Shown piece by piece: positions 1-64,000 of a stretch of 64,000 nucleotides of DNA. The stretch covers positions 2,305,001 through 2,369,000 of the forward strand of contig NZ_CP044227.1 of the NCBI RefSeq assembly GCF_008727735.1, given 5' to 3'. The notes beneath the pieces were generated by a model. It saw only the letters and a program-made list of their open reading frames with translations. It did not search any database and was not told the DNA's origin. Each line of letters begins with the position of its first letter. The first letter of the stretch is position 1. The position numbers and the translations under genes are program-made. The DNA comes from Flintibacter sp. KGMB00164 (GTDB lineage: Bacteria; Bacillota; Clostridia; Oscillospirales; Oscillospiraceae).

Positions 1-1
1 C

Positions 2-1921
2 GAAAGCCTGTCCAGCGGCACAGTAGGCACGACTTATAGTCAGACCCTTGCCGCCACTGGCGAAAACATTACATGGAGTGTCACCAGCGGCAATCTGCCT
101 ACGGGGTTGGACCTGAGCGGAAACACCATCTCCGGCACCCCGACGACTGCGGGCACTTCGACCTTTACCGTAAAGGCTGAAAACAGCGCTGGCAGCGACA
201 GCAAGGAATATACGTTAACCATCCAGTCCGCAACGGTTCCTGTCACCGGCGTGATGCTAAGCGAGACTGAGCTTTCCCTGTTCACCGGCAACACCGCGAC
301 CCTGACCGCCACGGTGCAGCCGGACAACGCCGCCAACAAAAATGTGACCTGGAGCAGCAATAATGCCGATGTTGCCACCGTGCAGAACGGCACCGTCACC
401 GCCGTGGGCGCGGGCGCGACCACCATCACTGTCCAAACCCAGGACGGCAATCACACCGCCACCTGCCAGGTGAAGGTGACCCAATCGACTTACAGCATTT
501 TCGCCGACACCACGGCGCTCAACTTTGGCAGCGCCTATACAGGATATGCACAACCCGCCGCGCAGACTGTGACCGTGGAAAATACCGGCAACCAGCCCCA
601 GACCCTGACCCAGCCCGCATCCACCAGCAGTTTTGAGGTGGGGAGCCTCTCCAAGTCCGAGCTGGCCGCAGGCGAGGCAGCCACCTTCACGGTGCAGCCC
701 AAGGCCGGGCTTTCCGTTGGTACATATAGTGAGAACATCGCAGTTACCAGTTCTGAGGGTGCAACCGTGACGATCACCGCCAGCTTCACCGTGATGCGGT
801 ACAGCAGCGGCGGCGGCTCGTCCACCCCCACCAAGACCCCCAGCGATCAGGCCGTGGACAAGATCGAGAGCGCCAAGGACGGCAGTACGGTAAAGATCAC
901 CCTCCGCAGCGGCCAGACCAAGCTGGACAAAGAGGTATTCGAGGAGCTGGCGGGCCGGGATGTGACCCTGGAGATCAGCCTGAGCAATGGTGTCACCTGG
1001 ACCCTCAACGGCCAAGACATCCCGAAAAACGCCAAGTTCTCCGACCTGGATCTGGGCGTCACCCTGGACGCCTCCACCATCCCCGTCAGCGTCATCAACA
1101 CCATCACCGGCGAGGTGGACACCATCCAGCTCTCCCTCAAGCACGACGGGGAATTTGGGTTCACCATGACCCTCTCTGCCCCGCTGGGCAAGACCAACGC
1201 CGGGTACTGGGCCAACCTCTATTACTACAACAAGGGGACGAAGGCGCTGGAGTTCCAGTCCGCCAGCAGGATTGCCTCCAACGGCACGGCGGAGTTTGCC
1301 TTCGACCACGCCTCCGACTACGCCATCGTCATCGACACCGACAGCCACGAGCCGGTGGAGCTGTCCTTCGCCGATGTGCCGGAGGACGCTTGGTATGAGG
1401 ACGCTGCGGGCTATGTCTACAAGCACGGCCTTATGGCGGGCACCAGCGTTACCACCTTTGCCCCCGATGTGACCACCAGCCGGGCCATGATCGCCACCAT
1501 CCTCTGGCGCATGGCGGGCAGTCCCGTGGTCAATTACGCCATGAACTACACCGATGTGGCCCAGGGCCAGTGGTACTCCGAGGCCGTCCGCTGGGCCACC
1601 AGCGAGGGCGTGGTCTCCGGCTACGGGGATTCCTTCGGCACCAATGACCCCATCACCCGGGAGCAGTTTGCCACCATGCTGTGGCGCTATGCCCAGACCC
1701 AGGGCTATGATGTGTCCATCGGTGAGGACACCAACATCCTGTCCTACACGGATGTTGCGGATCTCAGTGAGTATGCCATCCCCGCCATGCAGTGGGCTGT
1801 GGGCGCTGGAATCATCAACGGCACCGGCGACGGCTCTACCATCAGTCCCCTGGGCCAGGCCACCCGGGCCCAGGCGGCGGTGATGCTCATGCAATTTTGC
1901 GAGGAATATGTAGTCTGGTAA
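2..1921 (+). CDS. Ig-like / SLH-domain surface protein (5' truncated by window)
   Basis: The reading frame is open from base 2, so the true start lies upstream; 639 codons are visible. In order it shows a putative Ig-like (He_PIG type) domain, residues about 1-75; a typical bacterial Ig-like Big_2 domain, about 80-160; a second beta-rich domain, about 165-265; a Ser/Gly-Pro-Thr linker; a domain of unknown type; and three C-terminal SLH repeats from about residue 455, beginning FADVPEDAWYEDA, YTDVAQGQWYSEA and YTDVADLSEYAIPA. SLH repeats anchor proteins to cell-wall polymers, so a wall-attached surface protein is inferred. A strong terminator follows directly. The ligand is unknown. Confidence 0.9.
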   Translation, partial: ESLSSGTVGTTYSQTLAATGENITWSVTSGNLPTGLDLSGNTISGTPTTAGTSTFTVKAENSAGSDSKEYTLTIQSATVPVTGVMLSETELSLFTGNTATLTATVQPDNAANKNVTWSSNNADVATVQNGTVTAVGAGATTITVQTQDGNHTATCQVKVTQSTYSIFADTTALNFGSAYTGYAQPAAQTVTVENTGNQPQTLTQPASTSSFEVGSLSKSELAAGEAATFTVQPKAGLSVGTYSENIAVTSSEGATVTITASFTVMRYSSGGGSSTPTKTPSDQAVDKIESAKDGSTVKITLRSGQTKLDKEVFEELAGRDVTLEISLSNGVTWTLNGQDIPKNAKFSDLDLGVTLDASTIPVSVINTITGEVDTIQLSLKHDGEFGFTMTLSAPLGKTNAGYWANLYYYNKGTKALEFQSASRIASNGTAEFAFDHASDYAIVIDTDSHEPVELSFADVPEDAWYEDAAGYVYKHGLMAGTSVTTFAPDVTTSRAMIATILWRMAGSPVVNYAMNYTDVAQGQWYSEAVRWATSEGVVSGYGDSFGTNDPITREQFATMLWRYAQTQGYDVSIGEDTNILSYTDVADLSEYAIPAMQWAVGAGIINGTGDGSTISPLGQATRAQAAVMLMQFCEEYVVW

Positions 1922-1936
1922 GCAGCAAAACAGGAC

Positions 1937-1976
1937 AGCAGCCCCATTGGCTTTTCGGCCAATGGGGCTGCTTTTT
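1937..1976 (+). terminator. Rho-independent terminator after SLH surface protein
   Basis: A perfect 15-bp stem (1937-1951 with 1958-1972), a TTTTCG loop and a T-run ending about 1976. Confidence 0.9.
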
Positions 1977-2044
1977 GATCTTCTTCCGGTTTTTTCGGGT
2001 CAATGACCCCTCGCGAATGCCCACGGTAGAGCCCGCCGGTTTCG

Positions 2045-2230
2045 TCACGATGTACAATCCAGACCAGTTCGTTTTGCCAGATCCAGCATCCCGTAGCAGA
2101 ACATTTCCCACCATGTCCATGTCGTCTGTGACGGGTCGCCCTCTCGGATTCGCATGGTACGTCGAATTTCTTTTGGTATTACGACACGACCTAAGTCATC
2201 GATCCTGCGGACAATACCTGTTGCTTTCAT
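2045..2230 (-). pseudogene. Truncated SpoVT/AbrB-type regulator (N-terminal hairpin only)
   Basis: The first 33 residues are an almost canonical SpoVT N-terminal AbrB DNA-binding domain (MKATGIVRRIDDLGRVVIPK, then EIRRTMRIREGDP). After that the sequence departs from the family and stops at 61 aa; SpoVT is normally about 180 aa with a C-terminal GAF domain. Neither of the other two frames restores a SpoVT C-terminus. The ribosome binding site is good (GGGAGG, about 8 nt before ATG) and a forespore-type promoter lies upstream, so it may still be expressed. Codon use (AGG, ATA, CGA, TTA) is more AT-rich than that of neighbours. It may be a relic or a minimal DNA-binding peptide. Confidence 0.6.
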
Positions 2231-2271
2231 CTATATAATTCCTCCCACGGTGGTTTTTTGGAAACAAAATA

Positions 2272-2300
2272 TAGTATGGACAGGAAAACGGAGGCTATGC
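2272..2300 (-). promoter_or_regulatory. Forespore (sigma G-like) promoter of the spoVT fragment
   Basis: On the minus strand, GCATA (2296-2300), a 17-bp spacer and CATACTA (2272-2278). This matches the published sigma G pattern GHATR-N17/18-CATNHTA. The ATG is 42 bp downstream. spoVT is a sigma G gene in Bacillus subtilis. Confidence 0.6.
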
Positions 2301-2378
2301 GTGGATCATTCACAGGGACCCATTCCCAGCTGCCCATTATTTTTGTACGCATTTGTGCGTCATACAAAGACAAAAAGC

Positions 2379-2407
2379 TTGACGAACAGGTGAAAAAAAC
2401 GTAAAAT
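2379..2407 (+). promoter_or_regulatory. Housekeeping promoter of the OPT-pepD operon
   Basis: TTGACG (2379-2384), a 17-bp spacer and TAAAAT (2402-2407), 93 bp before the GTG start of the transporter. Confidence 0.65.
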
Positions 2408-2500
2408 AGTGAACTAGCTGCAAAAGCAGTTTCCATCCTGGCGCAAGCCGGAGAGAGGGGTGGAGCTGGCAGCGAAAATAAAAGAAGGGAAAGAAACATC

Positions 2501-4438
2501 GTGGAAGAGAAAAAATTCCAACCCTATGTCCCCGCGGACAAGGTGATGCCGGAATTTACCGTGGTTTCCATTGTGTTGGGCGCTATTCTGGCCATCGTCT
2601 TTGGCGGCGCCAACGCCTACCTGGGACTGCGCGTAGGCATGACCGTTTCCGCATCCATCCCCGCGGCTGTTATTTCCATGGGCGTCATCCGCAAGATCCT
2701 GCGGCGTGATTCCATCCTGGAAAATAACATGGTGCAGACCATCGGCTCCGCCGGTGAGTCCGTGGCCGCCGGTGCCATCTTCACCCTGCCTGCTCTGTTT
2801 ATGTGGGCCAAGGAAGGCATGGGCAACGCTCCCGGCCTGGTGGAGATCGGCCTGATTGCCCTGTGCGGCGGCGTACTGGGCGTGCTGATGATGATCCCCC
2901 TGCGCAGCGCTCTGATCGTCAAGGAGCACGGCGTGCTGGCTTACCCCGAGGGACAGGCCTGCGCCGAGGTTCTGATCGCCGGTGAAGAGGGCGGCGCCAA
3001 GGCGTCCACCGTGTTCTCCGGTCTGGGCATCGCTGCCGTCTACAAGTTCATTGCCGACGGCCTGAAGATCTTCCCCAGCGAGATCACCTATGATATCTCC
3101 GCTTACAAGGGCTCCGGTGTGGGCATCGACGTGCTGCCCGCCCTGGCCGGCGTGGGCTATATCTGCGGCGCCAAGGTATCCTCTTACCTGTTCGCCGGCG
3201 GTATCCTGGGCTGGCTGGTCATCATGCCTCTGATGGTTCTGTTCGGCGGCGACGCTGTCATGTTCCCCGTCACCGACATGACCATCAACGAGCTGGTGGC
3301 TGCTAACGGCGTGTCCGCCCTGTGGAGCAACTACCTGCGCTACATTGGCGCCGGTGCCGTGGCCTGCGGCGGCGTGCTCAGCCTCATCAAGTCCCTGCCT
3401 CTGATCGTGCGCACCTTCAAGGACGCCATGGGCGACTACGGCAAGGGCCGCACCGTCAGCACCCTGCGTACCGAGCAGGACATCCCCATGAAGGTCGTTC
3501 TGCTGGGCGTGCTGCTGGTGGCCATCGTGCTGTGGCTGGTTCCCGCTATCCCCCTGAACCTGTTCACCGCTCTGATCGTCATTGTCTTCGGCTTCTTCTT
3601 TGCCACCGTGTCCTCCCGGATGGTGGGCCTCATTGGTTCTTCCAATAACCCCGTCTCCGGCATGGCCATTGCTACCCTGCTCATCTCCACCATGCTGCTG
3701 AAGGCCACCGGCACCGTTGGCATTGAGGGCATGACCGCTGCCATCGTCATCGGCGGCATCATCTGCGTCATCGCCGCCATCGCCGGCGATACCTCTCAGG
3801 ACCTGAAGACCGGCTTCCTGGTTGGCGCTACCCCCAAGAAGCAGCAGATCGGCGAGCTGATCGGCGTTGCGGTTTCCTCCGTGGCCATCGGCGCTATCCT
3901 GTACCTGCTGAGCATGGCTTGGGGCGGCTACGGCTCCAACGACCTGCCCGCTCCTCAGGCGATGCTGATGAAGATGATCGTCGAGGGCGTTATGGGCGGC
4001 AACCTGCCCTGGAACATGGTGTTCGCCGGCGTGTTCATCGCCATCGTGGTAGAGGTGCTGGGCATCCCCGTGCTGCCCTTCGCCATCGGCCTGTATCTGC
4101 CCATCTACCTGTCCGTGCCCATGATGCTGGGCGGCGCTCTGCGCTGGTTCCTGGAGAAGCGTAAGTACGCCTCTGAGAAGGACAAGAACGACACCGTGCA
4201 GTCCGGCGTGCTGTACTCCTCCGGCCTCATCGCCGGCGAGGGTATCGTGGGCATCCTGCTGGCCGTGCTGGCTATCATCCCCGCTGGTATGAGCGATGAA
4301 GGCGTTGCTCTGTATGTCAGCGACAAGATCAACTTCAGCGAGGTCTTCAGCATCGGCAACATCGGCGGTCTCATCTGCTTTGCCGTCATCCTGTTCACCA
4401 TCTATCTCTTCGCCACCAAGGACAGCAAGAAGAAGTAA
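2501..4438 (+). CDS. OPT-family oligopeptide transporter
   Basis: A 645-aa polytopic membrane protein. It carries the OPT family N-terminal signature (GGANAYLGLRVGMTVSASIP) and repeated long hydrophobic segments throughout. The family imports oligopeptides, probably by cation symport. The start is GTG at 2501, set by the purine-rich RBS at 2482-2490. It is first in a run with a PqqD-like gene, a small membrane protein and the dipeptidase pepD, so peptide import coupled to intracellular hydrolysis is a reasonable inference. The substrate range cannot be read from the sequence. Confidence 0.92.
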   Translation: MEEKKFQPYVPADKVMPEFTVVSIVLGAILAIVFGGANAYLGLRVGMTVSASIPAAVISMGVIRKILRRDSILENNMVQTIGSAGESVAAGAIFTLPALFMWAKEGMGNAPGLVEIGLIALCGGVLGVLMMIPLRSALIVKEHGVLAYPEGQACAEVLIAGEEGGAKASTVFSGLGIAAVYKFIADGLKIFPSEITYDISAYKGSGVGIDVLPALAGVGYICGAKVSSYLFAGGILGWLVIMPLMVLFGGDAVMFPVTDMTINELVAANGVSALWSNYLRYIGAGAVACGGVLSLIKSLPLIVRTFKDAMGDYGKGRTVSTLRTEQDIPMKVVLLGVLLVAIVLWLVPAIPLNLFTALIVIVFGFFFATVSSRMVGLIGSSNNPVSGMAIATLLISTMLLKATGTVGIEGMTAAIVIGGIICVIAAIAGDTSQDLKTGFLVGATPKKQQIGELIGVAVSSVAIGAILYLLSMAWGGYGSNDLPAPQAMLMKMIVEGVMGGNLPWNMVFAGVFIAIVVEVLGIPVLPFAIGLYLPIYLSVPMMLGGALRWFLEKRKYASEKDKNDTVQSGVLYSSGLIAGEGIVGILLAVLAIIPAGMSDEGVALYVSDKINFSEVFSIGNIGGLICFAVILFTIYLFATKDSKKK

Positions 4439-4456
4439 TTCTTGTTTTTTCCCCAG

Positions 4457-4490
4457 CCGGGCTGTATACTTTGGTATGCAGCCCGGTTTG
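4457..4490 (+). terminator. Hairpin after OPT gene, probably a partial terminator
   Basis: A 13-bp stem with one G-U pair (4457-4469 with 4474-4486) and a TTTG loop, followed only by TTTGGG. The weak T-run suggests attenuation or mRNA processing between the transporter and the downstream genes. Confidence 0.45.
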
Positions 4491-4516
4491 GGTTATTATC
4501 CATGAGGAGAAACGAA

Positions 4517-4879
4517 ATGGCCAAGAAAAAGAGCGAGAACTATTTGGATTTCATCCCCGTTATCAACCCTAAAAATGACTGGAGCGAGGGCGAGGACGGT
4601 ATTGTCACCATCCATATGGTCCACCGGGGCTTCTACGCTACCATCGCCCAGAAGGTCTTCCACACGCCCCGAGTCAGCCACATCAAGCTGGACGAGTACG
4701 GCAGCTTTCTGTGGAAGCGGATCAACGGCGAACGCACGGTGGGTCAACTGGCCCAGCAGCTGAAGGAACAGTTCGGCGACCAGGCCGAACCTCTCTACGA
4801 TCGACTGGTAAAATATATGCAGATCCTGCGCAACAACGAGTTTATCCTGTTTCGCGGAAAGGACAAGGTGAAGGAATGA
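4517..4879 (+). CDS. PqqD-family small protein
   Basis: A 120-aa protein. Residues about 40-115 resemble a PqqD domain: a beta strand ending KLDEYGSFLWKRINGERTV, then a winged-helix-like region. PqqD-type domains bind precursor peptides for radical-SAM or other RiPP enzymes, but no such enzyme or precursor is visible nearby. The start at 4517 is chosen because GAGGAG (4504-4509) sits 7 nt upstream; an ATG at 4502 would lie upstream of the RBS. It shares an ATGA overlap with the next gene. Its role beside a peptide transporter is unknown. Confidence 0.75.
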   Translation: MAKKKSENYLDFIPVINPKNDWSEGEDGIVTIHMVHRGFYATIAQKVFHTPRVSHIKLDEYGSFLWKRINGERTVGQLAQQLKEQFGDQAEPLYDRLVKYMQILRNNEFILFRGKDKVKE

Positions 4880-5220
4880 ATACCTTGGAGACCATTCTGG
4901 GCATTCTGGCCTTTGCCGTGGTCATCGCGGTGCTGTATGTGTGGGGTCTGAAAAAGAGCTACACCCAAAGCGCCGATCTGGAACGCATTTTGCTCAGTAA
5001 AAGTGCGGGAAAGGTGGTAAACTACCTCAAGAAAAATGAGGAGATCACCCTTTCCCAGATGGCCCAGCTCTGCACCGGCGTAAAGGCCGGTCAGTTCTGG
5101 TCCCGGCAGAAGGCGGCAGTGCAAAATCCCAAGGCCTTCGCCCCCAAATTAGCCCAATACATGGTGGAACAGCTGCTGCTGGAGAAGAGCTCCAACGGCC
5201 GCTACCGCCTGAAGAAATAA
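4876..5220 (+). CDS. Small membrane-anchored protein of unknown function
   Basis: A 114-aa protein with one N-terminal membrane segment (residues about 8-26) and a basic cytoplasmic region whose 50-110 part could be a small helical or winged-helix fold. The start overlaps the stop of the PqqD-like gene (ATGA at 4876-4879), so the two are probably translationally coupled. I do not recognise the family. Its place between a peptide transporter, a PqqD-like protein and PepD suggests a part in the same peptide-handling process. Confidence 0.7.
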   Translation: MNTLETILGILAFAVVIAVLYVWGLKKSYTQSADLERILLSKSAGKVVNYLKKNEEITLSQMAQLCTGVKAGQFWSRQKAAVQNPKAFAPKLAQYMVEQLLLEKSSNGRYRLKK

Positions 5221-5246
5221 ATCTGCCACGAGAGGAGTATGCAGCT

Positions 5247-6698
5247 ATGAACGTACTATCCAACCTGGAACCCAAGAGCGTATTCCGCTTCTTTGAAGAT
5301 CTGTGCGCCATTCCCCACGGCTCCCGGAACACCAAGGCCATCAGCGATTACTGTGCGGCCTTCGCCAAGGAGCGCGGCCTGGAGCACTATCAGGACCAGG
5401 ACAATAACATCATCATCATCAAAGAGGCCACTGCCGGCTATGAGAATGCCCCCGCCATCATCCTCCAGGGCCACCTGGACATGGTGTGTGAGAAGGAGCA
5501 TGACTGCACCAAGGATATGGACAAGGAAGGTCTGGACCTGATGGTGGAGGGCGATTTTGTCACCGCCAAGGGCACCACCCTGGGCGGCGATGACGGCATC
5601 GCCGTAGCCATGGCTCTGGCTATTCTGGACGCCAAGGACATCCCCCATCCCCGCCTGGAGGCCGTGTTCACCGTGGACGAGGAGATCGGCATGCTGGGCG
5701 CTGTTTCCATGGACGTGTCTCCCCTGAAGGGCCGTCAGCTGCTGAACCTGGACTCCGAGGAGGAGGGCGTGTTCACCGTCAGCTGCGCCGGCGGCAATGT
5801 AACCACCTGCCTGCTGCCCATCGCCCGTGCTCCCTTCCAGGGAAGCGCCCTCACCATTACCATCAGCGGCCTGCAGGGCGGCCACTCCGGCACGGAGATC
5901 CACAAGGGCCGTGCCAACGCCAACATGCTCATGGGCCGTCTGCTCCAGGCTGTGGCCGCAGCGACCGAAATGCGCATTGTGGCTGTGAACGGCGGTCTGA
6001 AGGACAACGCCATTCCCATCAAGACTCAGGCTCAGGTGCTGGTGGCTGACGCCGCCGCTGCCAAGGCCGCCGCCCAGGAGATGGGCGCCTGCTTTGCCGC
6101 CGAGTACCGGGTCACCGATCCCAACGTAGCCGTATCCGTGGAGGACGCCGGCGAAGGCGAGGCCATGGACGCCGCCTCCACCAAGAAGGTGCTGTGCATG
6201 CTTACCTGCCTGCCCAACGGGGTTCAGGTCATGAGCGCCGACATCGCCGGCCTGGTGCAGACCTCTCTGAACCTGGGCATCCTGACCACTGAGGACTCCG
6301 TGGTGCGTGCCTCCTTCTGCGTACGCAGCTCGGTGGACTCTCAGAAGGAGATGCTCAAGGCCCGTCTGTCCAGCCTGATGGAGCAGCTGGGCGGCAGCGT
6401 GGAGTTCTTCGGCGAGTACTCTGGCTGGGAGTATCTGGCTGACTCCCCCCTGCGTGATCGCCTGGTGGCCGTCTTCCGCGAGCAGTACAGCCGTGAGCCT
6501 CGCATCGAGGCCATCCACGCCGGCGTGGAGTGCGGCATTTTCGCCGGCAAGCTGCCCGGCCTGGACTGCGTATCCATCGGTCCCGACCTGTTTGAGATCC
6601 ACACTCCCCGGGAGCGCATGAGCATTTCTTCCGTGCAGCGCCTGTGGAATTTCGTCCTGGAAGTATTGAAGCGCAGCAAACAAACTATTTGTAATTAA
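5247..6698 (+). CDS. pepD: Aminoacyl-histidine dipeptidase (PepD, peptidase M20)
   Basis: A 483-aa cytoplasmic dipeptidase that hydrolyses Xaa-His and related dipeptides using two zinc ions. Family motifs are present: the first metal ligand in LQGHLDMV, the bridging Asp in GGDDGIAVA, the catalytic and ligand Glu pair in VDEEIGM, and NLDSEEEG. Length fits the PepD subfamily. The RBS GAGAGGAG (5229-5236) selects this start. It is the last gene of the OPT-PqqD unit and ends at a strong bidirectional terminator, in keeping with breakdown of imported peptides. Confidence 0.93.
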   Translation: MNVLSNLEPKSVFRFFEDLCAIPHGSRNTKAISDYCAAFAKERGLEHYQDQDNNIIIIKEATAGYENAPAIILQGHLDMVCEKEHDCTKDMDKEGLDLMVEGDFVTAKGTTLGGDDGIAVAMALAILDAKDIPHPRLEAVFTVDEEIGMLGAVSMDVSPLKGRQLLNLDSEEEGVFTVSCAGGNVTTCLLPIARAPFQGSALTITISGLQGGHSGTEIHKGRANANMLMGRLLQAVAAATEMRIVAVNGGLKDNAIPIKTQAQVLVADAAAAKAAAQEMGACFAAEYRVTDPNVAVSVEDAGEGEAMDAASTKKVLCMLTCLPNGVQVMSADIAGLVQTSLNLGILTTEDSVVRASFCVRSSVDSQKEMLKARLSSLMEQLGGSVEFFGEYSGWEYLADSPLRDRLVAVFREQYSREPRIEAIHAGVECGIFAGKLPGLDCVSIGPDLFEIHTPRERMSISSVQRLWNFVLEVLKRSKQTICN

Positions 6699-6700
6699 AA

Positions 6701-6748
6701 ATAGGCAAAAAAACTGGCAGCTCGTTGAGCTGCCAGTTTTTTATTGCC
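6701..6748. terminator. Bidirectional terminator between pepD and yesL-like gene
   Basis: CTGGCAGCTC (6714-6723), loop GTT, GAGCTGCCAG (6727-6736), flanked by A6 and T6 runs, with a further short outer stem. It serves the convergent operons on both strands. Confidence 0.9.
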
Positions 6749-7423
6749 TTAAAACTCCTCTTCTTCCTCTCCCTCCAGGTCAGGACAAAACTGGTCCAGA
6801 ACTGGACGCACAATCACCTGACCTGCCACACAGGGGAACATCAGTCCGCCCAGCAGGAAATAGGGAATGCTGAAGGGAAGAAATCCGATGGCCAGAACGG
6901 CCAGACAGTCGTTGAGCAGAGCGCACATCAGCGCCTGTCCCGGACGGGCAAAGCCCAGAGCAAAGCTCTGCCGCACCGCCTGGCCCAGCGGCATCCCCGA
7001 GGCGGCCAGAGGAAAGAGATAAGCCGACATAAGAAGGGACACCACAAACACAAACACAGAAAACACACACGGCAAAAAGAGGATCCAGTTTCCTACCGCC
7101 TGGCCCGCATAGAAAAAGCTGGACCACAGGGAGATGACAGGCAGAAGAACCGCCAGGAAGAAGGTGGGATACGAGCGCCAGAAGTTGGCGCGGAAGGACT
7201 GCCAGAACTCCCGGACGGTGACGCTGCGGTCCTCCGCCATTCTCCGGGACATGTGGTTTATAGCCAAAAGCGCGGGGGGCAGGGTGACCAGAGGCACCAG
7301 GGAGAGACAGGTGAGGGCATCCACCTTCACAATGGTCAGCCACTCCCGGGAGAAGATCTCCAGCAATCCGGAGGGACCGGTGCGCTCCTGGCGGCGGCGA
7401 AAATCATTGGGATTGAAAAACAT
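6749..7423 (-). CDS. DUF624 (YesL-like) membrane protein
   Basis: A 224-aa membrane protein with about five hydrophobic segments and an acidic C-terminus (DLEGEEEEEF). Its layout matches the YesL/DUF624 family, whose genes commonly sit in carbohydrate ABC-transporter operons; the biochemical role is not established. It is the last gene of the alpha-galactoside operon, 11 bp after the AraC regulator, and ends at the shared terminator. Confidence 0.8.
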   Translation of the reverse strand: MFFNPNDFRRRQERTGPSGLLEIFSREWLTIVKVDALTCLSLVPLVTLPPALLAINHMSRRMAEDRSVTVREFWQSFRANFWRSYPTFFLAVLLPVISLWSSFFYAGQAVGNWILFLPCVFSVFVFVVSLLMSAYLFPLAASGMPLGQAVRQSFALGFARPGQALMCALLNDCLAVLAIGFLPFSIPYFLLGGLMFPCVAGQVIVRPVLDQFCPDLEGEEEEEF

Positions 7424-7434
7424 CTGGTGCCTCC

Positions 7435-8340
7435 TTAGTTACGGACCTTGGGCGCCTTGGGCTGGCTTTGCTCGGCGCTCTGTTTTTTCTCCAGGGCCAT
7501 GAGATCCTCCTGGCGCCATACCCGAGGGGGCAGGCCCTGATATTTGCGGAACACCTTGGAGAAGTACAGCTGGTTTGGATAGCCCACCATACTGGCCACC
7601 TCTCCGATGCTCATGTTGGTGTTGCGCATGAGCTCCATGGCCTTGTTCACCCGGTAGCGGGCCAGGTACTCCTGGGGCGTCTGGCCCATGACTTCCTTGA
7701 ACAGGCGGCTGAAATAGGTGCGGTTAAGACCGCAGAAGCTGGCAATCTGTTCGATGCGGATGTCATCCCGGTAGTACTGGTCGATGAAGTGGATGGCCTC
7801 CCGGATGTAAAAGCCCTGCTGGGACAGGCCCCGCACCCGCTGCTTGGAGGAGGAGCTGTCGATCAGAGCGTCGAGGAAGAGGTAGAAGTGGGCCATCAGC
7901 TTCAGGGACGAGAACTGGGCATGGTTGGCAATAAACAGCAGCTCATCCTTCACCGGCTGGGACATGTCAGGCTGGATGGGGGTGTAGACCGGCTGGTCCT
8001 CCCCCAGCCCGGCCAGGGTCAGCCGGTACTGGGCCTGGACCCCGCCAAATTCCACCCAGGTGTAGGCCCAGGGGTCTTTTTCGTCGGCACAGTAGGTAGT
8101 CACCTGGTTGGGGCAGATCAGGAAGCCCTGTCCGGCCCGCAGAGGATAGGTCCGAACGGAGCCGTCCCGCTGCCGCACCTCCAGGTGTCCCTTCCCGGAA
8201 ATGATGTAGTGGAAGAGATAGTTGTTGCGCACATGGGGCCCATAGGAATACAGGGACTCGCACTGCTCCCAGCCAAACTGCACCAAAAACAGATCCACAA
8301 AATTTTCATGGGGAAACACAGAAAAGCGTCCCTGGTCCAT
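7435..8340 (-). CDS. AraC-family regulator of the alpha-galactoside operon
   Basis: A 301-aa protein with an N-terminal cupin-like sugar-sensing domain (residues about 20-160) and a C-terminal pair of AraC helix-turn-helix motifs (about 185-285), including RIEQIASFCGLNRTYFSRLF and the second-helix signature IGEVASMVGYPNQLYFSKVF. The architecture is that of MsmR/RafR-type activators. It lies directly downstream of the alpha-galactosidase gene and is probably the local activator responding to melibiose or raffinose, an inference from context. Confidence 0.88.
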   Translation of the reverse strand: MDQGRFSVFPHENFVDLFLVQFGWEQCESLYSYGPHVRNNYLFHYIISGKGHLEVRQRDGSVRTYPLRAGQGFLICPNQVTTYCADEKDPWAYTWVEFGGVQAQYRLTLAGLGEDQPVYTPIQPDMSQPVKDELLFIANHAQFSSLKLMAHFYLFLDALIDSSSSKQRVRGLSQQGFYIREAIHFIDQYYRDDIRIEQIASFCGLNRTYFSRLFKEVMGQTPQEYLARYRVNKAMELMRNTNMSIGEVASMVGYPNQLYFSKVFRKYQGLPPRVWRQEDLMALEKKQSAEQSQPKAPKVRN

Positions 8341-8364
8341 GGGTCATTCTCCTCTCAAAGTGAG

Positions 8365-10545
8365 TCAAACACGCTCCAGATCAAATTGCAGCGCCTGATA
8401 CTCCTGCAGGATGGGCAGGGCCAGGCCGCCGTACATCAGCTGATCGCCGCCATACACTTCGCCGTTGACTTTATAGTCTGCATTGGGGTCCAGTCCCTTC
8501 AGCCGCAGCAGGGGACGAATGGGATTGGCGTGTCCCACCCCCATGACCACGCCCACCAGAGCGCGGCTCTTGTCAGGTGAGACATGCATCCAGGCGTTGA
8601 AGGCCTCCTGCCGGAAGGGATTGCTGAGGCGGTAGTAGTCGCCCCGCAGCACCAGGTCCCAGCAGCTGCGGAAGTGCTGGATCTGGGTGCGGACCTCCTC
8701 CATCTCCTCAGAAGTGATCTCGTTAAGGTCCAGCTCATAGCCAAAGGTACCTGCGGCAGCCACCACGCCGCGGGTGTGCATGGAGACGCTGCGGCCGGTC
8801 TGGCCGTTGGGCACGGCGGACACATGAGCGCCCACCGCTGCGCAGGGATAACAGAAAGAAGTACCGTACTGGATACGCAGGCGCTCGATGGCGTCGGTGT
8901 TGTCGCTGCACCAGATCTGGGGGGTATAGTAGAGCATGCCGCAGTCAAAGCGTCCGCCGCCGCCGCTGCACCCCTCGATGAGTACCTGGGGGAACTCCTG
9001 ATGGAGCATCTCCAGGATCTCGTACACGCCCAGCACATAGCGGTGGTACACCTCGCCCTGGCGCTGGGCGGGAAGGGCGGCGCTCCACACGTCGGTGAGG
9101 CTGCGGTTCATATCCCACTTGATGTAGGAGATAGGAGCGCTGTTTAGAGTGGCCCGGAGGTTATCCATAATGTACTGGCGCACCTCGGCCCGGGTCAGAT
9201 CCAGCACCAGCTGGGAGCGGCCCCGGGTCATGGGACGGCCGGGCACCTGGAAGGCCCAGTCGGGATGGGCCCGGTAGAGGTCGGAGTCCTCGTTGACCAT
9301 CTCCGGCTCCACCCAGAGGCCAAACTTCATGCCCATCTCCTCGATGCGGTGGGCCAGGGGACCCAAGCCGCCGGGGAGCTTGGTCTGGTTGACGTTCCAG
9401 TCGCCCAGACCTGCAAAGTCATCATTGCGTTTGCCGAACCAGCCGTCGTCCATGACCATCATCTCCACGCCCACCTGGCTGGCCGCCTTGGCAATGGAGC
9501 AGATCTTCTCTGCGTCAAAGTTAAACAGGGTGGCCTCCCAGTTGTTGATGAGGATGGGCCGGCGCTGGTCCTTCCAGGGACCCCGGCACAGGTTGAGACG
9601 GATGGCCCGGTGGAGCTGACGGCTCATGTGGCCCAGTCCCTGGGCGGAGAATACCATCGCCGCCTCCGGGGTGGTAAAGGACTCGCCGGGCTGGAGCTTC
9701 CAACGGAAGTGGAAGGGATTGATCCCCAGAGTCAGGCGGGTCTCGTGGAACTGGGTATACTCGGTGTTGGCCTGAAAACTGCCGGAGTAAACCAGAGCCA
9801 CGCCCCAGCAGCGTCCGGCGTCCTCGGTGGTCTCATGGTCACACAGCACCACAAAGGGGTTCTGCTGATGGCTGGACGTACCGCGGACGCTGCCTACGGT
9901 GTGGACTCCCTGGGTCAGAGGCATCCGCACCGGCTCCCGCTCCCGGGCGTAGGCGCCGCCCAGGGTAATGAGGTCGTGCTCACCAGCGGGAAAGTCCAGG
10001 CATACCGAAGATACCCGCTCCAGCTCCATGGGGCTCTCGCCCCCATTGCGCACCCGTACAGCCCGGGTGATCAGATCGTACTCCTCCAGCACGCCGTACA
10101 GCAGTTCAACCTCCAGGCCGGTGCAGCTGTCCCGCAGCTCCACAGACAGGGTCTGGGCGGTCACACCCTCATCGTAGAAGGCGGGCAGCCCCTCCAGGGC
10201 ATACTTTCCTTCCCGGACGGTGTGGCCCACATAGCGCAGATCCACGGTGCGGCTTCCCTTTCCACAGGTGGCCTCCACGCTGGGCACACGGAAGTCGCCT
10301 ACGCCGCAGGAGGAGTATTCCTGAGGCAGGGTATCCAACGAGTAGGTGCGGTCCTTCCCTACTTCGTAGGGGTTGGGCGAAAAACCACGGTCCTCATGCA
10401 CGATGCGGTTGGACAGGTCACCGCCCCGCAGGCGGGGACCGTAGTAGGTATGCAGCAGCACTCCCGTGGAGTCCACCTTCATCTGATAGGTGGTGGCGGC
10501 AGTGCTCAGAGTAATAGTATTGCGGCGTTCATCAAAGAAAATCAT
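8365..10545 (-). CDS. Alpha-galactosidase, glycoside hydrolase family 36
   Basis: A 726-aa enzyme releasing alpha-1,6-linked galactose from melibiose, raffinose or stachyose. It has an N-terminal beta-sandwich, a central TIM barrel and a C-terminal beta domain. The nucleophile Asp is in YIKWDMNRSLTD and the acid/base region is GTSFCYPCAAVG with SCGGGGRFD-like glycines just before it (IEGCSGGGGRFDCGM). MMVMDDGWFG is also typical. There is no signal peptide, so it is intracellular and acts on sugar brought in by the adjacent ABC transporter. Confidence 0.95.
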   Translation of the reverse strand: MIFFDERRNTITLSTAATTYQMKVDSTGVLLHTYYGPRLRGGDLSNRIVHEDRGFSPNPYEVGKDRTYSLDTLPQEYSSCGVGDFRVPSVEATCGKGSRTVDLRYVGHTVREGKYALEGLPAFYDEGVTAQTLSVELRDSCTGLEVELLYGVLEEYDLITRAVRVRNGGESPMELERVSSVCLDFPAGEHDLITLGGAYAREREPVRMPLTQGVHTVGSVRGTSSHQQNPFVVLCDHETTEDAGRCWGVALVYSGSFQANTEYTQFHETRLTLGINPFHFRWKLQPGESFTTPEAAMVFSAQGLGHMSRQLHRAIRLNLCRGPWKDQRRPILINNWEATLFNFDAEKICSIAKAASQVGVEMMVMDDGWFGKRNDDFAGLGDWNVNQTKLPGGLGPLAHRIEEMGMKFGLWVEPEMVNEDSDLYRAHPDWAFQVPGRPMTRGRSQLVLDLTRAEVRQYIMDNLRATLNSAPISYIKWDMNRSLTDVWSAALPAQRQGEVYHRYVLGVYEILEMLHQEFPQVLIEGCSGGGGRFDCGMLYYTPQIWCSDNTDAIERLRIQYGTSFCYPCAAVGAHVSAVPNGQTGRSVSMHTRGVVAAAGTFGYELDLNEITSEEMEEVRTQIQHFRSCWDLVLRGDYYRLSNPFRQEAFNAWMHVSPDKSRALVGVVMGVGHANPIRPLLRLKGLDPNADYKVNGEVYGGDQLMYGGLALPILQEYQALQFDLERV

Positions 10546-10592
10546 AACTGGTCATCCTTAAATCATAGAGTGCGCAAATGGGCGGCCTGCCA

Positions 10593-10622
10593 CCTGGGGC
10601 GGCCCAAACAGGCCGCCCCAGG
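10593..10622 (-). repeat. Intercistronic hairpin between permease and alpha-galactosidase genes
   Basis: A perfect 12-bp inverted repeat (CCTGGGGCGGCC, 10593-10604; GGCCGCCCCAGG, 10611-10622) with a 6-nt loop and no T-run. It probably stabilises the upstream mRNA or causes partial termination. Confidence 0.65.
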
Positions 10623-10634
10623 AACAACAGATTC

Positions 10635-11474
10635 TTATTTGCCGCCGGTAAGGGCAATGCCCTCGATAAACTGGCGCTGGAAAATGAGGTACAAAATCAG
10701 CATGGGGATCATAGCGAACAAGCTGCCCGCCATGAGCACGGGGTAGTTGGTCATAAACTGGCCCTTCAGGGTGGCCAGGCCGGAGGACAGGGTCATCAGG
10801 TTGATGTCGGTGTTCACCACCAGAGGCCACATGAGGTCGGCATAGGCAAACACGGCGGTGAAGATGGTCAGGGCGGCCACCGAGGTGCCGGTCAGGGGCA
10901 GCATCACCTTGGTGAAGGTTTGCCACTGGTTGCAGCCGTCCAGGTAGGCGGCCTCACCGATCTCGTTGGGGATGCCCATGTAGGCCTGACGCAGGAAGAA
11001 GGTACCAAAGGCGCTGACCAGACCGGGGAAGATCAGGGCGAAGATGCTCTCAGTCAGACCGACCTTAGCCAGCATCTGATACTGGGGAATGACGAAAATC
11101 TGAGAGGGCATCATCATCTGTACCAGCACCAGGGTGAAGAGCAGATTCTTGCCCTTGAAGTGCAGCTTGGCAAAGGCGTAGCCGGCCATGGAGCTGAACA
11201 CGATGGCGCAGATCACACGCACCAGCACCATGATGATGGTGTTGATGTACAGGTTGACAAAGGGCAGGCTGGTGAGGGCGTCCTTAAAGTTGGACCACAC
11301 GATTTTTGCAGGGAAAATCGTAGGCGGGATCTGTACGCTCTCAGACAGGGACTTGAGGGAAGTGAGGATCATCCACAGAAAGGGGAAGATCATCAGCAGG
11401 GCGCCTGCAATCAGGAAGAAGTAGGTAAGCCCCGTGGCAATGCCGCGGCTGCGGCTCATAGTTCCGGTTTTCAT
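10635..11474 (-). CDS. Sugar ABC transporter permease (MsmG/MalG type)
   Basis: A 279-aa membrane protein with six predicted membrane segments. The cytoplasmic EAA loop (EIGEAAYLDGCNQWQTFTKV) that docks the ATPase is clear. It belongs to the carbohydrate uptake-1 (CUT1) family. It pairs with the permease directly upstream and the binding protein. No ATPase gene lies in the operon, so a shared MsmK-type ATPase encoded elsewhere is expected. Confidence 0.93.
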   Translation of the reverse strand: MKTGTMSRSRGIATGLTYFFLIAGALLMIFPFLWMILTSLKSLSESVQIPPTIFPAKIVWSNFKDALTSLPFVNLYINTIIMVLVRVICAIVFSSMAGYAFAKLHFKGKNLLFTLVLVQMMMPSQIFVIPQYQMLAKVGLTESIFALIFPGLVSAFGTFFLRQAYMGIPNEIGEAAYLDGCNQWQTFTKVMLPLTGTSVAALTIFTAVFAYADLMWPLVVNTDINLMTLSSGLATLKGQFMTNYPVLMAGSLFAMIPMLILYLIFQRQFIEGIALTGGK

Positions 11475-11490
11475 CTGACTTCCTCCTTTC

Positions 11491-12378
11491 TTAGACGTCG
11501 TAGTTGACCCACTTCTTCTGACCGATGAACTGGATGACAGTCACGATACCGATCAGGAAGATGGTCCAGATCACGATGGCAGAGGCATAACCCTTGTTGC
11601 CCGCCACAAAGGCCTCCCGGTAGAAGAGGTACATCAGGCTTTGTACGTCGGGCAGCACCGGGTTGGACTGGTCGATCATCATGTAGATGAGGTCATACAC
11701 CTTCAGGGAGGCCATCATACGCATGATGAGGGTGACGAACAGGGTGGGAGAGATCATGGGCAGGGTAATGGAGAAGAACTGCTTGATGCGGCCGGCGCCG
11801 TCGATGCGGGCAGCCTCATAGTAGCTCTTGGAGATGTTCTGCAAGCCGGACAGCAGCAGCACGGCGTCGTAGCCGATGGAGCTCCAGATGGCCACGATGG
11901 CGCAGGCCACAATGGCGGTCTTGGGGTCGGTCAGCCAGCTGATCTTGGTGCCCAGGATCTGATTGATAATACCATATTCGCCGTTAAACATCCAGCGCCA
12001 GACCATGGCGATGGCGGCAGGGGCGCACACCATGGGCAAAAAGTAAATGGCTCGGAAACCGCTCTTAAACTTCACCTTGGCATTGAGCAGCAGAGCCACC
12101 AGCAGGGCCAGGATGATGCCCACAGGCACGGTGAGGATACAGAAGAGGATAGTGTTCCAGGTAGCTTTCCAGAACTCGGGGGACTGGAACATCTGGATGT
12201 AGTTGTCAATGCCATTAAAGGTAGAGGCTCCAAAGGTTTTCGTCTTAGAAAAACTGAGGATAAAGGTTTCGATCAGGGGATAATAGTTTAAAACCAGCAG
12301 ACCGATGATGGTAGGAGCCACCATCAGCCATGCCCAGTGCTGCTCCTTGCGGGCAGCGATGGATTGGGCTTTGCGCAT
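11491..12378 (-). CDS. Sugar ABC transporter permease (MsmF/MalF type)
   Basis: A 295-aa CUT1-family permease with six predicted membrane segments and an EAA loop (YYEAARIDGAGRIKQFFSIT). It lies between the binding-protein gene and the second permease and should form the membrane channel with that partner. A strong hairpin separates it from the binding-protein gene, as is common where the binding protein must be made in excess. Confidence 0.93.
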   Translation of the reverse strand: MRKAQSIAARKEQHWAWLMVAPTIIGLLVLNYYPLIETFILSFSKTKTFGASTFNGIDNYIQMFQSPEFWKATWNTILFCILTVPVGIILALLVALLLNAKVKFKSGFRAIYFLPMVCAPAAIAMVWRWMFNGEYGIINQILGTKISWLTDPKTAIVACAIVAIWSSIGYDAVLLLSGLQNISKSYYEAARIDGAGRIKQFFSITLPMISPTLFVTLIMRMMASLKVYDLIYMMIDQSNPVLPDVQSLMYLFYREAFVAGNKGYASAIVIWTIFLIGIVTVIQFIGQKKWVNYDV

Positions 12379-12401
12379 GGATTTCTACTCCTTTCACTCT
12401 T

Positions 12402-12427
12402 CGGCGGGCGGCCGAAGCCGCCCGCCG
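12402..12427 (-). repeat. Intercistronic hairpin downstream of the binding-protein gene
   Basis: A perfect 11-bp GC-rich inverted repeat (CGGCGGGCGGC, 12402-12412; GCCGCCCGCCG, 12417-12427), loop CGAA, no T-run. It is placed to protect the 3' end of the binding-protein message. Confidence 0.7.
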
Positions 12428-12455
12428 CGGATCGTTTTCTGCTTTCGAGAGACGA

Positions 12456-13745
12456 TCAGCCCTCTGCGATGGCCTGGTTGATGATGTCGTTGCAGTTCTT
12501 CAGGCCCTCGTCCACGCTGACCTGGCCGCCGTAGATCTTGAGCATCTCATCGTTGACCTTGCTCTTCCACACGGGGCGGGTAGCGTCGTTGACGGACTGG
12601 ACAGAGTAGTCGAACATATCGATGCAGGCCTGCACGTTCAGCTTGTAGTCAAACTGATCGAAGGCATCGATCCAAGCCTGCTCAGTGCCCTCATAGCCGG
12701 AGATGGCAGCGCCGTAGGAGGACTGAAGCTTCTGGGCCTCCTCGCTGCCCAGCCACTTCAGGAAGTTCATAACGGTCTCGTTGTCCTGGTTCTTAGCAGA
12801 GGTGGCATAGCACAGGCCGTTGGAGATGGTGGCACGGCCGTCGCCGGAGGCGGGGTTGGGGCTCTTGGGCAGCACAGCCACGTCCCACTTGCCCTGCATC
12901 TCGGGGTAGTTCTTCATCTCATACAGCAGGTTCCAGGTACCCTCCAGGAACATAGCGCCCTGCTCGGAGAAGAAGGCATTGCCGGGAGCGGTCTCAGCGA
13001 AGTAGTTCTGATCGGGGCACCACTCGTTGTCCTGCAGGCCGATGTAGAACTTCATGGCGTCGATGGTGGCCTGATTATCAAAGCCGGCAGCGGTCTTATC
13101 GTCATTGAGGATGTAGCCGCCATTCTGATAGACGAAGTTCCAGTAGCCCAGCTGCTCGTCGCAGTAGGCCATGTAGCCGTACTTGCCGGTGGCATCGTAG
13201 ATCTTCTGAGAGGCCTCAGTCAGATCATCCCAGGTCCAGTTCTCGTCCGGGTAAGCGACCCCGGCCTGGTCGAACATCTCCTTATTGTACACCAGGCAGA
13301 CGGTGTCCTTGTCCTTGGGCACGCCGTACATACGGCCGTCGGAGCCCTGGGTGTTGGCGATGGAGATGTCGGAGTAGTGGGAGTAAGTGTCGTCGTCATA
13401 CAGGTCGGTGACGTCAGCCAGCATACCGCTGTCGGCGTACAGCAGGATCTGGTTGGTGTGCATCCAGAAGATGTCAGGCAGGTTGCCGGAGCCAGCAGCG
13501 GCCTCCAGCTTGGTCCAGTACTCATCCCAGCTGGTGACCTGGACCTCGATGGTCACATCAGGATTCTGCTCGTGGTAGGCATCGGCCAGGGCCTGCATGG
13601 CCTCGCGCTGGGAGTTGTCCCAGATCTGCATGGTCAGCTTGCCGTCGCTGCCGGCGTCGCTGCCGCCGCTGCTTCCGCAGGCGGTAGCGGTGAAGGCCAT
13701 GGCAGCAGCCATAAGGACGAGGGCGGTTCGTTTCAGATGTTTCAT
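12456..13745 (-). CDS. Extracellular sugar-binding lipoprotein (ABC transporter, family 1)
   Basis: A 429-aa protein with an N-terminal lipoprotein signal peptide (MKHLKRTALVLMAAAMAF, then TATACGSS; Cys23 is the likely lipidated residue), followed by a solute-binding protein family 1 fold. The start at 13745 is fixed by GAAAGGAG 7 nt upstream; a longer in-frame ATG at 13814 would put residues ahead of the signal peptide. It is the first gene of the alpha-galactoside operon and should capture melibiose- or raffinose-type sugars outside the membrane. Confidence 0.93.
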   Translation of the reverse strand: MKHLKRTALVLMAAAMAFTATACGSSGGSDAGSDGKLTMQIWDNSQREAMQALADAYHEQNPDVTIEVQVTSWDEYWTKLEAAAGSGNLPDIFWMHTNQILLYADSGMLADVTDLYDDDTYSHYSDISIANTQGSDGRMYGVPKDKDTVCLVYNKEMFDQAGVAYPDENWTWDDLTEASQKIYDATGKYGYMAYCDEQLGYWNFVYQNGGYILNDDKTAAGFDNQATIDAMKFYIGLQDNEWCPDQNYFAETAPGNAFFSEQGAMFLEGTWNLLYEMKNYPEMQGKWDVAVLPKSPNPASGDGRATISNGLCYATSAKNQDNETVMNFLKWLGSEEAQKLQSSYGAAISGYEGTEQAWIDAFDQFDYKLNVQACIDMFDYSVQSVNDATRPVWKSKVNDEMLKIYGGQVSVDEGLKNCNDIINQAIAEG

Positions 13746-14169
13746 GTTTTTTCTCCTTTCAACACATGGAATGGTGTGGAGGAGGACCGGCTGTGTGCCC
13801 CTTCCCAGGCACATCGCTGCACCGGATCCGCGCTCCCAGTTCCGCGTACTGCGGTTTTGACGAAATTAGTGTAGCATCTTTCCATATCGGCTGAAAATGG
13901 AAGCAAGTTTTTCGAATATGTTCAAAAGCGATTTTAATATTATTTCTGTATATATCAAAATACATTTTGTCATTCTTTGTGCGGATTTCACAACTTTCGT
14001 ATGGTTGCACAGTTTTAAGCGTCAGTTTTTGCCGTTTTGAACAAGGCAACACGCCCAAAAAAACAAATGTGCGTCCGGTTCTTCCTGTCATTTTGTCGGG
14101 TTCCAAGGATGTGCTGCCCCATAAACTTGTTAATATGTTGTTTTTCCATATCTTTCATGCCCTTGAAAA
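13746..14169 (-). promoter_or_regulatory. Upstream region of the alpha-galactoside operon
   Basis: About 420 bp without a credible gene, AT-rich between 13860 and 14000. A weak promoter candidate on the minus strand is TTTCAG-N17-TACACT, with TACACT at about 13870-13875. The poor -35 box would suit activation by the operon's AraC protein. I could not define an AraC or CcpA site with confidence. Confidence 0.4.
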
Positions 14170-14217
14170 GGCCGCGGCAGAGCTCTGCGCATATATGTGC
14201 AGTACTCTGCCGCGGCC
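14170..14217 (-). terminator. Long hairpin terminator after phosphoesterase gene
   Basis: A 13-bp GC-rich stem (14170-14182 with 14205-14217) continues into a second stem, CTGCGCATA/TATGTGCAG. On the minus strand it is followed by CTTTTC. It lies just after the phosphoesterase stop. Confidence 0.65.
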
Positions 14218-14227
14218 AAATGGACCC

Positions 14228-14818
14228 TTATAATTCCAAAATATACCGCTCGTAGCCGTTTACTACCCGGGTCTGTCCATAGCGGCTCTCCCGGGGGATA
14301 TTTCGCCCGTAATTGAGGTGGGTGTGTCCGTGGAGAAACAGGGCGGGCTGATACTTGTCCAGCAGCTTGTTGAAGGTCTCAAAGCCCGTGTGGCACAGAT
14401 CGTGGCAGTCCACCATCCCCTTTCCCGGCGCATGGGTCAGCAGGATGTCAAAGCCCCGCTTGCGCATGATCCGTGGCAGCAGCCGCCACACCCGCCGGGT
14501 CATCTCCTTCTCGGTGTACTGGTTGACCCCATTGTTGTAGCGCATGGAGCCTCCCAGGCCCAAAATGCGCAGTCCATTGTATTCATAGAGGTCTCCATCG
14601 ATGCAGATGCAGCCCAGAGGCGGCTCCTGCTCATAGCGGTCGTCGTGGTTGCCCCGGACATAGAGCACGGGACAGTGTGCAAAGGTGGCCAGAAAAGAGA
14701 GGTAGCTGGCCTTCACATCCCCGCAGGAGAGGATCAGGTCAATTCCCTCCAGCTTGTCCGGGGTGTAGTAGTCCCAGAGATACCGGGACTCGCAGTCAGA
14801 TACTACCAGAATCTTCAT
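14228..14818 (-). CDS. Calcineurin-like metallophosphoesterase
   Basis: A 196-aa protein with the metallophosphatase motifs: VVSDCES at the N-terminus (the usual His of DxH is replaced by Cys), LILSCGDVK, the GNHDD signature, LLTHAPGKG and FLHGHTHLNYG. The substrate is unknown; relatives act on phosphodiesters or nucleotides. The start shares ATGA (14815-14818) with the end of the upstream ParB/BMP fusion gene, so the two are co-translated. Confidence 0.85.
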   Translation of the reverse strand: MKILVVSDCESRYLWDYYTPDKLEGIDLILSCGDVKASYLSFLATFAHCPVLYVRGNHDDRYEQEPPLGCICIDGDLYEYNGLRILGLGGSMRYNNGVNQYTEKEMTRRVWRLLPRIMRKRGFDILLTHAPGKGMVDCHDLCHTGFETFNKLLDKYQPALFLHGHTHLNYGRNIPRESRYGQTRVVNGYERYILEL

Positions 14819-16689
14819 GGGTCAACGCTTCCCTCCAGGCCTTGGATTCCCTGGAGCTTCACCAGCTCCTGGGCTTTGGGGGTCAGCTCATCAAAGGCTG
14901 GGATGCGTCCTTCCACATAGGCGGACAGCCAGTTCATGGACAGGATCTGATCGGCAGGCAGAGGCGCGTCATCCCCATAGATCACCCGGCCCTGCTGGTC
15001 CATCAGCACGCCGTAGAAGGGGTCCAGCCGGTCCTCCCGAATGGCGTCCCGGAGCACGCTTGCCAGTCGGCGGGTGCCGATGGGCAGACGGCGGGAGCAC
15101 AATACACCTACAATTCCCTGGGTCATGCCCCACCAGTAGCTGATGGCGCTGCTGCCCCGCTCCTCCTGCTTCCAGCTTCCTTCCACCACCCGGCGCACCA
15201 GACTGCGGTACAGCCGTCCCCAGTGGCACTGGATCAGCGCCAGGTTGTGCATACCGTGCATGTCATTGCCGGTATTGGCGGCCAGACGGTCCAGATGGTC
15301 GATATACACGATCCCCTTTTCGTGCAGACGCTCTACGCCGCCGCCTTCCTTCAGGTTGGCCCACTCCAGATAAACCCGGGCGTTGGCGTTGACCATCCGC
15401 GCTCCCTGGGCAAAGGCGTTGATGCCGGCGATGCTTCCGTAGGTGGGGTAGTCGGCCACATATCCGATGCGCCCGTCCTGGACAAGGGTACCGGCAATGG
15501 CTCCCTTGATAAATTTGGCGTCATACAGGCGGGGATAGTAGGTGCGCACCGAGGGGTAGGCGGTGTTCAGCGAACAGTTGAGGATCTTCACGTCCGGATG
15601 AAGCACCGCCGCCTTCACGCTGGGCAGCAGCAGCTTGGGGGTGGTGGTGAAGATCATGTCCGCACCCTTTTTCACCGCATCCTCGATGGCCTCATCGGCC
15701 TGCTCGTCGGTGAGCACATTCTCATAGGAGAGGGTGCGCACCTGGTCGCCCATGGTGTTGTCCAGCAGGTAGCGGCCATACTCATGGTTATAGACCCACT
15801 TGGAGGTGGCCGCCGAGCCGCCATGGATAAAAGCGGCGCAGATTTTTCCCGTGGTGGAGAAGGAGAACAGGGGTTTCTTTACCGCGTCCTCCAGCACCAG
15901 AGTAGCTCCCGCGTTCTCCAGCCGGTTGAGAATCTCAGGGCGGATCTTCACCAGCTCTTTTCCGATCTCCGAGGAGAGCTTGTTGCGGGACTGCTGATAG
16001 CCGAAAATTTTCAGATAGACCAGCAGCGCCACCGAAATATACCGCCGGTCGGCGTTATCCCGGTAGCAGGCATCCCGGAACATATAGTAGAAGGAGCGGA
16101 AGGCATAGATTTCTTCCGCACTCCACGCCTCCCGGTTGGTGCGGCCCAGAGCCTGGAGCAGCTCCCGGTATTCTCCCGGCCGCTTGAAGACCACAAAATT
16201 CAACCCGGTCATCTGGTAGAAATCCAAAAACTCGTAGTAAGCCACCACCTCCGGGTCGTCCGAGGGCTTGGGCAGCAGCCGGGTAACTACACCGGGGATG
16301 GAGATGGCGCCGAAGTATTTCAGCACGCTCACCCGCTTGTGGCCCTCCACCACGTAAAAGTGGTTGAGGTACTCCACCGCCTTGATGGGGTCTCGGATGC
16401 CCTCCTCCAGGTGGGCCTTGCACAGGTTAGACCACTTGTGGGCAAACTCACTCTCCTCCTGGAGCACGGGGTAAAAGCCCCGGGAGAAGGCATTTTTCCG
16501 CAGATCATTGCAGGTGCCGTCAATCAGTTCGCTGGGGATCTCCACCACACCCAGAGATTCCCGCCGCACCGCCAGGGTATCCGGATTTTCAGGAAGGACC
16601 CGCAGACCCGGTTCTTCTCCCCGGGCAATGGCCTCCTTCTCCTCCTTCAGACCCTGGCGCATCGCTTTATGATACTCTTCCAAAGGCAT
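14815..16689 (-). CDS. ParB-like domain fused to BMP-family (PnrA/Med) ligand-binding domain
   Basis: A 624-aa protein. Residues about 45-215 resemble a ParB-like domain, with VVEIPSELIDGTCNDLRKNA and HFYVVEGHKRVSVLKYFGA. Residues about 285-570 are a BMP-type periplasmic-binding fold (KICAAFIHGG, GADMIFTTTPKLLLPSVKAA, GRIGYVADYPTYGSIAGINA). No signal peptide or lipobox is visible, although BMP-domain proteins are normally exported nucleoside-binding lipoproteins. A cytoplasmic ligand-sensing protein, perhaps a nucleotide or nucleoside sensor, is inferred. It is encoded with the phosphoesterase (4-nt overlap). Confidence 0.75.
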   Translation of the reverse strand: MPLEEYHKAMRQGLKEEKEAIARGEEPGLRVLPENPDTLAVRRESLGVVEIPSELIDGTCNDLRKNAFSRGFYPVLQEESEFAHKWSNLCKAHLEEGIRDPIKAVEYLNHFYVVEGHKRVSVLKYFGAISIPGVVTRLLPKPSDDPEVVAYYEFLDFYQMTGLNFVVFKRPGEYRELLQALGRTNREAWSAEEIYAFRSFYYMFRDACYRDNADRRYISVALLVYLKIFGYQQSRNKLSSEIGKELVKIRPEILNRLENAGATLVLEDAVKKPLFSFSTTGKICAAFIHGGSAATSKWVYNHEYGRYLLDNTMGDQVRTLSYENVLTDEQADEAIEDAVKKGADMIFTTTPKLLLPSVKAAVLHPDVKILNCSLNTAYPSVRTYYPRLYDAKFIKGAIAGTLVQDGRIGYVADYPTYGSIAGINAFAQGARMVNANARVYLEWANLKEGGGVERLHEKGIVYIDHLDRLAANTGNDMHGMHNLALIQCHWGRLYRSLVRRVVEGSWKQEERGSSAISYWWGMTQGIVGVLCSRRLPIGTRRLASVLRDAIREDRLDPFYGVLMDQQGRVIYGDDAPLPADQILSMNWLSAYVEGRIPAFDELTPKAQELVKLQGIQGLEGSVDP

Positions 16690-16754
16690 AAGCTGTCTCC
16701 TCTCAAACCCAAAAATCGGGCCGCCCGGACAGGCAAACCAACATTCCTATCAAC

Positions 16755-16783
16755 AAGGTATCATGGGGGGAAGAAAATTTCAA
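16755..16783 (-). promoter_or_regulatory. Promoter of the ParB/BMP-phosphoesterase operon
   Basis: On the minus strand TTGAAA (16778-16783), a 17-bp spacer and TACCTT (16755-16760), about 65 bp before the start. Confidence 0.45.
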
Positions 16784-16882
16784 TTGTTTTCTTGTTTGAA
16801 AAATATTAACAAACCATACCCCTTGTCTGATCAACCAAATTTTTGAATATATTTTTGTTGAAACGGCGAAGGGTGGTCCCCA

Positions 16883-16911
16883 TTGCACCCGGGAGCCGTT
16901 TGTGCTATATT
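16883..16911 (+). promoter_or_regulatory. Promoter of the sucrose operon
   Basis: TTGCAC (16883-16888), a 17-bp spacer and TATATT (16906-16911) preceded by TGC (extended -10). AAACGGC/GCCGTTT (16861-16867, 16895-16901) flank the -35 box as an inverted repeat. Confidence 0.65.
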
Positions 16912-16915
16912 ACCT

Positions 16916-16931
16916 TTGTAATCGATTTCAA
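16916..16931 (+). promoter_or_regulatory. LacI-type operator of the sucrose operon
   Basis: TTGTAATCGATTTCAA is a 16-bp near-palindrome (7 of 8 positions symmetrical) with the central CG typical of LacI-family operators. It covers the expected transcription start just after the -10 box. The likely ligand protein is the LacI regulator encoded at 20136-21122. Confidence 0.65.
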
Positions 16932-16966
16932 CTTTTTTCAATTCTATCAAGAAGGAGCGGACCGCT

Positions 16967-17899
16967 ATGACGGATCTCACCACCATTGGAGAAGTGCTCA
17001 TCGACCTGACCCAGACCGGGACAAACCAACAGGGAGTGCCCCTCTTCGCCGCCAACCCGGGAGGAGCGCCCGCCAACGTAGCCGTGGCCGCCGCCCGTCT
17101 GGGCGCCCGCACCGCCTTTTTAGGAAAGATCGGACGGGACGGATTCGGCGACTATCTGAAAAGTGTGCTGCAGGAAAACCAGGTGGACGTGGCCGGCCTG
17201 CGCACCGACGAGGGAGCCACCACCCTGGCAGTGGTCACCGTCTCCCCCTCCGGGGAGCGCTCCTTCCGCTTTATGCGGGGCGCCGACTGCAACCTGTCCC
17301 CCGACGAGGTGGACGTGCGCCAGCTGGAGGGGAGCAAAGTGCTCCATTTCGGCTCGGTCAGTCTGACCGCCGGGCTGTCCCGTTCGGCCACCATCTTTGC
17401 CGCCCGCCACGCCCATCAGAAGGGCGTGCTGGTGAGCTATGACCCCAACTACCGCGCCTCCCTGTGGAAGACCCAGGAGGAGGCCCAGCAGTGGATGCGT
17501 ATTCCCCTGCCCCTGGTGGATCTCATCAAGCTCTCCGACGAGGAAGTGGCTCTGATGACCGACACCAACGACCCCGAGGAGGGCAGCCGCCGTCTGGAGG
17601 CGGATGGCGTGCGCCTGGTGCTCATCACTTTGGGAGATAAGGGTTCCTTCTACCGCTGGCAGGGCAAGACCGGTCTGGTGCCCGGAGTCCCCACCAAGGT
17701 GGCCGACACCAACGGCGCCGGCGACACCTTCCTGGGCGCGGTACTCAGCCGCCTGGTCGCCCGGGGCGACAAGCCCCTGGAGGGCCTGACCACTCAGGAG
17801 CTGGAGGAGATCCTGGCCTTTGCCAACCGTGCCGCTTCGGTGACCTGCTCCCGCAGCGGAGCCATCCCCGCCATGCCCACCCTGGCGGAAATTCAGTAA
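16967..17899 (+). CDS. PfkB-family sugar kinase, probable fructokinase
   Basis: A 310-aa ribokinase-fold kinase. The N-terminal signature (NPGGAPANVAVAAARLGART) and the C-terminal anion-hole/catalytic-base motif (DTNGAGDTFLGAV) are intact. ATP-dependent phosphorylation of fructose is inferred from its place before an amylosucrase, whose action on sucrose releases fructose. First gene of the operon, with GAAGGAG before the ATG. Confidence 0.88.
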   Translation: MTDLTTIGEVLIDLTQTGTNQQGVPLFAANPGGAPANVAVAAARLGARTAFLGKIGRDGFGDYLKSVLQENQVDVAGLRTDEGATTLAVVTVSPSGERSFRFMRGADCNLSPDEVDVRQLEGSKVLHFGSVSLTAGLSRSATIFAARHAHQKGVLVSYDPNYRASLWKTQEEAQQWMRIPLPLVDLIKLSDEEVALMTDTNDPEEGSRRLEADGVRLVLITLGDKGSFYRWQGKTGLVPGVPTKVADTNGAGDTFLGAVLSRLVARGDKPLEGLTTQELEEILAFANRAASVTCSRSGAIPAMPTLAEIQ

Positions 17900-17912
17900 G
17901 GAGGCCCTTGAT

Positions 17913-20099
17913 ATGAACGGGTTTAAGAATTGGAGCGTCATCCCCGCCCGCACCTGGCGTATCCGCCAGGCCAACGAAGGGGACGGCTGGCTGAAGATCC
18001 CCGCCATCCCCATCCCGGTGGGCGAGCTCACCCCCGCAGAAGTCCAGGAGGAGGCTGTCCAGCCCGCTCCTGCCAAGGCGCCGGAAGCTCCTGCGGAGGA
18101 GCCTGTAACGGTTCTTCCCAAGGCCGAAGAGGTCATCGAAGCGATCAAGGCGACTAAGGCCGAGGAGACCATCGAAGAGGCCGAGGAACCCAAGGCCGAA
18201 GAAACTGCCGTGGAGGCCGAAGAGCCTCAGGCCGAGCAGCCCGCTTCCGTCCATCCCGACCCCGACGCCTTCCAGCGCCGTCTCGACAGCCGCTATGACG
18301 AGCTCAAGTGGCTCTACTGCGAGCTCTACCACGGCGATATGGCCGCCTTTGACTATTTTGTCCAGATGCTCCGCCGCTGCTGGGCCCAGCGCAAGGACGC
18401 TCTGCGCCTGCAGGACCAGCGCCGGGAAAACGATCCCGACTGGTACCGCCGCCGGGATCTGCTGGGCATGATGCTCTACACCAACGCCTTTGCCGGCACC
18501 CTGAAGGGTGTGGAAGAGAAACTGCCCTACATTCAGGAGTGCGGCGTCAACTACCTGCACCTGATGCCCCTGCTGGAGAGCCCCAAGGGCCGCAGCGACG
18601 GCGGCTACGCCGTGTCCAACTTCCGCCGGGTCCAGCCCGAGCTGGGCACCATGGAGGACTTGGAGTCTCTGGCCGACGCCTGCCGGGAGAAGGACATCAG
18701 CCTGTGCCTGGACTTTGTGATGAACCACACCAGTGAGGACCACGAGTGGGCCCGCAAGGCCCGTGCCGGAGAGCCGGGCTACCGGGAGCGCTACTTCTTC
18801 TACGACAACTGGGATATTCCCCGCGAGTTTGAGAAGACGGTCCCCCAGGTGTTCCCCACCACTGCCCCCGGCAGCTTCACCTGGCTGGATGACTGCAAGC
18901 AGGTGGTCATGACCAACTTCTATCCCTACCAGTGGGACCTGAACTACGCCAACCCCGTGGTCTTCAATGACATGACCGAGAATCTCCTCTACCTCACCAA
19001 CCGGGGCATCGATGTGATCCGTCTGGACGCGGTCCCCTACATCTGGAAACAGCTGGGCACCACCTGCCGCAACCTTCCCCAGGTCCACACCCTGGTGCGC
19101 ATGATGCGCATGGTGTGCGAGATCGTCTGCCCCAGCGTGCTGCTGCTGGGCGAGGTGGTCATGGAGCCTGCCAAGGTGGTCCCCTACTTCGGCTCCCCGG
19201 AAAAGCCCGAGTGCCACATGCTCTATAACGTGACCACCATGGCCACCACCTGGCACACCTTGGCCACCGGGGACGTATCCCTGCTGCGCCACCAGATGGA
19301 TACCGTGTGCGCCCTGCCCCGGGACTTTTTGTTCCTGAACTACCTGCGCTGCCACGACGACATCGGCTGGGGTCTGGACTACCCCTGGCTCAAGGAGCAC
19401 TTCGGCACCGATGAGGTGACCCACAAGAAGTACCTCAACGACTGGTTTACCGGCAAGTGGCCGGGCAGCGACAGCCGGGGCGAGCTCTATAACGACGACC
19501 CCCGCCTGGGTTACGCCCGTCTGTGCGGTACCACCGCCTCCCTGTGCGGGGTGGAGGCCGCCGACTATGAGAAAAATCCCTTCAAGCTGGAGCGTGCCAT
19601 CGCCTGCGACCTGATGCTCCACGCCTGGATGCTCACCCAGAGCGGCATCCCCGTGCTGTACAGCGGCGACGAGGTGGGACAGCTCAACGACTACTCCTAC
19701 CACCACGACGGCGAGAAGTGGGACGACAGCCGCTACATCCACCGGGGCAATTTCCAGTGGGATCTGGCCCACATGCGCCGCGACGAGACCACCCGCCAGG
19801 GCAAGCAGTTCATGGGCCTGCGCCGTCTGGAGCAGATCCGCGCCGACGAGCCCGCCTTTGACGCCCGGGCCGACGTGTGGACCTTCGACACCGGCTGCCC
19901 CCATGTGCTGGGCGTAGGCCGCTGGTACCAGGGCCGCAAGCTCATCGCCATGTTCAACTTCAGCGACCAGTTCGTCACCGCCTCCTCCTGGGAGCAGGGT
20001 CCCTACCGGGAGCTGGTATACGGCGGCGACTTCGACGACCTGGGCCGGGTGGAGCTGTTCCCCTACGGCTTTGTCTGGATGCTTCACACCGAGGACTGA
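17913..20099 (+). CDS. Amylosucrase-like GH13 enzyme with acidic N-terminal extension
   Basis: A 728-aa protein. From about residue 125 it matches amylosucrase/sucrose hydrolase (GH13 subfamily 4): nucleophile Asp in IDVIRLDAVPYIW, acid/base Glu in LLLGEVVMEP, transition-state Asp in YLRCHDDIGW. It should split sucrose and transfer glucose to alpha-glucan or water, leaving fructose for the kinase. The first 38 residues (MNGFKNWSVIPARTW...) look like a small separate segment, followed by an Ala/Pro/Glu-rich low-complexity linker to about residue 112. RBS AAGGAGG at 17900-17906. The extension has no obvious family. Confidence 0.87.
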   Translation: MNGFKNWSVIPARTWRIRQANEGDGWLKIPAIPIPVGELTPAEVQEEAVQPAPAKAPEAPAEEPVTVLPKAEEVIEAIKATKAEETIEEAEEPKAEETAVEAEEPQAEQPASVHPDPDAFQRRLDSRYDELKWLYCELYHGDMAAFDYFVQMLRRCWAQRKDALRLQDQRRENDPDWYRRRDLLGMMLYTNAFAGTLKGVEEKLPYIQECGVNYLHLMPLLESPKGRSDGGYAVSNFRRVQPELGTMEDLESLADACREKDISLCLDFVMNHTSEDHEWARKARAGEPGYRERYFFYDNWDIPREFEKTVPQVFPTTAPGSFTWLDDCKQVVMTNFYPYQWDLNYANPVVFNDMTENLLYLTNRGIDVIRLDAVPYIWKQLGTTCRNLPQVHTLVRMMRMVCEIVCPSVLLLGEVVMEPAKVVPYFGSPEKPECHMLYNVTTMATTWHTLATGDVSLLRHQMDTVCALPRDFLFLNYLRCHDDIGWGLDYPWLKEHFGTDEVTHKKYLNDWFTGKWPGSDSRGELYNDDPRLGYARLCGTTASLCGVEAADYEKNPFKLERAIACDLMLHAWMLTQSGIPVLYSGDEVGQLNDYSYHHDGEKWDDSRYIHRGNFQWDLAHMRRDETTRQGKQFMGLRRLEQIRADEPAFDARADVWTFDTGCPHVLGVGRWYQGRKLIAMFNFSDQFVTASSWEQGPYRELVYGGDFDDLGRVELFPYGFVWMLHTED

Positions 20100-20135
20100 C
20101 CCTATCCGCCCCCGGAGCAAAGGAGGCTCCCCCAT

Positions 20136-21122
20136 ATGACTATGAAGGAGATCGCACAGCTGGCCGGCGTATCCAGTGCCGCCGTCAGCCGCTACTTCAA
20201 CGGCGGCTCCCTCAGCCAGCCCAAGCGGGAGGCCATCCAGGCCGCCATCGACCGCACCGGCTACCGCCCTGACGCGGCCGCCCAGTCCCTGCGCACCAAA
20301 TCCACCGACTACATCGGCTTCATCGTCCCCAAAATCAGCTCCGACGCCGTCAGCCGGGTCACCGCCGGCGTCACCCAGGTCCTGTCCGAGCAGGGCTACC
20401 TGTGTCTGCTGGCCAACACGGACGACGATCCCCAGCAGGAGCTGACCTACCTGGACCTGTTTCAAAGCCGCTGCGTGGCGGGCATCCTGCTCATGGCCAC
20501 CATTCTCACTCCCCGGCACCAGGAGATGCTGCGCCAGTGCTCCGTGCCGGTGGTGGTGGTGGGCCAGCGCTCCCAAAACGTGCCCTGTGTCTACCACGAC
20601 GACTTCAACGCCGCCCGGGAGCTGATGGGCTGCCTCATCCAGCGTGGCCGCCGGAAGCTGGTATACATCGGCGTCACCGAGCTGGACGTGGCGGTAGGCC
20701 TCAACCGCCGCCAGGGCGTGCGCGCCGCCCTCACCCAGGCCGGGCTCAGCCCCGACATCCCCACCCGTCTGAGCCCCTTCACCGTAGAGGGAGGCCGGGC
20801 GGCCATGGAGCAGCTGCTGGCCGAGCACCCCGACGTGGACGGGGTGATGTGCGCCACCGACCTCATTGCCCTGGGCGCTATGGAGGCCCTGCGGGCGGCG
20901 GGCAAGCGCCTGCCGGAGGACGTGAGCGTGGCAGGCATCGACGACAGCTGGGCCGGGGTCCACATCTCCCCCAAGCTTACCACCGCCCACTTCTACTATG
21001 AGGACTGCGGCGCCGAGGCCGCCCGTCTTCTGCTGTCCATGGCGGACCAGAAGCGCCGGGATGACGCGCCGGTGCGCCAGACCATGCTGGGCTACACCGT
21101 GGTCCGGCGGGAATCGGTCTAA
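20136..21122 (+). CDS. LacI-family transcriptional regulator
   Basis: A 328-aa repressor with an N-terminal LacI helix-turn-helix (TMKEIAQLAGVSSAAVSRYF, residues 2-21) and hinge, then a periplasmic-binding-type sensor domain. Last gene of the sucrose operon, so likely autoregulated through the operator at 16916-16931. AAAGGAGG lies about 8 nt before the ATG. Sucrose, fructose or a phosphate ester would be the expected effector. Confidence 0.92.
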   Translation: MTMKEIAQLAGVSSAAVSRYFNGGSLSQPKREAIQAAIDRTGYRPDAAAQSLRTKSTDYIGFIVPKISSDAVSRVTAGVTQVLSEQGYLCLLANTDDDPQQELTYLDLFQSRCVAGILLMATILTPRHQEMLRQCSVPVVVVGQRSQNVPCVYHDDFNAARELMGCLIQRGRRKLVYIGVTELDVAVGLNRRQGVRAALTQAGLSPDIPTRLSPFTVEGGRAAMEQLLAEHPDVDGVMCATDLIALGAMEALRAAGKRLPEDVSVAGIDDSWAGVHISPKLTTAHFYYEDCGAEAARLLLSMADQKRRDDAPVRQTMLGYTVVRRESV

Positions 21123-21132
21123 ATCATTGTTT

Positions 21133-21173
21133 CGCCGCCAGAGGAAAAATATCCTCTGGCGGCGTTGTTTTTT
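21133..21173 (+). terminator. Terminator of the sucrose operon
   Basis: A 13-bp stem (CGCCGCCAGAGGA, 21133-21145; TCCTCTGGCGGCG, 21152-21164) followed by TTGTTTTTT. Confidence 0.9.
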
Positions 21174-21232
21174 CTTGAAGCAGCGCCCCAATTGCGCTAT
21201 TCTGTACCTGAATGCAAAAGGAGGGATATTTC

Positions 21233-22168
21233 ATGGGACGACTGATCCGCCGCATGATCCAAAAGAAATGGGACGGGAACACCCAGCGGGACGCCATCCG
21301 TCTGGCCTCCCAGACGCCCCCTCAGGGGGTGGAGGTGTGGGAGGGCCTGCCCTATGAGGAGGACGGCCATCCCATGCACACCCTGAACCTGTATCGCCCG
21401 GCAGGCGTGTCCGGTCCACTGCCTACCGTGGTGGACATCCACGGCGGCGGCTGGATGTACGGGGACCGGCAGCTCAACCGCAATTACTGCATGTATCTGG
21501 CCTCCCGGGGCTACGCCGTTATGGGCATGAGCTACCGCCTGGTCCCTGAGGTGACGGTGGCGGGACAGGTGCAGGATGTGTTTGCCAGCCTCCACTGGCT
21601 GGCCGAGCACGGAGCGGAACACGACTTTGACCTAAGCCGGGTGCTGCTCACCGGGGATTCTGCCGGGGGACATCTCACTGGGCTCACCGCCTGCGTCCAG
21701 CTCAGCCCCGACCTTCAGAAACTCTATCAGGTCGATCCCCTCCCCTTCTCCTTCTCCGCCCTGGCCATCGCCCACGGGGTGTGCGACGTATACCGCTTCC
21801 GCCTGTTTACCCCCCTGCTGGACCGGGCTCTCACCCGGGAGTATCTCCACCTAATGCTGGGCCGTCCCTGGCACCGCTCTCCCCTGCGGGGGCACGTCAG
21901 CTTCGAGGACACCGCTCCCGGCCTGCCTCTGCCCCCCATCCTGGTCATTGCCAGCCAGCCCGACCGCTACTACGCCCAGAGCCAGCGCCTCATGCGCTAC
22001 CTGGACCACTCCCCTTTCCCCCACCAGGTAATCCACTGGTCCCGGCAGCAGAGCGCCAGAGCCACCCATGTCTTTGAAGTGGGCTGGTGGGACTGGCCGG
22101 AGAGCCGGGACACCAACGACCGCACCCTGGCCTTTTTTGACCAGGTGTGCCGGGGGGATTTTTCTTGA
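21233..22168 (+). CDS. Alpha/beta-hydrolase esterase (HSL-like)
   Basis: A 311-aa hydrolase. The oxyanion-hole motif VDIHGGGWMYG and nucleophile elbow LTGDSAGGHL are those of hormone-sensitive-lipase-type carboxylesterases; a late His (RATHVFEVGW) can complete the triad. No signal peptide. The start at 21233 follows AAAGGAGGG (21217-21225); a start at 21212 would lie before it. Substrate unknown; deacetylation of sugars or small esters is possible given the sugar genes around it. Confidence 0.87.
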   Translation: MGRLIRRMIQKKWDGNTQRDAIRLASQTPPQGVEVWEGLPYEEDGHPMHTLNLYRPAGVSGPLPTVVDIHGGGWMYGDRQLNRNYCMYLASRGYAVMGMSYRLVPEVTVAGQVQDVFASLHWLAEHGAEHDFDLSRVLLTGDSAGGHLTGLTACVQLSPDLQKLYQVDPLPFSFSALAIAHGVCDVYRFRLFTPLLDRALTREYLHLMLGRPWHRSPLRGHVSFEDTAPGLPLPPILVIASQPDRYYAQSQRLMRYLDHSPFPHQVIHWSRQQSARATHVFEVGWWDWPESRDTNDRTLAFFDQVCRGDFS

Positions 22169-22192
22169 ATTTTCCAGAGTTTCTGGTATACT
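22165..22192 (+). promoter_or_regulatory. Promoter of malQ
   Basis: TTGAAT (22165-22170), a 16-bp spacer and TATACT (22187-22192) with TG two bases before it (extended -10). Confidence 0.6.
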
Positions 22193-22209
22193 GAGACATA
22201 GATTTTTTT

Positions 22210-22235
22210 GGCGGAACCCCCTGCCGGGTTCCGCC
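22210..22235 (+). repeat. Leader hairpin of malQ
   Basis: GGCGGAACCC (22210-22219) and GGGTTCCGCC (22226-22235) form a 10-bp stem in the 5' untranslated region. No T-run follows, so it is not a simple terminator. Confidence 0.5.
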
Positions 22236-22265
22236 CATTCAACCCTGAAAGGAGACCCTGATTCC

Positions 22266-23708
22266 ATGTACGACGCGCGCTTCAGCGGCATTCTTCTGGC
22301 CGTCTCCTCCCTGCCGGGCCCTTACGGCATCGGCTCTCTGGGGGCGTCCGCCCGCCGCTTTGTGGACTTTCTGTCCGAGTCGGGCCAGAGCTATTGGCAG
22401 ATCCTGCCTCTGGTTCCCCTGGGCCACGGAAATTCCCCCTACATGTCCACCTCCGCCTTTGCGGGCAACCCCCTGCTCATCGACCTGGACGAGCTGGCCG
22501 CCCAGGGCCTGCTTACCACCGAGGAGCTGGAATCTGCCCGGTGTGAAAATCCGGACCGGGTGGACTACGAACACCTCAACGCCACCCGCATCCCCCTGCT
22601 GCGCAAGGCTTTTGAGCGCTACGCCCAGCTCCCCGCCGCCCAGCAGCAGGAGGAGCCCGACCTGCCCTGGCTGGCCGATTACGCCCGCTTTGCCGCCCTC
22701 CACGACCAGTATGATACCAGCTGGGAGGAGTGGCCCGAGGACGCCCAGCCCGACCCCGACGGTGTGGCCTTCCACATCTTCCTCCAGGACACCTTCTACC
22801 GCCAGTGGTTCCATTTAAAGGAGTACGCCAACCAGAAGCACATCCGCATCATGGGCGACATCCCTTTCTATCTCTCCGCCGACAGCGTGGAGCGCTGGTC
22901 CCACCCGGAGCTGTTCCAGCTGGATAAGGACGGCCATCTGGCCAATGTGGCCGGCGTGCCCCCGGACGCCTTTACCGCCGACGGCCAGTTCTGGGGCAAC
23001 CCCCTGTACGACTGGAAGGGCAACAAGAAGGGCGTCTTCAACTTCTGGCGGGAGCGCATCACCTGGTGTGCCCGGCTCTACGACGCCATCCGCATCGACC
23101 ACTTCCGCGCCTTCCACACCTATTGGTCCATCCCCGCCGACGCGGAGACCGCCAAGGAGGGCCACTGGGAGCCCGGCCCGGGTATGGAGCTGCTGAAAAC
23201 TCTCCAGCGCACCGCTCCGGAGCTGGAGCTCATCGCCGAGGATCTTGGCGACCTGGACGCCGACGCGCTGAAGTTTGTGCGCACCTGCGGCATCCCCGGC
23301 ATGAAGGTGCTGGTCTTTGCCTTTGACCACCTGGGCGAGAGCGCCTATCTGCCCCATAACTGTGAAAAATTCTCCGTGGTGTACACCGGCACCCACGATA
23401 CTCCCACCTTTATGGAGTTCCTGACCCAGGGCAACCCCGACCAGGCCCGCTTTGCCCGGCAGTACCTGCGCCTGCGGGAGGACGAGGGACTGGGCTGGGG
23501 CCTCATTGCCGGAGCCTGGGCCTCGGGCAGCTATCTCGCCATGGCTCCCCTCCAGGATGTGCTCAGCCTGGGGGCTGACGCCCGGATGAACACCCCGGGC
23601 ACCTCCGGGGACCACAACTGGTCCTGGCGGGTACGTATGGACGCCTTCAACCCCTATGTTTCCGGCAAGCTGCGGGAAATTACTCGCACCTACCGCCGGT
23701 GCCTGTAA
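22266..23708 (+). CDS. malQ: 4-alpha-glucanotransferase
   Basis: A 480-aa GH77 amylomaltase that disproportionates maltodextrins. It opens with the family sequence (ARFSGILLAVSSLPGPYGIG) and contains YDAIRIDHFRAFHTYW (nucleophile Asp), LELIAEDLGDLDADAL (acid/base Glu) and YTGTHDTPTFMEF (third acidic residue). AAAGGAG (22248-22254) selects the ATG at 22266. With the amylosucrase and the GH13 enzyme at 45 kb it could remodel intracellular alpha-glucan. Confidence 0.95.
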   Translation: MYDARFSGILLAVSSLPGPYGIGSLGASARRFVDFLSESGQSYWQILPLVPLGHGNSPYMSTSAFAGNPLLIDLDELAAQGLLTTEELESARCENPDRVDYEHLNATRIPLLRKAFERYAQLPAAQQQEEPDLPWLADYARFAALHDQYDTSWEEWPEDAQPDPDGVAFHIFLQDTFYRQWFHLKEYANQKHIRIMGDIPFYLSADSVERWSHPELFQLDKDGHLANVAGVPPDAFTADGQFWGNPLYDWKGNKKGVFNFWRERITWCARLYDAIRIDHFRAFHTYWSIPADAETAKEGHWEPGPGMELLKTLQRTAPELELIAEDLGDLDADALKFVRTCGIPGMKVLVFAFDHLGESAYLPHNCEKFSVVYTGTHDTPTFMEFLTQGNPDQARFARQYLRLREDEGLGWGLIAGAWASGSYLAMAPLQDVLSLGADARMNTPGTSGDHNWSWRVRMDAFNPYVSGKLREITRTYRRCL

Positions 23709-23714
23709 GCGATC

Positions 23715-23750
23715 AAAACGCGCTCTGAGATTCCTCTCAGAGCGCGTTTT
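23715..23750. terminator. Bidirectional terminator between malQ and XRE gene
   Basis: A 15-bp perfect stem (AAAACGCGCTCTGAG, 23715-23729; CTCAGAGCGCGTTTT, 23736-23750). The stop codon of the minus-strand gene (23737-23739) lies inside it. Confidence 0.85.
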
Positions 23751-24402
23751 CTTGTCTCAGGCCCAACATGTGCCGCCACGACAGCCAGCTCCGCTGGAAG
23801 AGCAGCCCCAGGGGCAGAAACAGCCACGGGGCTTGCTGCATCCGCCAGGCAGCCAAACTGGCCCAGGGCAGCGGTATATGCAAGCTCACACAATAGGTGA
23901 TCCATATCGCCAGAACCGCCAGTCCAATCCCCATCCACAGCGGCTGGGGGCGAGTGGGCACAGGGTTCAAAATTTTTCCCAGCCACATCCCGGACAGCAG
24001 TGCTAGAAGGGAGCATCCATACAATCCCATCCAGAGATAGCCGCTGCCCACAGGCACAAACCAGGCCGAGCCAATGAGTTCCGGCCGGCCCATCCAGCTG
24101 TGTACCAGGGTCATCACGCCCCAGAGCAGCGCCCCGACTCCTCCGCTCACCGCCGCCCATACGATAAGCCGGCGTGTGGTGCCCTGGGCCGCAGTCTGCT
24201 CCGGTCCGTAGAGCACCTGGAGCAGATCCACCCCCAGGCAGTCGGCAATGGCCTGGAGGGTCTCCACGTCAGGCCGGGTTTTTCCCAGCTCCCACAGGGA
24301 AACGGTCTGCCGGGTCACATATAGCCGCTGGGCCAGCTCCTCCTGGGTCAGCCCGGCACGCTTGCGCAGGCTGCGGATGTGATGCGCAATGGATAGACGC
24401 AT
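23737..24402 (-). CDS. XRE-family regulator with membrane domain
   Basis: A 221-aa protein with an N-terminal Cro/C1-type helix-turn-helix (residues about 5-60, LTQEELAQRLYVTRQTVSLW) and a C-terminal half with about four hydrophobic segments. Such membrane-tethered XRE proteins occur widely in Firmicutes; the signal is unknown. The ATG at 24402 is preferred because AAAGGGGG lies 7 nt upstream; an in-frame GTG at 24408 overlaps that spacing. Transcribed convergently to malQ. Confidence 0.85.
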   Translation of the reverse strand: MRLSIAHHIRSLRKRAGLTQEELAQRLYVTRQTVSLWELGKTRPDVETLQAIADCLGVDLLQVLYGPEQTAAQGTTRRLIVWAAVSGGVGALLWGVMTLVHSWMGRPELIGSAWFVPVGSGYLWMGLYGCSLLALLSGMWLGKILNPVPTRPQPLWMGIGLAVLAIWITYCVSLHIPLPWASLAAWRMQQAPWLFLPLGLLFQRSWLSWRHMLGLRQENAL

Positions 24403-24473
24403 AACCACGCCCCCTTTCTGCCTTGATCATACCAAACATGCCCCCGTTTTGTCACGCAAGGATCCCTTGCAGA

Positions 24474-24509
24474 GAAAAAGCCGGGAAGCGAAGTTCGCTT
24501 CCCGGCTAA
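24474..24509 (-). terminator. Terminator of ftsH
   Basis: GCCGGGAAGCGAA (24480-24492) pairs with TTCGCTTCCCGGC (24494-24506). On the minus strand it is followed by TTTTTCTC. Confidence 0.85.
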
Positions 24510-24520
24510 AAACCGTGTTG

Positions 24521-26695
<2,175 letters not shown>

Positions 26696-26723
26696 ATGAG
26701 AATACCTCCGTCGCTTGTTGGCA

Positions 26724-26760
26724 CAAAAAAATGGGGAACCAGAGCCTTTCGGCCCGGTTC
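26724..26760 (-). promoter_or_regulatory. Terminator-like leader hairpin of ftsH (possible attenuator)
   Basis: On the minus strand GAACCGGGCC, loop GAAA, GGCTCTGGTTC (26736-26760), then CCCC, A and T7. It lies between the promoter and the RBS, about 8 nt after the expected transcript start. Confidence 0.55.
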
Positions 26761-26780
26761 ATCTCAGATTCGCAGTGATT

Positions 26781-26809
26781 ACTATACCACACTCTTCCTT
26801 TAAAAACAA
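26781..26809 (-). promoter_or_regulatory. Promoter of ftsH
   Basis: On the minus strand TTGTTT (26804-26809), a 17-bp spacer and TATAGT (26781-26786) with TGG before it (extended -10). Confidence 0.6.
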
Positions 26810-26884
26810 GAAAGAGTGCTGTAAACTTTCTGTGAAACCCGGTATTCCAGACACAATTTTTCCCTTCCCTCGGGGTGGGAAATA

Positions 26885-26893
26885 TGGTATAGT
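26885..26893 (+). promoter_or_regulatory. Promoter of rlmB
   Basis: Extended -10 element TGGTATAGT (26885-26893); the -35 box (TTCCCT at 26865) is poor. The ATG is 54 bp downstream. Confidence 0.5.
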
Positions 26894-26947
26894 ATATTCT
26901 GTATCGCATTTTGATTTTTTACCGCTCATTTTGGAGGTTTTCAATCC

Positions 26948-27733
26948 ATGAATAAACGTCCCCCCCTGCGCCGTTCCGCTCCCATCGAAGCGGAAAGCGA
27001 CGGCGTGATCGAAGGCCGCAACGCAGTCATCGAGGCATTGCGCGCCGGCGTGACCATCGACAAAATTTTCATCGCGAAAGGCGAGACCGACGCCACCCTG
27101 GGGCATATCGCCTCCACCGCCCGGGAAAAGGGCATTGTGGTGGTGGATGCCGACCGGCGCAAGCTGGACGGCATGAGCCGCACCCACTCCCACCAGGGCG
27201 TCATCGCCCTGTGCGCGGTGCGGGAGTATGTCACCGTGGACGACATCCTCGCCATCGCCCGGGAGAAGGGGGAAAAGCCCCTGATCGTGGTGTGCGACGA
27301 GCTCAGTGATCCCCACAACCTGGGTGCGGTCATCCGTACCGCCGACGCCGCCGGTGCCCACGGGGTCATCATCCCCAAGCGCCGCTCCGCGGGACTCACC
27401 GCCGTGGTAGCCAAGACCTCCGCCGGTGCGGTGGCCCATGTGCCCGTAGCCCGGGTGCCTAACCTGGTGGCCGCTCTGAAGGAGCTGCAGCAGGCGGGCG
27501 TGTGGGTCTTCGGCACTGCCGCCGAGGGGACTACCTCCCTCTATCAGGCCGACCTGAAGGGCCCGGCCGCCATCGTCATCGGCAGCGAGGGAGACGGCAT
27601 GGGCCGCCTGGTCACGGAGAACTGTGACTTCACCGTCTCCATCCCCATGTTCGGCAAGATCAACTCCCTCAACGCCTCGGCCGCCGCCGCCGTGCTTCTT
27701 TATGAGGCCGTCCGGCAGCGCGTAGGCGGATAA
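26948..27733 (+). CDS. rlmB: 23S rRNA (guanosine-2'-O-)-methyltransferase RlmB
   Basis: A 261-aa SPOUT-class TrmH/RlmB methyltransferase. Residues about 18-95 form the L30e-like RNA-binding domain (GVIEGRNAVIEALRAG). The SPOUT motifs are DELSDPHNLGAVIRTADAAG, AIVIGSEGDGMGRLV and IPMFGKINSLNASAAAAVLL. It methylates a conserved guanosine of 23S rRNA with S-adenosylmethionine. GGAGG precedes the ATG by about 10 nt. The degenerate P-type-ATPase-like gene follows after 33 bp. Confidence 0.95.
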   Translation: MNKRPPLRRSAPIEAESDGVIEGRNAVIEALRAGVTIDKIFIAKGETDATLGHIASTAREKGIVVVDADRRKLDGMSRTHSHQGVIALCAVREYVTVDDILAIAREKGEKPLIVVCDELSDPHNLGAVIRTADAAGAHGVIIPKRRSAGLTAVVAKTSAGAVAHVPVARVPNLVAALKELQQAGVWVFGTAAEGTTSLYQADLKGPAAIVIGSEGDGMGRLVTENCDFTVSIPMFGKINSLNASAAAAVLLYEAVRQRVGG

Positions 27734-27766
27734 TTATTCTCACGAACCACCACCAAGGAGCCGCTT

Positions 27767-30031
27767 ATGCGCCAGCGTGACAAAGAAAAACCCAATAAAA
27801 CCACTCCGGAGAATACGAAGCATCCCACCCAGGAGCCTGCGGAAGAGATCTATTCTCTGGAAGATATCCTGGCTGAGTATGGCACCCGGCGCAGCACGGT
27901 ACGCACCGCTGTCCCCGTAAACTCTCCCCTGGACCAGCCGGAGGGCAAGGTACTGGCCTTCCCCCGGCGGCCTGTCCCGACGCCTCAGGAGGAGCCGGAG
28001 GATTCGGACGCCCAGGAGGAGCCGGAGACCGCTTCTCCGCCGGACCAGACTGAACAGGAGCCGGAATCTTCTTCCCAGCAGGAGGAGGAAGAGCAGGAGG
28101 CATCCCAGGAGGAGGAAGAGGAAGACGCCGGAGAAGATGATTCCGGCGTGGTGGAATTCCCCCCGGAGGAGAGCCTGCTGTCCTCTCTGCTCAAGCGTCT
28201 GGGCCGTAAGGCCGACCGGTATGCCGACCAGATGTTTCAGGAGTCGGAGGAGATGGACGAGGAGGAGATCCGCCGTCTGGAGGAGCTGATCCCCGGCACC
28301 GACCAGGAGGACGAGCCTCCCCAGCCTCAGACCCCCAGTCTGCTCTATCGCCTGCTCCACCGCCCCCGGCGGGAGGAGCCCATGCCCGAGGACATTGCCC
28401 CCCAGCAGCTGGCCCGTACATATGGAAAGGGACTCAAGGGCCTGCGCCTGCGCTCCCTGGCCATCTTCCTGCTGGCTGCGGTGGCTATATTCCAGCTGTT
28501 AGTGCCTGCCCTCAACTATGTATGGCTGCCTCCGCTGGACGACTATCAGATCCAGGTCTGGATCGCCTGCGGCCTGTTGGGCGCGGGCTTTCTCCTGTCC
28601 GCCGATGTGCTGTTTACCGGGCTTGCCCGGGCCTTCCACGGCAAAGTGGGTATGGATACCCTGTGCGCCCTGTCGGTAATCTTCACTCTGGCCGACGGAT
28701 TGGTGCTGGCCATGGTACAAAACCGGGAGGGCCAGCTGCCCTACACCGCCGCAGTTCTGGTGGGTCTGTTCTTTTTGACCCACGGGACCTATCACAAAAA
28801 ATGCGGACTCCGTCTGGCCTGCCGCACGGCCGCCGCGGCGGCGGAGCCCTATCTCCTTACCCTGGACGAGGGCAAGTGGAACGGCCGGGACACCTACTGC
28901 AAGTGGTCCGGCGTGCCCAACGGCTTTGGCAGCCAGATCCAGACCGACGACGGAGCCCAGCGGATCTACCGCCGCTACTGCCCCATCCTGCTGCTGGCCT
29001 GCCTGCTGTTCTCCATTTTGTCCTCGGTGGCGGCCAACCGGCCTGAGTACCTTCTGTGGTGCCTGTCGGCCACCTTTACTTCCGCCGCTGCCTTTGGCAG
29101 CGCTCTGGTCTACGGCCGCCCCTTCCACAAGGTGACCCGCCGTCTCTCTCAGACCGGCGCCGCCCTGGCCGGATGGCCCGGCCTGCTCCAGACCCGAAAG
29201 GGGGACCGGGTCCTGATCTACGACGGCGACCTGTTTCCTCCGGGCTATGTGGAGTTCAACGGCATCAAGGTCTTTGGCGACTATTCCATCGAGCGGGTAC
29301 TCAGCTACACCGCCACCCTGATCCGGGACTCGGGCAGCGGCCTGACTAAGCTCTTTCATGATCTGCTGCGGGCCCAAGGCGGCCTGTTCCGCCAGGCCGA
29401 CCACCTGTGCTGCTATGAGGGCGGCGGTCTGTCCGCCAACATCCGCGGCTATCAGGTTCTGGTTGGCTCGGCCTCCTTTATGAATCTGATGGAGGTCCCC
29501 CTTCCCCCCGGCTTGAACGTGAAAAACGCCGTGTTCTGTGCCATCGACGGGGATCTGGCCGGCATTTTTGCCCTCAATTACAGCCTGCATGACGGGGTAT
29601 TCCCCTCTCTGGACGCCCTGCTGCGGGAAAAAGTGGGCCCGGTACTGGCGACCCGGGACTTTAACATCATCCCCGCCATGCTCCACCAGCGCTTCAAGCT
29701 GGCATCGGACAAGATGGACTTTCCCCCTGTGGAGCGCCGCCGGGAGCTGTCCGACCCGGAACAGCCCCACAATCCCATTCTCACCGCCGTGCTGTGCCGG
29801 GAGGGCCTGGTGCCCTACGCCGACTCGGTGGTGGGCGCCCGGCGTCTGCGCCGGGCCACCCGCTTCGGCGCCATCCTCACCTGTATTGGCTCCACAGTAG
29901 GGGTACTGCTGGCCTACTATCTGACGGCAGTGGCCGCCTTTGGCTCGCTGTCCCCTCTGAATCTGCTGATCTTCCTGCTTACCTGGCTGCTCCCGGTGTG
30001 GTTCCTTACCAGCTGGGTGCCCCGGTACTGA
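27767..30031 (+). CDS. P-type-ATPase-like membrane protein lacking catalytic motifs
   Basis: A 754-aa protein. Residues about 1-215 are strongly acidic, Glu/Pro/Gln-rich and probably disordered. Membrane segments follow from about residue 220, and two more lie near the C-terminus. Residues about 552-605 (GGGLSANIRGYQVLVGSASF, then NAVFCAIDGDLAGIFALNYS) resemble the nucleotide-binding domain of P1B metal ATPases. Where DKTGT is expected I see DGDLF (Asp486), and the GDGxND hinge is absent (REGLVPYADSVVGARRLRRA). I infer a catalytically dead P-type-ATPase relative; function unknown. Confidence 0.65.
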   Translation: MRQRDKEKPNKTTPENTKHPTQEPAEEIYSLEDILAEYGTRRSTVRTAVPVNSPLDQPEGKVLAFPRRPVPTPQEEPEDSDAQEEPETASPPDQTEQEPESSSQQEEEEQEASQEEEEEDAGEDDSGVVEFPPEESLLSSLLKRLGRKADRYADQMFQESEEMDEEEIRRLEELIPGTDQEDEPPQPQTPSLLYRLLHRPRREEPMPEDIAPQQLARTYGKGLKGLRLRSLAIFLLAAVAIFQLLVPALNYVWLPPLDDYQIQVWIACGLLGAGFLLSADVLFTGLARAFHGKVGMDTLCALSVIFTLADGLVLAMVQNREGQLPYTAAVLVGLFFLTHGTYHKKCGLRLACRTAAAAAEPYLLTLDEGKWNGRDTYCKWSGVPNGFGSQIQTDDGAQRIYRRYCPILLLACLLFSILSSVAANRPEYLLWCLSATFTSAAAFGSALVYGRPFHKVTRRLSQTGAALAGWPGLLQTRKGDRVLIYDGDLFPPGYVEFNGIKVFGDYSIERVLSYTATLIRDSGSGLTKLFHDLLRAQGGLFRQADHLCCYEGGGLSANIRGYQVLVGSASFMNLMEVPLPPGLNVKNAVFCAIDGDLAGIFALNYSLHDGVFPSLDALLREKVGPVLATRDFNIIPAMLHQRFKLASDKMDFPPVERRRELSDPEQPHNPILTAVLCREGLVPYADSVVGARRLRRATRFGAILTCIGSTVGVLLAYYLTAVAAFGSLSPLNLLIFLLTWLLPVWFLTSWVPRY

Positions 30032-30050
30032 TGGAAAAGGAGGCTTTTTT

Positions 30051-30572
30051 ATGATTCGACCTGCCAATCCCCAAGACCTGCCCGCCATCGCCGCCATCTA
30101 CGAGGCGATTCTGGCAGAGGAGGACGCCCGTCCGGTCTCCTTCACCAACTGGCAGCGGGGCAAGTACCCCACCGTGGACACCGCTCGTGCCGCCCTGGAG
30201 GCAGGCACCCTCTTTACCGCCGAGGAAAACGGTGAGGTGTACGGCTGCGTCAACCTCAATGGGGAACAGCTGCCTGAGTACGCCGACATCCCCTGGCAGT
30301 ACGCCGCCCAGGACAACGAGGTGGGCGTCATCCACACCCTGGTCATTCACCCTGCCTGGTCGGGCAAGGGCAAGGCCCGGGAGCTGGTGGCCTTCTGCGA
30401 AGAGCACTGCCGCCAGCAGGGCAAGCGAGTCATCCGTTTGGACACCTATGTGAACAACCAGCCTGCCAACTCCATGTATCCCCGTCTGGGCTACCGCTTT
30501 GCGGGCACCAGCCACTTTCTCTTCCAGGGCTTTTTGCCGGAGGATCTCAACTGCTACGAAAAATTGCTGTAA
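30051..30572 (+). CDS. GNAT-family N-acetyltransferase
   Basis: A 173-aa GCN5-related acetyltransferase. It starts with IRPANPQDLPAIAAIYEAIL and has the acetyl-CoA-binding motif A around VGVIHTLVIHPAWSGKGKAR. Acceptor unknown. AAAAGGAGG precedes the ATG, and it follows the P-type-ATPase-like gene by 19 bp, so both are probably in the rlmB transcript, which ends at the hairpin just downstream. Confidence 0.88.
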   Translation: MIRPANPQDLPAIAAIYEAILAEEDARPVSFTNWQRGKYPTVDTARAALEAGTLFTAEENGEVYGCVNLNGEQLPEYADIPWQYAAQDNEVGVIHTLVIHPAWSGKGKARELVAFCEEHCRQQGKRVIRLDTYVNNQPANSMYPRLGYRFAGTSHFLFQGFLPEDLNCYEKLL

Positions 30573-30609
30573 AAAAAACGGAGTGGACGTAACGTCCACT
30601 CCGTTTTTT
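30573..30609. terminator. Bidirectional terminator between GNAT gene and bioY
   Basis: A perfect stem ACGGAGTGGACGT/ACGTCCACTCCGT flanked by A- and T-runs on the two sides. Confidence 0.88.
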
Positions 30610-31178
30610 CAGATTTGCAGCAGTCCAGCCTTCTCCAGCCGTCCCCGGATCATGGGGCCCATGGTCATGGCCAGCGCCATCTTTACCAGATCGCCCGCGA
30701 TGAAGGGGATCACGCACATCCACAGGGCGGCCATCACTCCGGTGTTGGTGGAGAAACAGAACCAGGCCGTACCCAGAGCGTAACACACCGCGGTGCCCAG
30801 AACCATTCCCAGCAGCTGGAGAATCCGGCTGTGGGTGTGGTCGATGACCAAGCCAGCGATCACCGCCATGGGCAAAAAGCCGATGATATAGCCTCCGGTG
30901 GGACCGGCCAGTTTCCCCAGCCCTCCGGCAAAGCCGGAAAACACGGGCACACCCACCATACCAATGAGCATATAGACAATATAGCTCACCGAGGCCCGTT
31001 TCCATCCTAAAAGATAGAGGGTGAAATAGATCACCAGATTGGTAAAGGAGATGGGTACCTCCCCGATGGGAATGGACAGGGGAGCCAGTACACAGGTCAC
31101 CGCAGTCATCACGGCGATCATAGACATCACATAGATCTTTCCCCGGCTGCCGGCAGCGGGCACAGGCGATTGGGTCAT
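30609..31178 (-). CDS. bioY: Biotin transporter BioY
   Basis: A 189-aa integral membrane protein, the substrate-capturing S component of an ECF vitamin transporter. The family core is visible (LGWKRASVSYIVYMLIGMVG, VPVFSGFAGGLGKLAGPTGGY). The start at 31178 follows AGGAAGGA; a longer ORF to 31253 overlaps the promoter. No EcfA/EcfT genes are adjacent, as is usual for a stand-alone S component. The upstream repeats suggest control by BirA. Confidence 0.93.
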   Translation of the reverse strand: MTQSPVPAAGSRGKIYVMSMIAVMTAVTCVLAPLSIPIGEVPISFTNLVIYFTLYLLGWKRASVSYIVYMLIGMVGVPVFSGFAGGLGKLAGPTGGYIIGFLPMAVIAGLVIDHTHSRILQLLGMVLGTAVCYALGTAWFCFSTNTGVMAALWMCVIPFIAGDLVKMALAMTMGPMIRGRLEKAGLLQI

Positions 31179-31205
31179 TACAGTTCCTTCCTCTCTTGCC
31201 ATATC

Positions 31206-31212
31206 GTAAACC
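31206..31212 (-). promoter_or_regulatory. Extra GGTTTAC half-site in the bioY leader
   Basis: GTAAACC on the plus strand (GGTTTAC on the minus strand) sits after the -10 box, a further BirA-like half-site near the promoter. Confidence 0.3.
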
Positions 31213-31224
31213 AAATTTGAGATT

Positions 31225-31253
31225 AGTATACATTCCACCGTCTCGATTGTCAA
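31225..31253 (-). promoter_or_regulatory. Promoter of bioY
   Basis: On the minus strand TTGACA (31248-31253), a 17-bp spacer and TATACT (31225-31230). Confidence 0.8.
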
Positions 31254-31276
31254 CCCATTTCTCTTTCGGTTTACTT
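31247..31276 (-). promoter_or_regulatory. Candidate BirA operator at the bioY promoter
   Basis: TTGTCAACC (31247-31255) and GGTTTACTT (31268-31276) resemble the BirA half-sites TTGTAAACC and GGTTTACAA and overlap the -35 box. The spacer is 12 bp, shorter than the usual 14-15. Confidence 0.45.
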
Positions 31277-31329
31277 CTTGTCGTGTTCTCGGTAAACAGT
31301 CTTAAATCTGGGCGCCAGCCACTTCCATC

Positions 31330-31358
31330 TTGCATTTTTTCTTTGATTCCGGTATAAT
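31330..31358 (+). promoter_or_regulatory. Promoter of the SLH-domain gene
   Basis: TTGCAT (31330-31335), a 17-bp spacer and TATAAT (31353-31358), about 116 bp before the ATG. Confidence 0.75.
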
Positions 31359-31398
31359 ATTTTTTCAAGATCAGGTAAAACTTTCTGATATCTTACCA

Positions 31399-31428
31399 GA
31401 AACCGGTCTCTTCCGGTTTCGATTTTTT
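31399..31428 (+). promoter_or_regulatory. Terminator-like hairpin in the SLH-gene leader
   Basis: GAAACCGG (31399-31406), loop TCTCTT, CCGGTTTC (31413-31420), then GATTTTTT. It sits inside the 5' leader, so it may attenuate the downstream gene. Confidence 0.55.
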
Positions 31429-31473
31429 CGCCGTCAATCGGCTGGATTCTATTTCATTTCGAGAGGAGCTACT

Positions 31474-32700
31474 ATGTTGCTGCACATGAAACGCGGCCTG
31501 ACTGCCGCTTTGATCCTGACATTGACCCTCACTCTGGGGGTCCCGGCCCTGGCTGCCGATCCCCTGGCGGGCGGCGGCTTTGCTCAGGTGGCCATCTCCG
31601 CGAAAAATTCCGACTCCCCCACCCTGGACCTGGATCTGGCTCTCTACCGCCGGAACAGCTCCAACGCCTTTACCAAGGTGGAGTCCATGGACTACGTCAC
31701 CCCCGTCAACCGTCTGACCAAGGACATGACCTTTAACCTCACTCCCCAGGCTCAGCAGGTCACCCTGACGGTGGACTATCTCACTGACCTCAATGGAGAT
31801 GGAGTGTATGAGCTGCTCAGCGGCCAGGACCGGCCGGTGGGCGATGTGCTCTCCGCGGACGGCACCCTCACCAGCGCCAGCAGCGGCGTGTCCACCCAAC
31901 TGACCCAGGGCCGCACCTACTCCATCACCGGCAACGCCCTGCTCGCCCGGGGCCAGGCCGCCATCCAGGACCGCACCACCGCCGGCAGCGTCAGCTATCT
32001 GGCCGACCTGAGCTCCACTACTTCTCAGGCCGACTCTATCCTGTATATGCTTACCATCGCCTACCAGTCCCCCAGCGACAACAAAAAATACGAGCAGTGT
32101 TACTACGTGCACCTGTATGACCAGCTGCCCGCCCCCGCTGCCTCCGACTTCCGGGATATCGCTCCCAACGCCTGGTACTATGACGCGGTAGACTACGTAG
32201 TGTCCCACGGCCTGCTTACCGGCTCTACCCGCAGCACCTTCTCGCCCGATCAGCAGCTGTCCCGGGCCATGCTGGCGCAGACCCTCTACAACATCTCCGG
32301 ACAGCCTGACAGCACCATCAGCCACTATGACGATGTGCCCCAGACTCACTGGAGTTATAATGCGGTCTCCTGGGCTACCAGTCAGCAGCTGATGGCCGGA
32401 ACCAGTCCCAAGCAGTTTGCACCTGACCGCAGCCTGACCCGCCAGGAGATGGCCCAGACTCTGTTCCTTTATGTGAAAAAGTGCGGTGTCTCCACCTCCA
32501 AGCGCGCTGACCTGAGCGGCTACGCCGACGAAGGGGATGTGGCCGACTGGGCCCGTACCGCTATGGAATGGGCAGTGGCCGAGGGCATTCTGGCCGGCCG
32601 CACGGTGGGCGGCAAAACCGTTCTGGATCCCGCAGGTTCTGTGACCCGGGCGGAATTTTCCGCCGTGCTGCAGACTCTTTGCGAGGATGTGCTGGTTTAA
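31474..32700 (+). CDS. SLH-domain cell-surface protein
   Basis: A 408-aa exported protein. The signal peptide is clear (MLLHMKRGLTAALILTLTLT, then LGVPALAADP). Residues about 30-220 form a beta-rich domain of unknown family. Three SLH repeats follow from about residue 225 (FRDIAPNAWYYDAVDYVV; YDDVPQTHWSYNAVSWAT; LSGYADEGDVADWARTAMEW). The ATG at 31474 follows GAGAGGAG. Wall anchoring is inferred from the SLH repeats. Confidence 0.88.
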   Translation: MLLHMKRGLTAALILTLTLTLGVPALAADPLAGGGFAQVAISAKNSDSPTLDLDLALYRRNSSNAFTKVESMDYVTPVNRLTKDMTFNLTPQAQQVTLTVDYLTDLNGDGVYELLSGQDRPVGDVLSADGTLTSASSGVSTQLTQGRTYSITGNALLARGQAAIQDRTTAGSVSYLADLSSTTSQADSILYMLTIAYQSPSDNKKYEQCYYVHLYDQLPAPAASDFRDIAPNAWYYDAVDYVVSHGLLTGSTRSTFSPDQQLSRAMLAQTLYNISGQPDSTISHYDDVPQTHWSYNAVSWATSQQLMAGTSPKQFAPDRSLTRQEMAQTLFLYVKKCGVSTSKRADLSGYADEGDVADWARTAMEWAVAEGILAGRTVGGKTVLDPAGSVTRAEFSAVLQTLCEDVLV

Positions 32701-32715
32701 ATTCAACTTCTTTCC

Positions 32716-32744
32716 GGACCTGCCTTCGGGCAGGTCCATTTTTT
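32716..32744 (+). terminator. Terminator after SLH-domain gene
   Basis: GGACCTGCC, UUCG-type loop TTCG, GGCAGGTCC (32716-32737), then ATTTTTTG. Confidence 0.9.
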
Positions 32745-32756
32745 GTTTAGGGGTTG

Positions 32757-32784
32757 GAATAATTGTCCAAACTAAGCATATCCT
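32757..32784 (+). promoter_or_regulatory. Sigma E-like promoter of yaaL-bofA
   Basis: GAATAAT (32757-32763), a 13-bp spacer and CATATCCT (32777-32784). This resembles the mother-cell sigma E pattern (-35 near KMATATT, -10 near CATACANT) and fits a gene that acts on pro-sigma K. Confidence 0.45.
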
Positions 32785-32810
32785 AGCAGTGTACGAAAGG
32801 AGGGATCCCC

Positions 32811-33053
32811 ATGGCTCAGCCGGCCCGCCCCTTTTTGTCCCGGCGCAGACAGTCCGCCGCCCTGGAGGCGGAGCGGCGGGAGCTTCTGGCCTCCCTGGCC
32901 AGCACCCGCACCCAGATCCAGCAGGCCTACGGCGGCTTCAACACGGTGTGCGACAGCGACCTGATCGAATCCTATGTCTTTGAGATCAAGGCTCTTCAGT
33001 CCCGGTACGACTACCTGCTGCGCCGGGTCAAAGAGCTGGAGTGCGCCCCATGA
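32811..33053 (+). CDS. YaaL-like DUF2508 protein
   Basis: An 80-aa, mostly helical, charged protein with a conserved core (DLIESYVFEIKALQSRYDYL) like YaaL/DUF2508 proteins, whose genes usually precede bofA in spore formers. Function not established. Good RBS (AAAGGAGGG). The stop overlaps the bofA start by 4 nt. Confidence 0.8.
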   Translation: MAQPARPFLSRRRQSAALEAERRELLASLASTRTQIQQAYGGFNTVCDSDLIESYVFEIKALQSRYDYLLRRVKELECAP

Positions 33054-33310
33054 CCGCCCCCGATGTACCCTGGCTGGCCGTCGCCCTGCTGGCCCTGTCC
33101 ATCCTGGCTCTGCTCCACCGTCCCCTTGGCCGTCTTCTCCGTCTGGCTGCCCGCTCGGCGGTAGGCCTGGCGGTGCTGGCTCTGTTCAGCCAGGTGGGAC
33201 AGTTCATAGGCGTCTCTCTGGGCGTCAACCTGGTCAACGCCCTCATTTTGGGCGTGCTGGGAGTACCTGGCTTCGGCCTGCTGCTGATGCTCCAGTGGGT
33301 GCTGCGTTAG
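33050..33310 (+). CDS. bofA: Pro-sigma K processing inhibitor BofA
   Basis: An 86-aa integral membrane protein with two or three membrane segments and the family core (SQVGQFIGVSLGVNLVNALI, then LGVLGVPGFGLLLMLQ). BofA holds the SpoIVFB protease inactive in the outer forespore membrane until SpoIVB signals. spoIVB lies in this same window at 48.8 kb. The ATG at 33050 overlaps the yaaL stop (ATGA); a GTG at 33041 is an alternative. Confidence 0.87.
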   Translation: MTAPDVPWLAVALLALSILALLHRPLGRLLRLAARSAVGLAVLALFSQVGQFIGVSLGVNLVNALILGVLGVPGFGLLLMLQWVLR

Positions 33311-33340
33311 TCTTTCTTCCTTTTCAGGTTTCTCATCTGG

Positions 33341-33366
33341 CCGCCCGCTCTGCGGGCGGTTTTTTA
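33341..33366 (+). terminator. Terminator of yaaL-bofA
   Basis: CCGCCCGC (33341-33348), GCGGGCGG (33352-33359), then T6. Confidence 0.9.
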
Positions 33367-33419
33367 TTGCCATCTTCTCCCTATCTTGTTATGATAAGGG
33401 TAGAAACAGGAAAAATATC

Positions 33420-33450
33420 TTGACTGTAAAGGAACTTGATACCCTATACT
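33420..33450 (+). promoter_or_regulatory. MerR-type promoter/operator with 19-bp spacer
   Basis: TTGACT (33420-33425), a 19-bp spacer and TATACT (33445-33450). GTAAAGG (33426-33432) and CCTATAC (33443-33449) form an inverted repeat in the spacer. An overlong spacer with a dyad is the hallmark of promoters untwisted by MerR proteins, and the next gene encodes one. Confidence 0.7.
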
Positions 33451-33488
33451 GGCACCAGAAAGGACCATATCGGGAAAGGAGCACCTTT

Positions 33489-34955
33489 ATGACCATCCGA
33501 GAAATTGAGGACGCCACCGGCTTGCCCCGTGCCAATGTGCGCTATTATGAGAGCTTAGGCCTCATCCACCCTGCCCGAGCCGCCAACGGCTACCGGGATT
33601 ACCGGCAGGAGGATCTGGACACCCTGCTGAAAATCAAGCTCCTGCGGCAGCTGGACTGCTCCCTGGAAGATATCCAGGCCCTGGAGCAGGGGACTCGTTC
33701 CCTGGAGCAGGTGCTGTCCGAGGTGGATACTGCCCTGGAGAAAAAAGCGTCGGAGACCCAGCACGCCCTGGAACTGTGCCGGCAGCTGCGGGCCGACCGC
33801 CCCAGTTGGGACAATCTCCAGCCGGAGCGCTACCTCTTCTGGAATCCCGCCATCTCCGCGGAGCTCCCTCCCGTGCGGGACGCATCGGATACGCTGGGCA
33901 ACCGCTGTCCCTGGCGGCGGTATTTTGCCCGGACGCTGGACTATGCTCTCTGTCTCACTCTGTGGGAGCTGTTTTTATCTCTGGTGCTGCGGGTCAATAT
34001 TTTATCTACGTCGTTCTGGCTGAATGTGGTAAATGTCGCCATGGCACTGGGCCTGATGTGCGTACTGGAGGCGGCCTGTCTCCACTTTTTCGGCACCACC
34101 CCGGGCAAGGCTCTCTTTGGTCTCAAGCTGACCCGCTCGGACGGCAGCTACTTTGGTTTTTTGGATGCCCTGTGGCGTACTGGCCGGGTAGTGGTTTTTG
34201 GCCTGGGCCTGATGATCCCTCTGGTCTCCTTGATCACCTTGATCCTGGCCTTTCAGCGGTGCAGCCATCAGGTATCCCAGCCCTGGGCCCTGGATGACGA
34301 GGGCTGGTCCGACCCCTCCGGCGGCTGGACCCCCTTCTTTGAGCAGAAGGGCAGCGTGCTGCGGGTCGTGGGCTATGTGGGCTGCTATGCGGCCATCATT
34401 GTCCTTACCATGCTGGCCTCTCTGGTAGCGGCCACCCCCTGGCACCATGGGTCTCTTACCGCGAAGGAATTTACCAGCAACTACAACCACCTGCTGACCT
34501 ACGCCAGCGCCCCCGACTCTCCGGGCGAAAAACTGGGTTCGGACGGGAAGTGGTACCAGACCGATCCCAATGTCTTTGTATTCCACACGGGCGTGGAACC
34601 TCCCTCCTTCCATCTGACGGAGAAAGACGGCCAGCTCACCCAGGTCTCCTTCTCCATTGTCTCCGCTCAGGAAGCTTTTTTGTACGAGTTTCCCTCCACC
34701 TACGCCGTGCGTACCGTTCACGCCCTGCTGGGTCAGCGGGAACTGCTGCCCGGCAAGGAACTGAGCGCCCTTGACCAGGAACTGCTGGAGACGGTGGCCG
34801 GAGAGCGCACCTGGAACATCGACGGCTGGGACATCACCTGTCAAATGGACTTTTCCGGCTACGAGGTCTATGAGCAGTACCTGTTTCCGATCGACGGCGA
34901 GACACAGAATCTGACCTACGTTTTCTCCATCCAGGCCTCCCAGACCCAAGCCTAA
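33489..34955 (+). CDS. MerR regulator fused to an RDD membrane domain
   Basis: A 488-aa protein. Residues 1-70 are a MerR helix-turn-helix (TIREIEDATGLPRANVRYYE), then a dimerisation helix to about 115. Residues about 143-270 resemble an RDD domain (RRYFARTLDYALCL, GTTPGKALFGLKLTRSDGSY). A further membrane segment (about 300-325) and an extracytoplasmic domain of about 160 residues with no recognised family follow. A membrane-bound one-component sensor is inferred. AAAGGAG precedes the ATG; the upstream promoter suggests autoregulation. Confidence 0.8.
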   Translation: MTIREIEDATGLPRANVRYYESLGLIHPARAANGYRDYRQEDLDTLLKIKLLRQLDCSLEDIQALEQGTRSLEQVLSEVDTALEKKASETQHALELCRQLRADRPSWDNLQPERYLFWNPAISAELPPVRDASDTLGNRCPWRRYFARTLDYALCLTLWELFLSLVLRVNILSTSFWLNVVNVAMALGLMCVLEAACLHFFGTTPGKALFGLKLTRSDGSYFGFLDALWRTGRVVVFGLGLMIPLVSLITLILAFQRCSHQVSQPWALDDEGWSDPSGGWTPFFEQKGSVLRVVGYVGCYAAIIVLTMLASLVAATPWHHGSLTAKEFTSNYNHLLTYASAPDSPGEKLGSDGKWYQTDPNVFVFHTGVEPPSFHLTEKDGQLTQVSFSIVSAQEAFLYEFPSTYAVRTVHALLGQRELLPGKELSALDQELLETVAGERTWNIDGWDITCQMDFSGYEVYEQYLFPIDGETQNLTYVFSIQASQTQA

Positions 34956-34987
34956 GCGTTGGAGGAGAGATTTCTTCCCCGCAAGGA

Positions 34988-35016
34988 TTGACACAACTTT
35001 GCCCCTTTACTATAAT
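34988..35016 (+). promoter_or_regulatory. Promoter of serC-serA
   Basis: TTGACA (34988-34993), a 17-bp spacer and TATAAT (35011-35016), consensus in all 12 positions. Confidence 0.9.
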
Positions 35017-35023
35017 AAACAGT

Positions 35024-35049
35024 ATTCCGGCAGGCGAGCTGTCCGGAAT
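35024..35049 (+). repeat. Leader hairpin of serC
   Basis: ATTCCGG (35024-35030) and CCGGAAT (35043-35049) form a stem at the start of the transcript. No T-run. Confidence 0.45.
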
Positions 35050-35078
35050 CAGTTTGAAAATGAAAGGGGTTCTCCCAA

Positions 35079-36161
35079 ATGAATGAGCGTGTCTACAATT
35101 TCTCCGCTGGCCCTTCCATGCTCCCGCTTTCCGCCCTGGAGCGCGCTGGGTCAGAAATCACCAACTACCGCGGCAGCGGCATGTCAGTGATGGAGATGAG
35201 TCACCGCTCAAAGGTCTTTCAGCAGATTTTTGACGAGACCCAGGAGAAGCTGCGCCGCCTGATGAATGTGCCCGACGGCTATAAGATCCTGTTTTTGCAG
35301 ACCGGCGCTTCCGGCCAGTTCTCCATGATTCCTCTGAACCTGATGGGCCCCAACGGCAAGGCTGACTACGCGGTCACCGGCAACTTCGCCGGCATCGCCG
35401 CCAAGGAGGCCGCCAAGTACGGCACCGTGAATATCGCCGCTGATACCAGCGACCGCAACCACAGTTATATCCCCACCCAGGAGCAGCTCAAGCTGTCCCC
35501 CGACGCCAGCTACTTCTACTACTGTGCCAACAATACCATCTACGGCACCGAGTGGCAGTACGTCCCCGAGACGGGCAGCGTGCCGCTGGTGTGCGATATG
35601 TCTTCTGACATTCTCTCCCGCCCGGTGGACGTGTCCAAGTTCGGCATCGTCTATGCCGGTGCCCAGAAGAACATGGCCCCCGCCGGTCTGACGGTGGTCA
35701 TTATCCGGGAGGATCTGGCCGGCCACGAGCTGCCCTACACCCCCTTGATGATGAACTACAAGACCATGATCGACAAGGACTCCATGTACAACACTCCCCC
35801 CTGCTGGTGCATCTACATGCTGGGCCTGACTCTGGACTGGGTGGCTGAGCAGGGCGGCGTGGAAGGAATGGAGAAGCTGCGCACCCTGCGCTCCTCCATG
35901 CTCTATGACACTCTGGACAATTCCCGTCTGTTCCACTGCCACGCGGAGAAGGGCTCCCGCTCCGGGATGAACGTCACCTTCCGCACCGGCAACGAGGAGC
36001 TGGACGCCAAGTTCGTTCAGGAGGCCGCCGCGGCCGGCTTTACCAACCTGAAGGGCCACCGCAAGACCGGCGGTATGCGCGCTTCCATCTACAACGCCAT
36101 GCCCGTGGAAGGCGTAGAGAAGCTGTGTGACTTTATCAAGGCGTTCGACAAGAATAACTGA
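35079..36161 (+). CDS. serC: Phosphoserine aminotransferase
   Basis: A 360-aa PLP enzyme converting 3-phosphohydroxypyruvate and glutamate to phosphoserine. The family opening is present (RVYNFSAGPSMLPLSALE), with LFLQTGASGQFSM and the PLP-lysine region FGIVYAGAQKNMAPAGLTVV. Full length. First gene of the serine operon, before serA; serB is not here. Confidence 0.96.
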   Translation: MNERVYNFSAGPSMLPLSALERAGSEITNYRGSGMSVMEMSHRSKVFQQIFDETQEKLRRLMNVPDGYKILFLQTGASGQFSMIPLNLMGPNGKADYAVTGNFAGIAAKEAAKYGTVNIAADTSDRNHSYIPTQEQLKLSPDASYFYYCANNTIYGTEWQYVPETGSVPLVCDMSSDILSRPVDVSKFGIVYAGAQKNMAPAGLTVVIIREDLAGHELPYTPLMMNYKTMIDKDSMYNTPPCWCIYMLGLTLDWVAEQGGVEGMEKLRTLRSSMLYDTLDNSRLFHCHAEKGSRSGMNVTFRTGNEELDAKFVQEAAAAGFTNLKGHRKTGGMRASIYNAMPVEGVEKLCDFIKAFDKNN

Positions 36162-36168
36162 TTTTCCC

Positions 36169-36195
36169 GAGACCGCGGGCGTGGCCCGCGGTCTC
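36169..36195 (+). repeat. Intercistronic hairpin between serC and serA
   Basis: A perfect 12-bp stem GAGACCGCGGGC/GCCCGCGGTCTC with loop GTG and no T-run; likely an mRNA stability or partial-termination element. Confidence 0.6.
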
Positions 36196-36245
36196 ACCAC
36201 ATAGACATACAAATTTGAATTCACTCCAGATTCGAGGTTATTATT

Positions 36246-37418
36246 ATGTATCGTATCAAAACTCTGAACAAGATCTCCTCCGCCGGCCTGGACCAGCTGG
36301 ACAAGAGCCGCTTCCAGGTGGGCAATGACGTGGAAAACGAGGACGGCATTCTGGTGCGTTCTGCCGCCATGCACGACTATGCCTTCCCCGATGCCCTGCG
36401 GGCCATCGCCCGGGCAGGTGCCGGCACCAACAACATTCCCATCGACCGCTGCTCCGAGAACGGCATCGTGGTCTTCAACACCCCCGGCGCCAATGCCAAT
36501 GCGGTGAAGGAGCTGGTCATTGCCGCCCTGCTCATCGCCTCCCGTGACATTCTGGGCGGCGCCGATTGGGTGCAGGAGCAGGCTCACACCCCTAACGTAG
36601 ATCTGGCCGCTGCTGTGGAGAAGGGCAAGAGCGCCTTTGTGGGCCCCGAGCTCTACCGCAAGACGCTGGGCGTCATCGGCCTGGGCGCCATCGGCGCTCT
36701 GGTGTGCAACATTGCCCTGGACCTGGGCATGGACGTGTACGGCTATGACCCCTTCCTGTCGGTGGACGCCGCTCTGCGGCTGGACCGCCACGTGCATGTG
36801 GTAAAGAGCGTGGATGAGCTGTACAAGGTCTCTGACTACATCACCATCCACGTGCCCTACACCAACGACACCAAGGACTTCATCAACGCCGAGGCCATCT
36901 CCAAGATGAAGGGCCAGGTGCGAGTGCTGAATCTGGCCCGCGGCGGACTGGTCAACGACGACGACATGATCGCCGCTCTGGAGTCCGGCCGGGTCGCCAA
37001 GTATGTCACCGACTTCCCTAACGACAAGATCGCCCTGGTCCACAACGTCATTGCTCTGCCCCATCTGGGCGCTTCCACCCCTGAGAGCGAGGAGAACTGC
37101 GCCCGCATGGCCGCCGACCAGCTGAAGGACTATCTTATCAACGGCAACATCAAAAACTCCGTCAACCTGCCCAACGTCCACCAGGATTGGAGCGGCATCT
37201 CCCGGGTGTGCCTCATTCACAAGAACATCCCCGCCATGCTGACCAAGATCACCACCATTCTCTCCGATGAGGGAGTCAACGTGGAGAACCTGACCAACAA
37301 GTCCAAGAAGGACTACGCCTACACCATGGTGGACCTGAACGGCCGCATCAAAGACGCGGTGGCTGACGAGCTGCGTGCGATCCCCGGTATGATCCGGGTG
37401 CGGGTGATCAACCACTGA
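36246..37418 (+). CDS. serA: D-3-phosphoglycerate dehydrogenase
   Basis: A 390-aa NAD-dependent enzyme opening the serine pathway. It has a Rossmann core with TLGVIGLGAIGALVCNIALD, the catalytic Arg/Glu/His set around ARGGLVNDDDM, and HNVIALPHLGASTPESEENC. A C-terminal ACT domain (about 318-390, RVCLIHKNIPAMLTKITTIL) suggests allosteric control by serine. The start lacks a strong RBS. A rhomboid gene begins 1 bp after its stop. Confidence 0.95.
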   Translation: MYRIKTLNKISSAGLDQLDKSRFQVGNDVENEDGILVRSAAMHDYAFPDALRAIARAGAGTNNIPIDRCSENGIVVFNTPGANANAVKELVIAALLIASRDILGGADWVQEQAHTPNVDLAAAVEKGKSAFVGPELYRKTLGVIGLGAIGALVCNIALDLGMDVYGYDPFLSVDAALRLDRHVHVVKSVDELYKVSDYITIHVPYTNDTKDFINAEAISKMKGQVRVLNLARGGLVNDDDMIAALESGRVAKYVTDFPNDKIALVHNVIALPHLGASTPESEENCARMAADQLKDYLINGNIKNSVNLPNVHQDWSGISRVCLIHKNIPAMLTKITTILSDEGVNVENLTNKSKKDYAYTMVDLNGRIKDAVADELRAIPGMIRVRVINH

Positions 37419-37419
37419 G

Positions 37420-37995
37420 ATGAAGGAACTGCGGATCCAATATAACTCCCCGGTGGTGCTTACCTTCTTTCTTCTCTCCCTGGGCGCGCTGGCTCTGGGA
37501 GAGTTTACCGGAGAACGCACCACCTGGCTGCTGTTTACCGTCTATCGCTCCCCCCTCACCGACCCGCTGACCTACCTGCGCATGTTCACCCACGTGCTGG
37601 GACATGCGGACTACACTCACTTTATGAGCAATATGATGCTCTTTCTGGTGGTCGGTCCGCCCCTGGAGGAGAAGTATGGCAGCAAGCGGCTGCTGGGCTG
37701 CATCGTGCTCACCGCCTTTGTATCCGGGCTGGTGCAGTTTATCTTCTTCCCCGCCACCGCCCTGCTGGGTGCCAGCGGCATCGTATTTATGATGATCGTC
37801 CTCTCTTCCCTGGCGGGCATGCGCAATGGCTCCATCCCTCTGACCCTGATTGTGGTGGTCATTTTGTATCTGGGCGGCGAGATCGTAGACGCTGTCACCG
37901 CCCAGGACAACATCTCCCAGCTGACCCACATTATAGGCGGCCTGTGCGGCGCGGCCATGGGCTTTGCCATGAGCCGTCCTCACCGCCGTCGCTGA
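37420..37995 (+). CDS. Rhomboid-family intramembrane protease
   Basis: A 191-aa membrane protein with about six hydrophobic segments. The catalytic serine sits in LLGASGIVFM and a membrane His in QLTHIIGGLCGA; HADYTHFMSNMMLF supplies the conserved His/Asn region. Substrates unknown. It starts 1 bp after the serA stop and ends at a bidirectional terminator, so it is the tail of the serine operon. Confidence 0.87.
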   Translation: MKELRIQYNSPVVLTFFLLSLGALALGEFTGERTTWLLFTVYRSPLTDPLTYLRMFTHVLGHADYTHFMSNMMLFLVVGPPLEEKYGSKRLLGCIVLTAFVSGLVQFIFFPATALLGASGIVFMMIVLSSLAGMRNGSIPLTLIVVVILYLGGEIVDAVTAQDNISQLTHIIGGLCGAAMGFAMSRPHRRR

Positions 37996-38001
37996 GCATA
38001 A

Positions 38002-38036
38002 AAAATTGGCAGGTCGTTTGACCTGCCAATTTTTTA
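38002..38036. terminator. Bidirectional terminator between rhomboid and sirtuin genes
   Basis: ATTGGCAGGTC (38005-38015), loop GTTT, GACCTGCCAAT (38020-38030), with A- and T-runs on both sides. Confidence 0.9.
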
Positions 38037-38765
38037 TACCTTGATCTGGTCCAAAATCTCTCCGATGGGACCGGAGAGGACCAGGTCTGCATTTTTATCA
38101 TAGGGAGTGGTGGACTTGTTGATGAGCACCAAGCGGTGGCCCTGGTAGTAGTTCACCAGTCCGGCGGCGGGATAGACCACCAGGGAGGTGCCCCCGATGA
38201 TAAGCATATCCGCCTGCTGGATGTCGCTCAGCGCCCCCTGAAGCACCCGGGAGCTGAGGCTCTCCTCGTAGAGGACCACGTCGGGCTTGATGATACCGCC
38301 GCAGCTGCACCGCGGCACCCCCTGGCTGTCCGCGATGGCAGAGACGGGGTAGTCCCGGCCGCAGGCCATGCAGCGGTTGCGCAGCACGCTGCCGTGGAGT
38401 TCCCACACCCGCTTGCTACCGGCGGCCTGGTGCAGGCCGTCAATGTTCTGGGTCACAATGCTCCGCAGCTTCCCCGCCGCTTCCAGCTGGGCCAGCTTTT
38501 TGTGGGCGGCATTGGGCTTGGCGGTGAGGCAGAGCATCTTGTTGCGGTAAAAGCGGTAGAACTCCTCCGGGTCCCGGTCAAAAAAGCTGCGGCTGAGGAT
38601 GGTCTCCGGGGGGTATTTATACTGCTGGTTATAAAGGCCGTCCACACTACGGAAATCGGGGATCCCGCTCTCGGTGGACACACCCGCACCGCCGAAAAAG
38701 ACGATGTTCTTGCTCTCGTTAATCCATTTCTGCAAGGTCTCCAGCTGCTCTTGATAGTCCTTCAT
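38034..38765 (-). CDS. NAD-dependent protein deacylase (sirtuin)
   Basis: A 243-aa Sir2-family enzyme. NAD-binding motifs GAGVSTESGIPDFRS and TQNIDGLH, catalytic His in VWELHGSV, and a four-Cys zinc site (CMACG, CSCGG) are intact. It removes acyl groups from lysine using NAD. The start at 38765 follows GGAGGAAGG; a longer in-frame ORF to 38888 overlaps the upstream coiled-coil gene and is rejected. Probably co-transcribed with that gene. Confidence 0.93.
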   Translation of the reverse strand: MKDYQEQLETLQKWINESKNIVFFGGAGVSTESGIPDFRSVDGLYNQQYKYPPETILSRSFFDRDPEEFYRFYRNKMLCLTAKPNAAHKKLAQLEAAGKLRSIVTQNIDGLHQAAGSKRVWELHGSVLRNRCMACGRDYPVSAIADSQGVPRCSCGGIIKPDVVLYEESLSSRVLQGALSDIQQADMLIIGGTSLVVYPAAGLVNYYQGHRLVLINKSTTPYDKNADLVLSGPIGEILDQIKV

Positions 38766-38779
38766 GGTTCCTTCCTCCT

Positions 38780-39676
38780 CTATGTTCCGGCCAGCAGCTT
38801 CTCCCGCTCCTGTTGGAGGGACTGCTTTGTATTCTTTTGTCCCTCTAATTCCCGGCGCAGTCCGTCCACCAGAGCCTCCACTTCGCACAGGGTGTTGGTT
38901 ACCCCTTCCCGGGTCTGTTTTTCTCCTTCCGGCTCAAACAGATCGGAAAACAATTGCTCCAGAAAACAATCGGCAAAGGCAGAATACCCCTCCAGGTCCA
39001 CAAGAGGCACATCTTTTGGGGTCAGTCCGGCCAGTTCGGTGCGCAGACGGCTCAGCGCGCCCCGGGTGTCCCGGGCATAGGCCTGGACCGTCTGCATGCT
39101 GATATACCCTCCCGGCATATCCCAGCCCCGGCCTTTGGCCTGCTCCAACGCGCCGGCCAGCTCTTTCAGCCGCTTCAGTGCCTCTTCTCCCGCCTGAAGA
39201 GCCTCCTGCTCCTCCCGGATCAGGCGGTCCGCCGTCCCCATCTCCCGGGCGATCTCCACCAACCGCGGAACCTGGCTGCTGCCGGTACAGCACAAATACT
39301 GCTCCTTTTCCTTCAAAAGAGCCTGATACCGGCTCTCCTGCTGCTCCAGTTTGGCCCGTTCCTCCTTCACGTCCCACAGGCGGTCCTCCAAGTCCCGCAG
39401 GTCCCACTCGGCTTCCTCATACCGCGCCCGGGCCTGGGCCACCTCCTGTTTGTCCCGGCGAAGCTTTCCGGTCTCGTGCTCTGCCTCCCGGCCAGAGGCC
39501 AAAAAGGCCTCCTTCTCCTCTGCCCGGTTCAACCGCTCAAAGGCCTCTGCCGCCTTTTTGCGCTGCTGGAGATGCTGCTTCCCCAGGTCGGCCAGCATGG
39601 CATCCAACTTTCCCGCCCGGTCCAGGTCCCGCCGCACCTGTCTGAGCTCTTGGTCGATCTGGCTCAGCTCCCGCAT
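38780..39676 (-). CDS. Coiled-coil protein of unknown function
   Basis: A 298-aa protein rich in Glu, Arg, Lys and Gln with heptad-like coiled coil over residues about 1-180, then a compact region containing CCTGSSQVPR and GYISMQTVQAYA. No signal peptide or membrane segment. I do not recognise the family. It lies 14 bp upstream of the sirtuin gene, same strand, and diverges from tex. Confidence 0.75.
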   Translation of the reverse strand: MRELSQIDQELRQVRRDLDRAGKLDAMLADLGKQHLQQRKKAAEAFERLNRAEEKEAFLASGREAEHETGKLRRDKQEVAQARARYEEAEWDLRDLEDRLWDVKEERAKLEQQESRYQALLKEKEQYLCCTGSSQVPRLVEIAREMGTADRLIREEQEALQAGEEALKRLKELAGALEQAKGRGWDMPGGYISMQTVQAYARDTRGALSRLRTELAGLTPKDVPLVDLEGYSAFADCFLEQLFSDLFEPEGEKQTREGVTNTLCEVEALVDGLRRELEGQKNTKQSLQQEREKLLAGT

Positions 39677-39705
39677 AGTTCTCCCCCTCTCCTGTTTATT
39701 ATTTT

Positions 39706-39714
39706 ATTATACCA
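39706..39714 (-). promoter_or_regulatory. Promoter of coiled-coil/sirtuin operon
   Basis: Extended -10 TGGTATAAT on the minus strand (39706-39714); no good -35 at the right distance. Confidence 0.5.
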
Positions 39715-39744
39715 CGTCCGCCCTTGCTGCGTCTCAATTTTTTC

Positions 39745-39773
39745 TGGACTTTCTTTCCCGCTTTCGCTACACT
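39745..39773 (+). promoter_or_regulatory. Promoter of tex
   Basis: TGGACT (39745-39750), a 17-bp spacer and TACACT (39768-39773), 33 bp before the ATG. Confidence 0.45.
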
Positions 39774-39806
39774 TATGAGTAATCGGATAAAAAGGAGCGT
39801 TTCTCC

Positions 39807-41969
<2,163 letters not shown>

Positions 41970-42020
41970 CCTTCCACACCGGAGCCATAGAATGTGGAAA
42001 ACCGGAAAGGAGAATCCCCC

Positions 42021-42956
42021 ATGCCTGTGTTCGATCTCCACTGTGACACCCTCACCGCCTTTATGAGCCCTCTGCGCTGCCGGGACACCCTGGATGACCC
42101 CTGCTCCGCCTTTGCTCTGTCCAAAGTCCAGACCATCCCCTGGTGTCAGTGCTGCGCCGTCTTTGTCCCCGACGGCCTCACTCCCCAGGAGGCGTTGGGC
42201 TACTACCGCTTTCATCAAAACAGCTTCCAGCAGCAGCTTCTGGACCGCGCCTGTCAGGCCTCTGCCTGCACGACCGCGGAGGACGTGACTGCCGCCTGGG
42301 AGCAGGGCAAAACTGCCCTGGTGCTGACGGTAGAAAACGGCTCCCTGCTGGGGGCTGGATTGGAATATGTGGAGGAGCTGCGCCGGGACGGGGTGCGGAT
42401 GGTGACCCTCACCTGGAACGGAGAGAACGCCCTGGGCTCCGGCCACGATACCGACCATGGCCTTACCCCTCTGGGCAAGGAGGCGGTCCGGGCTTTGGAG
42501 GAGGCGGGCATCACGGTGGACGTATCCCACCTCAACGACGCCGGATTCCGGGACGTGCTGGACGTTGCTCAAAAACCCTTTGCCGCCTCCCACTCCAACG
42601 CCCGCTCCATTTGTCCCCACCGGCGCAACCTGGAGGACGGACAGATTCGGGAGATGGTGATGCGAAACTGTATTATCGGCCTTAATTATTGCAGTCCGTT
42701 TTTACGCTCCGACGGAAATGAGGCCACCTTTGACGACCTGTACCGCCACATCTGCCACTTCCTGGAGTTGGGGGCCGAGAACTGTCTGGCTCTGGGCTCC
42801 GACTTTGATGGGGCCGACCTGCCTCCCTGTCTGGACGACTGCCGCAAGGTACCCGCTCTGGGTGAGTACCTGATGAACCGTGGTCTGAGCCGCTCCCTGG
42901 TAGAAAAAATCTTCTGGCAAAACGCCCTGGATTTTGCCCAAAAAAATTGGCAGTAA
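42021..42956 (+). CDS. Membrane dipeptidase (peptidase M19)
   Basis: A 311-aa amidohydrolase-fold dipeptidase. Metal ligands appear in VFDLHCDTLT (HxD) and in ITVDVSHLNDAGF and AASHSNARSICPHRRNL; LGSDFDGADLPP is the conserved C-terminal motif. The family cleaves dipeptides, including some D-amino-acid dipeptides. The ATG at 42021 follows AAAGGAGA. No signal peptide, so it is probably cytoplasmic. Confidence 0.92.
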   Translation: MPVFDLHCDTLTAFMSPLRCRDTLDDPCSAFALSKVQTIPWCQCCAVFVPDGLTPQEALGYYRFHQNSFQQQLLDRACQASACTTAEDVTAAWEQGKTALVLTVENGSLLGAGLEYVEELRRDGVRMVTLTWNGENALGSGHDTDHGLTPLGKEAVRALEEAGITVDVSHLNDAGFRDVLDVAQKPFAASHSNARSICPHRRNLEDGQIREMVMRNCIIGLNYCSPFLRSDGNEATFDDLYRHICHFLELGAENCLALGSDFDGADLPPCLDDCRKVPALGEYLMNRGLSRSLVEKIFWQNALDFAQKNWQ

Positions 42957-42960
42957 CGCC

Positions 42961-42989
42961 TTGCGCCCCCTTTTTCTTCCGAGTATACT
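42961..42989 (+). promoter_or_regulatory. Promoter of the AlbA_2-domain gene
   Basis: TTGCGC (42961-42966), a 17-bp spacer and TATACT (42984-42989). Confidence 0.55.
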
Positions 42990-43011
42990 GGAGAAAAAGG
43001 GGGCGATTTCT

Positions 43012-43470
43012 GTGCTGGATGAGCTGGACTTTTTGGAAGAGTACCAGGAGGACAACCGCATTGAGGCCAAGCGTGCCCAGGGCGGCCTGCCCCACAGCCT
43101 GTGGGAGACCTACTCCGCCTTTGCCAACACCCTGGGGGGTGTCATCCTGCTGGGGGTGGCCGAGGGAGCGGACAAGTCCCTCTACTCTGTGCCTCTCTTC
43201 GATCCCCAGGAGCTGGTGGACGAGTTCTGGGACATGGTAAACGACCCCACCGTGGTCAGCGCCAACATCCTCCAGCCGGAGGACGTGCAGATCTTCCGCA
43301 GCGGGAAAAACGACATCGTGGCCATCTTTGTCCCCCGAGCAGAGCAGAAAGACCGCCCCGTCTACATCGGCGGCGCCCCCTATGCCGGCACCTACTACCG
43401 CCGGGGCGAGGGGGACTGGCGCTGTCCCCGCCACGAGGTGGAGGCCATGCTGCAAGATCAAAAGGGATAA
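43012..43470 (+). CDS. Schlafen AlbA_2-type putative DNA-binding protein
   Basis: A 152-aa protein resembling the AlbA_2 (Schlafen AlbA-like) domain: the acidic opening (EDNRIEAKRAQGGLPHSLWE), ANTLGGVILLGVAEG and a C-terminal YYRRGEGDWRCP. The start is GTG at 43012, because the promoter just upstream puts the transcript start near 42996 and AAAGGGGG lies before the GTG; the longer ORF from 42934 would begin ahead of the promoter. Function unknown; usually a nucleic-acid-binding module, here alone. Confidence 0.75.
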   Translation: MLDELDFLEEYQEDNRIEAKRAQGGLPHSLWETYSAFANTLGGVILLGVAEGADKSLYSVPLFDPQELVDEFWDMVNDPTVVSANILQPEDVQIFRSGKNDIVAIFVPRAEQKDRPVYIGGAPYAGTYYRRGEGDWRCPRHEVEAMLQDQKG

Positions 43471-43471
43471 A

Positions 43472-43503
43472 AAAGGGATCTGCCCCGGGCAGATCCCTTT
43501 TTC
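43472..43503. terminator. Bidirectional terminator between AlbA_2 and IMPase genes
   Basis: AAAGGGATCTGCCC pairs with GGGCAGATCCCTTT, with A-run before and T-run after. Confidence 0.88.
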
Positions 43504-43504
43504 G

Positions 43505-44290
43505 TTACCGGTTAATCAGGGCCAGCAGCTCCGGGCCAATGTGGCCGTTGGCCGCCATCACGCTGCTGGGGCCGTCCAGAGTGAGGGGTGTGCCCTCCGC
43601 GGTGGTGATCATGCCTCCCGCCTCCCGGACCAGGAGCATCCCCGCTCCAAAGTCCCAGGGTTTCAGGCCACCCTCCACATAGCCGTCGATCCGCCCCGCC
43701 GCCACATAGCACAGGCAGATGGAGGCCGCGCCGATGCGCCGCACGTCGTGGCTGGCGTCATAGATGGCCCGCATCCAGGCAAAGGTGCGGTCGGCCAGGT
43801 GCCGCTCGCCGGGATTGGTGCCCACGTCCACCAGGCTGTCACTGAGGTGCTGAGCCCCGCTGACCTGGATGGGCTGTCCGTTGCAGAAGGCTCCGTGTCC
43901 CTTTCGGGCGGTAAACAGCTCCCCGGCATAGGGGTCATAGATAAGGGCCATGGTTACCTCGCCTCCCTCGGCCAGGGCCAGGGACACCGCACTGTGGCAG
44001 TAGCCGTGGATCAGGTTGGTGGTGCCGTCCACCGGGTCCAGAATCCACACCGCACCGGACAGGTCTACCTGGGAGTTGTCCTTCTCCTCTCCCATGAACT
44101 GCACCTCCGGGGCGATCTCCGCCAGCCGCGCTTGCAGCATGGTCTGCACCTCCAGGTCCACCTGGGTGACAAAGTCGGTGGCTCCCTTCTGACGGATATG
44201 TCCTGCCATATCCCGCCGGGCAAAAAGCTCTCCCGCCTCCCGGACTGCCTGGGACGCCTGCTCCAACAATTTCTCTGTATCCAACGCCAT
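43505..44290 (-). CDS. Inositol monophosphatase family protein
   Basis: A 261-aa Mg-dependent phosphatase. Motifs: FMGEEKDNSQ (metal Glu), WILDPVDGTTNLIHGY (signature A) and LKPWDFGAGMLLVREAGG (signature B). It hydrolyses inositol monophosphate or related sugar phosphates; the true substrate is open. The start at 44290 follows GGAGGAG; the ORF to 44413 overlaps the divergent spoVAC promoter. Confidence 0.92.
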   Translation of the reverse strand: MALDTEKLLEQASQAVREAGELFARRDMAGHIRQKGATDFVTQVDLEVQTMLQARLAEIAPEVQFMGEEKDNSQVDLSGAVWILDPVDGTTNLIHGYCHSAVSLALAEGGEVTMALIYDPYAGELFTARKGHGAFCNGQPIQVSGAQHLSDSLVDVGTNPGERHLADRTFAWMRAIYDASHDVRRIGAASICLCYVAAGRIDGYVEGGLKPWDFGAGMLLVREAGGMITTAEGTPLTLDGPSSVMAANGHIGPELLALINR

Positions 44291-44379
44291 GACTGTCTCC
44301 TCCTCGTCTATGCCGGATTCCCGTATGGTTTTCGTGGTCATTATAGCACGTCCCCCTTCTGAGAAAAAGGGGACAAACC

Positions 44380-44409
44380 GCATATTTCTTCCGGTTTTCG
44401 GGCATGCTG
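44380..44409 (+). promoter_or_regulatory. Forespore-type promoter of spoVAC
   Basis: GCATA (44380-44384), an 18-bp spacer and CATGCTG (44403-44409), close to the sigma G pattern. It also fits sigma F (GCATA-N15-GGNNANNNT). spoVA genes are sigma G-dependent in Bacillus subtilis. Confidence 0.6.
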
Positions 44410-44431
44410 GCAAAAAAGGAGGCGGTCATCC

Positions 44432-44872
44432 TTGGACATCAGCAAGCAGGAATACAATCAGCTTATTCAGGCTCACGCCCGTCCCTCTCCCCTGGTGCGG
44501 GATATGCTGTGGGCTTTCTTTGTGGGGGGCACCATCTGCACCCTGGGTCAGGTGCTGCGCAATCTGTACGAGAGCCTGGGACTCTCCGGCGACGACGCAG
44601 GCATCGCCGTATCGGTGACCCTTATCTTCCTCTCCGCCCTGCTCACCGGCCTGGGCCTTTTTGATAAACTGGCCAAGCACGCAGGGGCTGGCACCCTGGT
44701 CCCCATCACCGGCTTTGCCAACGCCATGGTCTCTCCCGCCCTGGAATTTAAGAGCGAGGGCTATATCACCGGCACCGCCGCCAAGCTCTTTGTAGTGGCC
44801 GGACCGGTGCTGGTATTCGGGATCAGTGCCAGCGTGATCTATGGCCTCATCTGTTTTTTCTTTGGCCTTTAA
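44432..44872 (+). CDS. spoVAC: Stage V sporulation protein AC
   Basis: A 146-aa membrane protein with the SpoVAC core (LWAFFVGGTICTLGQVL; GAGTLVPITGFANAMVSPAL; EFKSEGYITGTAAKLF). SpoVA proteins form the channel that moves dipicolinic acid into spores and out at germination. The start is TTG with AAGGAGG 9 nt upstream. No spoVAD or spoVAE follows; the next gene is a glycosidase. This copy is therefore isolated, or the other spoVA genes are elsewhere. Confidence 0.88.
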   Translation: MDISKQEYNQLIQAHARPSPLVRDMLWAFFVGGTICTLGQVLRNLYESLGLSGDDAGIAVSVTLIFLSALLTGLGLFDKLAKHAGAGTLVPITGFANAMVSPALEFKSEGYITGTAAKLFVVAGPVLVFGISASVIYGLICFFFGL

Positions 44873-44906
44873 TTTTGTTCTGTGCAGAACCAACAAAAAT
44901 TCTCCC

Positions 44907-44935
44907 TTTTCACTGGGGGCGTCTTGTGCTAAAAT
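44907..44935 (+). promoter_or_regulatory. Promoter of the GH13 gene
   Basis: TTTTCA (44907-44912), a 17-bp spacer and TAAAAT (44930-44935) with TGC before it (extended -10). Confidence 0.5.
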
Positions 44936-44976
44936 GGGTATAGTTTATTTCCCCTGGGAAAGAAAGGAAGATGTTT

Positions 44977-46290
44977 ATGTGGGCGGAAAATAGTGTGTTT
45001 TACCAGATCTACCCCCTGGGCTTCTGCGGAGCCCCAAAGGAGAATGACGGCGTCACCGTCAACCGCATCGGCAAAATCGCCGATTGGGCGGAACATATCC
45101 AAAAGCTGGGGGCAGATGCGGTATACCTCTCCCCCATTTTTGAAAGTGATCGCCACGGCTACGACACCCGGGACTACCGGAAGATCGACTGCCGCCTGGG
45201 CACGAATGAGGACTTCGCCAAGGTGTGTGAGACCCTTCATGCCCATGGCATCCGGGTGGTCCTGGACGGCGTGTTCAACCACGTGGGCCGCGGCTTCTGG
45301 GCCTTTAAGGACGTGCAGGAGAAGAAGTGGGACTCCCCCTACAAGGACTGGTTCCACATCCACTTTGACGGCAACTCCAACTACAACGACGGTTTCTGGT
45401 ATGAGGGCTGGGAGGGCCACTTTGAGCTGGTAAAGCTCAATCTCCGCAACCCCGCCGTGGTGGACTATCTGCTGGACTGCGTGCGCTCCTGGGTGGAGGA
45501 ATACGACATCGACGGCCTGCGCCTGGACGTGGCCTACTGCCTGGACCACGACTTCCTGCGCCGTCTGCGCCAGTTTACCAACAGCCTGAAACCGGAATTT
45601 TTCCTGGTGGGCGAGACCCTTCATGGGGACTACAACCAGTGGGTCAACGACCAGATGCTCCACAGCTGCACCAACTATGAGTGCTACAAGGGGCTCTACT
45701 CCAGTCTCAACTCCATGAACCTCTTTGAGATCGTCCACAGCCTGAAGCGGCAGTTTGGCCCGGAAAACTGGACCCTCTACAGGGGCAAGCACCTGCTGTG
45801 CTTCTGTGATAACCACGACGTGACCCGGGTGGCCAGCATCCTGCAGGAGCCCCGCCACCTGCCCCTCATTTACGGCCTGATGTTCGGCATGCCCGGCATT
45901 CCCTGCCTGTACTACGGCAGCGAGTGGGGCACCAAGGGTGAGAAGCGGCCCGGCAGCGACGACGAGCTGCGCCCCTGCTTTGAGGCGCCCGAGTGGAACG
46001 AACTCACCGACCTCATCGCCGCCATGGCCAAGGCCCACCGGGAGAGCGACGCCCTGTGCCACGGCGATTTCCAGGACGTGGTGCTCACCAACCGCCAGAC
46101 CATCTTCCAGCGCCGGACCGACAAAGAGCGGGTACTGGTGGCCATCAACGCCGACTCCCAGCCCTATGTGGCCCACTTCAACGCAAACTGCGGCCGGGCG
46201 GTGGATCTCATCACCGGCAAGGACCACGACTTCGGCGGCGGCAGCGAGCTGCCCCCCTACTCGGTGGCCTTCTGGAAGTGTGAGCGCTGA
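44977..46290 (+). CDS. GH13 alpha-amylase-family glycosidase
   Basis: A 437-aa enzyme. Family regions: VVLDGVFNHVG, DGLRLDVAYCLD (nucleophile Asp), FFLVGETLHGD (acid/base Glu) and CFCDNHDVTR (stabilising Asp). No signal peptide, so it acts on intracellular maltodextrin or cyclodextrin-type substrates; the short length fits a cyclomaltodextrinase-like or sugar-transfer enzyme without an N-domain. The start at 44977 is preferred over the ATG at 44971, which abuts the RBS GGAAG. Confidence 0.87.
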   Translation: MWAENSVFYQIYPLGFCGAPKENDGVTVNRIGKIADWAEHIQKLGADAVYLSPIFESDRHGYDTRDYRKIDCRLGTNEDFAKVCETLHAHGIRVVLDGVFNHVGRGFWAFKDVQEKKWDSPYKDWFHIHFDGNSNYNDGFWYEGWEGHFELVKLNLRNPAVVDYLLDCVRSWVEEYDIDGLRLDVAYCLDHDFLRRLRQFTNSLKPEFFLVGETLHGDYNQWVNDQMLHSCTNYECYKGLYSSLNSMNLFEIVHSLKRQFGPENWTLYRGKHLLCFCDNHDVTRVASILQEPRHLPLIYGLMFGMPGIPCLYYGSEWGTKGEKRPGSDDELRPCFEAPEWNELTDLIAAMAKAHRESDALCHGDFQDVVLTNRQTIFQRRTDKERVLVAINADSQPYVAHFNANCGRAVDLITGKDHDFGGGSELPPYSVAFWKCER

Positions 46291-46305
46291 GTTTTTATCT
46301 GTCTT

Positions 46306-46344
46306 CCGCGGATGCCGGACACGCTCCGGCATCCGCGGATTTTT
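46306..46344 (+). terminator. Terminator of the GH13 gene
   Basis: CCGCGGATGCCGG (46306-46318) pairs with CCGGCATCCGCGG (46326-46338), then ATTTTT. Confidence 0.9.
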
Positions 46345-46386
46345 CTTCCATTTAACAAAATCGCCCTCAACTTTTTAACCTGGCTG

Positions 46387-46395
46387 TGGTATACT
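46387..46395 (+). promoter_or_regulatory. Promoter of ppk1
   Basis: Extended -10 TGGTATACT ends at 46395; no convincing -35. Confidence 0.45.
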
Positions 46396-46469
46396 GAAAT
46401 GGAGTATGGATACCGTGCCCTCCACTGGGAACGGCACGTGTGTGGATCGAAAGAAAGAGGGATCACTGT

Positions 46470-48587
46470 ATGCCGAAAATCGTGGATACCCGCTATACCC
46501 AGGACCGTGAGCTGTCCTGGCTGCGGTTTAACGAACGTGTGCTGGAGGAGGCCAAGGACGAGAGCGTGCCTCTTATGGAGCGGCTGAAATTTGCCGCCAT
46601 CTTTACCAGCAACCTGGACGAGTTCTTTATGATCCGGGTAGGCTCTCTGTGCGACCTGACTCTGGTGAAGGAGCCCCACTTTGACGCCCGTACCGGTCAG
46701 ACTCCCGACCAGCAGCTCTCCGCCATCTACCAGGCGGTCACCCCCCTGTACAAGATGCGGGACAAAGTGGTGGACCAGCTGGAAAAGCGGCTGCGCACCT
46801 GCAACATCTGCCGTATGACCATGGACGAGATGGACACCAAGGAGCGCAAGCAGGTGGAAAACTGGTTCCGGGATGAGCTGCAGCCCATCCTCTCTCCCCA
46901 GGTGGTGGATTCCCGCCACCCCTTCCCTCACCTGTCCAATAAGGTACTCAACATCGTGCTGCGACTGCAGAGCGACGGCCAGGAGGCGCTGGGTCTCATT
47001 CCCATCCCCCAGAGCCTGCCCCCCTATTTTGTCCTGCGGGAGCGTGGTGTGCGGTACATCCTCACCGAGGACGTACTGCTGGAGTACGCCAAAAAGCTCT
47101 TCCCCACCTTCAGCGTCCAGGGCAAGGCGGTCTGCTCCGTCACCCGCAACGCCGACATCAGCCCTGAGGACGAGGCCTATGACGTGGACGAGGACTACCG
47201 CCAGCACATGCGCAAGATCGTGAAAAAGCGCAACCGTCTGGCTCCGGTGCGTCTGGAGATCCAGAGCAGCACCCGGGACGAGAAGGCCATTGAATTTTTG
47301 TGCAGCAAGCTCAAGCTCAGCCGGGAGCAGGTCTTTTTCTCCAAATGCCCCCTGCGCATGAACTACGTCTTTTCTTTGGAGGGGCTGCTGCCCCCGGAGA
47401 GCAAATCCGCCCTGTGCTACCCTCCCTACATCCCCCGCTTCCCCGCCTGTCTGCGGCCCGACGAGAAGATTCTGCCCCAGATCCTGCGCCACGACGCCCT
47501 GCTGTTCTACCCCTTCGAGTCCATGGACCCCTTCCTCCATCTGGTGCGTGAGGCGTCCTCCGACCCCAACGTGCTCTCCATCAAAATCACCATCTACCGT
47601 CTGGCCTCCAAGGCCAAGCTGGCCGAGTACCTGTGCGCCGCCGCCGAAAACGGCAAGGAGGTCACCGTCCTCATGGAGCTGCGCGCCCGCTTTGACGAGC
47701 AGAACAACATCCAGTGGGCCGAGCGCATGGAGGAGGCGGGCTGCACCATCCTCTATGGCACCGAGGGGTTCAAGGTCCACTCCAAGATCTGCCTCATTAC
47801 CCGCCGGGAGCGCGGAAAGATCCAGTACATCACCCAGGTGGGCACCGGTAACTACAACGAAAAGACCGCCAAGCAGTACACCGACCTGTGCCTGATGACC
47901 GCCCGGCCTGAGCTGGGCGAGGACGCAGCTGTGCTCTTCCGGAACATGGCCATCGCCAACCTGAGCGGTGACTACAAGCAGCTGCTGGTCTCCCCCTTCC
48001 AGCTGCGGGACAAGGTGATGGAGCTCATGGACCGGGAGATCAAAAAGGGTCCCGAGGGCTACATCTTCCTGAAACTCAATTCCATCACCGACCGCAAGCT
48101 CATCGACAAGCTAGCTGAGGCCTCCCAGGCCGGGGTGGAGGTAGTCATGAACGTACGGGGCATCTGCTGCATCCGTCCCGGCATTCCCGGTCTCACCGAC
48201 CACATTACCATCTTCTCCATTGTGGGCCGCTATCTGGAACACACCCGCATCTACCGGTTTGGCCGGGGAGACAACGCCGATCTGTTCATCTCCTCTGCCG
48301 ACTTTATGACTCGGAACACGGAGCGCCGGGTGGAGGTGGCCTGCCCCGTGCTGGACCCCCAGGTACGCCGCTCCATCTTCCATATCTGCGACGTGCTGGT
48401 ATCCGACAACGTCAAGGCCCGCCAGCTTGGCCCCGACGGACAGTGGAGTCCCCGCAAAACCGGCGCCGCCCCCTGCTCCAGCCAGGATGTGTTCCTGGAG
48501 GAGGGTATGGGCACCACCTACCAGGAGCCCGCCGCCCGTCCTGCCAAACGCAAGAAGGGTCTGCTGAGCCGTCTGTTCAAACGCTGA
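46470..48587 (+). CDS. ppk1: Polyphosphate kinase 1
   Basis: A 705-aa PPK1 making inorganic polyphosphate from ATP. The opening RELSWLRFNERVLEEAKDES is typical. The autophosphorylated His is in GFKVHSKICLITR, with EERMEEAGC-type sequence before it and RRVEVACPVLD near the end. The C-terminus adds a basic tail (KRKKGLLSRLFKR). AAAGAGG precedes the ATG at 46470; an earlier GTG at 46440 lies before it. Confidence 0.95.
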   Translation: MPKIVDTRYTQDRELSWLRFNERVLEEAKDESVPLMERLKFAAIFTSNLDEFFMIRVGSLCDLTLVKEPHFDARTGQTPDQQLSAIYQAVTPLYKMRDKVVDQLEKRLRTCNICRMTMDEMDTKERKQVENWFRDELQPILSPQVVDSRHPFPHLSNKVLNIVLRLQSDGQEALGLIPIPQSLPPYFVLRERGVRYILTEDVLLEYAKKLFPTFSVQGKAVCSVTRNADISPEDEAYDVDEDYRQHMRKIVKKRNRLAPVRLEIQSSTRDEKAIEFLCSKLKLSREQVFFSKCPLRMNYVFSLEGLLPPESKSALCYPPYIPRFPACLRPDEKILPQILRHDALLFYPFESMDPFLHLVREASSDPNVLSIKITIYRLASKAKLAEYLCAAAENGKEVTVLMELRARFDEQNNIQWAERMEEAGCTILYGTEGFKVHSKICLITRRERGKIQYITQVGTGNYNEKTAKQYTDLCLMTARPELGEDAAVLFRNMAIANLSGDYKQLLVSPFQLRDKVMELMDREIKKGPEGYIFLKLNSITDRKLIDKLAEASQAGVEVVMNVRGICCIRPGIPGLTDHITIFSIVGRYLEHTRIYRFGRGDNADLFISSADFMTRNTERRVEVACPVLDPQVRRSIFHICDVLVSDNVKARQLGPDGQWSPRKTGAAPCSSQDVFLEEGMGTTYQEPAARPAKRKKGLLSRLFKR

Positions 48588-48599
48588 AGTCTTTCCTTT

Positions 48600-48631
48600 G
48601 CCTGCCGTGCCTGACACGGCAGGCTTTTTTT
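48600..48631 (+). terminator. Terminator of ppk1
   Basis: GCCTGCCGTG (48600-48609), loop CCTGA, CACGGCAGGC (48615-48624), then T7. Confidence 0.92.
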
Positions 48632-48735
48632 GTATTTTTTTCCGAAAAAGCAAAGACTTCCCCGGAAAAATCCACAATTCCCCGCCGGCTTTGCATTTGA
48701 AAAATCTGCCTTGGCAGCCTTGGAATCTCCGTCCT

Positions 48736-48765
48736 GTTTGCGCCGGGAAAAAACCGCCCATACTG
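48736..48765 (+). promoter_or_regulatory. Candidate forespore promoter of spoIVB
   Basis: GTTTG (48736-48740), an 18-bp spacer and CATACTG (48759-48765), near the sigma G pattern. spoIVB is a forespore gene in Bacillus subtilis. One base of each box is off consensus. Confidence 0.45.
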
Positions 48766-48812
48766 TCTAAGGCGGCGAAGATGCCGCGCAAAATTGACAT
48801 GGGGGTGAAATT

Positions 48813-49919
48813 TTGCAGGAAAAATCAAAACAAACGCCCGGACACCGGCGTCTGGGCGGCGGTGTGTGGACGGCGGCAGCCTGTCTGCTGCTGGTACTGA
48901 CCCTGTCGGGGGACCGGGCTTTGGCCGCCCCGGCCTGGGACGCCGCCGCCTGCGCCGGCTCGGTGGAGATCGGCGACACAGTCATTCCCCTGGGCCGGGC
49001 GGTGGGTATCAAGCTCTTTTCTGACGGTGTGGTGGTCACCGGCTTGTCCGATGTGGAGTCCTCCGGCGGCACTGTGTCCCCCGGACGGACCGGCGGTCTG
49101 CGGGCAGGCGATGTGATCACCCACATCAACGGCCAGCAGGTCAGCACCATCGAGGGCGTCCAGGCCCTGCTGGCCCAGCAGCAGGGGCAGCCTCTCACCC
49201 TCCAGGTCCAGCGGGAGGATCAGTCTCTCCAGCTCAGCGTCCAACCGGCCCAAAACCAGGACGGCGCCTATCAGCTAGGCGTGTGGCTGCGTGACTCTAT
49301 GGCGGGCATCGGCACCCTCACCTTCTATGATCCCCAGTCCGGCGTGTTTGCCGCTCTGGGCCACGGGATCAGCGATGTGGACACGGCTATCCTCATGCCC
49401 CTGGAAACCGGGAGCATCATGAAGGCCACGGTGTCTGACGTCAAAAAGGGGTTAAGCGGTGAGCCGGGAGAGTTGCACGGCGTGTTTGATCTCCAGCATG
49501 ACCTGGGCACCCTGTACGCCAACACCCAGCAGGGTATCTTCGGCACCCTGGATGACAAGGCGCTGGTCCAAAACGGCCAGGGCGTGGAGATCGCCTCCCG
49601 GGACCAGGTGCACACCGGCAGGGCTACCATTCTCTCCAATATTGCCGGCGACCAGGTGGAGGAGTATGAGATCGAGATTCTGACCCTCTATCCGGAGAGC
49701 AGCGGTGACACCCGCAACCTCATGATCCAGGTCACCGATCCCCGCCTGCTGGAAACGACCGGAGGAATTGTCCAGGGAATGTCTGGAAGTCCCATTCTCC
49801 AGGACGGGCGGCTTGTGGGCGCGGTCACCCACGTTCTCATCAACGAGCCCTCCCGGGGTTACGGAATTTTGGCAGAAAACATGGTAAAAACCGCCCAAAG
49901 CAGCGCAAAAGCCGCCTGA
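48813..49919 (+). CDS. spoIVB: SpoIVB peptidase
   Basis: A 368-aa serine peptidase that leaves the forespore and triggers sigma K activation. It has an N-terminal membrane/signal segment (residues about 18-38), a PDZ domain (about 85-140, [20 protein letters not shown]) and a SpoIVB peptidase domain with [12 protein letters not shown] (His) and [20 protein letters not shown] (nucleophile Ser). The start is TTG with GGGGGTG 5 nt upstream. Directly upstream of spo0A, a gene order conserved in spore formers. Confidence 0.93.
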
Positions 49920-49938
49920 CAGATTTGAAAAAGCACAG

Positions 49939-49973
49939 CCGCCCCGGATGGGAAACGACCCGATCCGGGGCGG
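49939..49973 (+). terminator. Hairpin after spoIVB
   Basis: CCGCCCCGGAT (49939-49949) pairs with ATCCGGGGCGG (49963-49973), followed by the weakly T-rich TATTTCTG. Confidence 0.6.
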
Positions 49974-50009
49974 TATTTCTGTTCTCTTTGTGCCGGTTTT
50001 TCCTGCAAA

Positions 50010-50036
50010 CGTCGAACTTTGTCGAAAGATGTCGAA
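50010..50036 (+). promoter_or_regulatory. Three tandem 0A-box-like sites upstream of spo0A
   Basis: CGTCGAA (50010), TGTCGAA (50020) and TGTCGAA (50030) repeat in the same direction at exact 10-bp steps. TGTCGAA is the Spo0A recognition heptamer. They end 32 bp before the -35 box. Confidence 0.75.
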
Positions 50037-50067
50037 CTTTTGTTTACCATTTTTTGGTAAAAATATC

Positions 50068-50096
50068 TTGCGCATACTGTCTGATTATGGTACATT
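50068..50096 (+). promoter_or_regulatory. Promoter of spo0A
   Basis: TTGCGC (50068-50073), a 17-bp spacer and TACATT (50091-50096) with TGG before it (extended -10). Confidence 0.55.
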
Positions 50097-50102
50097 TTAT
50101 TT

Positions 50103-50127
50103 GACCGTTTCAGTGTGTGTAACGGTC
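50103..50127 (+). repeat. Inverted repeat in the spo0A leader
   Basis: GACCGTT (50103-50109) and AACGGTC (50121-50127) lie at the expected transcript start, ahead of the RBS. Confidence 0.45.
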
Positions 50128-50163
50128 AGAATGCCAGCCTTGCAAAGAAGGGAGTTTACATTC

Positions 50164-50928
50164 ATGGAAGCAACCGTATCACTGTTGGTAGCGGACGCCA
50201 ACGAGGAGTACCGGCATCAATTTATCGAGATGCTCCAGGCCGAACCGGACCTACAGGTGGTGGGAGAGACCGGGGACGGACTGGTCCTGCTGGACCAACT
50301 GAAGACACTGCGCCCTGACGTAGTGGTGATGGAGATCGTCCTGGGGGGCATCGACGGTATTGAGGTGCTGGAACGGCTGTCTCAGATGGAGCTGGACTAC
50401 CGCCCCAAAATCCTGATCCTGTCCAGCTATGCCCGGGGTGGAATGGCTGACCTGGCCGCCTCTCTGGGGGCCGATCACTATATGTCCAAGCCCTGCCGGC
50501 CCAACGCAGTATGTCAGCGCATCCGCCAGCTAGCGGCTTTTGCCGCGGTCCCTAGTAATTCACAGGAGTCAGCCCGCTCCTTGGAGGCCATGGTCACCTC
50601 CATTATCCACGAGGTGGGCGTACCCGCCCACATCAAGGGCTACCAGTATCTCCGGGAGGCCATCATCCTGGCGGTAGAGGATATGGACGTCATTAACGCG
50701 GTGACCAAGGTCCTCTATCCGGAAGTGGCCAAACGCTTTGGCACCACTGCCTCCCGGGTGGAGCGTGCTATACGCCATGCCATCGAAGTGGCCTGGGACC
50801 GGGGCGACCTGGAAACCCTGCAAAAATACTTCGGCTACACTGTTTCAAACGTAAAAGGCAAACCCACCAATTCGGAATTCATTGCCATGATTGCCGACCG
50901 CCTTCAGCTTCAGCGCCGGGAAGGCTGA
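50164..50928 (+). CDS. spo0A: Sporulation master regulator Spo0A with a degenerate receiver
   Basis: A 254-aa protein. The C-terminal DNA-binding domain (about 145-250) is highly conserved ([55 protein letters not shown]). In the receiver the phosphorylated Asp (Asp56 of B. subtilis) is Glu57 (VVMEIVLGG, codon GAG at 50332-50334). Of the acidic pair, Asp11 remains but the next is Ala12; the switch Thr is Ser87; Lys109 is kept. Phosphorelay control is therefore doubtful. The ATG at 50164 follows GAAGGGAG. Confidence 0.93.
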
Positions 50929-51017
50929 CAGAAAACACCGGCGCTTACCCATAAGTATATCCCACCCCCCGTATCCTATGTAGTAGAAATGAGCAGAATC
51001 ATGATAGTATCCCCTCC

Positions 51018-51060
51018 AGACGGACCTTTGAGCTGTATCTCTATGGTCCGTCTTTTTTTG
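51018..51060 (+). terminator. Terminator after spo0A
   Basis: AGACGGACC (51018-51026) pairs with GGTCCGTCT (51045-51053), followed by a T-run. Confidence 0.85.
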
Positions 51061-51066
51061 CCCTTC

Positions 51067-51095
51067 TGGATTTTTCTATCTCCATTTGCTATAAT
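51067..51095 (+). promoter_or_regulatory. Promoter of the TSCPD gene
   Basis: TGGATT (51067-51072), a 17-bp spacer and TATAAT (51090-51095) with TGC before it (extended -10). Confidence 0.6.
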
Positions 51096-51105
51096 AAGAC
51101 GAAAA

Positions 51106-51132
51106 GCGGCCCAGTCAGCCGGGCCGCTTTTT
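51106..51132 (+). promoter_or_regulatory. Terminator-like hairpin in the TSCPD-gene leader
   Basis: GCGGCCC (51106-51112) and GGGCCGC (51121-51127), then TTTTT, a few bases after the expected transcript start. Confidence 0.55.
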
Positions 51133-51164
51133 CCATTCCCATTGATACAAAAGGAGCGATATGT

Positions 51165-51416
51165 ATGACTATTGAGTATACCCCCCGCGGGGTTTGTTCC
51201 CGTTTCTTCTCCATCAAGGTGGAGGACGGCATCATTCAGTCCGTGCAGATCATCGGCGGGTGTGACGGCAATCTTCAGGGCATCTCCCGTCTGATTGAGG
51301 GCATGAAGGTGGAAGACGCCATCGCCCGCATGGAGGGCATCCGCTGCGGCGGCAAACCCACCTCCTGCCCCGACCAGATCGCCAAGGCTCTGCGTACCGC
51401 GCTGCCTCAGGCCTGA
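51165..51416 (+). CDS. TSCPD-domain protein
   Basis: An 83-aa protein of the small stand-alone TSCPD family (TIGR03905-like), related to the zinc-binding tail of class II ribonucleotide reductases. Four Cys are visible: GVCSRFF, GGCDGN, IRCGG and TSCPD. Role unknown, perhaps metal binding. It ends tail-to-tail with a 10-bp overlap into the MATE gene. Confidence 0.87.
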   Translation: MTIEYTPRGVCSRFFSIKVEDGIIQSVQIIGGCDGNLQGISRLIEGMKVEDAIARMEGIRCGGKPTSCPDQIAKALRTALPQA

Positions 51417-52792
51417 GTGGTCTTTTCCGGCTGTCCGTGGAGCAGCGCCTGCCGCTTGAGCCAGGGGATCTTCCGCCAATAAAACAGCACCGTCACCACC
51501 GGCGGGATCAGGTCGGAGATGGGCTCGGCAAAGAAGATCGCCATGGCCCCAAAGGCGGCGGGAAGGATAAAGATGGCCACAAAATACACCAGCTTACGGA
51601 AGGCAGACAGGGGCAGGGAGTAGCGCATCATGCCCATCCCGGTCAGCCCGTCCACGATCACATACTGCACACCCAGGGGCACAATGCCCATGGAGGTAAT
51701 GCGGATGGCGGTGACCGCCAGGGCGGACACCTGTACATCGGGGGTGAAGATGCGGGTAAAGGGTGCGGCAAACAGCTGCCCCACCAGGCACAGCACCCCG
51801 GTGTACGCCACCGCGATGATCAGGATGTACTTCTGGGCCTCCAGGATACGCTTGGGCTGTCCCGCTCCCAGGTTGTAACCCAGAATGGAGGCAGTCCCTC
51901 CTGTCATGCCGCCCAGAGGCATGGTGACCACCAGCATGAAGCTCTGGGAGATGGTGGCCGCCGCCACCAGCAGATCGCCCTGGCTCTCTCCGCCGTAGCG
52001 CTGGAGCAGGGCATTGAGGACGATGATCATCAGGTTATCCACCGCAATGATCAGGAAGGGCGTCAAACCGGTAAGCAAAATGCGGCCCATCAGCCATGGA
52101 CGGTAACCGCCAAAGGAGATCCCCACCTGGGGTGCCGGTCCAAACAGGAAGTGGAGCACAAACAGACAGCTGCACAGCTGGCTGAGCACGGTGGCGATCG
52201 CCGCCCCCTTGACTCCCATCTTCAGCCCGAAGATAAACAGCGGGTCCAGCACGATGTTCATCACCGCGCCCAAAATCACCGACTGCATTCCCTTTTGGGC
52301 AAAGCCCTGACAGATAACAAACTGGTTCATGCCCGTGGACAGCAGTGCAAAGACGGTACCCGTCAGATACCAGGAGTAGTACTCCATGGCATAGGGCAGA
52401 GTCTCGGGGCTGGCGCCGAACAGCATCAGTGCAGGCCGGCGGGTGGCGTAAGCCACCCCCATCAGCGCCAGGGACATGACGATCAGCAGCAAAAAGGCGT
52501 TGGCCACAATCTGTTTGGCCTGCTCCCGCCGCCCTTCGCCCAGGCGGATGCTCACCAAGGGTGAGCCTCCTACACCCACCCAGAAGGCCACCGACCCCAG
52601 CATAGTCACAATGGGACCGCACACCCCTGCGCCCGCCAGAGCGAGACTTCCCACCTCCGGGATATTTCCGATGTAGATTCGGTCCACCACGCTGTACAGC
52701 ACGCTGACAAACTGGGCCAGCATGCTGGGAATGGCAATACGCAGCACCAGCGGGCGGATCGGATCGTTTCTCAGATCATTTTCCACTCTCAT
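51407..52792 (-). CDS. MATE-family efflux transporter
   Basis: A 461-aa membrane protein with 12 predicted segments in two halves, each starting with the MATE pattern (PSMLAQFVSVLYSVVDRIYIG in the first, and MPLGGMTGGTASILGYNLGA in the second). Sodium- or proton-driven drug/toxin export. Substrate unknown. It converges with the TSCPD gene. Confidence 0.92.
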   Translation of the reverse strand: MRVENDLRNDPIRPLVLRIAIPSMLAQFVSVLYSVVDRIYIGNIPEVGSLALAGAGVCGPIVTMLGSVAFWVGVGGSPLVSIRLGEGRREQAKQIVANAFLLLIVMSLALMGVAYATRRPALMLFGASPETLPYAMEYYSWYLTGTVFALLSTGMNQFVICQGFAQKGMQSVILGAVMNIVLDPLFIFGLKMGVKGAAIATVLSQLCSCLFVLHFLFGPAPQVGISFGGYRPWLMGRILLTGLTPFLIIAVDNLMIIVLNALLQRYGGESQGDLLVAAATISQSFMLVVTMPLGGMTGGTASILGYNLGAGQPKRILEAQKYILIIAVAYTGVLCLVGQLFAAPFTRIFTPDVQVSALAVTAIRITSMGIVPLGVQYVIVDGLTGMGMMRYSLPLSAFRKLVYFVAIFILPAAFGAMAIFFAEPISDLIPPVVTVLFYWRKIPWLKRQALLHGQPEKTTQA

Positions 52793-52931
52793 GGTCTATT
52801 TTCTCTCCCATTTCTCACACATTTTGCCGGTTTTCCGGCCAAGCAGCGGATATTATAGCACGCAGTTTCCAGACTGTAAAGCCGCCCGTCCATTCTTCCG
52901 GACCGGGGCGGAATTTTTTTGCCTTTCCCCC

Positions 52932-52960
52932 TTGACAGCTGTGTATATGGCATATATACT
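52932..52960 (+). promoter_or_regulatory. Promoter of the GntR-ABC operon
   Basis: TTGACA (52932-52937), a 17-bp spacer and TATACT (52955-52960). Confidence 0.85.
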
Positions 52961-52981
52961 GTGCATATAGTATATATACAC
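52941..52981 (+). promoter_or_regulatory. Nested AT-rich palindromes at the GntR promoter (operator)
   Basis: TATATACT (52953-52960) with AGTATATA (52969-52976), and outer GTGTATAT (52941-52948) with ATATACAC (52974-52981). They overlap the -10 box and start region; the GntR protein encoded next is the likely ligand. Confidence 0.6.
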
Positions 52982-53049
52982 TATAACGGAAGGAAGGCCG
53001 CAAACTCCATCCGACCCATGCGCAGGGCGGACAGGGGCGGGCGGTTTAT

Positions 53050-53436
53050 ATGGTGCGCCAAATGGATATCATTCTCAGCAACTCCAGTGGAAAACCCATC
53101 TACGAACAAATCTCGGACCAAGTGAAAAGTCAGATCCTGTCCGGCACGCTGGCGGAAGGGGACGCCCTGCCCTCCATGCGTCTGCTGGCCAAGGAGCTGC
53201 ACATCTCGGTCATCACCACCAAGCGGGCCTATGAGGAGCTGGAACGGGAGGGGTTCTTACAGAACATTCCCGGAAAAGGCTGTTTTGTGGCCCCCCAAAA
53301 TCGGGAACTGCTGCGGGAAGCCCAGCTGCGCCGGGTGGAGGAATTTCTCTCCCTGGCTGTGGACGAAGCCCGAAAGGGCGGCTTCACCCTGGAAGAGCTT
53401 ACGGAAACGCTCAACATATTGTATCAAGGTGAATGA
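53050..53436 (+). CDS. GntR-family (YtrA-type) regulator
   Basis: A 128-aa repressor with an N-terminal winged helix (KPIYEQISDQVKSQILSGTL; LPSMRLLAKELHISVITTKR) and a short helical C-terminal dimerisation tail, the YtrA layout. Genes of this type precede ABC exporters that answer cell-envelope stress. The RBS is poor; ATG 53050 or 53062 are both possible. Confidence 0.87.
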   Translation: MVRQMDIILSNSSGKPIYEQISDQVKSQILSGTLAEGDALPSMRLLAKELHISVITTKRAYEELEREGFLQNIPGKGCFVAPQNRELLREAQLRRVEEFLSLAVDEARKGGFTLEELTETLNILYQGE

Positions 53437-53438
53437 TT

Positions 53439-54299
53439 ATGACAAATAGTATTGAAATATCCGGCCTTTGCAAGTCCTACGGCGACTTTGCCCTGGACCA
53501 CATCGATCTGACCCTCCCCGGCGGGTCCATCATGGGCCTCATCGGAGAAAACGGCGCGGGCAAGACCACCACCATCAAGTGCATCCTGAATCTGATCCGC
53601 CGGGACGCAGGCACCATCACTCTTATGGGCTATGACAACATCGCCCAGGAGCAGCAGGCCAAGTCAGAGGTGGGCGTGGTGCTGGACGAGTGCTACTTCC
53701 ACGACACCCTGCGCCCCACAGACATCCACACCATTCTCTCCCGGGTCTATGAGAATTGGGATAAAGCGCTCTTTGCCTCCTGCCTGAAAAAGTTTCAGCT
53801 GCCTGAGGGCAAATATGTCAAAGAGTTCTCCCGAGGCATGAAGATGAAGCTGTCCCTGGCCGCCGCACTGGCCCACCACCCCAAGCTGCTGATTCTGGAC
53901 GAGGCCACCGCCGGACTGGACCCGGTGGTACGGGACGAGATCCTGGACGAGTTTCTCAACTTTATCCAGGACGAGGAACACTCCATTCTCATCTCCAGCC
54001 ACATCACCAGTGACCTGGAGAAGGTTGCCGACTACATCACCTATCTCCACCAGGGGAAGGTGGTCCTCTCGGAGGCTAAAGACGTGATTCAGGACAGCTA
54101 CGGCCGCCTGGGCTGTACCGCCGCCGACCTGCTGACCGTTGATTCCAAGGACCTGGTGCGGGTGCGGAAGGGCTACTACGGCTGCGAGGCTCTGGTGAGT
54201 GACCGGGCCGCCTTCCGTAAAAAATACCCCCAGCTGATGGTGGAACCCATCTCCCTGGAGGATATCATGCTCTTCATTGGAAAGGGGGAGTCAGTATGA
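53439..54299 (+). CDS. ABC transporter ATP-binding protein
   Basis: A 286-aa ATPase with Walker A (GLIGENGAGKTTTIK), signature loop (KEFSRGMKMKLSLAAALAHH), Walker B (LLILDEATAGLD) and the H-loop His (ISSHITSDLEK). It belongs to the YtrB/BcrA type. The ATG at 53439 is 7 nt after AAGGTG; an earlier ATG at 53433 is too close to it. It works with the membrane protein whose start overlaps its stop. Confidence 0.93.
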   Translation: MTNSIEISGLCKSYGDFALDHIDLTLPGGSIMGLIGENGAGKTTTIKCILNLIRRDAGTITLMGYDNIAQEQQAKSEVGVVLDECYFHDTLRPTDIHTILSRVYENWDKALFASCLKKFQLPEGKYVKEFSRGMKMKLSLAAALAHHPKLLILDEATAGLDPVVRDEILDEFLNFIQDEEHSILISSHITSDLEKVADYITYLHQGKVVLSEAKDVIQDSYGRLGCTAADLLTVDSKDLVRVRKGYYGCEALVSDRAAFRKKYPQLMVEPISLEDIMLFIGKGESV

Positions 54300-54943
54300 C
54301 CGGCCTCATCGCCAAGGATTTTCTGGTCATGCGGAAATCCATCAAAACTTACATTCTGTTTCTGCTGTTCTATTTTGTCATGGCGGCCGTAGGGATTTTT
54401 CCGATCTCATTCATCACCGCCATGGTGCAGATCATCATTATGATGCTGCCCCTGAGCGCCTTCTCCTATGATGAGCTGTCCAAGTGGGACCGGTACGCCT
54501 TCTCTCTGCCTCTGAGCCGCCGGGCTGTGGCGGGTGCCCGCTACCTCTTCGCTCTGATCCTCACCCTGTTTGCCGCCCTGTTCGGCCTGGTGACCTGCCT
54601 GATCTTGTCCCTGGCTTTTCATGACTCCAAGCTGGTGGAAAACTGCATGACGATCATGGTCTCTCTGGGCCTGGGCCTTCTCTACTGCGACATCTTACTT
54701 CCCCTGACCTATAAGCTGGGACCGGAGCGCGCCCGTCCCTACTTCTACCTGGTCATCTTCCTGCCCATCGTTCTTCTGGTGGGAGCCTCTAAACTTGGGC
54801 TGCTGAATGGACTCTCTTTCCTGGAACAGATCCCTGAGACCACCGCCATCGCATTTGTTCTTCTGCTTCCCCTCCTGCCTCTGCTGGGGATGGGGGTGTC
54901 CTATCTCATCTCCTGCCGCATCCTGGAACATAAAGAGTTTTAA
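54296..54943 (+). CDS. ABC-2 family transporter permease
   Basis: A 215-aa membrane protein with six predicted segments, of the ABC2_membrane_5 type. The opening MTGLIAKDFLVMRKSIKTYI is typical. It overlaps the ATPase stop (ATGA). Substrate unknown; antimicrobial-peptide or lipid-related export is likely for the family. Confidence 0.87.
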   Translation: MTGLIAKDFLVMRKSIKTYILFLLFYFVMAAVGIFPISFITAMVQIIIMMLPLSAFSYDELSKWDRYAFSLPLSRRAVAGARYLFALILTLFAALFGLVTCLILSLAFHDSKLVENCMTIMVSLGLGLLYCDILLPLTYKLGPERARPYFYLVIFLPIVLLVGASKLGLLNGLSFLEQIPETTAIAFVLLLPLLPLLGMGVSYLISCRILEHKEF

Positions 54944-54963
54944 GGGGCCCGGCCGGTTTTCCC

Positions 54964-54993
54964 TTGCACCCCGCTCCCCCTTCGTGCTACAAT
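54964..54993 (+). promoter_or_regulatory. Promoter of the small ORF at 55029
   Basis: TTGCAC (54964-54969), an 18-bp spacer and TACAAT (54988-54993) with TGC before it. Confidence 0.55.
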
Positions 54994-55028
54994 GTGATTA
55001 GAGATATTTGGGAGAGGAAGTGTGTTCT

Positions 55029-55211
55029 ATGACCGCTCATCAGGCCATCAAGGAACTCAAGCAAGTCCGGCAGTACTGCACCGCCAGCGCCATCCCCGCT
55101 ATCGACTACGCCATCCAGGTGCTTCAGGGCCTGGCCGAGCGTGAGAAGAAGCTGGAGGAGGAAAAGAAACACCAGCCCTGCGGCCCTGCCGCCGAGAAAA
55201 TCCCCGATTAA
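55029..55211 (+). CDS. Small helical protein of unknown function
   Basis: A 60-aa protein, amphipathic and rich in Lys/Glu (LAEREKKLEEEKKHQ). The ATG at 55029 follows GAGAGGAAG, and it has its own promoter and terminator, so it is probably real. No family recognised. Confidence 0.65.
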   Translation: MTAHQAIKELKQVRQYCTASAIPAIDYAIQVLQGLAEREKKLEEEKKHQPCGPAAEKIPD

Positions 55212-55217
55212 CCAACA

Positions 55218-55247
55218 AAAGGCCCCATCCTTTCGGATGGGGCCTTT
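55218..55247. terminator. Bidirectional terminator between the small ORF and NhaC-family gene
   Basis: AAAGGCCCCATCC, loop TTTC, GGATGGGGCCTTT; T-rich on both strands. Confidence 0.85.
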
Positions 55248-55268
55248 CCTTATTCTATGGAATATTTC

Positions 55269-57029
55269 TTAGTCCTCCACACCGTCGCCGTGGGTACGCA
55301 TGAAGAACAGGAAGCCCAGCACCAGCACAACGCCCACAGGCAGAGCCAGCAGACCGGGAGCGCCGAAGTGGATCAGCAGACCAGCCAGCACATAGCTGAA
55401 GCAGGAGATCGCGGCACAGGCGGTGGCATAGGGCAGCTGAGTCGCCACGTGGTTAACGTGGTCACACTGCGCACCGGCAGAGGCCATAATGGTGGTGTCG
55501 GAGATGGGGGAGCAGTGGTCGCCGCACACAGCACCGGCCATGCAGGCGGACACACAGACCACACCCATGGGGTCGTTCAGGGGGAAGATGGCCAGGGTGA
55601 TGGGGATCAGGATGCCGAAGGTACCCCAGCTGGTGCCGGTGGCAAAGGCCAGCAGGCAGCCGATGACGAACACGATGGCGGGCAGGAACAGAGCAAAGCC
55701 CTTGGCATACTCATTGACCACATACTCCACGAAGGCGGTGGCGCCCAGGGAGTCGGTCATGGCCTTCAGAGACCAGGCAAAGGTCAGGATCATGATGGCG
55801 GGCACCATGGCCTTGAAGCCCTCGGGGATGCAGCCCATCATGTCACGGAAGGACATAGAGCGGCGGATGGAGTAGAAGATCAGGGTGAAAATGAGGCCGA
55901 AGGCGGAACCCAGCATCAGGCCAACCGAGGCATCGGAGTTGGAGAAGGCGTCCACAAAGTTGGTGCCGGAGAAGAAGCCGCCGGAGTAGATCATACCGAT
56001 CACGCAGCAGACCACCAGCACAATGATGGGCAGCACCAGGTCAATGACCTTGCCCTTGCTGTCGTCGGCGTCCTCCTCGATGAGGCCGGCATAGGGGTTG
56101 GAGCCGGAGAACAGGTCGCCGGTCTTGATGGCGTTGCGCTCATACTTGAGCATGGGACCAAACTCCACCTTCATAACCACCATGGAGATCATCATCACGA
56201 TGGTCAGCAGGGCGTAGAAGTTATAGGGGATGGCCTTGATGAACAGGGCCAGACCCTGGCCGTCCTCCACGAAGCCGGAGACGGCGGCGGCCCAGGAGCT
56301 GATGGGGGCGATGATACACACGGGGGCAGCGGTGGCATCGATGAGGTAGGCCAGCTTCACGCGGGAGACGTTGTGCTTGTCAGTGATGGGACGCATCACG
56401 GAACCCACGGTGAGGCAGTTGAAGTAATCATCGATGAAGATGAGCACACCCAGCAGAATGGCGGCCAGCTGCGCGCCCACACGGCTCTTGATGTTCTCGG
56501 AGGCCCAGCGGCCGAAGGCGGCGGAGCCGCCCGCCTTGTTCATCAGGCACACCATGGAGCCCAGGATGACCAGGAAGATCAGGATGCCCACGTTGTAGCT
56601 GTCAGACAGCACCGAGGCGATGCCGTCCTCAAAGACGTGAAGGACGGTGCCCTCGAAGGAGAAGTTGGAGTAAAGCAGGCCGCCCACCAGGATACCGATA
56701 AACAGGGAGGAGTAGACCTCCTTGGTGATCAGAGCCAGGGCAATGGCGATGACAGGGGGCAGCAGGGCAAAAGCGGTAGCGTAGAAGTTGCTGGCCGCGG
56801 GGACCACACCTTCGCCGCCGCAGGTGGCGCACACGTTGGTCCCTTCACAGACAGCGCAGGCGGGGTCGGTGCCGTAGCACTCCATGCAGATGCCGTAGCC
56901 CTGGCAGGCAGAGCACTCCACGGTGGGGCGACTTCCGCCCTCTCCGGCGGCAAAGGCCACGCTCATCAGGGTCAGAACCAGGATCAGCGCCAGCACGATC
57001 CGGCCCAACCAGCGTCGGTTCATTCTCAT
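55269..57029 (-). CDS. NhaC-family antiporter, probable lysine transporter, with Cys-rich N-terminus
   Basis: A 586-aa protein. The C-terminal 500 residues are an NhaC-type antiporter (AILLGVLIFIDDYFNCLTVG; FATGTSWGTFGILIPITLAI; CGDHCSPISDTTIMAS). The N-terminus has a signal-like segment (residues about 8-28), then a DnaJ-like run of CxxC pairs (CSACQGYGICMEC, CAVCEGTNVCATCGGEG) facing outside. The lysine riboswitch in its leader points to lysine transport, as proposed for NhaC-type LysW proteins. ATG 57029 is 11 nt after GGAGGG. Confidence 0.88.
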   Translation of the reverse strand: MRMNRRWLGRIVLALILVLTLMSVAFAAGEGGSRPTVECSACQGYGICMECYGTDPACAVCEGTNVCATCGGEGVVPAASNFYATAFALLPPVIAIALALITKEVYSSLFIGILVGGLLYSNFSFEGTVLHVFEDGIASVLSDSYNVGILIFLVILGSMVCLMNKAGGSAAFGRWASENIKSRVGAQLAAILLGVLIFIDDYFNCLTVGSVMRPITDKHNVSRVKLAYLIDATAAPVCIIAPISSWAAAVSGFVEDGQGLALFIKAIPYNFYALLTIVMMISMVVMKVEFGPMLKYERNAIKTGDLFSGSNPYAGLIEEDADDSKGKVIDLVLPIIVLVVCCVIGMIYSGGFFSGTNFVDAFSNSDASVGLMLGSAFGLIFTLIFYSIRRSMSFRDMMGCIPEGFKAMVPAIMILTFAWSLKAMTDSLGATAFVEYVVNEYAKGFALFLPAIVFVIGCLLAFATGTSWGTFGILIPITLAIFPLNDPMGVVCVSACMAGAVCGDHCSPISDTTIMASAGAQCDHVNHVATQLPYATACAAISCFSYVLAGLLIHFGAPGLLALPVGVVLVLGFLFFMRTHGDGVED

Positions 57030-57108
57030 AGTTCTCATTTCCCTCCAAAAATTAGTTCCACCGGGACGACCAACACACACGACATCTCTCCCGGTGCGCT
57101 TGCGCAAC

Positions 57109-57139
57109 AAAAAACCATGAACGCGAAGCGCGCCCATGG
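57109..57139 (-). terminator. Riboswitch-controlled terminator of the NhaC-family gene
   Basis: CCATGGGCGCG pairs with CGCGTTCATGG (57115-57139, minus strand, two G-U pairs), followed by TTTTTT. It lies about 50 nt after the lysine aptamer, placed as its expression platform. Confidence 0.75.
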
Positions 57140-57188
57140 CAAAACCGGATGTCCCCTTTCCGCAGAAAACCGCGGCAAGAGGACCTCT

Positions 57189-57347
57189 GGATAGCGCTCC
57201 ACAAAAGTGACAGTCCGCAGGATCTTATCCCGCGGCCCAGGTCCGCCGCCCAGGCAGGCGGTGGGGACCTTCGGCGGTTCACCCTCTCCTCCGGAACGGC
57301 TGCCTGGCCTTGTCCCGGAGTACGCATGAGAACCGCGCCTCTATCCC
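57189..57347 (-). ncRNA. Lysine riboswitch (L box)
   Basis: The transcript has GGGATAGAGGCGCGG at its 5' end, GGTGAACCGCCGAAGG in the middle, and GGACTGTCACTTTTGTGGAG followed by CGCTATCC at the 3' end; GGATAG/CTATCC close P1. These are the conserved lysine-riboswitch segments in the right order and spacing. Lysine binding should favour the downstream terminator and lower expression of the transporter gene. Confidence 0.92.
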
Positions 57348-57365
57348 TTTTATTTGATTGGGTGT

Positions 57366-57394
57366 ATCCTACCATGCTCCAGGGGGAATGTCAA
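57366..57394 (-). promoter_or_regulatory. Promoter of the riboswitch-transporter transcript
   Basis: On the minus strand TTGACA (57389-57394), a 17-bp spacer and TAGGAT (57366-57371), about 20 bp before the aptamer. Confidence 0.75.
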
Positions 57395-57427
57395 GGCTGA
57401 TTCCCGTTTTTCCCCCTAAATCCCCGT

Positions 57428-57844
57428 TTATTTGGGCACTTTCTCCATCATGAAAAAGGTAAATGTGCCGGTGACCACCAGTTTGCCCTGATCGTTGTAC
57501 AACTCCACCTGGATAACGGACAGGGTGCGTCCCTCCTTTTTCGGGGTGGCAATGCAGGTGATGCGCTTGCCGCTGGCCGGACGGAGAAACTCCATGCTGC
57601 TGCTGGCGGTGACACAGCGCCGTCCGGTGGCACAGGCACAGCTGCCTCCCACCGTGTCCGCCAGAGTAGCCAGCGCTCCGCCGTGGACCATGCCGTGGGG
57701 GTTGATGCTGTCCGGTCCCACCTCCAGTACGCCCTCCGCCCGTCCGGGCTCCACTTTGGTGACGTAGATCCCGTTCTCATAGGAGAACTGATGGGGCTGA
57801 TTGACCACACTGGAGATAGGCTGAATTTTTTCTAAGGGTTCCAT
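57428..57844 (-). CDS. PaaI-family hotdog thioesterase
   Basis: A 138-aa acyl-CoA thioesterase fold. The active-site helix motif is NPHGMVHGGALATLADTVGG; LRPASGKRITCIATPKKEGR follows. The acyl group is unknown (aryl- or medium-chain CoA). The ATG at 57844 follows GGAGGAAG; the longer ORF to 58135 overlaps the divergent gene. Confidence 0.9.
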   Translation of the reverse strand: MEPLEKIQPISSVVNQPHQFSYENGIYVTKVEPGRAEGVLEVGPDSINPHGMVHGGALATLADTVGGSCACATGRRCVTASSSMEFLRPASGKRITCIATPKKEGRTLSVIQVELYNDQGKLVVTGTFTFFMMEKVPK

Positions 57845-57879
57845 CAAACTTCCTCCTGAAATTTGCTCAAATTGACACC

Positions 57880-57908
57880 ATAGTAGCACAAACCGGCCCG
57901 CCCGGCAA
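57880..57908 (-). promoter_or_regulatory. Promoter of the thioesterase gene
   Basis: On the minus strand TTGCCG (57903-57908), a 17-bp spacer and TACTAT (57880-57885) with TGC before it. Confidence 0.5.
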
Positions 57909-57977
57909 GGCTGCGTTCCCCTTTTCCCTCCCACGGCATAGGATGGGGAGAAATCCCACATGTTTGGAGGCAGAACC

Positions 57978-58592
57978 ATGAAGCAGAAAACACCCGGGCT
58001 CACGCTGGAGCCCTTTGACCAGGACACCTTCCAGAGGGTGTGGCGCAGAGTCATGCCGGACCAGGATCTGAGCCCCATCCAGCCCACCGTCCCCGCCTTC
58101 TCCCCCGACTCTCCCGGCACGCCGGGGACCCCCACGCCCCCCGCATCCCCCTGTCCCCCCCAGACCTCCCCGCCCGCCTGTCTGTGCCCCGATTCCGAGA
58201 GCTACACCCCCTGTCTGGAGCAGCTGATGGAGGACACCTGTGCCCTCTCCCGGGCCTATCAGAGCACCGCCCGGCGCTGCGGCGGGCGCACCGCCCGACT
58301 GCTCAGCAGTCTCCTGCCCAGCCTGGGTCAGGACCACCGGCGGCTGTGCGCGGCCTATTTCCTCATCACCGGGGAGCGCTACACCCCCGCCTCTCAGGCC
58401 GTTCCCCTGTCCGGAGCCGCTCCCTGGCAGCTGCGCAGTCTCTTTTTGCTGGAGCAGCAGCGGGCCGCCAAGTTGTCCGACTACGCCACAGGCACTTCGG
58501 GCGACCCCTGTCTGCGGGAGCTGTTCCGGGAGCTGGAGCACGCCGCCCGACTGCGGGCAGGGCGCATCCGCGCACTGCTGGAGCAGATGTGA
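57978..58592 (+). CDS. Unknown protein, possibly ferritin-like helical bundle
   Basis: A 204-aa protein. Residues about 1-70 are Pro/Ser/Thr-rich with several Cys; residues about 75-200 are helical (LMEDTCALSRAYQSTARRC; SLFLLEQQRAAKLSDYA; ELEHAARLRAGRIRALLEQM) and may form a ferritin-like bundle, though a full metal site is not evident. The ATG at 57978 follows GGAGGC. Family not recognised. Confidence 0.65.
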   Translation: MKQKTPGLTLEPFDQDTFQRVWRRVMPDQDLSPIQPTVPAFSPDSPGTPGTPTPPASPCPPQTSPPACLCPDSESYTPCLEQLMEDTCALSRAYQSTARRCGGRTARLLSSLLPSLGQDHRRLCAAYFLITGERYTPASQAVPLSGAAPWQLRSLFLLEQQRAAKLSDYATGTSGDPCLRELFRELEHAARLRAGRIRALLEQM

Positions 58593-58598
58593 CGCACC

Positions 58599-58628
58599 TT
58601 GACTACCCTTCTTCCCCTGGGGTAAACT
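58599..58628 (+). promoter_or_regulatory. Promoter of the lipase-like hydrolase gene
   Basis: TTGACT (58599-58604), an 18-bp spacer and TAAACT (58623-58628). Confidence 0.55.
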
Positions 58629-58667
58629 AAGGAAAACAGGCCCTCGGGCCGGAAAGAGGGTAGCAAC

Positions 58668-59603
58668 ATGGCACAGCTGCGGGAGTTTACCTATCCGTCC
58701 AGCGACGGCGTCCACGCCATCCACGCCCAGGAGTGGGTCCCCCAGGTCCCGCTCCGGGGCGTGGTGCAGATCGTCCACGGAGTTGCGGAGCATATAGGCC
58801 GCTATGAGGGGGCTGCCGCTTTTCTGGCAGAGCACGGCTATCTGGTGTGCGGCGAGGACCACCTGGGCCACGGCAAGACTGCCGGTCCGAGCGAGGAGGG
58901 CTTTTTCGGGGAGAAGGACGGCTGGTCCATGGTGACCCGTGACGTGGCCGCCCTGCGCAAACTCCAGGGGGAGAAGTACCCGGATCAGCCCTACTTCCTT
59001 CTGGGCCACTCCATGGGCTCCTTTCTCACCCGCACCTACCTCATCAACTACCCCGGCACCCTCACAGGGGTCATCCTGTCCGGCACCGGACAGGAGAGCG
59101 CTCCCCTGGTTGCCCTGGGCAGGTGGCTGGCCGGGATGGAGCGCCGCCGCCTGGGGCACCGGGGAATCAGCCCCCTGGTGGACAAGCTATCTTTGGGGGC
59201 CTACAACCGGAAATTCGCCCCCAACCGCACCGGGGCGGACTGGATCTCCCGGGACGAGGCCCAGGTGGATGCCTATCTGGCCGACCCCTACTGTCAGTAT
59301 CAGTCCACTGTGTCCATGTTTGAGGCCATGATGGGCGGCCTTCAGTATATCGCGAAAAAGGAAAACCTGGCCCGCATGGACCCCAGCACCCCGGTTTACT
59401 TCTTCTCCGGCGACCAGGACCCGGTGGGCGGCATGGGCAAGGGGGTAAAAAAAGTGGTAGAGATGTTCCGCAAGGCCGGGTGCCGGGACGTGACGCTCCG
59501 CCTCTACCCCGGCGGCCGCCACGAGATGTTCCATGAGCTCAATGCCCCGGAGGTGCTGGACGACCTGCTCTCCTGGCTGGAGGAACACCGCGGAAACGCT
59601 TGA
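58668..59603 (+). CDS. Alpha/beta hydrolase (monoacylglycerol-lipase-like)
   Basis: A 311-aa serine hydrolase of the Hydrolase_4 group. Oxyanion region VQIVHGVAEHIGRYE, nucleophile FLLGHSMGSFLTR, Asp in FFSGDQDPVGG, His in YPGGRHEMFHE. Cytoplasmic. Likely acts on lysophospholipids or monoacylglycerol. Confidence 0.9.
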   Translation: MAQLREFTYPSSDGVHAIHAQEWVPQVPLRGVVQIVHGVAEHIGRYEGAAAFLAEHGYLVCGEDHLGHGKTAGPSEEGFFGEKDGWSMVTRDVAALRKLQGEKYPDQPYFLLGHSMGSFLTRTYLINYPGTLTGVILSGTGQESAPLVALGRWLAGMERRRLGHRGISPLVDKLSLGAYNRKFAPNRTGADWISRDEAQVDAYLADPYCQYQSTVSMFEAMMGGLQYIAKKENLARMDPSTPVYFFSGDQDPVGGMGKGVKKVVEMFRKAGCRDVTLRLYPGGRHEMFHELNAPEVLDDLLSWLEEHRGNA

Positions 59604-59628
59604 CGGAGCCCGCCCTCCGGTTTACAAT
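59600..59628 (+). promoter_or_regulatory. Promoter of the hydroxyacid oxidase gene
   Basis: TTGACG (59600-59605, overlapping the upstream stop), a 17-bp spacer and TACAAT (59623-59628). Confidence 0.6.
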
Positions 59629-59657
59629 CGGAGGGAAGAAACAAAGGAGGGGTTTTC

Positions 59658-60677
59658 GTGACCTATCAGGAAGTTCTGGCCGCCGCCCGCACCTGCAGCG
59701 GCCCCTATTGCAAGGCCTGTCCGGTGTGCAACGGCAAGGCCTGCGGCAGCACCATGCCCGGCCCCGGCTCCAAGGGCACCGGCACCGTGGCGGTGCGCAA
59801 CTACCAGGCCTGGCAGGAGATCTGCCTCAACATGGACACCATCTGTGAAAACGGCCCGGTGGACACCAAATTCAACTTTTTCGGTCAGGAGTATGACCTG
59901 CCCGTCTTTGCCGGCCCGGTGGGCGCGGTAAACCTCCATTACGGAGATAAGTACAACGACCTGGAGTACAACAACATCTTGGTTCCCGCCTGCGCCCAGG
60001 CCGGCATCGCCGCCTTCACCGGCGACGGCACCAACCCTGAGGTCTTTACCGCGGCTGCCGCCGCCATCGGCGCCAACGGCGGCAAGGGCATCCCCACTGT
60101 GAAGCCCTGGGACCGGGACACCCTGTATGCCAAGCTGGACGCCGCCAAGGCCTCCGGCGCCAAGGTGTTCGCCATGGACATCGACGCGGCGGGCCTGCCC
60201 TTCCTGAAGGGCCTCAATCCCCCCGCCGGCTCCAAGACAGTGGCCGAGCTGCGGGAGATCATTGAGTACGTAAAAGTGCCCTTTATCATCAAGGGCATTA
60301 TGACCGTCAAGGGCGCTCAGAAGGCGCTGGAGGCGGGCGCTGCCGGCATCGTGGTCTCCAACCACGGCGGCCGGGTCCAGGACGGCGTCCCTGCCACTGC
60401 CAGTGTGCTGCCCGCCATCGCCCAGGCCGTGAAGGGCCAGATGGTGGTGCTGGTGGACGGCGGCATCCGTACCGGCGTGGATGTGTGCAAGGCTCTGGCT
60501 CTGGGCGCTGACGCCTGCATCCTGGCCCGGCCCTATGTCACCGCCGTCTACGGCGGCCAGGCTGAGGGCGTGAAGGTGCTCACCGACAAGCTCAAGAGCG
60601 AGCTCCAGGACACCATGGCCATGTGCGGAGTCCATAGCCTGAGTGAGATCTCCGGCGATATGATCTTCCGGGGCTGA
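59658..60677 (+). CDS. FMN-dependent alpha-hydroxyacid oxidoreductase with Cys-rich N-terminus
   Basis: A 339-aa TIM-barrel flavoprotein of the lactate/glycolate oxidase family: LPVFAGPVGAVNL, PFIIKGIMTVKGA (Lys), IVVSNHGGRVQDGVP (catalytic His, Arg) and VLVDGGIRTGVDVCKALALG (FMN phosphate). Residues 13-29 hold four Cys (CSGPYCKACPVCNGKAC), a possible Fe-S or zinc site. The start is GTG with AAAGGAGG upstream. In an anaerobe it may be a dehydrogenase rather than an oxidase. Confidence 0.88.
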   Translation: MTYQEVLAAARTCSGPYCKACPVCNGKACGSTMPGPGSKGTGTVAVRNYQAWQEICLNMDTICENGPVDTKFNFFGQEYDLPVFAGPVGAVNLHYGDKYNDLEYNNILVPACAQAGIAAFTGDGTNPEVFTAAAAAIGANGGKGIPTVKPWDRDTLYAKLDAAKASGAKVFAMDIDAAGLPFLKGLNPPAGSKTVAELREIIEYVKVPFIIKGIMTVKGAQKALEAGAAGIVVSNHGGRVQDGVPATASVLPAIAQAVKGQMVVLVDGGIRTGVDVCKALALGADACILARPYVTAVYGGQAEGVKVLTDKLKSELQDTMAMCGVHSLSEISGDMIFRG

Positions 60678-60691
60678 TCGCCCCTCCTTTT

Positions 60692-60722
60692 ACCGGCGCG
60701 GGATTCCCCGCGCCGGTTTTTT
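60692..60722 (+). terminator. Terminator of the hydroxyacid oxidoreductase gene
   Basis: ACCGGCGCGGG, loop ATTC, CCCGCGCCGGT (60692-60717), then T5. Confidence 0.9.
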
Positions 60723-60732
60723 GCCCCTTTGG

Positions 60733-60761
60733 TTGACATTGTAGACCATCTAGGATATAAT
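60733..60761 (+). promoter_or_regulatory. Promoter of the BlaI-M56 operon
   Basis: TTGACA (60733-60738), a 17-bp spacer and TATAAT (60756-60761), fully consensus. Confidence 0.9.
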
Positions 60762-60771
60762 AGGTCTACAA
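60739..60771 (+). promoter_or_regulatory. Operator of the BlaI-M56 operon
   Basis: A perfect 9-bp inverted repeat TTGTAGACC (60739-60747)/GGTCTACAA (60763-60771) brackets the spacer and -10 box, where a BlaI-type repressor would block RNA polymerase. Confidence 0.75.
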
Positions 60772-60797
60772 AGTAAACCAGTATAGGAGGCGACGGC

Positions 60798-61169
60798 ATG
60801 GAACAGACGCTCACCCACAGCGAGTGGTATGTGATGGACTGCCTGTGGCAGCACAGTCCCAGCACTGTGATGGAGCTTGTCACCGCCCTGCACGAAAAGG
60901 TTGGCTGGGCCAAGAGCACCACCATCACCACCCTGCGGCGCATGGAGGACAAGGGTCTGGTGACGGTGGAGATACATGGCCGCACCAAGTACTACACCCC
61001 CGCCCTGGAGCGAGAGAAGGCAGTGCGCCGGGAGACCCGCTCCTTTCTGGACCGGGTATACCAGGGCAGCGTGGGGCTGATGGTGTCCGCCATGGCCAGT
61101 GAAAAGGCCCTCAGTCAGGAGGAAATCGACGCCCTGTATGCCATTTTGAAGGAGGCGGAGAAGCAATGA
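60798..61169 (+). CDS. BlaI/MecI-family repressor
   Basis: A 123-aa winged-helix repressor (LTHSEWYVMDCLWQHSPSTV; WAKSTTITTLRRMEDKGLVT) with a C-terminal dimerisation helix. In this family the partner M56 membrane protease triggers repressor cleavage. The stop overlaps the start of that partner (ATGA at 61166-61169). Binding at 60739-60771 would give autoregulation. Confidence 0.93.
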   Translation: MEQTLTHSEWYVMDCLWQHSPSTVMELVTALHEKVGWAKSTTITTLRRMEDKGLVTVEIHGRTKYYTPALEREKAVRRETRSFLDRVYQGSVGLMVSAMASEKALSQEEIDALYAILKEAEKQ

Positions 61170-64000
61170 ACACCCTGCTGCAATGGTTTATGACCTCGTC
61201 AGTACTCATTTTGGCGGTGCTGGTTCTGCGCCGCCTGCTGGGCGGGCGCATCTCTCCCCGGGTAAAGTATGCCCTGTGGGCGGTAGTGCTACTGCGGCTG
61301 CTGGTGCCCTTCCAGATCCCCATGCCCAACCTGCCCACGGCGGCGGACCTGACTCCGGAGCCTACCTCCCTCACCCAGACCACCATCCCCATTCTGCCCT
61401 CCTCCTACTCCATGGAGGAAGTGGAGGCGGGCCAGGCCCCTAACCTGTATCTCAACGACCAGGGACAGGTCCACACCGCCAACAGCACCGGGACGGTAAA
61501 GCCCTCCGCTGACGGACAGCGGGCGGTGTTTTCCCTGGTATGGCTCTCCCCCGCCCAGCTTCTGCTGGGACTGTGGGGTGCAGGCGCGGTCATCCTCGCC
61601 CTGGTATTGCTGGGCTCCAACCTGCGCTTTTATGCAAAGCTGCGCCGCAGGAGAACTTCTCTGGACCTGGATGACTGCCCACTGCCGGTGTATACCGTGG
61701 AATCGCTGCCCTCCCCCTGCCTGTTTGGGCTCTTCCGCCCCTGCATCTATCTCACACCCCAGTTGACACTAGACTCTCCCACCCGCGCCCATGTTTTGGC
61801 CCATGAGCTGACCCACTACCGCCAAAAGGACCATATCTGGTCCGCCCTGCGGTGTTTGGCTCTGGCACTGCACTGGTATAATCCCCTGGTGTGGCTGGCG
61901 GTGGCATTGTCCAAGCGGGATGGGGAGCTTTCCTGCGATGCCGGGGCAGTCAAGGCCCTGGGGGATGAAGAACGCATCCCCTATGGCCGTACTCTGGTCT
62001 CCCTGGTGGCCCAGCGGAGCCTGCGTCCAGAGGATCTGCTGTCCTGCTCCACCTCCATGGTAGAGGGAAAGGGGAGCATCCAGGAGCGCATCGCCCAGCT
62101 GGTCAAGCACCCGAAGGCCAAAAAGACGGCCCTCGCTGCGGCAGTGGTCCTGCTGGCCCTGGCGGCGGTATTTACCTTTGGAGGCAGAACACAAGACCAA
62201 ACCTCCAGCCGGGAGGAATTTCTCTCCAGCTTGGAGAATGCCCAGTCTGTCAGCCTCTCCCTGCCATCCCTGTCCAGTACCGGCTATGATCCCATCACCG
62301 ACGAGGACTTGCTCACTCAGGTGCGGGAGCTTCTGGGACAAGCGGAGGCCTGGGACCGGGAAAATTCCGTGGACCTTGGTTTTCAGGACTTGGCCTCGTC
62401 CTGCTGTACGGTATTCTTTCTAAATGATAAGGATACAAGCGCTTTCTACCTCTATGCAGGGCAAGGGGGCGACTACGTACTGGCCCGGCTGGATGACTCC
62501 ACCGCCGGCTCCGAACCTTTGGCTGTTCTGCCGGAGGGTACCATCTTCCAGCTGGAGGACTTGTTCAAAACCCAGCTGGGGCGGAACCAATCCACCACTC
62601 GGGTAGAGTACCCGGAATTCAAAAATCAGCTGACCGAGTTGTTCTTGAGTGTGGAGGAATGTGTGCTTCTCAACCAGAGCGAGGACTATGACATGGAAGA
62701 GTGGCTGACCAAATACACCTCCTTCTATGAAATCGTCCACGGCGTTCCTTGGTGGCTGGAGGACGCCCCGGAGGGGTGGTATGCCCGGGCCATGGATGCG
62801 GGAACCTGGTACACCATCATAATACCCGACTCCATCGTCTCTCAGGTCCAGGCCATCTGTCAGGAGCAGGCCCAGTATCCCAGTTTTGATACTGTTTATT
62901 CCGCTCTGGGAAACACTGACACCATCCAATATGCGGCCATGAGTGCCATGAGCTCCCGGGTCGGGATCGACGACCCGGAGGTAATCAAACAGATCACAGA
63001 CCTGCTCCTGAACGATTCGCTGGACATCCCCAATCCCGGCCGAGTGACCATCGGTCAGGAGTTAGGCGTGCTGACCATCCCGGTGGACGAGCAGCGCAAT
63101 CTATCTCTCTGCCTCCAGGAGGTGGAAGAGGGCTGTCTGCTCTCCTGCGCCTGGACCGGCAGCATGTGGTCCTTCGATTCGGACACCCTGCCCGTTCTCT
63201 GGGTCCTTCCATCTGAAACGGCCTATGAGATCTATTCTATCTACGAGGATTGGTACGCCGACCAGCCGCAAACGGCCGGCGCCCCTAGTCGGGACTGGAC
63301 CCATGAGCAGTCCTTTGACCAGCTGGCCCCCGGGGACGAGATTGTAGGTGCTAACCCGGTCGTTGTTCCTTCCGGCGGAGCCGATTTTACTTACTTGATC
63401 AACTACACCCGGACCGGCCTGACTTTGGAGTTCGGCCTGCGGAGTGAGGACGGAACTGAATACCTCCAGCGTGTGGTGGGCGGAGACCTCAGCGGCACCA
63501 TTCCAAACATTCCTGCCGGCAGCTACACCCCCTTTGTACGCAACACAGGGGACTACACCCGGTACCCTATCTATGGAGATGATTCTCAGGATTACGATGC
63601 CACTGGGACCCTCGTTTTTCTTCTGGAAACCCCGCCCAGTTCGGCCAATTCAGGCCTTTTGAACACGATGTCTAACCTTCAGGCTTCAGACATTCAAACC
63701 ATTACCTTTGTAGGCGCTCCTGCCGCAGACAGTTGGGTCCAATCCCTGGATAAAACCGCTCTGGCTGAGCTGATCCGCCAGGCTTCCAAACAGCCGCTCC
63801 TTGCCTCTTCGGAGTACCCCAATGACGAGGCTGGTCTGGATTACGCCCTGTGGAGTCTGGAACTTCGGCTCTCCTCCGGCCAAACCCTGACCCTCATGGC
63901 AGGAAGAGAGAAAAATGTGGTCAGTCTTACCGAAACCGCCCGTTTGACCAACTGCGCGGAGCTCTATGACCTCATACGCGAAGGGGTTGACAGTGGCCAG
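61166..64000 (+). CDS. M56-family (BlaR1-like) membrane metallopeptidase, 3' end outside window
   Basis: Open to the window end, 945 codons. The N-terminal part has about three membrane segments and the zinc-peptidase motif HELTH (VLAHELTHYRQKDHIW); LHWYNPLVWLAVALSKRDGE and SCDAGAV are typical of M56. A last membrane segment lies at about residues 315-335. The remaining 610 or more residues are extracytoplasmic and show no penicillin-binding-protein motif I can see, so the signal is probably not a beta-lactam. Translationally coupled to the BlaI gene. Confidence 0.9.
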   Translation, partial: MNTLLQWFMTSSVLILAVLVLRRLLGGRISPRVKYALWAVVLLRLLVPFQIPMPNLPTAADLTPEPTSLTQTTIPILPSSYSMEEVEAGQAPNLYLNDQGQVHTANSTGTVKPSADGQRAVFSLVWLSPAQLLLGLWGAGAVILALVLLGSNLRFYAKLRRRRTSLDLDDCPLPVYTVESLPSPCLFGLFRPCIYLTPQLTLDSPTRAHVLAHELTHYRQKDHIWSALRCLALALHWYNPLVWLAVALSKRDGELSCDAGAVKALGDEERIPYGRTLVSLVAQRSLRPEDLLSCSTSMVEGKGSIQERIAQLVKHPKAKKTALAAAVVLLALAAVFTFGGRTQDQTSSREEFLSSLENAQSVSLSLPSLSSTGYDPITDEDLLTQVRELLGQAEAWDRENSVDLGFQDLASSCCTVFFLNDKDTSAFYLYAGQGGDYVLARLDDSTAGSEPLAVLPEGTIFQLEDLFKTQLGRNQSTTRVEYPEFKNQLTELFLSVEECVLLNQSEDYDMEEWLTKYTSFYEIVHGVPWWLEDAPEGWYARAMDAGTWYTIIIPDSIVSQVQAICQEQAQYPSFDTVYSALGNTDTIQYAAMSAMSSRVGIDDPEVIKQITDLLLNDSLDIPNPGRVTIGQELGVLTIPVDEQRNLSLCLQEVEEGCLLSCAWTGSMWSFDSDTLPVLWVLPSETAYEIYSIYEDWYADQPQTAGAPSRDWTHEQSFDQLAPGDEIVGANPVVVPSGGADFTYLINYTRTGLTLEFGLRSEDGTEYLQRVVGGDLSGTIPNIPAGSYTPFVRNTGDYTRYPIYGDDSQDYDATGTLVFLLETPPSSANSGLLNTMSNLQASDIQTITFVGAPAADSWVQSLDKTALAELIRQASKQPLLASSEYPNDEAGLDYALWSLELRLSSGQTLTLMAGREKNVVSLTETARLTNCAELYDLIREGVDSGQ

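Follow-up and report, generated by a model that had tools for sequence, protein, structure and literature searches.

The spo0A locus and its genome

The window, that is the whole stretch of 64,000 nucleotides of Flintibacter sp. KGMB00164 DNA that was analysed, contains spo0A among sporulation genes, on the + strand at 50164..50928. The gene encodes a protein of 254 aa composed of a pseudo-receiver and a Spo0A_C DNA-binding domain, with matches to TIGR02875, PF00072 and PF08769. The score against the NCBIfam Spo0A equivalog TIGR02875 was 290 bits (cut-off 200), and both Pfam domains were complete, Spo0A_C with 157 bits and Response_reg with 65 bits. The DNA-binding domain comprises residues 144-247 (50593..50904, + strand) and is strongly conserved within the family. 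spo0A comes after spoIVB (48813..49919, + strand), the gene of a SpoIVB peptidase S55 that reached 371 bits with TIGR02860 (cut-off 305).

An earlier note on this DNA had regarded the place behind spoIVB as the conserved position of spo0A. This holds for the present gene, and the pairing is common, but it is not general. In tblastn searches with the SpoIVB of our strain a match on the same strand and at most 600 nt upstream of spo0A was obtained for 13 of 36 genus rows, 31 of 100 family rows, 31 of 48 class rows and 24 of 80 genome_contigs rows, counts in which some loci contain only about 1 kb of upstream DNA. The gene at 50164-50928 is a true spo0A orthologue under selection as a developmental regulator.

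The host genome (one contig of 2.92 Mb, 97.9% complete) had a single match to the Spo0A_C profile, namely the sole full-length Spo0A, adjoining spoIVB. A second spo0A bearing Asp at the phosphorylation site, which would have spoken against the earlier note, was not found in this search of the genome. SpoIIAB and SigG (NF006071) exceeded their cut-offs in the same genome, while SpoIIAA and SigF, beside SpoIIAB, stayed below theirs. In a chosen set of 80 genomes SpoIVA was matched in 79 and was over the cut-off in 76; the only tested genome without a SpoIVA match (G155) belongs to the family, is 100% complete and has an Asp-type Spo0A. SigF gave matches in all 80 genomes. Because these remained below the curated cut-off in 65 of 65 family genomes, and because the best match in our own genome was SigG, the survey is weak evidence for SigF.

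Active-site residues of the receiver

Codon 57, at the phospho-acceptor position, is GAG and thus encodes Glu (50332..50334, + strand). Codon 12 is GCC for Ala (50197..50199, + strand) and lies at DD2, which in true receivers binds the metal directly (PMC12632262). The switch Thr/Ser position is occupied by Ser87 (TCC, 50422..50424), the conserved active-site Lys is kept as Lys109 (AAG, 50488..50490), and Cys111 (TGC, 50494..50496) is found at the K+2 position, all on the + strand. Asp11 is retained and residues 60-65 read LGGIDG.

Glu57, Ala12, Ser87 and LGGIDG had all been listed in the earlier note, and the DNA confirmed them. Not all of them are marks of damage in this particular gene, however. 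Ala12 does interrupt the acidic pair, but none of the 140 family rows has an acidic DD2 (in one of them there is a gap), so the loss belongs to the family as a whole. The replacement of MPHLDG by LGGIDG is likewise real and family-wide; Pro at D+4 was present in 49 of 49 class rows as against 51 of 140 family rows. Ser87 had been counted as a departure from the norm. Since Ser occupies this position in 47 of 49 class rows, it is ordinary for Clostridia and was dropped as a sign of damage. Lys109 was conserved in 137 of 140 family rows. At K+2, 126 of 140 family rows had Cys, whereas 38 of 49 class rows had Phe. In CheY this residue affects the balance between on and off states, Phe favouring inactive forms (PMC12632262), and the section of that paper dealing with K+2 makes no mention of Cys. 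One may speculate that the family-wide Cys could serve as a reactive thiol or bind a ligand.

A pseudo-receiver is defined as a receiver without at least one of DD1, DD2, D, T/S and K, and DD2 is non-acidic in about 80% of them (PMC12632262). The Spo0A of our strain, which has lost both DD2 and D, falls within this definition. A Spo0A switched by phosphorylation would be expected to have Asp at the phospho-acceptor position, where this one has Glu57, and an acidic metal pair, of which this one has kept Asp11 but carries Ala12. The change in the pocket is specific, since 28 of the 30 receivers of the genome that exceeded the Pfam cut-off had all five active-site residues, the exceptions being Spo0A and one other. 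An AlphaFold model (mean pLDDT 86.8, pTM 0.52) predicted an intact receiver fold, which does not separate on from off, and in a fold search the predicted fold matched Spo0A receivers. The other exceptional receiver (L172; G000:C1:555835-556161, minus strand) sits in an open frame of 291 aa and possesses an Asp-Ser pair and Ala at the phospho site, with Thr and Lys kept.

Distribution among relatives

The suggestion that Glu57 might be shared by a clade proved correct. In the genus, 29 of 38 Spo0A rows had Glu and 9 had Asp at position 57 (36 of the 58 genomes with a match were read, G043 and G052 being counted twice). The Glu codons were GAG in 22 and GAA in 7 rows, and Glu57 was also present in a 95%-identical relative (L021). 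A sequencing error or a one-off change is ruled out, because Glu is common to the genus rows and is encoded by both codons. Among 102 other genomes of the family there were 13 with Glu, 88 with Asp and one with Gly; these were drawn from 111 genomes, of which three were already in the genus set and six were left out for weak or partial best matches. For the family in total, position 57 was acidic in 139 of 140 rows and Asp in 97. An alignment of 121 proteins, 110 loci and B. subtilis, based on a protein search from which the best 120 of 8000 scored candidates were taken, contained 144 E, 85 D, one G, one A and one gap at this site.

Outside the family only three of 49 class rows deviated at DD2 or D, and two of these three belong to the same order. 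(The class sample had 125 genomes with a match; 50 rows were read, including our own genome, L229, which was dropped, and four of the same order.) Of the 56 genomes of the order with a match, five belong to the family; among the remaining 51, rows were read from 47. The five-residue rule was broken in 33 of these 47 rows, the D position being Asn in 7, Glu in 9 and Ser in one, and two Glu rows with an acidic DD2 had lost DD1 instead. Of the 8 rows without an acid at the D position, 5 had also lost the Lys, compared with 5 of the 39 acid rows. Rows with Asn at the phospho-acceptor position were L392, L393, L395, L406, L412, L433 and L436, several of which also lack the conserved Lys. A further family located elsewhere in the class and outside the order (f18; 17 of 19 genomes matched and read) repeats the pattern, DD2 being lost in 14 of the 17 genomes and Glu present in 4.

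Evolutionary history and selection

On a FastTree phylogeny of 255 rows, calculated with both trait columns removed and with changes placed late, Asp and Glu were exchanged 17 times (about 14 gains of Glu and three reversals) and DD2 changed four times. The corresponding numbers in 24 bootstrap trees were 15-21 and 4-5. DD2 was missing in 50 of the 51 Glu rows of the tree, L098 being the sole Glu row with an acidic DD2. Glu is probably the late step of a wider change. Two of the eight non-synonymous single changes of GAC or GAT lead to Glu, yet position 57 was non-acidic in only one of 140 family rows, which means that the carboxylate is kept while Asp itself is not. Together with the conservation of Lys109, the acidity of this position argues for a charge pair that is maintained and against free decay. 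As the family members with Asp57 are also without the metal ligand, phospho-control was probably lost earlier, and more widely, than Glu57 was gained.

As judged from substitution patterns, the Spo0A protein is still kept by selection. In comparison with L021 the receiver had a dN of 0.040 and a dS of 0.80 (dN/dS about 0.05) and the DNA-binding domain a dN of 0 and a dS of 0.97; this pair was used since dS is near saturation in more distant pairs of the genus. Mean column entropy of the DNA-binding domain was 0.48 bits in the family versus 0.84 in the class, and that of the receiver 2.0 bits in the family versus 1.6 in the broader class sample.

Phosphatase, phosphorelay and kinases

Chosen sets of 80 genomes were searched for Spo0E-like phosphatases with PF09388, a short profile that may miss divergent members. 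Matches over the cut-off were found in 0 of 65 family genomes (our own, which had no match, included), 0 of 50 other genomes of the order and 0 of 17 genomes of f18, but they were present in 23 of the 26 class genomes that belong neither to the order nor to f18. Two matches below the cut-off in the family fell inside long frames. Three of the 26 class genomes with a canonical Spo0A were likewise without a Spo0E match, so Spo0E is not strictly defining. None of 114 pseudo-receiver rows came from a Spo0E-positive genome, while 23 canonical rows did and 20 did not; the rows behind these counts are related and phylogenetically clumped, with two main lineages, for which reason a Fisher value calculated from them was set aside. 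Because 20 of 43 canonical rows also lack Spo0E, its loss does not go one-to-one with that of the pocket, and the idea that it is the direct partner of pocket loss was weakened. Phosphatase loss may have come first or have been permissive. Some clostridia in which Spo0A is phosphorylated are reported to have no clear Spo0E orthologues (PMC3533761), and a Spo0E orthologue was later studied in C. difficile (PMC11115286).

The earlier note had proposed to look for Spo0F and for orphan kinases. None of the 31 receiver matches in our genome was a stand-alone Spo0F-like receiver, the shortest open frame being 226 aa. A search restricted to the HisKA domain yielded 22 kinases, two of which had no receiver match nearby: L133 (G000:C1:1726010-1726204), preceded by a frame that by eye resembles a membrane transport subunit, and L149 (G000:C1:1637577-1637768). 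Kinase input into this Spo0A may therefore still exist. Direct transfer from kinase to Spo0A is known in Clostridia (PMC11210211).

Upstream region

Three tandem boxes at 50010..50036 (+ strand) precede spo0A: CGTCGAA at 50010-50016 and TGTCGAA at 50020-50026 and 50030-50036, spaced exactly 10 bp apart. They resemble the 0A-box consensus and are therefore called 0A-like. The same arrangement was found in L021. A candidate sigma-A promoter follows at 50068..50096 (+ strand; TTGCGC, 17 nt, TACATT). It was picked out by eye, has similar counterparts in L021, L023 and L024, and was absent from the output of the promoter scan.

In the genus, the 350 nt before spo0A contained TGTCGAA in 22 of 29 Glu-type rows and 8 of 9 Asp-type rows. 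The figures for the remaining family were 8 of 13 (Glu type) and 49 of 87 (Asp type), and for Asp-type rows of the class 27 of 47. Shuffled sequences, which preserved only the single-base make-up, gave means of 0.02-0.05 matches per sequence (0.045 for the Glu-type genus rows). Since the boxes are as frequent in Asp-type rows of the genus, they are no hallmark of the Glu type. Over the whole window TGTCGAA was found four times where 4.18 were expected, a chance number; the notable feature is the regular spacing of the three boxes in front of spo0A. The spoIIA operon of the same genome was considered as a sign of a 0A regulon beyond spo0A and was given up, as no TGTCGAA lies within 2.2 kb before it. 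The earlier note had suggested that sporulation is controlled by the amount of Spo0A, and the tandem boxes in front of the gene would allow such control.

Function of the pseudo-receiver

With the canonical Spo0A of Bacillus subtilis and Clostridioides difficile our protein shares orthology by TIGR02875, the order of domains and 0A-like boxes upstream, and in the fold search its DNA-binding domain was 67% identical to 1fc3_A. It differs in lacking the phospho-acceptor Asp and the direct metal ligand, in having Cys in place of Phe at K+2, and in residing in a genome without a Spo0E match. The absence of two of the five residues places it beside the pseudo-receivers or aspartate-less receivers (ALR, ARR), such as ChxR, GlnR, RitR and HP1043, as treated in PMC12632262 and PMC4395418. 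DD1 and Lys kept, Glu at D and the second acid lost is a common ALR pattern. In the present case, however, the change concerns the conserved master regulator of sporulation and extends across the whole sampled family, and the main text of PMC12632262 makes no mention of Spo0A. The genome also resembles clostridia in which orphan kinases act in a two-component scheme without Spo0F and Spo0B, in that no stand-alone Spo0F-like receiver was found, but that scheme needs a Spo0A that can be phosphorylated. Two reviews (PMC11210211, PMC3533761) treat phosphorylation of Spo0A as the step through which endospore formers must pass in order to sporulate. We found no report of a Spo0A without phospho-acceptor from this group in the open-licence literature searched, which included PMC6136694, PMC12536801 and PMC11536998.

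We consider it likely that the gene encodes a pseudo-receiver Spo0A, a true orthologue that is not switched by Asp phosphorylation and whose output is probably set by its amount. The triad of acid 57, Lys109 and Ser87 has been kept, and so have Asp11, the DNA-binding domain and the predicted fold, while the phospho-acceptor Asp and the direct metal ligand have gone. Such a Spo0A would not be phosphorylated at the canonical site. The carboxylate of residue 57 would form a pair with Lys109 and so keep the receiver in a shape in which it can dimerise on 0A boxes. Output would depend mainly on the quantity of Spo0A made, by way of the tandem boxes in front of the promoter of the gene, and perhaps also on a protein or ligand binding to the receiver. 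The history, which the tree shows in part, may have run from the absence of Spo0E-like phosphatases in the sampled order through loss of DD2 in the ancestor of the family to repeated changes from Asp to Glu, this order being a conjecture. With the metal ligand absent across the sampled family and Glu57 in our own strain, these bacteria probably decide to sporulate in a phosphate-independent way. Asp57 in 97 of 140 family rows speaks against this explanation, as it could mean that some phosphorylation takes place without DD2.

What the carboxylate does is a separate question. The earlier note pointed out that Glu at this place can mimic phosphorylation in other response regulators. If Glu57 did so, the receiver would be locked on, leaving transcription of spo0A or proteolysis alone to set sporulation. 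Glu is indeed the commonest replacement in aspartate-less receivers and can partly activate many regulators (PMC12632262, PMC4395418), the two residues expected to hold it, Ser87 and Lys109, are both kept, and its restriction to rows without DD2, with one exception in 51, looks as if it fits only after loss of the metal site. However, the change from Asp to Glu alone is often insufficient, and PMC4395418 names Spo0A as an example. Moreover, a lock would not predict the three reversals to Asp inside the Glu clade, which suggest that Asp and Glu are roughly equivalent. We therefore think a true phosphomimic rather improbable. The back-changes favour a structural carboxylate, an unphosphorylated acid needed only for dimer formation and supplied equally well by Asp or Glu, along the lines of what is reported for GlnR and RamR. 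Changes in both directions with an acid in all but one of the family rows, and the association of acid loss with Lys loss in the other families of the order, agree with this. The need for an acid in GlnR and RamR is reported in PMC12632262, but the comparison with GlnR is by analogy alone and the statement there concerns Asp, so we put a structural role forward as quite possible but tentative.

Two further readings concern the state of the system as a whole. Orphan kinases might still phosphorylate the Asp57 relatives despite their lack of DD2, the Glu type being a recent derived loss. Asp57 in most family rows, the two orphan-looking HisKA kinases and the direct transfer known in Clostridia are in line with this, but DD2, which contacts the metal directly (PMC12632262), is acidic in none of the 140 family rows and Spo0E was not found in any of the 65 family genomes; we regard persisting phosphorylation as unlikely. 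Alternatively, sporulation could be in the course of being lost and the receiver drifting. The higher receiver entropy in the family would fit, and the relative Oscillibacter valericigenes was not observed to sporulate (PMC3558957), a report that also speaks against the main explanation. Decay is nevertheless very improbable, given the stronger conservation of the DNA-binding domain compared with the class, a receiver dN/dS of about 0.05, SpoIVA matches in all but one of 80 genomes and the acid kept at position 57.

The explanation by a pseudo-receiver set by its amount can be extended to relatives, a step we find slightly more doubtful than credible. The family and much of the order would enter sporulation without Asp phosphorylation of Spo0A, having dropped the phosphatase and dismantled the metal site; the receiver would have become a phospho-independent module for dimerisation or sensing, with a new family-wide Cys next to the active site and with Glu as a recurrent end state, and f18 would have done likewise independently. 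If a large group of gut bacteria does sporulate with a non-phosphorylatable Spo0A, the entry of signals must differ there, which has consequences for the transmission of such commensals from host to host. The recurrent losses of phosphatase and metal ligand and the repeated replacement of Asp by Glu also provide a natural series in which to study how a phospho-switch is dismantled and its output kept.

Additional Spo0A-like proteins

Two near full-length Spo0A proteins were found in some genomes of the same genus: G043 (L047, L320), G052 (L314, L315) and G059 (L316). G043 has one Glu copy and one Asp copy, and contamination (3%) is possible in this genome. Several family genomes contained additional Spo0A_C proteins (L442, L443, L444, L445, L446), whose frames of about 105-155 aa leave no room for a receiver; our own genome is without them, and G118 had nine Spo0A_C matches in all. 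The short frame L442 lies directly after a frame that by eye resembles an HTH regulator.
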